Of a DNA stretch of 28,055 nt, positions 1 through 28,055 are shown in pieces. A program made the translations under genes and the position numbers. This DNA is from a virus. A model generated the notes under the pieces. It did not search any database, was not told the DNA's origin, and saw only the letters and a program-made list of their open reading frames with translations. The DNA is taken from IMG/VR virus record IMGVR_UViG_3300031857_001064, positions 1-28,055 of that record. One strand, 5' to 3'. Within the stretch, counting starts at the first letter, position 1; every line of letters starts with the position of its first letter.

Positions 1-3
1 CTC

Positions 4-282
4 CTAGATCACATAGGCAGTGCCGCTGAAAGCACTGGTAAAGGTTATCACCATTTGACTTTTGCTTGGGTAAGAAAAGGTGCCTTCGCATTGTGTTCCA
101 GCAGAGTCGAGAACGACCGCAGTTGGCTCACCGTTAAGATTGTGGTTGATGGTCCACACCGCACTTGCGATCGCTTGAGTGTGAACATAGAAAATCTCTC
201 CACCACCTGGGCCTTGCGGTCCTGGGGCTGAGACGACAATTGTTGGAATGATCGGCTGGATGATTACTGCATCATCACTCAT
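4..282 (-). CDS. Small virion-associated protein, possible head decoration or appendage
   Basis: This 92-aa protein starts at ATG 282 behind a GGAGGTAACCCG ribosome site and overlaps the gene before it by ATGA. Residues 19-28 hold a short collagen-like stretch (APGPQGPGGG). The rest is a small beta-rich domain with the pattern W-x-I-x-H-N-L-N-G-x-P and later VVLDSAGT, which recurs in phage structural proteins that bind or decorate capsids or fibres. It lies just downstream of the large terminase and a virion beta-domain protein, in the direction where portal and capsid genes are expected outside the window. The virion role is inferred from the motif and position; the exact function is not known. 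Confidence 0.6.
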   Translation of the reverse strand: MSDDAVIIQPIIPTIVVSAPGPQGPGGGEIFYVHTQAIASAVWTINHNLNGEPTAVVLDSAGTQCEGTFSYPSKSQMVITFTSAFSGTAYVI

Positions 283-830
283 CGGGTTACCTCCGCTGAA
301 ACTACGACCTGGCCCTGTGCCAATCGATAAACAATTCCGCCTTGAGAAGTTATCTCGATGTCATAGTAGTAGGTTCCAGGAATGATTGCGCGGGTTTGTG
401 CAGCCGATGCAGCAACTTCCACCGTTCCGTTGGTTGGCGTTGGGATTGTGATCCCATTACCGCCTGTTGCCAAAGATAAAACCGCTACTGGGTCCTCGGG
501 TAAGGATCGGATCTGAAGCGCTGCTGTGTAGCCAGTTAGGTTGACTGGAACCGTTGCGATACCGCCTGAAATGTAGATGCCTGTGGCTGGGTTGGTCACG
601 GTGAAGTTGGAACCACTCACGCCAGCGATCGTTGCAGCCTGGAAGTTGTATTGCGATGGTAGAACGCCTGAGATGTTTACCGTTTGCCCGCCAAAGAAGT
701 TATTGTCGGCCGTGAAAGTTACGGTTGTTCCGTTGCCTGTGATGTTTGTGATCGTTGCAGGTTGTTTGTACTGGAAGTTGATGAACCAGTTAGCGCCTTG
801 GTTGATTACGGTGTTATAGACGACTGCCAT
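279..830 (-). CDS. Virion protein with BppU-N-like fold and inserted beta domain
   Basis: The 183-aa protein starts at ATG 830, two bases after the terminase stop, with AAGGAGTGAC upstream; a longer reading inside the terminase gene lacks support. The first and last thirds match the phage baseplate/virion pattern in which a 'YTAALQIR' strand is followed by a GTYYYDIEI strand and a final 'YRLAQGQVVV' strand. Between them, at about residues 25-95, sits a Thr/Gly/Asn-rich module (NGTTVTFTADNNF, GSNFTVTNPATG) of a type common in environmental phage surface proteins. It is probably a structural or accessory virion protein. The assignment is by fold pattern and neighbourhood only. Confidence 0.6.
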   Translation of the reverse strand: MAVVYNTVINQGANWFINFQYKQPATITNITGNGTTVTFTADNNFFGGQTVNISGVLPSQYNFQAATIAGVSGSNFTVTNPATGIYISGGIATVPVNLTGYTAALQIRSLPEDPVAVLSLATGGNGITIPTPTNGTVEVAASAAQTRAIIPGTYYYDIEITSQGGIVYRLAQGQVVVSAEVTR

Positions 831-831
831 G

Positions 832-2220
832 TCACTCCTTCGGCACTTCGGATTGCGTAGGTTCAATCATAGCGCTTCCACATTTAGAACAATGCGACAT
901 TGACTTTGGCATTGGCAATCCACAACGCGGGCAGAAGTTTGCCAAAGCGCCAAAGTAAGACGCAACGCTGCTCTTGCCAAGTAGATCTGAAAAGGCCTGA
1001 ACCAAAGCATCAATGCGATCAGGGGACTTTGCATCTTGCGGGGTCCAAATCGTCATCTGATCCTCCAGCAGCGGATACTCACCGATGTGGTGAATGCGGC
1101 CTTGCTCATACATCGCAGCAACTGGTTCGGCTCTCAAGCGCTTACCAACATGGGCGCGAATTTCACGGATCGGTAAGCCCAAGCGCACCTGCTTCAACAC
1201 GGCACTCACCATGTCGCCGCCTTGGTTTACTTCAACCAAAATGCTGTCGGCTTTGTGTTCATCAAATACGGCCACGGCTTTGCTGGCCCAATCAAGCGGT
1301 GATCCACGGAATGAGTAGTCGCCCAACACATAACCGTGACCCGAAGCATCAGAACCGCACACGATAATTCCAGTCTCATCGCTTGCATCGGTATTAGTTA
1401 CAGCAGGGTCAATCGACACCACGATCCGAGAAAGCGGTGGGGCCTTGGGTAAGCGAGCGCGTTCGATCATGCCCTTGGTCCAAAGTGCGCCTTCAACATC
1501 CTCGAGGATTTCGCCGTATAACTCCTGGCGGCCCAGGCGTGTGCCGTTGTATCGGGCCTGGAGTTCCAACAGGGCGGCTGGGGCTAGGTTGGCTGCGTTA
1601 TCAAAGGTTGATCCGCGTGTGACCACGACAGAGCCGTCTGTGCGGCCCGCTAAGGCCCGAATGAGGGGCGTTGGCTTGGGGGTGGTGGTAACGATAACCC
1701 TGGGATGTTCGCCCAGGCGTAGCCCAAACTGTAACTGATCCCAAGAGTCGGAATATCGGTAAGAAGCCAACTCATCGCACCAGGCCCCATGGTGCTGCGG
1801 TCCACGGAAGCGCTCAGGTTCGTCAGCCGAGAAAAGTTTAATTCGGGAACCGTTGTTAAGAATGATCTCACCGTTGTTACGGTTCCAAGTCTTGAGCATT
1901 CGGTATCTACGCAGAACGCCTAGAATTCCTGATTGGCCCTCAGCGCAAGTATCTCTAGCGTCACCGAAGGTCGGGGCTACGATCGCCCAGCGTGTCATCG
2001 GCGCTTGGATCGCTTCCCACGCCAACCACTCCGCTGCCGTTCTCGTCTTGCCCGCTCCGCGACCCGCCATGTAAAGCCAGGTTTTCCAACTCCCCTGCGG
2101 TGGCAACTGTTCCGCTCTCGCTTGTTCCACCTTCCACTTCCAACGGCTCGCCGCTATCCACTCCTCGGATGAGATTGACGATGCGTTCGATGTCTCCATC
2201 AATGTCTTTGGTTCCGTCAT
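832..2220 (-). CDS. terL: Terminase large subunit
   Basis: This 462-aa packaging ATPase/nuclease pumps phage DNA into the prohead and cuts the concatemer. Walker A is GRGAGKTR at residues 53-60 and the Walker B-like segment is GAWCDELA. The C-terminal RNase H-like nuclease shows its acidic positions in VVSIDPAVTN, the ILVEVNQGGD strand and SPDRIDALVQ. After the nuclease the protein carries an added zinc ribbon with cysteines at about 430, 433, 444 and 447. ATG 2220 is chosen because AGAGGTGGTG lies just upstream. The first 260 bases, including Walker A, overlap the end of the small terminase frame. The family assignment is secure; the role of the zinc ribbon is unknown. Confidence 0.96.
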   Translation of the reverse strand: MTEPKTLMETSNASSISSEEWIAASRWKWKVEQARAEQLPPQGSWKTWLYMAGRGAGKTRTAAEWLAWEAIQAPMTRWAIVAPTFGDARDTCAEGQSGILGVLRRYRMLKTWNRNNGEIILNNGSRIKLFSADEPERFRGPQHHGAWCDELASYRYSDSWDQLQFGLRLGEHPRVIVTTTPKPTPLIRALAGRTDGSVVVTRGSTFDNAANLAPAALLELQARYNGTRLGRQELYGEILEDVEGALWTKGMIERARLPKAPPLSRIVVSIDPAVTNTDASDETGIIVCGSDASGHGYVLGDYSFRGSPLDWASKAVAVFDEHKADSILVEVNQGGDMVSAVLKQVRLGLPIREIRAHVGKRLRAEPVAAMYEQGRIHHIGEYPLLEDQMTIWTPQDAKSPDRIDALVQAFSDLLGKSSVASYFGALANFCPRCGLPMPKSMSHCSKCGSAMIEPTQSEVPKE

Positions 2221-2620
2221 AATTCACCACCTCTGCTTGGATGCGTTGAGGGGCATCTATGCCCACCAATCTTGCCCTTCTTTCCATCAAACGGATAATC
2301 GTACCGATGGCTCGATCATCACCCTTCATAGCCCTTGGCCATAAAGCAACCTGCATACGATCCAAACGGTCCAACTCTTGCCAGCGAAACTCCTCGGGCG
2401 CTTGAGGGATGTTGCGTGTCATGATTCGTTCCAAAGCACGCTGTGCGCCTGACGGTGTTGCGTATCCGACCTCTTCGGCTATGCGCTGAAAAGTAAAACC
2501 CGCCCTACGCAGTTCCAGGACCTTTGCTTCTTTGGCTTCCAGTTCCGCAGCCTTCTCCTCGGCTGTTTGTTCGGGTGCTTGGATCACCTCGACTGTAATC
2601 TTTTGCTCGGCTTCCTCCAT
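1961..2620 (-). CDS. terS: Terminase small subunit (putative)
   Basis: The 219-aa reading starts at ATG 2620, seven bases after the methyltransferase stop, with only a weak ribosome site (GAG). The first 45 residues are a Glu/Ala/Lys-rich helix likely to form a coiled coil. Residues of the form 'ELRRAGFTFQRIAEEVGYAT' then make a helix-turn-helix typical of the DNA-recognising domain of small terminases, followed by a helical stretch ending near 'LVGIDAPQRIQ'. The last ~85 residues lie inside the terL reading frame and look low-complexity. Position directly before terL supports the call. The protein would recognise the packaging site and recruit the large subunit. Confidence 0.82.
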   Translation of the reverse strand: MEEAEQKITVEVIQAPEQTAEEKAAELEAKEAKVLELRRAGFTFQRIAEEVGYATPSGAQRALERIMTRNIPQAPEEFRWQELDRLDRMQVALWPRAMKGDDRAIGTIIRLMERRARLVGIDAPQRIQAEVVNYDGTKDIDGDIERIVNLIRGVDSGEPLEVEGGTSESGTVATAGELENLALHGGSRSGQDENGSGVVGVGSDPSADDTLGDRSPDLR

Positions 2621-2627
2621 CTTTTGC

Positions 2628-3791
2628 TCAAGTTCCAGGCAAAAGTTCTGCCGTTTTACCTGTGATGCGTTCAAAGCGGGCAATAATTACATCGCAATAC
2701 TTCGGGTCAATCTCCATCACCCTGGCACGCCGTCTTGTCTGCTCCGCAGCAATCAGCGTTGAACCGCTACCCGCAAATGGGTCAAGCACCAGGTCGTTGG
2801 CTCTTGATGAGTTGTTGATGGCGCGTGTAATTAATTCAATGGGCTTCATGGTTGGGTGTTCTTTGTTTGACCGTGGCCTTGGAACTTCCCAAACGGAGTC
2901 TTGTTTGCGATCAGGTGGTTCTTGATGCGCGGCTCCAGGGGTCCAACCGTAGAAAATGCTCTCGTGGCGGTAGTGATAGTCGGCCCGCCCCATAACAAGG
3001 GCATCCTTTACCCACACCAGCGTGTGTCGCCAAACTTCAAGTTCGCTTAAAGGAATGCTGAAAGCCTGGAACAAGTTACCCGAGGGTGCGGCCACATACC
3101 AGCAAGCACCTGGCTTGGTGTAAGTAAACATGGCGTTGAATGATTGGCGCAAGAATTCCTCTAGCGCTCCAATGTCCAAATTGTCGTTCTCAATGGTCAT
3201 TCCGCCCTGGCCAACATAAGACACGCCATAGGGTGGATCGGTCCACACTAGATCGACCTGGTCCTCGCCCAACAAGCGTTCGTAAGCCCCGACTTCGGTT
3301 GCATCCCCGCAAAAGAGTAAATGCTCGCCCAGTTGCCAAAGGTCTCCGTGTTTTACCTTGGCCTCGGGTTCAAGCGGTATTTCATCCTCATCGATTGGTT
3401 CAGGCTCGATTACCTGCGGCATTTCAAAGCCAAGCGCCTCGATATCAATGTTCGCATCGTGCAATTCCATGAGTTGCTGCGCCAAAAGCGTGTCATCCCA
3501 CTCGGCCAACTCAGCGGTTCGGTTGTCGGCTAAAGCGTAAGCGCGAGCGGTTTCCATATCCCAATCAGCAGGAGCCACGGTTACATCAATGTGGTCCCAC
3601 TTCAGGCTTTTGGCCGCTTCAAGCGTTCCGTTACCTGCCAACACAAAGCCGTCAGTCGTTATAACTATTGGCTTGCGTTGCCCAAACTTTGTAAGACTTG
3701 CGCAAATTGCATCCAGGTTCTTTTGGGAGTGCGTGCGTGCATTCCGTGGGTCAAAAGATAAATCTGAGATTAGCCTTCTCGTTACTTCCAT
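2628..3791 (-). CDS. ParB-like domain fused to DNA adenine/cytosine-N4 methyltransferase
   Basis: This 387-aa protein starts at ATG 3791 behind GAAGGCGAGCA. Residues 1-125 form a ParB/Srx-type domain (NARTHS, 'GFVLAGNGTLEAAK'). An acidic Pro/Glu linker (about 126-145) leads to an amino-methyltransferase with the catalytic DPPY at 185-188 and the SAM-binding DPFAGSGST at 337-345. That motif order is the beta class, so the target is N6-adenine or N4-cytosine. No restriction partner is visible nearby, so it is probably an orphan enzyme. It may protect phage DNA from host restriction or mark DNA for packaging, given its place next to the terminase genes. The enzymatic call is strong; specificity cannot be read from the sequence. 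Confidence 0.93.
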   Translation of the reverse strand: MEVTRRLISDLSFDPRNARTHSQKNLDAICASLTKFGQRKPIVITTDGFVLAGNGTLEAAKSLKWDHIDVTVAPADWDMETARAYALADNRTAELAEWDDTLLAQQLMELHDANIDIEALGFEMPQVIEPEPIDEDEIPLEPEAKVKHGDLWQLGEHLLFCGDATEVGAYERLLGEDQVDLVWTDPPYGVSYVGQGGMTIENDNLDIGALEEFLRQSFNAMFTYTKPGACWYVAAPSGNLFQAFSIPLSELEVWRHTLVWVKDALVMGRADYHYRHESIFYGWTPGAAHQEPPDRKQDSVWEVPRPRSNKEHPTMKPIELITRAINNSSRANDLVLDPFAGSGSTLIAAEQTRRRARVMEIDPKYCDVIIARFERITGKTAELLPGT

Positions 3792-3802
3792 TGCTCGCCT
3801 TC

Positions 3803-3973
3803 TTACTTAGTTAGGTTAAGCCTTGCGTCTAATAGATCATCAATGCTGCTCAATAGTAATTCTTTCTTTTGATGTGATAATCGATTGCCGTAGCGATCTA
3901 TAAGCATTTCTCTAATGTTGCGCAGCGCTTCGTCAATCTCCGCAACCGTTACTTCTCCCTCAATAACAATCAT
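3803..3973 (-). CDS. Small helical hypothetical protein
   Basis: The preferred reading starts at ATG 3973 and gives 56 aa, a mainly helical charged protein containing TVAEIDEALRNIREMLIDR. A longer reading from ATG 4051 would overlap the upstream HTH gene, and its extra residues look non-coding. No good Shine-Dalgarno site precedes 3973. Instead TAAGAT ends seven bases upstream, which could be a leaderless -10 element or chance. I do not recognise the family. It sits between a small HTH protein and the methyltransferase. Confidence 0.6.
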   Translation of the reverse strand: MIVIEGEVTVAEIDEALRNIREMLIDRYGNRLSHQKKELLLSSIDDLLDARLNLTK

Positions 3974-3983
3974 GGCGTTGATC

Positions 3984-4172
3984 TTACTCTTTGTTTCGCC
4001 CTGCGCGTCTTTCTGCGATCGCGACCACATCCTGTTCACGATAATAGACATTGCGACCCGCTTTCTCCACCCATACGAGTTGTTTTCGATGTTGTAACTG
4101 CCTGAGGTTGTTCATTGTAATATTCAATCGAATGGCAACCTCCTGGGCAGAGAGCAACCCTTCGCTTACCAT
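3984..4172 (-). CDS. Small helix-turn-helix protein (excisionase/MerR-like HTH_17)
   Basis: This 62-aa protein starts at ATG 4172 behind AGAGGCTCCAGG and overlaps the end of ssb by seven bases. Nearly the whole protein is one winged-helix unit: LLSAQEVAIRLNITMNNLRQ, then a wing with GRNVYYREQDV. This is the pattern of HTH_17 proteins, which include phage excisionases and small regulators. No integrase is visible in the window, so an excisionase role cannot be claimed; a DNA-binding regulator of the terminase/methyltransferase region is equally possible. Confidence 0.75.
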   Translation of the reverse strand: MVSEGLLSAQEVAIRLNITMNNLRQLQHRKQLVWVEKAGRNVYYREQDVVAIAERRAGRNKE

Positions 4173-4561
4173 CCTGGAGCCTCTGTTCGGCTAACTTGAG
4201 TTTGACTGCGAGAAGCAGCAGCACGCTGAACCTTGGGAACGATGCCAATGTCAGAAGCGTTGATTTCCAAAGCCGTCTTATCAACTCCATCACGCCCCTT
4301 AAAGGTTGATTGTTTCATTGTGCCTTGAACTAGAACGCTGTCGCCTTTGCGTAATGCATCGACATAAACTTCGCCTTTTTCGCCCCAAGTTGTAACTCTA
4401 AACCAAATGGTCTCGCCTTCGACCCATTCATCGCCTTTGCGCTCGCGTGGAGTGTGGGCCAATGAAAAGGTTACAAGCGCAGTATCGCCGCGCCCTGTTT
4501 TTACATATTTCAACTCAGGATCAGACCCGAGGTTGCCTTTAATTGTTACTGGGATGCTCAT
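4166..4561 (-). CDS. ssb: Single-stranded DNA-binding protein
   Basis: This 131-aa OB-fold protein coats single-stranded DNA during replication and recombination. Typical SSB segments are visible: VTIKGNLGSDPELKYV at the N-terminus, 'TIWFRVTTWGEKGEVYVDAL' in the middle and 'LRKGDSVLVQGTM' after it, ending with an ALEINASDIG strand. The start at ATG 4561 overlaps the HNH stop by ATGA and has AAGGAAGGA upstream. The short C-terminal tail ends in EAPGW and lacks the acidic DDDIPF-type tip that recruits host repair proteins in bacterial SSBs. It may therefore act without those contacts. Confidence 0.93.
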   Translation of the reverse strand: MSIPVTIKGNLGSDPELKYVKTGRGDTALVTFSLAHTPRERKGDEWVEGETIWFRVTTWGEKGEVYVDALRKGDSVLVQGTMKQSTFKGRDGVDKTALEINASDIGIVPKVQRAAASRSQTQVSRTEAPGW

Positions 4562-4905
4562 AATGTTCCTTCCTTTAGGGATGTAATCTTACCGTCATTT
4601 TGTAATAAAACAATGCGACCGTCAGGCAAATGCATCGGCGCGTTTTCAGGATCATCCCAAGAGGCAACCATCCACCCTTTATCGGCTGCAAAAGCGGGGC
4701 GCAGGTGGATCGACTCGGTTCCAAGGTTGTGGCATTCGTGGTGAACATACATCAGGTTGCTGACCGAGTCTTTGCCGCCCCTGGACTTCAGTTTGCGATG
4801 GTGAAGCGCCATAGACTCAGAAGCGGGTCGGCCACATTTCTCGCAGTAGCCGCCCGCTCTCTGAATTACTAGGTCAACGATCGCTTGTTTAATCGTCATC
4901 CTCAT
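4558..4905 (-). CDS. HNH endonuclease
   Basis: The chosen start is ATG 4905, preceded by GGGAAGACG, giving 115 aa; a longer frame to 4974 has no support. The core is a compact HNH fold: CEKCG at 21-24 provides one zinc pair, followed by ALHHRKLKSRGG with the catalytic histidines, SNLMYVHHECHN with the structural Asn and the second metal site, and a short C-terminal extension. In many siphoviruses an HNH protein of this size lies near the terminase and assists packaging, so a packaging role is plausible. A homing or free nuclease is the alternative. Confidence 0.87.
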   Translation of the reverse strand: MRMTIKQAIVDLVIQRAGGYCEKCGRPASESMALHHRKLKSRGGKDSVSNLMYVHHECHNLGTESIHLRPAFAADKGWMVASWDDPENAPMHLPDGRIVLLQNDGKITSLKEGTL

Positions 4906-4981
4906 CGTCTTCCCACTCGGTGGGATCAACGCTGGGATGATCAATGCGCAAAGGAAGGCCAAAAGGGGAGTCAAGACTCAT
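4889..4981 (-). CDS. Acidic 30-residue microprotein
   Basis: This short frame starts at ATG 4981, overlapping the transglycosylase stop as TAATG, and has a strong GGAGG ribosome site nine bases upstream, better than many larger genes here. It encodes 30 residues ending in a highly acidic tail (PTEWEDDEDDD) and overlaps the start of the HNH gene by 17 bases. The spacing, ribosome site and coupling suggest real translation, either for the peptide itself or to couple translation into the HNH gene. No family is recognised. Confidence 0.5.
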   Translation of the reverse strand: MSLDSPFGLPLRIDHPSVDPTEWEDDEDDD

Positions 4982-5418
4982 TAATACCAACCTCCGTGTA
5001 AATCGGGTCCTGCTTGCTTTTTCCAAAACGCCCAGGCGTTGCAGGGAGTGCCGTAGCGCTTGTAAATATACCGAAGCCCAGCATCAATCTGAATGTGCGG
5101 GTCTTTTGGTTTGTAGGGGAACTTGTAATTTCCCCAAGTGGATGGCAAGAATTGAGCAATTCCAAAAGCCCCCGAGGACTTGTTGTGGGCGGTTGGCCGC
5201 CAGTTGCTTTCTTTCATCCACAGATCGTGCAGACACTTGAACTCACGCTTGGGGTTGAGCCACTTCAACTCAACTTTCATCGCTGCATAAACCTTCGGCG
5301 GCAAGATCTTAATCTTTTGTGCTTGGGTTAAATACGGCGCTTGCGCTTCCGCAGGTGCTGCTGCAACGAGTCCAACCGCTAATGCGGCCGCTAAGAGAAC
5401 TCGCGCTGAAAACTTAAC
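4981..5418 (-). CDS. Secreted lytic transglycosylase (SLT-like) with non-canonical start
   Basis: The mature domain shows the SLT lysozyme-like pattern: LWMKESNWRPTAHN with the catalytic Glu, then SSGAFGIAQFLPSTWGNY, HIQIDAGLRYIYKRYGTPCNAW and a final GWY. It would cleave the glycan strand of peptidoglycan. Ahead of it the frame encodes a clear signal peptide (KFSARVLLAAALAVGLV, cleavage probable after AQA). Between the upstream in-frame TAG and residue 38 there is no ATG, GTG or TTG. AAGGAG (5425-5430) lies six bases before a GTT codon at 5418, which is annotated here as the presumed start. The TTG at 5304 would remove the signal peptide. It is separate from the lysis cassette. Confidence 0.78.
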   Translation of the reverse strand, partial: VKFSARVLLAAALAVGLVAAAPAEAQAPYLTQAQKIKILPPKVYAAMKVELKWLNPKREFKCLHDLWMKESNWRPTAHNKSSGAFGIAQFLPSTWGNYKFPYKPKDPHIQIDAGLRYIYKRYGTPCNAWAFWKKQAGPDLHGGWY

Positions 5419-5421
5419 CGA

Positions 5422-5511
5422 CTACTCCTTCTGCCCCTTTCGACAGACTTCGCAGAGTTGTTCTCCAAAATGCCACGCACCATACGCGCAGCGGTTTAGC
5501 ATCTGATCCAT
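5422..5511 (-). CDS. 29-residue cysteine-containing microprotein
   Basis: ATG 5511 is preceded by AGAGGA at eight bases and the frame runs to TAG at 5422. The 29 residues include three cysteines, two as CEVC, suggesting half of a zinc knuckle. It stands directly before the transglycosylase and in the same reading frame, separated from it only by the TAG and a Ser codon. It may therefore be a coupling leader, an independent peptide, or the N-terminal part of a readthrough product. No family is recognised. Confidence 0.5.
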   Translation of the reverse strand: MDQMLNRCAYGAWHFGEQLCEVCRKGQKE

Positions 5512-5545
5512 TTACAGTTCCTCTCGGTTCGGGAATGGGTCGGGA

Positions 5546-5767
5546 TTATTTTACCTGTAATGCTCGCGCAAGAGGTCCATCGAAGGACTTGCCATGGGCT
5601 TTGCCGCTTGGTTCAACTAGAACGATCTCTCGCTGCCACTTGGCAAACCCGAAGTCCACAAAGCGATCGTAAGCGTGAACAGCCTCGATTGCGTTGTTGT
5701 ATTTGCGAGAAAAGGTTACAGAACCATCCTCGACCACTTGGATCATGTATTCATTGCCTTCAGTCAT
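5546..5767 (-). CDS. Conserved small phage protein of unknown function
   Basis: The 73-aa protein begins at ATG 5767, with GGAGGAACGGCACT upstream; the upstream frame extension to 5845 is not needed. It is a single small alpha/beta domain with the pattern VTFSRKYNNAIEAVHAYDRF, then REIVLVEPSGKAHGKSF. Short proteins with a similar 'V..YD.F.D.G.A' and 'EP.GK.H.K.F' layout occur among small early genes of actinophages, but no function is known to me. It overlaps its upstream neighbour by eight bases. Confidence 0.75.
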   Translation of the reverse strand: MTEGNEYMIQVVEDGSVTFSRKYNNAIEAVHAYDRFVDFGFAKWQREIVLVEPSGKAHGKSFDGPLARALQVK

Positions 5768-5981
5768 AGTGCCGTTCCTCCGTGTAATTAATTGTGTGTC
5801 CGCACTTTGCGCACTCCACATCGTTATCAATATTGCCCCAGTCATCAGTCATCAGGGTCTCTTCCCATACGGCATCGCAGGTTTTGTCACCGCAATCCCC
5901 GCAACGCTCCGCGCAAACAATCTCGCGTTCAACTTCCTGGGCATAAATACCCGATCCCATCATGCTGAACCCTGGACTCAC
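5760..5981 (-). CDS. Cysteine-rich zinc-binding-type small protein
   Basis: The start is GTG 5981, which overlaps the preceding stop as GTGA and has a GGTGG-rich stretch upstream; ATG 5963 is the alternative. The 73-aa product has two cysteine sets: CAERCGDCGDKTC near residues 23-35 and CAKCGH near 57-62. This arrangement suggests one or two zinc ribbons. It is one of several zinc-ribbon proteins in this stretch and could bind a host factor or nucleic acid. The function is not known. Confidence 0.72.
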   Translation of the reverse strand: MSPGFSMMGSGIYAQEVEREIVCAERCGDCGDKTCDAVWEETLMTDDWGNIDNDVECAKCGHTINYTEERHYD

Positions 5982-6160
5982 TTGCCCACCACCCGATCAA
6001 TCATGGCGCTGCAAGAGCCGTAGCCGATCGCATTGCCGTGTTCGGTCCCGACATAGCAAAGATCGCGGGTGGCGTAGCCGATCAAAAGACCCAGGATAAT
6101 TGCTGGAATTACTACAAACGCCACAAACCTACGGCGGCGATAAACAGGTGCGTTATTCAT
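5978..6160 (-). CDS. Small single-pass membrane protein
   Basis: ATG 6160 is preceded by GGAAGGAAGGCAA and overlaps the upstream gene by ATGA. The 60-aa protein has a basic cluster (YRRRRF) and then one hydrophobic helix (VAFVVIPAIILGLLIGYA), so the N-terminus should be cytoplasmic. A short exterior tail follows with two cysteines in CYVG and GSCSAM. It sits among small early genes, away from the lysis module, so a holin role is unlikely; an envelope-directed accessory function such as superinfection exclusion is possible but unproven. Confidence 0.7.
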   Translation of the reverse strand: MNNAPVYRRRRFVAFVVIPAIILGLLIGYATRDLCYVGTEHGNAIGYGSCSAMIDRVVGK

Positions 6161-6360
6161 TTGCCTTCCTTCCCTCGAGCCACAACCACCGATTTGACGG
6201 TTGTTTTCAACCCATAGATTGCCATGGCATCGGCCACTTGTAGCCACACCGCCTCGCGCATTAGTGCATTTTTGTGAGATTTACTGAGGGGAACCTCGGG
6301 CCTTTCGATCCCCAACTCGCCGTCATAATCGATCTCAACCTCTACCTTGAATTTATACAT
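6157..6360 (-). CDS. Small hypothetical protein
   Basis: This 67-aa protein starts at ATG 6360 behind GGAGGGGCTG and shares one base with the preceding stop (TGATG). The N-terminus is a beta-strand-like YKFKVEVEIDYDGEL, followed by an amphipathic helix with MREAVWLQVADAM and a final strand TTVKSVVVARGK. I do not recognise the family. Its tight coupling with neighbours shows that it belongs to the same polycistronic early transcript. Confidence 0.72.
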   Translation of the reverse strand: MYKFKVEVEIDYDGELGIERPEVPLSKSHKNALMREAVWLQVADAMAIYGLKTTVKSVVVARGKEGK

Positions 6361-6638
6361 CAGCCCCTCCAGGTTGCGGTTTCATAGTTGGTTAAGATCA
6401 AATAGCAGTTAAATGCCCGATCCCACACGGTTTGGGTTTCGCAGTTTTGGGTGGTCAAATATGCGCGGCAGAGAAGTACGCCCATAAAGTTGTCGACCCA
6501 GTAGGCGTAACGCCAGTCCAGCATGGGCTGTGGCTCAAAGCGGTTGATCTGCTCGCGCCAATGGCCGCCCCAAGGCATCGAGGTGTGGACCAGGTTCTCA
6601 AAGTCCTCCTCGATCATGTGCAGTTTGATTTCGCTCAT
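6360..6638 (-). CDS. Aromatic-rich hypothetical protein
   Basis: The preferred start is ATG 6638 (ATGA overlap with the zinc-ribbon gene before it), giving 92 aa; the longer frame to 6680 covers that upstream gene. The protein is helical and unusually rich in Trp and Tyr (DWRYAYWVDNF). Two cysteines lie near the middle (LLCRAYLTTQNC). The ribosome site is weak, so translation is probably coupled. No known domain is recognised. Confidence 0.68.
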   Translation of the reverse strand: MSEIKLHMIEEDFENLVHTSMPWGGHWREQINRFEPQPMLDWRYAYWVDNFMGVLLCRAYLTTQNCETQTVWDRAFNCYLILTNYETATWRG

Positions 6639-6772
6639 TTGCGCACCAGGCTTGCGTGAAGGTCCGCGCAGCGGGTGCAAACCCAGGTTTGGAACTGCTC
6701 GCCGTTGTCATATTTGAACCAACGCCCCACGAGGCGCTTGGTTTCTTTGCCGCACATTCCGCAATCGTTCAT
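6635..6772 (-). CDS. 45-residue zinc-ribbon protein
   Basis: A short frame from ATG 6772, with GGAG eight bases upstream, ends in TGA overlapping the next ATG. It encodes 45 aa with a clear four-cysteine ribbon: CGMC near residues 4-7 and CTRC near 33-36, separated by a basic/aromatic loop (RWFKYDNGEQF). Overlaps on both sides (TGATG upstream, ATGA downstream) support real translation. Such mini-ribbons may bind nucleic acid or host polymerase; the role is unknown. Confidence 0.75.
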   Translation of the reverse strand: MNDCGMCGKETKRLVGRWFKYDNGEQFQTWVCTRCADLHASLVRK

Positions 6773-6936
6773 CACTTTGGCTCCGTTTTGTGACCGCAAT
6801 CAGGACACTCCCAAAAGTGCTTGAACTTCTTATCTTGCCCAAAAGTCATCTTGCTGACTCCAAACATCGCTGCCTGGCACTTTGGGCATTTCAAATCTGC
6901 CTCATCGCCAACTGTTACTTTTACTGGTTCCGTCAT
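6772..6936 (-). CDS. 54-residue zinc-ribbon protein
   Basis: The frame runs from ATG 6936, overlapping the previous TAA, to TGA 6772, sharing a base with the next ATG. The 54 residues contain CPKC at about 17-20 and CPDCGH at about 44-49, a classic two-knuckle zinc ribbon like that of transcription-factor or RNA-polymerase-associated proteins. It directly precedes another four-cysteine protein. A role in modifying host transcription is possible but only inferred from the fold. Confidence 0.75.
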   Translation of the reverse strand: MTEPVKVTVGDEADLKCPKCQAAMFGVSKMTFGQDKKFKHFWECPDCGHKTEPK

Positions 6937-7190
6937 TAGTTTGCCTCCTCATATTTGATTACTCGTGCTTCTACAACCTCTGCGTAGGTTCCAAACAAGG
7001 TGTTGTTGTTGACCGAGATGACCGCAGTCGTTTTGTCGTAATCGTTGCGCAGGTCAATCCGCACATCGATTAAGTACCCTGGGTTTTCAGCGATCGCCTC
7101 GGTTAGAAATCTCACCAACTGTGCCGCTTCGCGCTTGCTCATCTTTGTTGCCACAGTTGTTGCGGCATCTAGTTTTACTTGGTTTGTCAT
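6936..7190 (-). CDS. Small hypothetical protein
   Basis: The 84-aa protein starts at ATG 7190, coupled by TAATG to the gene before it, with AAGGTGG upstream. Its N-terminal half is helical (KMSKREAAQLVRFLTEAI) and its C-terminal half is strand-like (GYLIDVRIDLRND, KTTAVISVNNN). No family is recognised. As the second gene after the 7483-7510 promoter, it should be expressed early and strongly. Confidence 0.72.
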   Translation of the reverse strand: MTNQVKLDAATTVATKMSKREAAQLVRFLTEAIAENPGYLIDVRIDLRNDYDKTTAVISVNNNTLFGTYAEVVEARVIKYEEAN

Positions 7191-7441
7191 TAGATGGCCA
7201 CCTTGTAATAAACGCGGGTGACCCGAGTGCCTGTTTTGTTTTCTAACTCAACGCAGCCTTCGCCACCGCCAAAATCAAAAGCCGCTAGTTTTGCTGGGTC
7301 AGCGTTCATGATTGTCTTGATGCGCTTTTGTCCTGCAAGCGAGTCTGTTGATGCGTAGGTTCCGCCGCAACCGCAAGCGCAACCAGTTTCACCGTTGTAA
7401 GTGTCTGTTGCGTTTTCCAACATTTGCTGTGTTGAGATCAT
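7190..7441 (-). CDS. First gene of early transcript: small Cys/Gly-rich protein
   Basis: ATG 7441 has GAAGG about nine bases upstream and lies 24 bases below a GNRA hairpin and promoter, so this is the first gene of its mRNA. The frame extension to 7510 crosses the promoter and is rejected. The 83-aa protein carries a compact cysteine-glycine motif (CACGCGGTYAS) and a third-quarter segment FGGGEGCVEL, then a C-terminal RVTRVYYKV strand. A zinc site formed by the three or four cysteines is possible. The function is unknown. Confidence 0.78.
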   Translation of the reverse strand: MISTQQMLENATDTYNGETGCACGCGGTYASTDSLAGQKRIKTIMNADPAKLAAFDFGGGEGCVELENKTGTRVTRVYYKVAI

Positions 7442-7464
7442 TCTTTGTGCCTTCTTTCTCTTGG

Positions 7465-7476
7465 GGGCTTCCGCCC
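7465..7476 (-). promoter_or_regulatory. 5'-terminal GNRA-tetraloop hairpin of early mRNA
   Basis: Read on the minus strand this is GGGCGGAAGCCC, a four-base GC stem closed by a GGAA (GNRA) tetraloop. It begins six bases after the -10 element, so it would sit at the very start of the transcript. The same element, with a GAAA loop, occurs at 11811-11822. Confidence 0.65.
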
Positions 7477-7482
7477 TGTTGA

Positions 7483-7510
7483 GACATACATTGCCATGGA
7501 TTGCTGGCAA
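7483..7510 (-). promoter_or_regulatory. Early promoter with operator-like inverted repeat
   Basis: On the minus strand, TTGCCA (7505-7510) and TATGTC (7483-7488) are separated by 16 bases. The same TTG-16-TATG spacing occurs at 11829-11856. The -35 hexamer is one arm of a perfect inverted repeat, TTGCCA-N8-TGGCAA (7491-7510), which fills most of the promoter spacer and could bind a repressor. It drives the small-gene operon that begins at 7441. Confidence 0.6.
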
Positions 7511-7529
7511 ATGGAAGTATTTGTGGCAC

Positions 7530-7548
7530 TTTTTTACATCTTTTTTAC
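7530..7548 (-). promoter_or_regulatory. Two phased A-tracts upstream of the early promoter
   Basis: TTTTTTAC occurs twice on the plus strand (7530-7537 and 7541-7548) with an 11-base period, close to one helical turn. Read on the minus strand, these A-tracts lie about 20-40 bases upstream of the -35 element. They may bend DNA or act as an upstream activating element. The copy at 11829-11856 lacks them. Confidence 0.4.
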
Positions 7549-7585
7549 GCGTGTTTTGCTGTGAGTTTTATCCACATTCGGACAA

Positions 7586-7957
7586 TTAGGACCTCCAAAG
7601 CCCTACTTCCAGGAATGGGGCCAAGCCGTAGATCTTTGTAGCGTTGATTTCGGTGACCTGGCCGTCATCTAAATACGCGATCGCGGTCATCGAGTCGAGA
7701 ACTGCTCGGATCAACTTGTCGAGATCAGGAGCAACGGTTGGATGTAATCGTTTCACCGTTTTTGGTTTTGGCATTGAGAATAATAAATCTAACTTAACTG
7801 GACCAGGTTCAGGGGTGCATCCAGCGCGGCGTGCTTCGATCGCAATTGCAGAACGCCAAACTGCTAACTCTGCTCCCTTGTTATGAACAACATGACCGTT
7901 GAACACACGCATTGATCCTTGCGGAACAGGAAGCCCGTCTACTCTGAAACTAATCAC
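7586..7957 (-). CDS. rusA: RusA-like Holliday junction resolvase
   Basis: This 123-aa nuclease resolves four-way DNA junctions formed during recombination and replication so that DNA can be packaged. The RusA signature is clear: an N-terminal GLPVPQGSMRVFNGHVV strand-loop, then the acidic active-site helix APDLDKLIRAVLDS (Asp 78, 80, 88) and YLDDGQV (Asp 97, 98). The start is GTG 7957, overlapping the upstream stop as GTGA, so translation is probably coupled. It is the last gene before the 7483-7510 promoter and fits the annealase/nuclease set upstream. Confidence 0.92.
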   Translation of the reverse strand: MISFRVDGLPVPQGSMRVFNGHVVHNKGAELAVWRSAIAIEARRAGCTPEPGPVKLDLLFSMPKPKTVKRLHPTVAPDLDKLIRAVLDSMTAIAYLDDGQVTEINATKIYGLAPFLEVGLWRS

Positions 7958-8142
7958 ACCTCGATTGTAACCGCATCATAGAAACATGACCATTTTTCAC
8001 GGCCCTCTGCATCAACCATCGATGCATCAATGAAGCCAGCGTAGTCAGGTTCGGACACGGATTTGACCAGCCATCGATGATCGCCAATGACAACCGTGTC
8101 ACCGCTCTGCACCAGGGTCGGCATAACTACTCGTGTACTCAT
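7954..8142 (-). CDS. Small beta-rich hypothetical protein
   Basis: ATG 8142 is preferred because GGAGG lies five to six bases upstream (GGAGGTTGAA), giving 62 aa. The longer frame from ATG 8202 has no ribosome site and would run through a cluster of palindromes, although it does overlap the preceding stop by ATGA. The protein looks like a small beta barrel (LVQSGDTVVIGDHRWLVKSV), as in DUF-type phage proteins near replication genes. The function is unknown. Confidence 0.68.
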   Translation of the reverse strand: MSTRVVMPTLVQSGDTVVIGDHRWLVKSVSEPDYAGFIDASMVDAEGREKWSCFYDAVTIEV

Positions 8143-8157
8143 TTCAACCTCCAAGTT

Positions 8158-8197
8158 GTAATGGTTACGAGAAGTGTAAGGGTTACAAGTGACTTGT
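8158..8197. promoter_or_regulatory. Cluster of three palindromes, candidate operator
   Basis: On the plus strand GTAATGGTTAC (8158-8168) and GTAAGGGTTAC (8176-8186) are near-identical GTAA-N3-TTAC half-palindromes 18 bases apart. A perfect ACAAGT-G-ACTTGT (8185-8197) follows at once. They lie between the replication gene stop and the ribosome site of the gene at 8142. They may be an operator or a translational control element; no convincing promoter is seen beside them. Confidence 0.4.
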
Positions 8198-8198
8198 G

Positions 8199-9008
8199 TC
8201 ATCTTTTTGGCAAACTTTTCTTAAGAAACTCTCGGATGTCTGCGGGGACTGGAACCGCTCGTTGTTCGGCTTCGCGGATCTCTTGCTGCCACTTAAGATA
8301 ATCCAGGCGCTCTCTTTCAGCCTTGATCTTTGACTCCTGGAGTTCCCTGGCTTTCTTTTCATCAGGCGTTAAAACGCGAGGCGGCAACGGACTGTCGGTC
8401 CAGCGATGGGCGTTGAGCCAGGTAGATGCGTGCGCCGTGAAAGATGGGTGGCGGTTCGGATCTGCCGCGTATCGAATAGCGCCTTGAATAATTACATCGG
8501 GCGCTTCCACCTTGATCGCTTTCACCCAGGCTTTCTTGGCTGCTGCTTTGCCGACCTTGATCGGATATTCACTCCAAAACAAGTCAAACTCGGATGTTTC
8601 ATTGGATGGTTTATTAGGGTGGTTCATGGGGCGTGATTGTCGCCCCGTAGGTGTCGCCAAAGTCGCCCCGTTGCTGTCGTCATTGTCGCCCCGACCTTCG
8701 CGGGTAGACTCTGTGTCGCCTCGTAATTTACTGATGATAATCGTGTAACGGTGAGGGCGGCGATCCTCGCGGCAATTGGCGCTGCCCCCAGCCCCTTTCT
8801 CCATCCAAAGATAACCGCCCGCCACGAGGCTGTTCACGGCCCTTTGAACGGTCCTTATTGAGATGCTTGCCTTGGCTGCGATCGTGGCCTGTGAGGGCCA
8901 GGCTTCGGTTCCATCGTCAGATGCGTGGTCTGCGATGATCAACAACACCATTTTTTCGACCGTAGGCAAATCTGCCCGCCAACATTCCGACATCAACCGA
9001 ATGCTCAT
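8199..9008 (-). CDS. Phage replication initiator/organiser (O-like, winged helix)
   Basis: The 269-aa protein starts at ATG 9008 behind GAGGGA. Residues about 10-75 form a winged HTH of the HTH_36 type (WPSQATIAAKASISIRTVQR), the usual origin-binding domain of phage replication proteins. A flexible Asp/Asn/Pro-rich linker (about 95-135) leads to a C-terminal helicase-loader-like domain with 'FDLFWSEYPIKVGKAAAKKA' and HPSFTAHASTWLNAHRW. The latter pattern is common in phage replisome organisers. It would recruit host or phage helicase to the origin. The start lies inside the end of the whiB gene, an overlap of 92 bases. Confidence 0.8.
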   Translation of the reverse strand: MSIRLMSECWRADLPTVEKMVLLIIADHASDDGTEAWPSQATIAAKASISIRTVQRAVNSLVAGGYLWMEKGAGGSANCREDRRPHRYTIIISKLRGDTESTREGRGDNDDSNGATLATPTGRQSRPMNHPNKPSNETSEFDLFWSEYPIKVGKAAAKKAWVKAIKVEAPDVIIQGAIRYAADPNRHPSFTAHASTWLNAHRWTDSPLPPRVLTPDEKKARELQESKIKAERERLDYLKWQQEIREAEQRAVPVPADIREFLKKSLPKR

Positions 9009-9330
9009 AAGTTTCCCTCACTTCTTTGTAACTAATACCGAACATTGTTAAGGCTTCCAGCGCCCTGCGCAACTGGATGGGGTACTTGTCGGGTTCGGCC
9101 ATTGATCGCCGCTCCAGGCTGGTCAAACCGCCCCACACCCCATAGTCCTCGTTGCCAAAGGCGTAGGACAGGCAGTCGCGCTGAATAGGGCAACGCCCGC
9201 AGATAGATCGAACTGCGTTGATGTATTGGTAGGCGGTTTGGTTCCGCTCTTCCTCCACTCGATAAAACAACTCGGTGTAAACCCCACGACATTCTGCTTG
9301 ATCCCAATCTACTTGCTCATACTTGGGCAT
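8917..9330 (-). CDS. whiB: WhiB-family Fe-S transcription regulator
   Basis: WhiB proteins are found only in actinobacteria and their phages; they bind a [4Fe-4S] cluster and the primary sigma factor. The four cysteines are at residues 14, 44, 47 and 53 (ICGRCPIQRDC), followed by GVWGG at 64-68 and LERR. ATG 9330 has GGAGA seven bases upstream; 137 aa result. The protein continues about 60 residues past the usual WhiB end with a second helical, basic region (ISYKEVRETYEH), whose codons partly overlap the replication gene. It probably redirects host transcription or excludes other phages, as known for mycobacteriophage WhiBTM4. Confidence 0.92.
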   Translation of the reverse strand: MPKYEQVDWDQAECRGVYTELFYRVEEERNQTAYQYINAVRSICGRCPIQRDCLSYAFGNEDYGVWGGLTSLERRSMAEPDKYPIQLRRALEALTMFGISYKEVRETYEHSVDVGMLAGRFAYGRKNGVVDHRRPRI

Positions 9331-9980
9331 CCAATTTCTCCAGTCGGGTCGTAGTAATCGCAGTAGTTGGCGCAGAAACTTAAACGCTCGGTTGGTTCGG
9401 GCGCGGGTCCGTTGAGAGCAACAAGCGCTCTTAGATCGTTGAGCCAAGCCAAACCTTCCAGGGCCAGGTTCTCATCGTAGGGTTCAACATGGGCGCGGAT
9501 CTCGGTCATAATTCCATCGCGTGGAATGGCAACCAAAGAAACATTTTTTACCTCGTGTCCGTTTTGCGATAAAAGATAACCGTAGACCTGCACCTGTAAT
9601 CGCTGCTGCATCTTGGGGAAGTAACGCAAGGAGGCTTTCTTGGTTGTTTTCCAGTCGACCACCAGGCCGAGGTCTTTAATGAATAGATCAACATGGCCCT
9701 TAAGGTTCCCAAAGGTAACCTCTTGCTCGATGATGAAGTTGTCCCCAAATGGGTCCTCACGCTTGATCGAGTCTGCAATTCCTGCGTGAATAAAAGTTCC
9801 CAAAATCGAAGCAAGCGACTCCGTTTCGGTGTTGACCTTTGGGCTTTGTTTCAGGATGTGATAAACCTGGCGGCGACATCCACCGATACTTGAAGGTCCA
9901 ACTTCCACCTGTTGCGAACGATCGCGCTGCGAGTCGTAGGCTTCCAGGGATTTGATAAGCATCCCTTGTAAATCAATCAT
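9309..9980 (-). CDS. Cas4/RecB-like Fe-S exonuclease (PD-(D/E)XK)
   Basis: This 223-aa nuclease carries the PD-(D/E)XK core: His 66, then GHVDLFI (Asp 98), VVDWKTTKK (Asp 109, Lys 111) and a following Gln-rich helix (QRLQVQVYGYLL). Cysteines at about 35, 203, 207 and 218 match the [4Fe-4S] site of Cas4 and AddB-type nucleases. It would resect DNA ends to make single strands for the Erf-like annealing protein upstream. ATG 9980 has GAGGAAGG upstream. There is no CRISPR array here, so a recombination role is far more likely than spacer acquisition. Confidence 0.88.
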   Translation of the reverse strand: MIDLQGMLIKSLEAYDSQRDRSQQVEVGPSSIGGCRRQVYHILKQSPKVNTETESLASILGTFIHAGIADSIKREDPFGDNFIIEQEVTFGNLKGHVDLFIKDLGLVVDWKTTKKASLRYFPKMQQRLQVQVYGYLLSQNGHEVKNVSLVAIPRDGIMTEIRAHVEPYDENLALEGLAWLNDLRALVALNGPAPEPTERLSFCANYCDYYDPTGEIGCPSMSK

Positions 9981-10119
9981 CGTCTTGACCTTCCTCGTTG
10001 TCTTGGACTTGCTTCATGAACGCTTCAAAAGCGTTAAGTACCTCTTGAGGTGTTTTGTATATGTTGCTGTTCTCAGCAATGCGCTCTGCCATTTTCCAGT
10101 CGTTTGGATCAATGCTCAT
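9973..10119 (-). CDS. 48-residue acidic hypothetical protein
   Basis: ATG 10119 overlaps the preceding stop by ATGA and has TGGAGTTGTC upstream. The frame ends at 9973, eight bases into the nuclease gene. The product is helical (TPQEVLNAFEAFMKQV) with an acidic tail ending GQDDD. Its position between the coiled-coil protein and the Cas4-like nuclease suggests an accessory role in the recombination set, but this is inference. Confidence 0.68.
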   Translation of the reverse strand: MSIDPNDWKMAERIAENSNIYKTPQEVLNAFEAFMKQVQDNEEGQDDD

Positions 10120-10487
10120 GACAACTCCATGCTGGATCGAACTGAGGCTGACATTGAGCGGGCGATCTCCACCTGGGTTTTCAACCGCTGCACATTTGCG
10201 CGTGCGGCTTTTACCTGGGCTTCCATGGTTGCCATCTTAAAATGCTGGTCGGCATTTTCAATAATCGCCATGTCTTCGCGCTCGCCAACCGTGTAATTCT
10301 TTCCAGTCGGTGATGACTTGCTGGCCAAAGAAATGCGTGTGCGTGCCATTGCTATTTCATACTCGGCCGTTGTCTGATGAAACTCGCGCTCGGTATCAAC
10401 CAAACCCTGGTGGGCTTCATCGACTTCTTTTGATAACGCGTAAAGGCGCGACTCAATTTGCTGGGGTGTCACCACTTGGGTCATCAT
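10116..10487 (-). CDS. Coiled-coil protein of the recombination cluster
   Basis: The 123-aa protein starts at ATG 10487 (a second ATG follows directly) behind a strong GGAGG. Almost the whole length is predicted helix with heptad-like spacing of Leu, Ala and Ile (EVDEAHQGLVDTEREFHQTT early, ANVQRLKTQVEIARSM late). A short break near residue 60 (SSPTGKNYTVGE) suggests an antiparallel helical hairpin. It lies between the annealing protein and the nuclease and overlaps the upstream gene by 35 bases. Its role is unknown; a bridging or loader function is possible. Confidence 0.7.
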   Translation of the reverse strand: MMTQVVTPQQIESRLYALSKEVDEAHQGLVDTEREFHQTTAEYEIAMARTRISLASKSSPTGKNYTVGEREDMAIIENADQHFKMATMEAQVKAARANVQRLKTQVEIARSMSASVRSSMELS

Positions 10488-10740
10488 CGCCCGCCTCCTT
10501 TACAAGTGTCAGTCCTGCATTCTTTTGGCGCTCTTCCAACTCGATCACCTTCCTGGCATCGCTCGTTAAGTTAAATGGATCAGGAACCAACTGGAAGCCA
10601 GCCCGATCCATAGCCTCAGCCAAAACCTCGGCAAAGATGCCATCCAACTCAGCGGCAACTGCTCTGATCCCCAACTTGTTCATGTGAACCGACACCACAA
10701 AGCCAGCGCTCGGTTCAAACTTCTTTGACTTGTCACTCAT
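10453..10740 (-). CDS. Hypothetical protein
   Basis: This 95-aa protein begins at ATG 10740, overlapping the previous stop by ATGA, with a weak ribosome site. The middle is helical (ELDGIFAEVLAEAMDRAGF), and the C-terminus is charged and probably disordered (EAGDDDPSGDTP). The C-terminal part overlaps the start of the coiled-coil gene. No known domain is recognised. Confidence 0.68.
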   Translation of the reverse strand: MSDKSKKFEPSAGFVVSVHMNKLGIRAVAAELDGIFAEVLAEAMDRAGFQLVPDPFNLTSDARKVIELEERQKNAGLTLVKEAGDDDPSGDTPAN

Positions 10741-10859
10741 CGGCTCACCGCTTTCATTATTATTTCCATCGCTTCCTTCTTGGTAAATCCTGCTTCTTGC
10801 AGATTCACATAGAGTTCATGCAAACCCACCGCAGTTTCTTTCAGGGTTAGGTTTTCCAT
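10737..10859 (-). CDS. 40-residue helical hypothetical protein
   Basis: ATG 10859 is coupled to the TAA of the winged-helix gene and has GGAGG nine bases upstream. The 40 residues form a helix-turn-helix-like pair (TAVGLHELYVNLQEAGFTKK then EAMEIIMKAVSR), which recalls small phage proteins of the 'LY..L..AGFT..EA..I' pattern, often found near replication genes. The spacing and ribosome site support translation. Confidence 0.68.
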   Translation of the reverse strand: MENLTLKETAVGLHELYVNLQEAGFTKKEAMEIIMKAVSR

Positions 10860-11233
10860 TACAACGCACCTCCACAATGCTTACATGATTTGGTTTTACG
10901 AACTGAGGTCTTGCGACCGTTGACTGAATTTAGCCCAATGTAGATGGCACATTTACCGCGCCTCTCCGCCAAGCGTTCAATCAATCCTTCTTTGTGCAAA
11001 ACAGAAAGAACGCCTGAGGCTTGGCCGTGATGCCAGCCTGTTTCATCAGCCAGTTCCTTCCAGGTCATTCCATAAGTTTTGGATGCATTAATCATCCGCA
11101 AAGTGACATTTTGACGGCCCTTTGTAGTTCCATCCATGTCTTCTTGGGCTGCGCGATCCTGGCTGGTTTGTGTTCCTGACCAGCCTGAACTTCCCGCATA
11201 GGGTGTTAAAGGCAACTCAAGGTTGTCGATCAC
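10859..11233 (-). CDS. Winged-helix DNA-binding protein with C-terminal CxxC
   Basis: The start is GTG 11233 (GTGA overlap with the Erf-like gene), giving 124 aa. The N-terminal 35 residues are Ser/Gly/Thr-rich and probably disordered. A winged helix follows, with GMTWKELADETGWHHGQASG as helix-turn-helix and LHKEGLIERLAERRGKCAIY as helix and wing. The C-terminus is basic and ends in CKHCGGAL, half of a zinc knuckle. It probably regulates early transcription or acts at the origin. Confidence 0.72.
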   Translation of the reverse strand: MIDNLELPLTPYAGSSGWSGTQTSQDRAAQEDMDGTTKGRQNVTLRMINASKTYGMTWKELADETGWHHGQASGVLSVLHKEGLIERLAERRGKCAIYIGLNSVNGRKTSVRKTKSCKHCGGAL

Positions 11234-11790
11234 GCGCTGAGTTCCGCAACGCGTGCATTGATTACATCCTTCAGGGTGGTTCCGTTTACTGGCGCGTCAA
11301 TAATCTCGGCGCTTCCAGTCCACAACTCACGCAACTTCTCTTTGTCACTCATCGCTGCAACCGTCTGAATGGCTGCCTCAGCAAGTTTCAACTGATCATC
11401 AGTCCAGGAGAGTTTCTTAACTGGTGCTTTGCGTGGTTCTGCTTTGTAGCGTTCGACCTTTTGCATCTCTTCCTGGGATGGGCGCTTGCCAACTGGTGCG
11501 CCAAGGCAAAGAACGGAGTTGCTTATGCATCGCCCAATTGACGAGGTCTCGCAGTTCTCAAGGGCTGATGTTTTATTTACAAACCCAGCGCCAACAATCT
11601 CCTCCGCATAGCCAGTTGAATGCGGCGTGCTGTCTTTTGGATCAAGGTAAAGGAATGTCTTACAGATGAAGCGGCGCTCATCCTGATAGATCAGGTCTGT
11701 AAGCAATCGGGCTGTTGGGTATTTTTCGTATAGACGGCGTAGACGCGCTTCGACCGTTTCGTAATCCTCAAGGCTGTATTTCTCGGCCAT
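11230..11790 (-). CDS. Erf-like single-strand annealing protein (putative)
   Basis: ATG 11790 is preceded by AGAAAGGAAGGCTC and is the first gene after the 11829-11856 promoter; the extension to 11856 runs through the promoter. The 186-aa protein contains the segment NKTSALENCETSSIGRCIS, close to the ENAETSAIGRAL core common in Erf/Rad52-like phage annealing proteins, preceded by a beta region (FICKTFLYLDP). The Lys/Pro-rich middle is a linker and the C-terminal third is helical. It would anneal complementary strands made by the Cas4-like nuclease. The family is inferred from this short motif and the neighbours. Confidence 0.65.
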   Translation of the reverse strand: MAEKYSLEDYETVEARLRRLYEKYPTARLLTDLIYQDERRFICKTFLYLDPKDSTPHSTGYAEEIVGAGFVNKTSALENCETSSIGRCISNSVLCLGAPVGKRPSQEEMQKVERYKAEPRKAPVKKLSWTDDQLKLAEAAIQTVAAMSDKEKLRELWTGSAEIIDAPVNGTTLKDVINARVAELSA

Positions 11791-11810
11791 GAGCCTTCCT
11801 TTCTGTAGGG

Positions 11811-11822
11811 GGGCTTTCGCCC
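11811..11822 (-). promoter_or_regulatory. 5'-terminal GNRA-tetraloop hairpin, second copy
   Basis: On the minus strand this is GGGCGAAAGCCC: a four-base GC stem with a GAAA tetraloop, six bases after the -10 element. The stem matches the copy at 7465-7476 exactly, and the loop differs by one base that keeps the GNRA consensus. Confidence 0.65.
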
Positions 11823-11828
11823 TTGTAG

Positions 11829-11856
11829 GGCATACCTTGGCACACCGATCCGACAA
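11829..11856 (-). promoter_or_regulatory. Early promoter for the recombination operon
   Basis: On the minus strand, TTGTCG (11851-11856) and TATGCC (11829-11834) are 16 bases apart, the same spacing as at 7483-7510. Transcription should start near 11822, at the foot of the GNRA hairpin, and cover 11790 down to at least 7586. The inverted repeat present at 7491-7510 is absent here. Confidence 0.58.
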
Positions 11857-11934
11857 TTGGAAGGACCCTCAAATGGGCGCGGCGGATACATTACACGCGG
11901 GATTACAGGCATAATTTCGGCAAGGGGGTCCACC

Positions 11935-12144
11935 ATGGCTTATTCACAAATCTCTATCCGTCTAGGAGGCCTTGCCGTTGAATTGGGAACCGAGGCCCAA
12001 TATCCCGACATGGTTACCGATCTAACTAGTCGCTGCTTGCATACATTCAAAGAAGCAATGGATAAAGCAAAAGAGAACGGCATCGATGTTGCTGACATGA
12101 GATTAATAACCAGCGACTACGGTGACGACTACGAGGATGATTAG
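11935..12144 (+). CDS. Lone plus-strand small protein, unknown function
   Basis: This is the only convincing plus-strand gene. ATG 11935 has AAGGGGG six bases upstream; an upstream in-frame ATG at 11857 falls in the divergent promoter region and is not supported. The 69-aa protein starts with a strand-like YSQISIRLGGLAVELG, continues with a helix (CLHTFKEAMDKAKENG) and ends in an acidic tail (SDYGDDYEDD). It converges with the phosphoesterase gene, sharing the four bases TTAG. A possible -10 element, CATAAT, lies at 11910-11915 without a good -35. Opposite orientation suggests separate timing, such as a host-directed or regulatory role. Confidence 0.75.
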   Translation: MAYSQISIRLGGLAVELGTEAQYPDMVTDLTSRCLHTFKEAMDKAKENGIDVADMRLITSDYGDDYEDD

Positions 12145-13175
12145 TCCAGCCAAACTTTGTACGCGGCGGTAACTCGACCTTTTACTGGATCGATGAAGTG
12201 CAAACGCTGTGATGGAGTTGCACTTGCTGCAAGCATCACACCTGCATAACGATTGTCGGACTCGGTTGAGCCTGTTTGATACACCGCTCCTAGTCCGTTG
12301 GCCATCGACCACTCGGCGTGCGTGTGATAGTGGCCAATATAAACATCTCTGAACTCCCAAGGGTAAGAACCCGAGCGCCACTTGTTTGCGTGTTGGACTA
12401 TCGCACCAGGGGAAGCAAAACCGTTGCGCCCAACTTCATCTCCGTGGATCAACAGCGCTCGGTAGTTGCCGATCTCGATGCGTTGAATATCCTCGGGGCA
12501 GTCCTGCCACACCAGGCGCTTCTCCCCTTGAAGCAACTGATGGGCTAATTCATAACACATACGGTCAAAGTTATCTGATCGCGGAACATTGTCGCGTTTT
12601 GATCCGATACGACCATGGTTACCCCACTCGGGAACTACGGTGACCTTTTCATAATTGGCCAGGGCAAACCTAACAACATCCACGCAAAGCCGTGAAACAT
12701 TTACATACTGCTCAAATAAAGTGCTGTCGATCTCGAACGCTTGGCTTGGAAAGTTGAACAAGCCTTCAACCATGTCGCCGCCAAAAGCAATGGTTACTTC
12801 TTTTACAGGGTGATCAGCGCGTTGAATGTCGGTGATCCTGACGGCTTTCTCCGCAAATTCCATCACGCGTCTGCGCATAATTTGCGAGTTATAACTGACG
12901 GTTCGTTTGGCCCCTTGCCAATCCGTCATGTGCCACAGCGCAACTTCGCCTTTTGCTTTGCGTTTATCCACAGTCACGGCTGGAACTGGGGGTATCTTTC
13001 CAAAAGTAAGCATCGCGTCATAGGCTGCTTGGCGAGTGGCAAAGACCAGGTCCTCGTTGCGTTCTTTAGATTGTTTCAGTTGCTTCTGCAATCGAAGCAT
13101 GGCCTGGCGTAATTCTTTTACATCGTTGGACTCTACGCCTTCGGGCATCTCATCAAATTGATCTTTAAGACTCAT
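12141..13175 (-). CDS. Metallophosphoesterase (Mre11/SbcD-like fold)
   Basis: The 344-aa protein has the full set of calcineurin-like phosphoesterase motifs: HMTDWQ (His 82, Asp 85), GGDMVEG (Asp 134), GNHGR (Asn 186, His 187), HGDE (His 244) and GHYHT (His 282, His 284). These bind two metal ions. The first 55 residues are a charged helix that may form a coiled coil. The order of motifs fits a DNA-end-processing nuclease of the SbcD type, though other phosphodiester substrates are possible. ATG 13175 lacks a clear ribosome site and overlaps the MazG-like gene by 11 bases. Confidence 0.85.
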   Translation of the reverse strand: MSLKDQFDEMPEGVESNDVKELRQAMLRLQKQLKQSKERNEDLVFATRQAAYDAMLTFGKIPPVPAVTVDKRKAKGEVALWHMTDWQGAKRTVSYNSQIMRRRVMEFAEKAVRITDIQRADHPVKEVTIAFGGDMVEGLFNFPSQAFEIDSTLFEQYVNVSRLCVDVVRFALANYEKVTVVPEWGNHGRIGSKRDNVPRSDNFDRMCYELAHQLLQGEKRLVWQDCPEDIQRIEIGNYRALLIHGDEVGRNGFASPGAIVQHANKWRSGSYPWEFRDVYIGHYHTHAEWSMANGLGAVYQTGSTESDNRYAGVMLAASATPSQRLHFIDPVKGRVTAAYKVWLD

Positions 13176-13425
13176 CGAGAGCGATCCGTTTCCCTAGTTC
13201 CGAATAGCCCGCTTTGTCCTGCCAAGAGTCCTCATGCATCGGGTTGATCGCGCAACGAATGGTCTTGAGGAAGTCCATCATCAGGGCGACTTGGTAGGGC
13301 GGAATGTCCTCGATGTTAAGGATCGCGCCCCAACCTCTGCCAACAGCCGTGAAGTTATCAACGGCCTCGCCATACATTCTGCCGCGTTCTCTGAGAAGGT
13401 CATCTATTCTTTCGGACATCTGCAT
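13165..13425 (-). CDS. DUF6378/MazG-like small protein
   Basis: This 86-aa protein has the pattern YGEAVDNFTAVGRGWGAIL, then PPYQVALMMDFLKTIRCA and DSWQDKAGYSELGKR. This is the layout of phage DUF6378 proteins, thought to be related to MazG-type nucleotide pyrophosphohydrolases because of their helical Glu/Asp-containing core. It may clean or adjust nucleotide pools during replication. ATG 13425 or the ATG at 13419 could start it; neither has a strong ribosome site. It overlaps the previous gene by 22 bases. Confidence 0.75.
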   Translation of the reverse strand: MQMSERIDDLLRERGRMYGEAVDNFTAVGRGWGAILNIEDIPPYQVALMMDFLKTIRCAINPMHEDSWQDKAGYSELGKRIALDES

Positions 13426-13649
13426 GTGCCGTTTCTATGAAGTCGGATCGTGTCGGAACTGCACTTATGCCCATCTGCACGCAGGGCTTGAACAATGAGG
13501 TTAGTTGGGTAGTTCTTTGCCCACGCATTATCAAGAGCCTTTTGGTCCTCTTTGCTTAGTTTGTTATACAAATCCTGGTAGGCACAATATTCTGAGCCGC
13601 GCCTAATTTGCCTTTTGGACAAGATTTCTATGAATTTATCATTCAACAT
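13404..13649 (-). CDS. Small HTH-like protein, first gene after the terminator
   Basis: The 81-aa protein starts at ATG 13649 with a strong AAGGAGG eight bases upstream. It is helical, with a DQKALDNAWAKNYPTNLIVQ segment and an HTH-like GHKCSSDTIRLHRNGTCRC end. The second part recalls actinophage proteins in which such a helix pair recognises DNA. Four cysteines are present, two in the final CRC. It is the first gene downstream of the lysis-module terminator; I see no clear promoter for it in the short gap. Confidence 0.7.
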   Translation of the reverse strand: MLNDKFIEILSKRQIRRGSEYCAYQDLYNKLSKEDQKALDNAWAKNYPTNLIVQALRADGHKCSSDTIRLHRNGTCRCPKE

Positions 13650-13689
13650 AATGATGCCTCCTTGAGCCTAAAGGGTACCTTAACAGTTT

Positions 13690-13729
13690 ACAAAGAGAAA
13701 GCACCCGACCTCGGGAGAGAGTCGGGTGC
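13690..13729 (-). terminator. Rho-independent terminator closing the lysis operon
   Basis: A nine-base perfect stem, GCACCCGAC (13701-13709) and GTCGGGTGC (13721-13729), has an 11-base loop. On the minus strand it is followed by TTTCTCTTTG, a U-rich tail. It lies 13 bases below the stop of the last lysis gene, so it ends late transcription before the early genes begin. Confidence 0.85.
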
Positions 13730-13741
13730 AATTCGCTGGGT

Positions 13742-13984
13742 TTACTTGGTTTTCTTTTTAGACTTCTTAGCGAGCGCTTTGATCTCAACATCAACAGCGT
13801 CAGCGATAAAGCCAAACGCTGGGTCCTTTGGATTAATTGCGCGGATCGCTGGGCCAGCAACTGCGGCTAGACCCGCAATAAGGATGGCTTTCAGATCGGT
13901 TTCCCCTGCTGAATAGACGGCGATCGCCGCGACTACAAAGGATCGTGCGTATGACTCAAGTGCTGCTTTTAACTTTGCGTTCAT
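13742..13984 (-). CDS. Small membrane protein, holin candidate
   Basis: ATG 13984 is preceded by AAGGAGACCAA and overlaps the endolysin stop by ATGA. The 80-aa protein has a hydrophobic segment (SFVVAAIAVYSAG) and a second one (LKAILIAGLAAVAGPAI), then a conserved-looking RAINPKDPAFG and a lysine-rich tail (KKSKKKTK). Small proteins of this pattern follow the lysin in many actinophages and are usually annotated as holins or membrane proteins. With another two-TM protein upstream, it may be holin, antiholin or pinholin. Confidence 0.68.
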   Translation of the reverse strand: MNAKLKAALESYARSFVVAAIAVYSAGETDLKAILIAGLAAVAGPAIRAINPKDPAFGFIADAVDVEIKALAKKSKKKTK

Positions 13985-14496
13985 TTGGTCTCCTTGAACT
14001 TTGGTTTACCGAAGCCCACAATTGCTACAGGCTGCGATTTGACTAATTTACTGCCGTTCTTTTTCTTATAAGCGCGAACCTTCAAGCAGCATTCGCCGCC
14101 GTTTCTTTGGTTGCCTTTCTTATCAGGGCTGGTATTTCCCTCCACGCAAGTGATCGTGCCGTTGCCGTTGTCTTTTACAACAATTCCAACATGGGAAATG
14201 CGGTCGATCCCATCGCCTGGGAAGTCAAAGAAAACAATGTCGCCAGGTAGCGGAGTTGCTTCCTCGGCCGCTTGCCATTGGCCTTTATCCAGGAACGCCT
14301 TTGCTCCTGCTTGAGTGGAGACGCAGTTTGGGATCTTTAGCGCTACTTGATTTGCACACCACATCACAAACGATCCGCACCAAGGTAAGAAGTTGGCCTT
14401 GGTAAAAGCGCCGTACTTGGTTTCGTTATCTTTTGGCCCTTCAATCGTGCCGACTTCCTTCAGCGCAACTGCCACAAACTCATCGCGTTGGCTCAT
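13981..14496 (-). CDS. CHAP-domain endolysin
   Basis: The 171-aa lysin is almost entirely a CHAP domain: the nucleophile is in LPWCGSFVMWC (Cys 40), the general base in RISHVGIVV (His 102), and the third residue in CVEGNTS (Glu 119/Asn 121). It would cut a peptide or amide bond in host peptidoglycan. No separate wall-binding domain is visible, only a basic C-terminal end (KKKNGSKLVK). ATG 14496 has GGAGGGCG upstream. There is no signal peptide, so it needs a holin to reach the wall, which fits the adjoining membrane genes. Confidence 0.88.
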   Translation of the reverse strand: MSQRDEFVAVALKEVGTIEGPKDNETKYGAFTKANFLPWCGSFVMWCANQVALKIPNCVSTQAGAKAFLDKGQWQAAEEATPLPGDIVFFDFPGDGIDRISHVGIVVKDNGNGTITCVEGNTSPDKKGNQRNGGECCLKVRAYKKKNGSKLVKSQPVAIVGFGKPKFKETK

Positions 14497-14764
14497 CGAT
14501 TTCGCCCTCCTTTGGCTTTGGTTTAGATTTTAGCCCATTCGCACTTAAGATGCCTGAAAGGGTGCCAGTTAGAAACACGCAAAGAGTCGACACTAGATCT
14601 ATGAACGCCGCATCGTTGGGGGCTTGAGCCATAGGTTGCGTCACAAATACCAACGCGTAAAGCATGGCAAAGACCGATCCTGCAAATACCAACGCAAGCA
14701 GGATGCCAATCGTGACGATCAGGCGAGCGTGCAATTCCTCGGGTGTGAGTCTTTTTCTAGCCAT
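14480..14764 (-). CDS. Two-TM membrane protein, holin candidate
   Basis: ATG 14764, with GGAAACCG upstream, gives 94 aa; the longer frame to 14893 overlaps the lipoprotein gene. After a basic N-terminus (MARKRLTPEELHARL) there are two membrane helices: VTIGILLALVFAGSVFAMLY, and LVSTLCVFLTGTLSGILSA after a short polar loop. A lysine/glutamate tail follows. The size, topology and place directly before the endolysin make it the most likely holin of the cassette. It overlaps the lysin by 17 bases. Confidence 0.75.
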   Translation of the reverse strand: MARKRLTPEELHARLIVTIGILLALVFAGSVFAMLYALVFVTQPMAQAPNDAAFIDLVSTLCVFLTGTLSGILSANGLKSKPKPKEGEIDEPTR

Positions 14765-14939
14765 CGGTTTCCACATTCGGTAGTAGGTCCTTAGTGCATT
14801 GACCGACTGCTTCACATTGCGGTGGATTACATTCAGCCTTGGCCCAGTTTTCATACTCTTGGCAAGGATAGCGAGTGTAGCCCTGATACCCACAGCCAGT
14901 CAGACTAAGCGCGATTAACAAGGAGGCGATAAATCTCAT
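14757..14939 (-). CDS. Small lipoprotein, spanin-like or lysis-associated
   Basis: ATG 14939 is preceded by AGAGGATCG; the TTG one codon earlier is not needed. The 60-aa product has a short signal peptide with lipobox LTGC (Cys near residue 16). The mature part is cysteine-rich: YPCQEYENWAKAECNPPQ, then CEAVGQCTKDLLP. Similar small lipoproteins occur next to lysis genes in marine and freshwater phages. In a monoderm actinobacterium a classical outer-membrane spanin is unexpected, so its task here is uncertain. Confidence 0.75.
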   Translation of the reverse strand: MRFIASLLIALSLTGCGYQGYTRYPCQEYENWAKAECNPPQCEAVGQCTKDLLPNVETDG

Positions 14940-15123
14940 CAATACGATCCTCTAGTCGTTTGATTGTTGCGCCCTGTCGGTTCTGTTCATCGCGAAGGCT
15001 TGCTCCGCCATTTGGTTTCAATTCGGACAGGTAGTGCTTCACTAAGAAGCGCACCGCAATTGCCAGCGATCCCAAAAGGGTGCTGACGGCAACTCCGATG
15101 CCAAGCCATTCATTAGGTGTCAT
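14905..15123 (-). CDS. Membrane-anchored coiled-coil protein, first lysis gene
   Basis: The 72-aa protein starts at ATG 15123, which has no Shine-Dalgarno site but lies six bases after a TATTAT -10 element. One membrane helix (LGIGVAVSTLLGSLAIAVRF) is followed by KHYLSELKPNGG and a coiled coil (ATIKRLEDRIDEIYRLLV). This form is common in actinophage lysis modules and resembles XhlA-type or inner spanin-like proteins. It overlaps the lipoprotein gene by 35 bases, so the two may work together. Confidence 0.72.
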   Translation of the reverse strand: MTPNEWLGIGVAVSTLLGSLAIAVRFLVKHYLSELKPNGGASLRDEQNRQGATIKRLEDRIDEIYRLLVNRA

Positions 15124-15129
15124 GTTGTA

Positions 15130-15135
15130 ATAATA
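15130..15135 (-). promoter_or_regulatory. Candidate leaderless promoter of the lysis operon
   Basis: On the minus strand TATTAT fits the actinobacterial TANNNT -10 consensus and ends six bases before ATG 15123. Transcription would begin at or within one base of the start codon, giving a leaderless mRNA. A partial -35 (TTGCTT) lies 15 bases upstream. The lack of any ribosome site at 15123, unlike its neighbours, supports this reading. Confidence 0.5.
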
Positions 15136-15139
15136 ACAA

Positions 15140-15760
15140 TTATGCAATCAAAGCAACGCCATTTATAACAATGGTTGAAGTTGCATCTAGAACGGCTGGC
15201 TTGTTATAAGTTACAGTATCTGATCCACCGTTTGAAGTTGGATGCCACAAATACATCTTGTTATCACCCTGGGCTATCACTCCAAAGATAGTGTAGGTCG
15301 TGCCTCCATCTGTAATTGCTCCAGCCGACACAACCTCATGGGCAAAGGTTGGAAATCCTGCGGGCAACTGAAAGTAGATCTGCCCTGTTCCCCAGTTGGT
15401 CACGGTCGTTCCCAAAATCTCTGCGTAGGCTGTGATCATCTTGCCAATACGCTGCGACTCAATTGTTATCGGTTGCCCAGTAAAAGTGATGTTGTTGTTG
15501 ACCGTTTTCAGCGTGGCATTTGTGGTTACAACAATTGATGTTCCCAGGTTGTTATCTGCAAACTCGATCCAGGCTGTGCCGTTCCAATACTTCATCAAAT
15601 CCTCGGTGTTATCAAAGATGATGTCGCCTACGCGTGGGTAGGTTGGCTCGCTTGGAACATCAGGGGCGGTGAAGCGCTGCGCCGTTTCCAGTTTGCGCAG
15701 TCGGCTGTCTAGATCGGCAAACATCTGCTGCAAGGCTGGTGGTTGGTTGATGTAGGCCAT
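15140..15760 (-). CDS. Tail fibre/minor tail protein
   Basis: The 206-aa protein starts at ATG 15760, behind AGGAGAAGCG and coupled to the previous stop (TAATG). Its N-terminal helix (LQQMFADLDSRLRKLETAQR) is a probable trimeric coiled coil. It leads to a 'YPRVGDIIFDNTEDLMKYWN' segment, as in phage fibre attachment regions, and then a beta-rich C-terminal domain ending in a short hydrophobic strand. It is the last structural gene of the tail module, so it is probably the outermost fibre or receptor-binding piece. Trimerisation is inferred. Confidence 0.72.
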   Translation of the reverse strand: MAYINQPPALQQMFADLDSRLRKLETAQRFTAPDVPSEPTYPRVGDIIFDNTEDLMKYWNGTAWIEFADNNLGTSIVVTTNATLKTVNNNITFTGQPITIESQRIGKMITAYAEILGTTVTNWGTGQIYFQLPAGFPTFAHEVVSAGAITDGGTTYTIFGVIAQGDNKMYLWHPTSNGGSDTVTYNKPAVLDATSTIVINGVALIA

Positions 15761-16875
15761 TACGCTTCTCCTGAACCTTGGGTCAAAGTAAGAGTAGCGC
15801 GTTCAGGGCCATCCTCACCAGGCTGCACCGAGATACCAACAATGCGGTAGATCGCATCTAAACCTTCGGGGAAGCGGTTGTCATAGATCATCACACGCGC
15901 ATCATCGCCTACTTCATAGGTCCCATATTCGGGAACTACATACGGCGGCACTACCATTTTGATTGTTGTCGGCGGATAAGACACGGCGATCACCTGGGCT
16001 GCGGCCAACTCATCAAGCACCGTTTGATCGGTGATGTCGGAGTAGTTGGCCTGATCCTCAAGTAAAGGCCAGCCATCAAGAAGGAATGAGGTGTTTTGCG
16101 CTGTGGATACCAACTTGCCCTCATTAGAACCCGCGCCTAAAGCGTAGATGGTGTTGGCCGCAATTGATCCATCCTCGGGATACTCGTACTCGACCACATT
16201 GCCCGCAGGGAACTGAAAGACAACAGCCTCGGGATCGTTGGGGTTGTAAGGAGTTCCGCTTCGGGGAAAGTAAGTGTTGAAGGCCTTAGTTGGAAGCCCT
16301 GTAATGCCGTCATATTCGATGTCAATGTCAAAGTCGAACCCATCATCCTGGCGAGATAAATCCTGGATGGCATTAAAGACGGTCTTGAGTTCGTAGTCGT
16401 AGTAGACACGATCTACCAAAACACCTGAGGAAGTTTGCCCTGCGGTATTGTAAAGAATTCCAATGTCACCATACGGCTCGTTTTGCGCATCCTCAATGAG
16501 GGTCTTTGCGATCACCAACTGGTCGGTGTTGTTAAAGTTTGTGGTTGTTGTGATGCGGCGGCGCTCAAAGTAAGAGATCCATTCGCGGGCTGTGAAACTG
16601 AGAGTCTGCTCGGTGCTGTTATAAGTGCGACCCCAAATAACCCCACCCCATACCAGGATGCCGTTGCGGTCGACATAAATGCCGCACTTGCCTGGGATCG
16701 TTGAAGCATCAATGTTGAAGGCTGCGGCGTTTAAGCCTGAAAGCAAAAGGTGGCCCGAGAAGGTTCCAGCCTGGTTTAACTGCTGCGTAAAGCCAACCCC
16801 TGTAAGGGGCAACTCAGCAATGATCGTGTTGGTAGGAAGGTCTACAAACAGATAGCGGTATGTTGTTGTTGGCAT
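15760..16875 (-). CDS. Siphovirus gp37-like minor tail protein (baseplate hub candidate)
   Basis: The 371-aa protein begins at ATG 16875 with a weak ribosome site. The pattern YLFVDLPTNTIIAELPLTGV, 'FSGHLLLSG', GILVWGGVIWGRTY and SFTAREWISYFERRR matches the ReqiPepy6 gp37-like tail family of actinophages. Members of that family resemble the baseplate hub or tail endopeptidase. A long beta region follows, ending with 'YRIVGISVQPGEDG' and TLTLTQG. It is probably part of the distal tail, downstream of the fibre genes. No catalytic residues are evident, so an enzymatic role is not claimed. Confidence 0.75.
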   Translation of the reverse strand: MPTTTYRYLFVDLPTNTIIAELPLTGVGFTQQLNQAGTFSGHLLLSGLNAAAFNIDASTIPGKCGIYVDRNGILVWGGVIWGRTYNSTEQTLSFTAREWISYFERRRITTTTNFNNTDQLVIAKTLIEDAQNEPYGDIGILYNTAGQTSSGVLVDRVYYDYELKTVFNAIQDLSRQDDGFDFDIDIEYDGITGLPTKAFNTYFPRSGTPYNPNDPEAVVFQFPAGNVVEYEYPEDGSIAANTIYALGAGSNEGKLVSTAQNTSFLLDGWPLLEDQANYSDITDQTVLDELAAAQVIAVSYPPTTIKMVVPPYVVPEYGTYEVGDDARVMIYDNRFPEGLDAIYRIVGISVQPGEDGPERATLTLTQGSGEA

Positions 16876-16879
16876 ACCA

Positions 16880-17116
16880 CTAGATTACCAGTACGGCTGC
16901 TTCATCCTCTGTTAGGGGTTCTCCAGCGACAAGTTTTGCCTTTGCGGACTCTTTAAGAGCCTCTTTTGCGGCAGCATCTTGTTCGCGTAGCAGTTGTTGT
17001 TCAGCAGCCTCTGCCTGGCGTTGATCCATTTCTGCAATCTCCTGCGGAGTTAGATCAACATACTCTTGTGTGCCTTTCTCAAGGTCCACAATCAATTTCT
17101 TAGGTGTGTCAGCCAT
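16880..17116 (-). CDS. Small charged helical tail-module protein
   Basis: The 78-aa protein starts at ATG 17116, with GGGAGG about ten bases upstream, and overlaps the gene before it by eight bases. After a short strand (KKLIVDLEKGTQEYVDLT) it is one long Glu/Gln/Ala-rich helix (AEAAEQQLLREQDAAAKEAL) with a final small helix. Proteins of this type are common between fibre genes and may be chaperones or attachment pieces, but no function is established. Confidence 0.7.
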   Translation of the reverse strand: MADTPKKLIVDLEKGTQEYVDLTPQEIAEMDQRQAEAAEQQLLREQDAAAKEALKESAKAKLVAGEPLTEDEAAVLVI

Positions 17117-17453
17117 TTACAATAGCCTCCCAATCGGTAGTTTCTTCATTCCAGGTATACATAACACCGTCAGTTGGGTAAGGCACAGGGGCCTCCCATT
17201 GACAGGTGTCTTCGTTCAAAATCCAAGATGCAAAAGGCTGAGGCGCGATGAAAGCGTCACGATCAGCATCAAAAGTAAAACCTATCCCTGCGTAGTTCTT
17301 TCTGATTCTAGCGTTGTAACTTGTTTGCACCCATGTGCCGCCAAGTCCAAGATCAACAGACAAGAACTCATGCCCACGGTTTTCTTGCGCGTCAGGTACA
17401 ACAAGCACCTGTAGCACTACACCGTTTTCATCTACTTCTGCAAAATGCGCCAT
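17109..17453 (-). CDS. Conserved phage structural-module protein (MAHFAEV family)
   Basis: The 114-aa protein starts at ATG 17453 with AAGGAGATCAC upstream. It has the recurrent environmental-phage pattern MAHFAEVDENGVVLQVLVV, 'GGTWVQTSYNARIRKNYAGI', GFTFDADRDAFIAPQPFASW and final YPTDGVMYTWNEET. Proteins of this family are frequent near tail fibre genes of cyanophages and other aquatic phages. A virion or fibre-assembly role is probable, but the molecular task is unknown to me. Confidence 0.75.
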   Translation of the reverse strand: MAHFAEVDENGVVLQVLVVPDAQENRGHEFLSVDLGLGGTWVQTSYNARIRKNYAGIGFTFDADRDAFIAPQPFASWILNEDTCQWEAPVPYPTDGVMYTWNEETTDWEAIVNG

Positions 17454-17462
17454 GTGATCTCC

Positions 17463-18797
17463 TTATGCCACAGTATAACGAACTATAACAATACCTGAAC
17501 CGCCTGATTGCACATAACCACCACCGCCGCCACCCGTATTAGCGGTACCCGCAGTAGCACCAGTTGCTTGTGGCAAACCACCTGTTCCGCCACCACCTAA
17601 TCCTCCTGTGCCTCGAGTACCAGCATCGGCACCACCCGCACCACCACCAGCGTAATAACCGCCGTTAGCGCCTGTTCCTGTAGGTGTAGCGAAAGCGGTT
17701 ATTTGTACTCCATTACCTCCATTTGGTAACGAACCAGCCGCACCAGCACCACCACCACCACCAGCATAATAATTAGGTGCCGCAGTTGTAGGACCACCAC
17801 CACCATAACCTTGATTAGCGGTTCCAGTACCAGCAGAAAAAGATGCACTATAAACGCCTCCACCTGATCCGCCATTACCACCCGCACTTCCAGCACCACC
17901 GTTACCACCTTTACCTCCGCCTACAGAAGTAACGGTGGTAAGACCGCTGCCCGCAATTGATGAATTGTTGCCATTAACTGTACCTGCGCCACCTGCGCCT
18001 ACGGTGATTGTATAAGCCACACCACTTGTCATGGAAATAGCGGACTCAAGAGATCCTCCGCCTCCTGTTGCGCCAACGGTAGAACGCAAACCACCTGCTC
18101 CTCCGCCAGCACCATTAGATATGTCACCCGATCCGCCGCCACCTGCAACTACAAGATAACCACAACTTAATGTTCTGCTAGGAGTAAATGTTCCTGATGA
18201 AAGAAACGCGTGGTACCAATAAGTACCGTCTGTTTGAATAATGTCTCCACCTGTTGCTTTAGGAGCAATAACAGGATCAACACCAAGTTTGGCTATGCCG
18301 TAGAGGTAGAAGGTTGAATATTGCGCAAAATTTGTGCTGCCATAAATTTGAATAGAAGTGATTGCAGAATTCTGCGCCCATAATCCAGCCTCAAGACGCA
18401 TGAAAGCAGCCACTGCATTCTCTTCTTCGACCGTGTCTAAGGAGAAAGTCTTGCTGCTGCTTGAGGTGTAGTTAGGAATGTATAAGGCGCTGTTGCTGAA
18501 AGTGTTAGCCGTTGATGTGTTTCCATTTGTCACCATGGCTTCGGTGAATGCGTTGGCGTTTGCAGATTGCGCAGCGGTAGTACTTGTTCCGCTGCCTTGA
18601 ATATAACGCCAACTGTAATTTGCGCCAGTATTGTTGTTAAATGTCATGTCGATGGCTTCAATACCTGATGCCGTCAAGCGTGTGCTACAAACAAGTTGTA
18701 GATCCGTGTAACTTTGTGGAATGTTGGCAAAGTTAATAGACGCAACACTTGTTGCGCCAACAACTACCTTTTCTAATAATGTGTATGTATCTGGCAT
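17463..18797 (-). CDS. Glycine-rich tail fibre/adhesin, paralog A
   Basis: The 444-aa protein starts at ATG 18797, coupled to the stop of paralog B by TAATG. Residues 1-165 form a beta-sandwich domain (SINFANIPQSYTDLQLVCST to STFYLYGIAKLG). A short conserved linker (KATGGDIIQTDGTYWYHAFL, SGTFTPSRTLSC) leads to a large C-terminal domain of GGGG, GGAG and GGNGG stretches. Such domains resemble polyglycine-II sandwiches of phage adhesins. It ends 'SGIVIVRYTVA'. It probably binds the host surface. The adhesin role is inferred from composition and place. Confidence 0.78.
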   Translation of the reverse strand: MPDTYTLLEKVVVGATSVASINFANIPQSYTDLQLVCSTRLTASGIEAIDMTFNNNTGANYSWRYIQGSGTSTTAAQSANANAFTEAMVTNGNTSTANTFSNSALYIPNYTSSSSKTFSLDTVEEENAVAAFMRLEAGLWAQNSAITSIQIYGSTNFAQYSTFYLYGIAKLGVDPVIAPKATGGDIIQTDGTYWYHAFLSSGTFTPSRTLSCGYLVVAGGGGSGDISNGAGGGAGGLRSTVGATGGGGSLESAISMTSGVAYTITVGAGGAGTVNGNNSSIAGSGLTTVTSVGGGKGGNGGAGSAGGNGGSGGGVYSASFSAGTGTANQGYGGGGPTTAAPNYYAGGGGGAGAAGSLPNGGNGVQITAFATPTGTGANGGYYAGGGAGGADAGTRGTGGLGGGGTGGLPQATGATAGTANTGGGGGGYVQSGGSGIVIVRYTVA

Positions 18798-20194
18798 TAG
18801 ACCGCGTACCTCACTATCACTAGACCTGATCCACCATTAGCACCTGTTGCGTTATTGCCTGATGATTGATCCCAACCACCAGCGCCACCGCCACCGCCAG
18901 TATTAGCAGTTCCTGCGGTTGGTGCAATTCCAGTTCCGCCGTAGCCATTATCTTGACCGCCGTTACCACCACCACCATTGCCACCCAAGCCGCGTATTGC
19001 TCCGCTAGAAGTGGACATTCCGTTACCGCCACCACCGCCAGCAAACCAAAAAGTTCCGCTTACATTTTGACCTGTGCCAGTTGTTGAACCCCATGAAGAA
19101 TAAGTTGTTGTTCCTGCTCCACCTGCACCACCTTGGTTATTTGTTCCTGCGGCTCCCACACCACCAGCGCCGCCGCCTCCACCTGCTGAGTAAGAAGTAC
19201 CACTTTGGTAACTAGCACCACCATTGTTGCCTTGTCCTGATGTAGCAGTTCCGCCCGCTAGATTATTAGTTGTACTTGATCCACCGCCACCTGAACCACC
19301 ATTACCGCCTACTTGAAAACCTGATTGGTAACCGTTACCGCCATAACCTCCACCAACGGCAGCCGTTAATGAAGCAAATTGTGAGTTATTTCCATTTGTA
19401 GATTGCGTCCCTAGGGTGTTACTCGTTCCGCGTACTCCACCAGCACCAACTGTTACAGAATAACCAGTCGCACTTAATGATTGCGCTGCAAGATAAGAAA
19501 CCCCACCTGCTCCGCCGCCACCTGCAATGTTGTACCCGCCACCGCCGCCACCTGCAATTTGTAATACATCACAAGACAATGTAGATGAAGGTGTAAAAGT
19601 ACCTGATGATCTAAACGCGTGATACCAATATGTTCCGTCAGTAGCAACAACATCTCCACCAGTTGCTTTGACTCCGCTTACTACTGCGGCTGTAGCAACC
19701 CCGTACAAAGAAAATGTTGATCCAGCAGCAAATGTTGTGCCACCAATGCCTAAAGTTACAGATGTAATTGCATTAGTATTTGACCAAAGAGAAGCAACTA
19801 TTTCTGTGCCAGGATAAGTAGTGTTGCCTGGTACAGAGTTACTGCGAGATAAAAGTGTTTTGAATGTTGTTGAATTAGAATAATTTTGTATTTGCGCAAT
19901 AGCATTGTAACCACGTTGGGTTCCTGGTGTTGTGAAATAACCAAGGTAACCAAAATTATTATTAGCAATGCGACCGCTTACTGCGTTAGAGCCATCGGTG
20001 TAACTGTAAGTAAAACTGTAATTATTGCCTGTGTCAGAATTAAAGCGTATTGATAAAGCATTACTGGTAAGACCTGAGATCACATCAGAAACAATAATGA
20101 GATCGGTGTAGGCAGAACTGATACTGCTGAAAGTTACAGTTGACTCACCACCAACGGTTGTTGTGGTTGCTAAAGGCGTGTATGTGGTTGGCAT
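18797..20194 (-). CDS. Glycine-rich tail fibre/adhesin, paralog B
   Basis: This 465-aa protein starts at ATG 20194 with AAAGGG nine bases upstream. It has the same three parts as paralog A: an N-terminal sandwich (VTFSSISSAYTDLIIVSD to STFSLYGVATA), the linker KATGGDVVATDGTYWYHAFR, and a C-terminal domain full of GGGGG and GGNGG runs that ends SGLVIVRYAV. The linker and final strand are nearly identical to those of paralog A, while the glycine loops differ. It points to duplication followed by divergence of binding loops, so the two may recognise different receptors. Confidence 0.78.
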   Translation of the reverse strand: MPTTYTPLATTTTVGGESTVTFSSISSAYTDLIIVSDVISGLTSNALSIRFNSDTGNNYSFTYSYTDGSNAVSGRIANNNFGYLGYFTTPGTQRGYNAIAQIQNYSNSTTFKTLLSRSNSVPGNTTYPGTEIVASLWSNTNAITSVTLGIGGTTFAAGSTFSLYGVATAAVVSGVKATGGDVVATDGTYWYHAFRSSGTFTPSSTLSCDVLQIAGGGGGGYNIAGGGGAGGVSYLAAQSLSATGYSVTVGAGGVRGTSNTLGTQSTNGNNSQFASLTAAVGGGYGGNGYQSGFQVGGNGGSGGGGSSTTNNLAGGTATSGQGNNGGASYQSGTSYSAGGGGGAGGVGAAGTNNQGGAGGAGTTTYSSWGSTTGTGQNVSGTFWFAGGGGGNGMSTSSGAIRGLGGNGGGGNGGQDNGYGGTGIAPTAGTANTGGGGGAGGWDQSSGNNATGANGGSGLVIVRYAV

Positions 20195-20198
20195 TTAT

Positions 20199-20780
20199 TT
20201 ACCCTTTAATTCCGTACAATGCAAACTGTGAGTTTTGCGCTAAAGGCTGATCAGGGTTGATCAAGATACTGGTCACGGCCGAAGTGTCTACCCATACGAA
20301 GCCTAATAAAATTGTTTGACCCGCTCCGTTGCTGTCATAACCAAATAAAGTTCTAACAACTGTGTTTTTGTTTGTATTAGCGTAATCCAAAATATCAATT
20401 ACGCCAGTTCCAAATACTCCTGAAGTACGATTAGCACCTGGCAATTGGCCAATTCCTCCACCAACAGTGCTAGTGCCATTGTAGCCATTTACTGATGTGA
20501 AAGTAGATCCAGTACCAATAAGCGCATGACCACCGTTATATTGGTAATTTGCATCTGAATTATTAAATTTAACATAAAGCCCAACATCATTTGAGGCACT
20601 TGTTACCCGACCTATGTAACGAATTTGTAAATGAGTGTAAGTTTGAGGAATTGATCCAAAAGTGATTGTGGTTAATCCACCGCTTGGAACCGTTGCTACA
20701 GCAATAGGCTCGTACGCACCAACAACACCAGTTCGCCCTTGCTGGTTTGATGAAGCAATAATTCCTAAGACTGGAGTCAT
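20199..20780 (-). CDS. Tail fibre paralog C lacking the glycine-rich domain
   Basis: ATG 20780 has AGGAGACATCGC upstream and overlaps the next gene by ATGA, giving 193 aa. The domain runs from 'TTITFGSIPQTYTHLQIRYI' to 'NSQFALYGIKG', clearly the same sandwich as the N-termini of paralogs A and B, with a short extra N-terminus. The linker and glycine-rich domain are absent. It may be the ancestral or minimal unit of the family, or a structural partner that carries the other two. Confidence 0.75.
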   Translation of the reverse strand: MTPVLGIIASSNQQGRTGVVGAYEPIAVATVPSGGLTTITFGSIPQTYTHLQIRYIGRVTSASNDVGLYVKFNNSDANYQYNGGHALIGTGSTFTSVNGYNGTSTVGGGIGQLPGANRTSGVFGTGVIDILDYANTNKNTVVRTLFGYDSNGAGQTILLGFVWVDTSAVTSILINPDQPLAQNSQFALYGIKG

Positions 20781-21328
20781 GCGATGTCTCCTGTGACATA
20801 CCAAAGATCAGTTGAGGCTTTGATCAGCGTGGCTGCTGAGTATTGCGCTCTTAACTTTGGCGCTATTGCTGACGCTCCTGTTGAACTGATTGTTGTAGTT
20901 CCGCTTGATGCGGCTTGAATTGTCACCTGCCCTGCACCGATCTGAATGATGTTGATCTGAGTGCCTGTCGGAAACGCGGTAGTTGCGTTTGTTGGGATTG
21001 AGTAAGTCTGAGCGGCTGCGTTAGAAGCCGTTACCAATTTGCCATTATCGGTCAAAGCAAAAGTGTAGGTTGTTCCAGTTTGCGCGTTTAGCGCCAGGTT
21101 TATGACAGGCGCAGTTAAAGTCTTATTAGTAAGAGTTTCGTTTCCTGTTAAAGTTACATCTCCAGCGCCTGTGTATGCTAAAGAGTTCCAGGCGGTTGAT
21201 CCATTACCAATCTTGACTTTGCCTGTGTCGCTTTCATAACCCCACTCGCCAGCAGCAAGCGTTGGGTTAGCCGAAGTCCATTGAGCGGCAGTTCCCCTGC
21301 GTACTTGGATTTGTGTTACAACTGCCAT
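20777..21328 (-). CDS. Tail fibre protein with tropism-determinant-like N-terminus
   Basis: The 183-aa protein starts at ATG 21328 behind GGAGGTACTCCC and shares one base with the previous stop. Residues 7-52 (IQVRRGTAAQWTSANPTLAA, then GEWGYESDTGKVKIGNG) match the fibre attachment domain seen at the start of many phage tropism and hyaluronidase-type fibres. A middle TLTNKTLTAPVI segment follows. The last ~105 residues (NAQTGTTYTFALTD to PKLRAQYSAATLI) duplicate the end of the protein encoded at 21579-22487. It should be a short trimeric fibre. Confidence 0.78.
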   Translation of the reverse strand: MAVVTQIQVRRGTAAQWTSANPTLAAGEWGYESDTGKVKIGNGSTAWNSLAYTGAGDVTLTGNETLTNKTLTAPVINLALNAQTGTTYTFALTDNGKLVTASNAAAQTYSIPTNATTAFPTGTQINIIQIGAGQVTIQAASSGTTTISSTGASAIAPKLRAQYSAATLIKASTDLWYVTGDIA

Positions 21329-21582
21329 CAGGGAGTACCTCCGTTAACTGTCTGTGTCGAAGTCGTAGTCGGATCGCCACCATTGTATGGGGCAATGCTA
21401 TCAAACACACCCGCATCAACTTCGGTCAAAGGTGGCACGCCCATGGCAGACCACGCTGATCCTGTATAAACCTTTAGGCCTTCGGTTGTATTGTAGTAAA
21501 GATCGCCAGCCCGCAAAGTTGGCGTTGAAATGTCTGTGGCTGAAACAGGAACATTTGTAGGCGTTAAGGCTAAACGGCTCAT
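21328..21582 (-). CDS. Small fibre-associated protein
   Basis: This 84-aa protein starts at ATG 21582, overlapping the previous stop by ATGA. It contains LRAGDLYYNTTEGLKVYTGS and AWSAMG, the short 'GDLYYNT..G...Y.GSAW' unit that is common in phage fibre and attachment proteins as a small beta knob. The Asn/Thr-rich end is probably flexible. It may be an adaptor between the surrounding fibre proteins. Confidence 0.7.
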   Translation of the reverse strand: MSRLALTPTNVPVSATDISTPTLRAGDLYYNTTEGLKVYTGSAWSAMGVPPLTEVDAGVFDSIAPYNGGDPTTTSTQTVNGGTP

Positions 21583-22487
21583 GAAATGTCACCCACAACT
21601 AGCCAAGTGTTGCTGGCTGTGCAAATAGCCGTGGCTGTTGAATATTGCGCTCGCAACTTTGGAGTTGCTGCTGTTGCACCCGTTGAAACAACCGTCACGC
21701 CTGTGTCGCCCTGGAATGTCACTTGCCCTGCGCCTAGTTGAGCGAAGTTGATCTGTTCACCTATTGCATAAAGTCCTGCTGCAATAGTGACGGTGATTGC
21801 TGAAGCGTTTGTTAAAGTTACCAATTTGGCGGAAGCATCTGCGGCTACTGTTGTGTAGGTCGTGCCTGTTTGTGCATTTACAGTCAGTGTTGTTGCCGCT
21901 TTGTAATCTAAAGATAAAGTGACCGAGCCGCTTGATCCACCGCCTGAAAGACCTGTGCCAGCGTTGACTGCGCTGATGTCGCCCGACTCGGGGATGTTAG
22001 TTGTTACCAAAACGCGAGTGTCGGTGATGTTGGCGTTTGTGATTGCGGTAGCGCCAGCGCCGACTGCCACGGTTGCTAAAGAGATGGAGTTGGCTGGAAG
22101 GCTTGGGGCAACAGGCGATCCCGCAGGGGTTCCAGCAACTGCCTGGATCACCACATTGTTCAGCGATCCTGTGTAATAAGCGTCATTCACAGTTGCGCAA
22201 ATAAGGTCAATGCGTGGGTTTGTTGGATCGGCGGTGTTCAAAGAAAGAACAACACTTGCATCGTTGTAAGTTACATAAGTTCCCATGTTGGCTTGCGTAG
22301 TTCCAACAATTGCAGCCCAGCCCGATGCAACAACAACAGAAAGACCAGGAGGTGTGTTTTGCGTGACAGCCAAAGAAGCGCTATTGATAATACCTGTGGT
22401 AGCCCAAAGCGCCTGGGTTGTTAGGCGATCGTTCTCAGCAGGATGTGATCCGTTCTGCAACCAACTGGGCGGGGTTCTAACTGTCAT
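21579..22487 (-). CDS. Minor tail/baseplate fibre protein
   Basis: The 302-aa protein starts at ATG 22487 with AGGAGAATAA upstream. The N-terminal half (PPSWLQNGSHPAENDRLTTQ to ITDTRVLVTT) has the layout of actinophage baseplate-associated proteins with an 'NPRIDLICATVND' strand. A linker (GTGLSGGGSSGSVTLSLDY) leads to a C-terminal domain of about 105 residues that is a diverged copy of the end of the protein at 20777-21328, sharing NAQTGTTYT, the GAGQVTFQ strand and PKLRAQYS. It is probably an anchor for distal fibres. Confidence 0.75.
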   Translation of the reverse strand: MTVRTPPSWLQNGSHPAENDRLTTQALWATTGIINSASLAVTQNTPPGLSVVVASGWAAIVGTTQANMGTYVTYNDASVVLSLNTADPTNPRIDLICATVNDAYYTGSLNNVVIQAVAGTPAGSPVAPSLPANSISLATVAVGAGATAITNANITDTRVLVTTNIPESGDISAVNAGTGLSGGGSSGSVTLSLDYKAATTLTVNAQTGTTYTTVAADASAKLVTLTNASAITVTIAAGLYAIGEQINFAQLGAGQVTFQGDTGVTVVSTGATAATPKLRAQYSTATAICTASNTWLVVGDIS

Positions 22488-22495
22488 TTATTCTC

Positions 22496-23359
22496 CTAAA
22501 TGTAAGCCGATTGCCAAGTCACGGTCGCACCTGTCACACCCACTACTGTACTACCTGCGTTGCCTGTTAGGTAGAACAAGTTAGTCCCTGGTTGCGCAGA
22601 GAACCATTGACCCGAAGCCAGCAAGTTTCGAGCAGGGTTTCCGTTCAAAGTTATCAACTTATTGTATAAGTCAATTGTTAGAAAATCTGTGTTGGTCAGC
22701 GAGCAAGTAAAGTTCAACGCCAAGCCTTCGGTTTGGTTGCCAAGGATCGGGTTAATGATTGGACCGTTTAGCACGATCGTTGGGTAAGTTTCAGTCCAGC
22801 CGTTGTTCTCAATGTTGGTTGTGATCAAGACCGAGCCACCGCCATAAACTAAGTTATAAATGCGGTTATAAGTGCGGCCGCCTGGCGGGGTGTAATTTAG
22901 GGTTGCGGTCTGAATATTGGAGTCGTAATACCGTGGATCGGGGCAAAAGAAACTGACCTGGGCCACGATGTATCCATAGGTGTAGTCGGGGTCTACGGAG
23001 GCACTTAAGCCGCGTACGCGGGCGTTTATGACCTGCTCCCCTGCCGCATTGGACAAGATAAAGTAAAGGGGCGTAGTGCCGCTTGCCTGGGGCAAAAGGG
23101 CCAACTGTAGGGTGTTGAAGTTGGCTTGAGCCGATCCCTGGCTGTTTCCCAAGATCTGAACCAGCATTGTAATGTATCGGCCGCCCAAGAAATCACGGCC
23201 CGAGAACATACCGTCTGCGTAGCCTCGGTTGTCGTCTTGGGATCGGATGCCAGGCAGCCCTTCCAACCCATCAACGCTCAAGATCTGATAAGGCGATCCA
23301 GTTCCGCCAAAGACCTGATTATTAAAGGAGAACGAATAATTAGCAATTACGGCTGGCAT
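22496..23359 (-). CDS. Distal tail protein (Dit-like)
   Basis: The 287-aa protein starts at ATG 23359 (AGGTGACTTA upstream, TAATG coupling). It directly follows the tape measure gene, the usual place of the distal tail protein that forms the hub between tail tube and baseplate. The N-terminal part (YQILSVDGLEGLPGIRSQDD, then GRDFLGGRYITMLVQ) and the middle (ARVRGLSASVDPDYTYGYIV, then 'QVSFFCPDPRYYDS') match siphovirus Dit proteins with a tube-like domain followed by a galectin-like one. Confidence 0.82.
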   Translation of the reverse strand: MPAVIANYSFSFNNQVFGGTGSPYQILSVDGLEGLPGIRSQDDNRGYADGMFSGRDFLGGRYITMLVQILGNSQGSAQANFNTLQLALLPQASGTTPLYFILSNAAGEQVINARVRGLSASVDPDYTYGYIVAQVSFFCPDPRYYDSNIQTATLNYTPPGGRTYNRIYNLVYGGGSVLITTNIENNGWTETYPTIVLNGPIINPILGNQTEGLALNFTCSLTNTDFLTIDLYNKLITLNGNPARNLLASGQWFSAQPGTNLFYLTGNAGSTVVGVTGATVTWQSAYI

Positions 23360-26322
23360 TAAGTCACCTGCATTCCATATTTACCGCCTGTGCCACCGCC
23401 ACCGCTAGGCTTAAGAGTGATGGTTCGGGCCTTGATCGAAGCCGCGCCTATAGCGCCGCTTTCACCAGCGGCTAGTTTACTTGGAGCGGTTGGTACCACA
23501 ACATTTCCAAACTTGATGGCATTCACCACGCTTGTTGTTGTTGCATAAGGATCAGAAAGATTAACCCCAGTAATACTAATGTTGTTGTTTGTGGTTGGAC
23601 CATAAGGCGTGGTTCCAACTCCACCGTTTGAATTGAATGGCCCTGCTGTAACAAATGGAGACTTCGGAGCAGACGCAGCGGCAGAATAAGCGGCGTTGGC
23701 AGAAGCCAAAGCAGCAGTTGCGGCAGCCACAGCAGCCAACTGAGCCTTTAACGCAGCCAACTTCTGTGCCGTGGTTGCAGAGATTTCATCAATAGCCTTT
23801 TGATACGCAAGTTGCGCATCGATCAGGGCCTTTTGCAGAACCTTTTGCGCTTCTGCTAATCCTTCATTGAGTTTCTTTTGGGCTTCCTCGCGGGCCTTCT
23901 GTAATATTGCAGCCGACTCAGCAAGAGAAGCCTCAAGGCGAGCCTTGGCTTCTGCAATTGCGGTCTGTAGTTGAGTTGCGGCTTCAAGCATACGGGCATC
24001 ACGCTCAACCTTGGCTTCGGTCATTGCGCGTGCGTACTCAGCGTTAGCCTCTGCTAAGGAAGCCATCAACTCTCGATCGACTTCTGCCAGCGAGTTCTTT
24101 AGATCAATGGCTACCTGGTCATAGGCTTCGCGCAACTCTGAGGTAGCAAGATTGGCTCCGTTATTCATGGACTTGGCTAATCTGTCTAAACCTGTGTTTT
24201 GAATACCCTCAAGATCCATAAAGGTCTCGCGGATTTCTTTCTGTTGCTCAGGTGATGATTTTTTTAACTCATCAATCATCTGATTGCCAACTTCAGGTCC
24301 AGCCTTTACAACTTGCTCGATAAAGGTCTGTGCGTAACCTTCGCCCGCAAGATAGGCAGCGCCCTGCTGTAGTTTCTTTGCCGCCTCAAGTTCCTTTTTC
24401 ATTTGATCCAGGAAGCCGCCTGAAGTCTTGCCCTTGAAAGCCTCGCTTAAACTGAACGATGTACCTGATGCAAAGGCGCTACGCAAGCGATCCACAGATT
24501 GCTGGATAATTGAGGCTTCCTTCTCGGCAGCCTTAACTCGTAGATCAGCAGCCTTGGTCGCGGCAGCCTCTTTGAGATCAGTCAACTTTCTTTGAAGCGT
24601 TGCTTCTATCTCGGCTGTTTTCTTTGCGTAATCTTTTGCGATGTTAACCATCTCAACGGTGTGAGTCTTTTGAGCATCCTCTACAGCAGCGTTGTAAGTC
24701 TTTTGCGCATCAGCGCGGCGCTCGCGATCGGCTTCCTCGGCATCAGCAATTGCTTCTCCATAGGCCTTTTGTAAATCAGCCACCTTTTCTTGATACTTCT
24801 CATGCGCTTCAATTTGCTTTTCAATATAAGCCGTCTCAATTTCAAGCATTTTTTCAGCGCGTTCTTTGGCTTTATCAGCCGCTTCTTTTGCGGCCGCTGC
24901 CGTTGCTGCATCAACACCGCCTGGCTTATCTTTTGCGCCTTTGGTTGCTTTGTCTACCTTCTTACCATTCTTTTCAGCAGCAGCGCCCATCTTGTCTAAG
25001 CCAGCAGAGAGTTCCTTGGCTTTATTTGCGGCAGACTTAGCAAAATCGCTGATGCCGTTTAAGCCTTTATTCATGATGTCCAGGCCAGCCTTGGCATATT
25101 TGCCAACTCCTGGAAGTTTAGAAAGAGCGGTCAAGAAGGCACGCAACGGTCCCGTGACCACTTTCATGATTGCTTCAAAGACCTCGCCAACCATAGGAAT
25201 AATTGCGGCAAAAGCGTTGAGAGCAACTTTGGCTACAGCGATCACGGCTTTTCTAAAGGCCTCGTTGCTATTCCACAGTTTTACCATTGCAGCAACAAGA
25301 AGTCCCACGGCGATCACAATCAAGCCGATCGGGTTCAGTTTCTGAACTAAGTTGAGTATTTTCTGCTGGATAATTGCGGCTTTTATAATGACCGTGTATG
25401 CACCCCAGGCAGCGCCTAACACGCCCACGGTGATCGCAAAGGCTTTGACTTCGGCTTGGTTGTTCTTAAAGAACTCGCCAACCTTAGTAAGAACAGGGAT
25501 GAGCAGGTCTAATATTTTTAACAACCCACGGAAGGCTGGCATCAAGGCATCGCCAAGCGCGACCTTTGCATCCTCCATTTTGGCTTGCAGGGTTTTCATC
25601 GTGTTGGCGGTTCCATCGGCGGTGCGGGCGTAGTCGCCTTGCGCAAGTGCCGTGTCTTTTAAGATTAATGAGTAGGCCGCTTGAGATTTGATAGCAACAG
25701 GCAGAGTTCCGCTTGTTGTTTTGATCAGACCCATTCGCAAGGCTTCCTCTTTCAGACGAACTTCTGAAAGGGCAACACCGAACCGCTTGAGAGGTTCTGT
25801 TTCACCTGACAAGCCTGAACGCAAAGCGGTGATGGCTTGATCGATGGAAGTGTTGTTGAACGATGCCATGTCCGCAGCCAACTGAACAAGGCTGGTAGAC
25901 ATCTTTTGAGACTCTGCTTGGCCCAAACCAAATGCCTGGAATAAGTTGCCGTAAGTTCCAGCCGCTTCCAAAGCAGCCTGGTTCGAGATACCTAAGTTTT
26001 GCGCAGCGCTTTTACCAAAAGCCTCAACTTCAGCCGCGCCCTCACCAAATACAACCTGCACTTTAGACAAGGACTCGGCCATATTGCTGGCCGCCATGAT
26101 CGACTCCTTGGCAAAGGCTGCAACTTGAGAAGCCGCAAATGTGGTACCAAGTGCAGCGCCGACCTTCTTAAGGTTGCCCACAAAGTTGCTCATGCCTGTG
26201 CTGCTCTTTTTTACATTGTCATCTACGCCCTTGATCGCGGACTGTGCTTGAGCAAGGCCTGTCTTTAACTGACTTACATCGGCTACGAGTTGGATAAGTA
26301 GCGGAGGAAGCGTAGATGCCAT
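23359..26322 (-). CDS. Tape measure protein
   Basis: At 987 aa this is the largest gene. It sets the tail length; at about 1.5 angstrom per residue the tail would be near 150 nm. The N-terminal part (LAQAQSAIKGVDDNVKKSST) is helical, and residues near 60-270 contain the conserved tape-measure core with 'SNQAALEAAGTYGNLFQAFG'. Hydrophobic stretches at about 290-370 (VGVLGAAWGAYTVIIKAAII and IGLIVIAVGLLVAAMVKLW) may insert into the host membrane. Long Ala/Glu/Lys coiled coils fill about 490-880. The C-terminus is Gly/Ser/Thr-rich. ATG 26322 has GAGGGGATA upstream. No peptidase or lysozyme domain is seen. Confidence 0.95.
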   Translation of the reverse strand: MASTLPPLLIQLVADVSQLKTGLAQAQSAIKGVDDNVKKSSTGMSNFVGNLKKVGAALGTTFAASQVAAFAKESIMAASNMAESLSKVQVVFGEGAAEVEAFGKSAAQNLGISNQAALEAAGTYGNLFQAFGLGQAESQKMSTSLVQLAADMASFNNTSIDQAITALRSGLSGETEPLKRFGVALSEVRLKEEALRMGLIKTTSGTLPVAIKSQAAYSLILKDTALAQGDYARTADGTANTMKTLQAKMEDAKVALGDALMPAFRGLLKILDLLIPVLTKVGEFFKNNQAEVKAFAITVGVLGAAWGAYTVIIKAAIIQQKILNLVQKLNPIGLIVIAVGLLVAAMVKLWNSNEAFRKAVIAVAKVALNAFAAIIPMVGEVFEAIMKVVTGPLRAFLTALSKLPGVGKYAKAGLDIMNKGLNGISDFAKSAANKAKELSAGLDKMGAAAEKNGKKVDKATKGAKDKPGGVDAATAAAAKEAADKAKERAEKMLEIETAYIEKQIEAHEKYQEKVADLQKAYGEAIADAEEADRERRADAQKTYNAAVEDAQKTHTVEMVNIAKDYAKKTAEIEATLQRKLTDLKEAAATKAADLRVKAAEKEASIIQQSVDRLRSAFASGTSFSLSEAFKGKTSGGFLDQMKKELEAAKKLQQGAAYLAGEGYAQTFIEQVVKAGPEVGNQMIDELKKSSPEQQKEIRETFMDLEGIQNTGLDRLAKSMNNGANLATSELREAYDQVAIDLKNSLAEVDRELMASLAEANAEYARAMTEAKVERDARMLEAATQLQTAIAEAKARLEASLAESAAILQKAREEAQKKLNEGLAEAQKVLQKALIDAQLAYQKAIDEISATTAQKLAALKAQLAAVAAATAALASANAAYSAAASAPKSPFVTAGPFNSNGGVGTTPYGPTTNNNISITGVNLSDPYATTTSVVNAIKFGNVVVPTAPSKLAAGESGAIGAASIKARTITLKPSGGGGTGGKYGMQVT

Positions 26323-26325
26323 CTC

Positions 26326-26760
26326 TTATCCCCTCAGGTATTGCACGAATGCGCCAGTAAATGTCCTGTTAAGTTTACCTGATTGTTTCAGGCTTTCGGC
26401 GGCAGGAGCAAGGTAAGGGTATTTTACTCCCGACTTCCATTCGGGGAGTCCTAATTCAACGGCGCGTGCATAAACCATCGAAGCGCCAACCTCTGCAACA
26501 TAAGCATTACCGAAGCCGATCTTTGTCTGCGAATAAATAGAACGGCGCAAGTTACCTGTCATCACATTCGGACCAGGTCCAGTTCCAGGGATGTGGCCTT
26601 GACCTCGCGGGTGCGTTCCTGTGTTTGCGTTCTTTTTGGCCTGGCGTTCAACTGAAGCCGCAGCCATACCGATCGCATAACGAGCGGCGTTGTTTAGATC
26701 CGCTTCTGTTCTATTAAAGGCAGCCAAGAATTGAGCCAGGTTTGTGAACTCAATGGTCAC
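26326..26760 (-). CDS. HK97 gp10-like tail completion protein
   Basis: The start is GTG 26760, overlapping the stop of the frameshifted chaperone as GTGA. The 144-aa protein has the HK97 gp10 pattern: VERQAKKNANTGTHPRGQ, 'GNLRRSIYSQTKIG', AYVAEVGASMVYARAVELG and 'KYPYLAPAAESLKQSG'. In HK97-like phages this protein joins the tail tube to the head. Here it lies after the chaperones and before the tape measure, not ahead of the major tail protein, an unusual position. Confidence 0.82.
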   Translation of the reverse strand: MTIEFTNLAQFLAAFNRTEADLNNAARYAIGMAAASVERQAKKNANTGTHPRGQGHIPGTGPGPNVMTGNLRRSIYSQTKIGFGNAYVAEVGASMVYARAVELGLPEWKSGVKYPYLAPAAESLKQSGKLNRTFTGAFVQYLRG

Positions 26761-27301
26761 TCTCGCACCTCGCTTTGCATCTTAGTTACAGTTGCTGCTA
26801 TTCCCAACAACCAATCAGCGGTCCCTGCGGGTAGATCATCCACTTGCGCGGGTGTCCATCCAAAGCGATCAGCGAACTGAAAGTAGTACCACTCCTCATC
26901 GGGGTACTCAAGATCAGGTCGGCGTTCGCCACCCTCAAGCCACCACCTTAAGCGTTCGAGTTGTCGGTACCCGCTTTTGGGTCTTGCTCGTTCTCAGGTG
27001 TGTCGCCTAAAGATGGGAACAGATACTTCTGCGCATCCTTTGTAGCGTCAACCAAAGCATCGTAATCAGCCATTTCCAACTCATCCAAGTTGTCGATCTT
27101 GAGAGCAGGGATAAGAAGGTCCAAAGACCAGTCCTCAATAAGCATCGCAATCAAAGCATCGCCTAAAGCCATGGCGCGAGTTAGATCTCCGCCTTCAACA
27201 TCTGCTGTCTTTAGCACGCGCTTGCGATCCTTGACGCGTAGTGATTTTGGGTCCTTCATTGTGACGGTTACGCCCGAAGGTAGTGTTATTTTCTCAGCCA
27301 T
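26757..27301 (-). CDS. Tail assembly chaperone, -1 frameshift (GT) product
   Basis: Reading from 27301, ribosomes that slip -1 on CCCAAAA (26981-26975) leave the short frame and continue to TGA at 26757, giving about 181 aa. Base 26975 is read twice. The second part has no start of its own and contains 'RWWLEGGERRPDLEYPDEEW', FQFADRFGWTPAQVDDLP and 'WLLGIAATVTKM', the usual T-domain pattern of siphovirus chaperones. It wraps the tape measure and recruits tail tube subunits. The fusion is inferred from the slip site, the intact second frame and the gene order. Confidence 0.85.
26948..27301 (-). CDS. Tail assembly chaperone, unshifted (G) product
   Basis: The unshifted frame makes 117 aa and ends at TAA 26948. 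ATG 27301 has GGAGGCAAAA directly upstream; an in-frame ATG at 27313 (AGGAAGG upstream) is the alternative. It begins KITLPSGVTVTMKDPKSLR, continues with a helical part (AMALGDALIAMLIEDWSLD) and an acidic 'LDELEMADYDALVDATKDAQ', typical of G-type chaperones that bind the tape measure during tail assembly. It lies between the major tail protein and the tape measure. Confidence 0.87.
   Translation of the reverse strand: MAEKITLPSGVTVTMKDPKSLRVKDRKRVLKTADVEGGDLTRAMALGDALIAMLIEDWSLDLLIPALKIDNLDELEMADYDALVDATKDAQKYLFPSLGDTPENEQDPKAGTDNSNA
26975..26981 (-). promoter_or_regulatory. -1 programmed frameshift slippery site CCCAAAA
   Basis: On the minus strand the zero-frame codons are C CCA AAA, which fits X XXY YYZ; both tRNAs can re-pair as CCC AAA in the -1 frame. 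It stands nine codons before the zero-frame stop. AAGCG and CGCTT downstream could form a short stem within the following 30 bases. Confidence 0.85.
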
Positions 27302-27346
27302 TTTTGCCTCCATTAGTTTGCCTTCCTCAGATCATAACTTATTGGG

Positions 27347-27400
27347 GAGCAGGGGGCGGGATGGCGGGAAGGCGTACGCCATCAACCAATCCCCCTGCTC
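27347..27400 (-). promoter_or_regulatory. Long intergenic hairpin after the major tail gene
   Basis: A perfect ten-base stem, GAGCAGGGGG (27347-27356) and CCCCCTGCTC (27391-27400), encloses a 34-base loop containing a second palindrome, GGCGTACGCC (27371-27380), or an ATGGCG/CGCCAT stem. No U-run follows on the minus strand, so it is more likely a partial terminator, processing site or 3'-end stabiliser than a full intrinsic terminator. It would help the major tail protein be made in excess over the chaperones. Confidence 0.7.
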
Positions 27401-27406
27401 TTGACC

Positions 27407-28055
27407 TTATGCGTAGGTTCCTGATGCTTTCGCGTTCTGTAGAACCCACTTGATTGGCGCAAAGCCGCCTGTTGATCCAGCGTCAGTTGTATTTCCCTGG
27501 CCGTTTAGATCGATGGAGACCTGCACAAAGTCCTCACCGCGCTCAATAACGGCTGCTGTATAAGCGCCCTTAGTGATTGTGGCTTGGAGTTGAACTGCTG
27601 CTGCGCCCGCGCCGTATGCCCAGTTAAGAACGATGGCTGGCTGGGAGTTGTTGAGGTAGCGAGTTAGTTCTGTGTCATCCTCCATGATGAAGGTGATCTT
27701 GCCTGTTACCTCTAGAGGTCCCAAGAAAATGTTGTATGGGTTCTGAGTTGCGCTGATGCCATAAACAGGAGTGACTGAACGAACCATGTCGATGTTTCCA
27801 GTCATTGAGTTGGAAACCGCTGTGCCGCCGATGCTTACAGTTCCTCGCCATACCTGTGTTGGTAGAAGCGTTGAGAATGTAGGTGTTGGATCAGAAACTG
27901 CTGATGATTGCCAGCCTGTTGTCTTTGTATCGTACTCAAGCATTCCGTCAGCGTTGAACTTCAAAGAGAAGTCGCTGAACTGGCAGCCTGGGTATGAGCG
28001 AACATCTGCTGCGTAGAAGTCAGTCAATGTGTATGAAATCGGCTGATCGTCTGCA
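27407..28055 (-). CDS. Major tail (tube) protein, 5' end outside window
   Basis: The frame is open to the window edge (residues ...DDQPISYTLTDFYAADVRSY), so the true start lies beyond 28055; a TTG at 28027 is not a believable start. The 215 visible residues have a beta-rich tube protein pattern: FSLKFNADGMLEYDTKTTGW, 'TFSTLLPTQVWRGTVSIGGT', FLGPLEVTGKITFIMEDDTE and a final 'FVQVSIDLNGQGN'. Gene order (next come chaperones and tape measure) agrees with a tube subunit. A long hairpin follows its stop. Confidence 0.87.
   Translation of the reverse strand, partial: ADDQPISYTLTDFYAADVRSYPGCQFSDFSLKFNADGMLEYDTKTTGWQSSAVSDPTPTFSTLLPTQVWRGTVSIGGTAVSNSMTGNIDMVRSVTPVYGISATQNPYNIFLGPLEVTGKITFIMEDDTELTRYLNNSQPAIVLNWAYGAGAAAVQLQATITKGAYTAAVIERGEDFVQVSIDLNGQGNTTDAGSTGGFAPIKWVLQNAKASGTYA

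Follow-up and report, generated by a model that had tools for sequence, protein, structure and literature searches.

How does a phage begin translating a gene whose reading frame offers no recognized start codon? The window analysed here, a viral stretch of 28,055 nucleotides (IMG/VR record IMGVR_UViG_3300031857_001064), carries on its minus strand the coding sequence of an SLT lytic transglycosylase that is predicted to be exported (4981..5418, 145 amino acids plus a TAA stop). The preliminary description had noted that this frame holds no ATG, GTG or TTG from an in-frame TAG to a codon well inside the protein, and this is borne out: the earliest such codon is TTG 5304, residue 39 if GTT 5418 is residue 1, which lies 3' of the codons for the signal peptide, and 100 distinct homologous contexts likewise have no canonical start at the position of the GTT. 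Read along the minus strand, the junction runs AAGGAG (5430-5425), TAG (5424-5422), TCG (5421-5419) and GTT (5418-5416), followed by AAG TTT TCA GCG CGA in a frame that stays open up to TAA 4983-4981. AAGGAG (5425..5430), a Shine-Dalgarno (SD) sequence, sits 6 nt 5' of GTT as described earlier, and the microgene that ends at the TAG does have a good ribosome site, since this mini-ORF (5422..5511, minus strand, 29 amino acids, MDQMLNRCAYGAWHFGEQLCEVCRKGQKE) runs from ATG 5511 to TAG 5422 behind an AGAGGA at 5524-5519. An identical stretch is present in two other contigs. Comparison of relatives points to GTT (5416..5418) as the start codon. Our preferred answer, which we hold with a probability of roughly 70%, is that ribosomes reinitiate at this weak codon after finishing the mini-ORF, positioned by the SD and by a hairpin that acts as a starting block, and that this arrangement limits the amount of exported enzyme.

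The SLT catalytic domain of the protein (residues 63-129, 5032..5232) matches Pfam PF01464 at 36.7 bits against a cut-off of 21.3 (E 3.4e-9), and its catalytic Glu is invariant across 13 aligned proteins. Residues 1-27, (M)KFSARVLLAAALAVGLVAAAPAEAQA (5338..5418), read as a signal peptide by sequence and alignment, with Lys at residue 2 and an AQA cleavage motif whose site we placed by inspection; a basic residue usually comes next after the presumed start in relatives as well, as in signal peptides. Comparison shows that this frame is translated: in the main CTG clade pN/pS is 0.19 over codons 1-12, so that the signal-peptide frame evolves as coding, whereas the remaining two frames give 0.8 and 4.2 (codons 1-25). 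In the more diverged GTT/TTT/ATA set the value is 0.59, and synonymous sites there are near saturation. A separate CHAP-domain protein, likely an endolysin, is encoded in the window as well (13981-14496), and the transglycosylase therefore need not be the main lysin. No cellular homologs were confirmed among genome contigs.

A first related-locus search of the window gave 29 relatives and further scans added more. The comparison covers 100 contexts on viral contigs that are distinct over the region from -30 to +57 around the alignment column of GTT 5418, hereafter the start column. This column reads CTG in 38 contexts, ATA in 38, GTT in 19, ATT in 3 and TTT in 2, and ATG, GTG or TTG in none; it is thus a non-canonical NTN codon in all 100, and its second base is U in every row of our alignments A4 and A5. 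The suggestion that the GTT is itself used as a start gains support from this comparison. The competing suggestion that one base has changed is untenable given the many independent contigs that lack a canonical start, which rule out sequencing error as the cause for the transglycosylase family. In a tree of 106 transglycosylase proteins from which the N-terminal residues were excluded, 73 proteins form one clade (SH-aLRT 95) whose starts are all non-canonical (CTG 35, ATA 20, GTT 14, TTT 2, ATT 2), and the lineages that neighbour it have ATG or TTG starts; non-canonical codons also occur outside the clade, in L226, L208, L210 and L220. Codon identity at the start column requires at least 14 changes across the whole tree, and each of the five codons is a single substitution away from a canonical start. 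Because the canonical codons are so close and yet absent from the clade, selection against strong starts seems to have acted on this position.

The absence extends to the surrounding frame in 50 of 77 non-canonical rows, which have no canonical start between the upstream in-frame stop and codon +12, and most of the other rows have one only within the signal peptide or the mini-ORF overlap. The earlier wording that no standard start occurs stands for the window and fails for L003-L007, with a TTG two codons past GTT, and for L013, with a TTG three codons past CTG; these codons, at position 3 or 4, could serve as starts in those lineages and are not family-wide. Two points count against a start at the column: in L021, L024, L118, L185 and L188-L194 the frame, when extended upstream, contains canonical codons, and GUU pairs poorly with the initiator anticodon, UUU (in L056 and L059) even more so. 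The start of L209, once read as GTC, was reassigned to an in-frame TTG. The phage records searched contained no gene for IF3 or for any tRNA, the initiator tRNA included. Use of weak codons at the column is well supported by comparison of the relatives, from which we infer that the column is the start.

The SD is conserved along with the column. Over 77 rows, computed pairing with the anti-SD averages -4.9 kcal/mol at the column versus -1.0 in the background, and it peaks for SDs placed around the start column. At proper spacing the SD is strong for GTT, ATA and ATT and weak in many CTG rows, with mean pairing of -6.2 kcal/mol for GTT, -6.0 for ATA and -3.1 for CTG. The stronger SDs that go with ATA and GTT look like compensation for the codon, in a comparison that is confounded by phylogeny. 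We also considered whether the SD is sequestered by a conserved UCCUY of codons 6-7 and rejected this, as the pairing is no better than in swapped or synonymous controls.

In all 100 contexts the stop of the upstream mini-ORF falls within 4 nt of the start column. The stop ends at -4 (3 contexts), -3 (56), -2 (4), 0 (1), +1 (12) or +4 (24) relative to the column, and among the overlaps are CTGA, ATAA and TAATA, which resemble the classical ATGA and TAATG junctions except that a weak codon replaces ATG. The spacing of SD and hairpin is constant to the start column and variable to the stop. The unfailing proximity of stop and column favours reinitiation after the microgene, which had been listed as an alternative to a GTT start; the two are mutually compatible. 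The mini-ORF itself appears to be translated, judging from its ATG and SD in the window and from a pN/pS of 0.35-0.38 in two subclades, evidence that covers the window and those subclades. Its product, present upstream in most relatives, is usually 29-40 amino acids long, Cys-rich and zinc-ribbon-like. The window version has a degenerate zinc-ribbon-like Cys pattern and no Pfam match. Some lineages have an unrelated peptide of 12-22 amino acids in its place, among them L237, L244 and L291, where the zinc-ribbon mini-ORF is swapped for such unrelated ones and the hairpin is kept. It is the position of the mini-ORF that is conserved, not its product.

The hairpin (5365..5405, minus strand), which the preliminary description had missed, lies within the coding sequence and starts 13-15 nt past the first nucleotide of the start codon. 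In the window its outer helix pairs 5404-5397 with 5373-5366 (8 bp), the ninth pair of the family, 5405/5365, being C-U here; an 8-nt 5' bulge (5396-5389, consensus UYNUARNN) is followed by an inner helix of 5388-5384 with 5379-5375 around a loop at 5383-5380. The consensus comes from alignment A4, which has 41 sequences and was not fitted to any structure; in it, columns 14-22 pair with 46-54 to form a 9-bp outer helix, and the inner helix reads GCC(GC)/(GC)GGU. Standard pairs make up 94.1% of the hairpin cells, whereas slid controls are at most 45% paired, and 71 cells are changed on both sides versus 27.8 after shuffling, a count that 0 of 500 shuffles reach. A second set was fetched with a DNA pattern of the hairpin core that took no account of the start codon or of the lower part of the outer helix. 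Its 64 loci above 40 bits with the covariance model have ATA, CTG, GTT or ATT in every examined column, as do all 43 distinct pattern-retrieved loci except the spurious L258; L258 and L302, matches to the covariance model at 22.8 bits, were dismissed because a stop follows two codons on. Among the 27 distinct sequences of this set, the outer-helix columns outside the pattern show 52 double changes versus 21.2 when shuffled (0 of 500).

Codon usage bears the same mark. Synonymous sites of codons 6-10 are unexpectedly fixed among 28 representatives, with Leu codon 7 being CTY in 27 of them and codons 8 and 10 ending in A and C, respectively, in all 28. The mean hairpin minimum free energy (MFE) is -16.0 kcal/mol over 71 sequences versus -9.9 for synonymous recodings, and none of 100 replicates is as low. 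General MFE over -45 to +45 against base shuffles gave a weak signal (z -1.6 to 0.7); it took covariation and the comparison with synonymous codons to bring out the hairpin. Of 27 phage records, 26 contain a single strong match to the covariance model. In most rows one of the inner pairs is G-U, which favours a sense-strand RNA and disfavours a DNA cruciform. These comparisons show that an RNA hairpin exists near the start, where it may affect initiation. The covariance model found no hairpin at the start of the tested ATG and TTG sister lineages or in L208, L210 and L220, and blastn found none in cultured phages. Rfam has no family at the hairpin; its sole match, the L31-Firmicutes leader at 14.8 bits (gathering threshold 33.3), falls within the mini-ORF. 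As L208, L210 and L220, which are more distant and start with ATT, lack the hairpin, it is not strictly required.

We propose that ribosomes finish the mini-ORF and then reinitiate at GTT 5418, which would be read as fMet. The terminated ribosome would stay bound through the SD, which lies in the 3' end of the mini-ORF, and the place would be fixed by three signals, namely the SD, the nearby stop and the hairpin base 13-15 nt downstream. When the P site contains the start codon, a ribosome occupies the mRNA up to about +15; the hairpin, as a starting block, would meet the leading edge of the ribosome and hold the weak NUN codon in the P site, and acceptance would follow. With a weak codon de novo initiation would be low and output would be tied to translation of the mini-ORF; initiation of this kind would presumably be sensitive to IF3. 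We speculate that low output keeps an exported wall-cutting enzyme scarce, which suggests how phages may hold an exported muralytic enzyme below the lethal dose. A bolder version, tempting even if we would bet against it at even odds, is that SD, adjacent stop and bulged hairpin together form a codon-tolerant initiation element with selection against the three canonical codons. If so, any NUN codon, UUU and GUU included, would serve, codon identity would be nearly irrelevant, and the element would be a structured site at which reinitiating bacterial ribosomes begin, one that is specific to wall enzymes exported by phages.

Conservation in the hairpin goes beyond pairing: U23, A27, R28 and U38 are constant in 71 of 71 sequences and U26 in 69, and A27 is a synonymous third position. 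The conserved residues of bulge and loop lie at 5389-5396 and 5380 in the window, and a specific binder may exist. It is conceivable, and the most serious challenge to our reading, albeit an unlikely one, that the near-cognate codon is the start and the hairpin, instead of aiding initiation, is a regulatory site, either an inhibitory structure or an operator that an RNA-binding protein of the phage or the host recognizes. A conserved bulge and loop would suit recognition by a protein; however, the obvious candidate binder, the zinc-ribbon mini-ORF product, is replaced in L237, L244 and L291, which keep the hairpin. Far less probable is a start at the AAG after the column or at another nearby non-canonical codon. 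In the subclade of the window AAG comes right after GTT, and it differs from AUG by a single mismatch, but that position is CGC, GAG, AGG, GTA, ACA or other codons elsewhere, whereas the column itself keeps its second-base U.

We give even less credence to a fusion of mini-ORF and transglycosylase made by readthrough of the TAG or by a frameshift, with the hairpin stimulating the recoding. Hairpins do stimulate recoding, and the two frames are shared in the window and in 57 of the 100 contexts, but in the other 43 the mini-ORF lies in other frames, with start column and SD unmoved, and one event cannot serve all. Since all three frame relations occur, neither readthrough, which the preliminary description had offered as an option, nor a single frameshift is the route to the enzyme. 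SD and hairpin also keep their distance to the start column rather than to the stop, the signal peptide would be buried in a fusion, and the hairpin lies about 17 nt past the stop in the window, farther than the usual recoding spacers. A start further in, at TTG 5304 or its equivalents, with the signal peptide unmade, is just as implausible, for although no earlier codon would be taken as a start by a gene finder (the open reading frame list of the window begins the frame at 5304), relatives have no common canonical codon there, the signal-peptide frame is under purifying selection, and in sister proteins the N terminus that follows an ATG resembles a signal peptide.

Non-canonical starts (as in infC and sigR), translational coupling and initiation-activating stem-loops are each already known. 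In Streptomyces, a strong SD precedes the GTC at which sigR starts, and IF3 represses the gene (PMC5472188). It resembles our loci as an actinobacterial gene with a non-canonical GUN start and a strong SD in which a weak codon, conserved across species, limits the product. However, sigR is a host sigma-factor gene with a single fixed codon, and the coupling there is of the downstream rsrA to sigR, whereas here we have a phage enzyme gene with five weak codons, a mini-ORF that ends at the start, and a hairpin. In Jagodnik 2017, as described in PMC7769764, a coding-sequence stem-loop of E. coli fepA is proposed as a 30S starting block, and such early stem-loops in fepA and bamA activate initiation. 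The hairpin described here, whose activity we propose, is similarly early, but comes with non-canonical starts, covariation across a large phage family and a conserved bulge. In eukaryotes, the downstream hairpin of Kozak (described in PMC2001202), which begins at about nt 12-18 of the coding region, offsets a weak context and raises non-AUG initiation, in a system of scanning 40S subunits in contrast to a bacterial phage with an SD. A short distance and an SD both favour reinitiation near stops, and the lysis gene of MS2 likewise places a lytic function behind a translated gene with output dependent on termination (PMC2268962). Unlike the RNA phages, ours are dsDNA phages with non-canonical codons. 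Lysis starts of RNA phages are canonical, AUG or, in fr, UUG, and they are not known to have a covarying downstream hairpin of such kind. A limited literature search turned up no phage gene family without a canonical start that has all three features in fixed geometry, and what we describe looks like an unrecognised way to start, and limit, protein synthesis.

With at least 100 natural variants, the family, which comes from uncultured phages, combines five weak codons and several geometries of stop and start with a covarying hairpin at the ribosome edge, and it makes non-AUG bacterial starts and starting-block hairpins directly testable. Because gene finders accept only ATG, GTG and TTG, N termini and signal peptides of this family are missed. 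The sister clade L133-L179 (MLNIRIN...), which starts at ATG behind an SD of its own (AGAGGAG) and has neither mini-ORF nor hairpin, is a natural control group. In L208, L210 and L220, where the hairpin is absent, the ATT start lies within the 3' end of the upstream gene (WhiB-like in L208). The cultured camviruses Endor1 and Joe have TTG as the transglycosylase start: in Streptomyces phage Endor1 (L214) it lies at 576, one nt past the upstream stop, and in phage Joe (L215) at 531, versus an annotated GTG further in at 573 that drops the N terminus. L226 (1857-2249; the same in L227 and L271) shares its mini-ORF, GTT start, hairpin and signal peptide with the family, but its SLT domain is divergent and clusters with L029 on long branches, as though initiation module and enzyme domain recombined independently.
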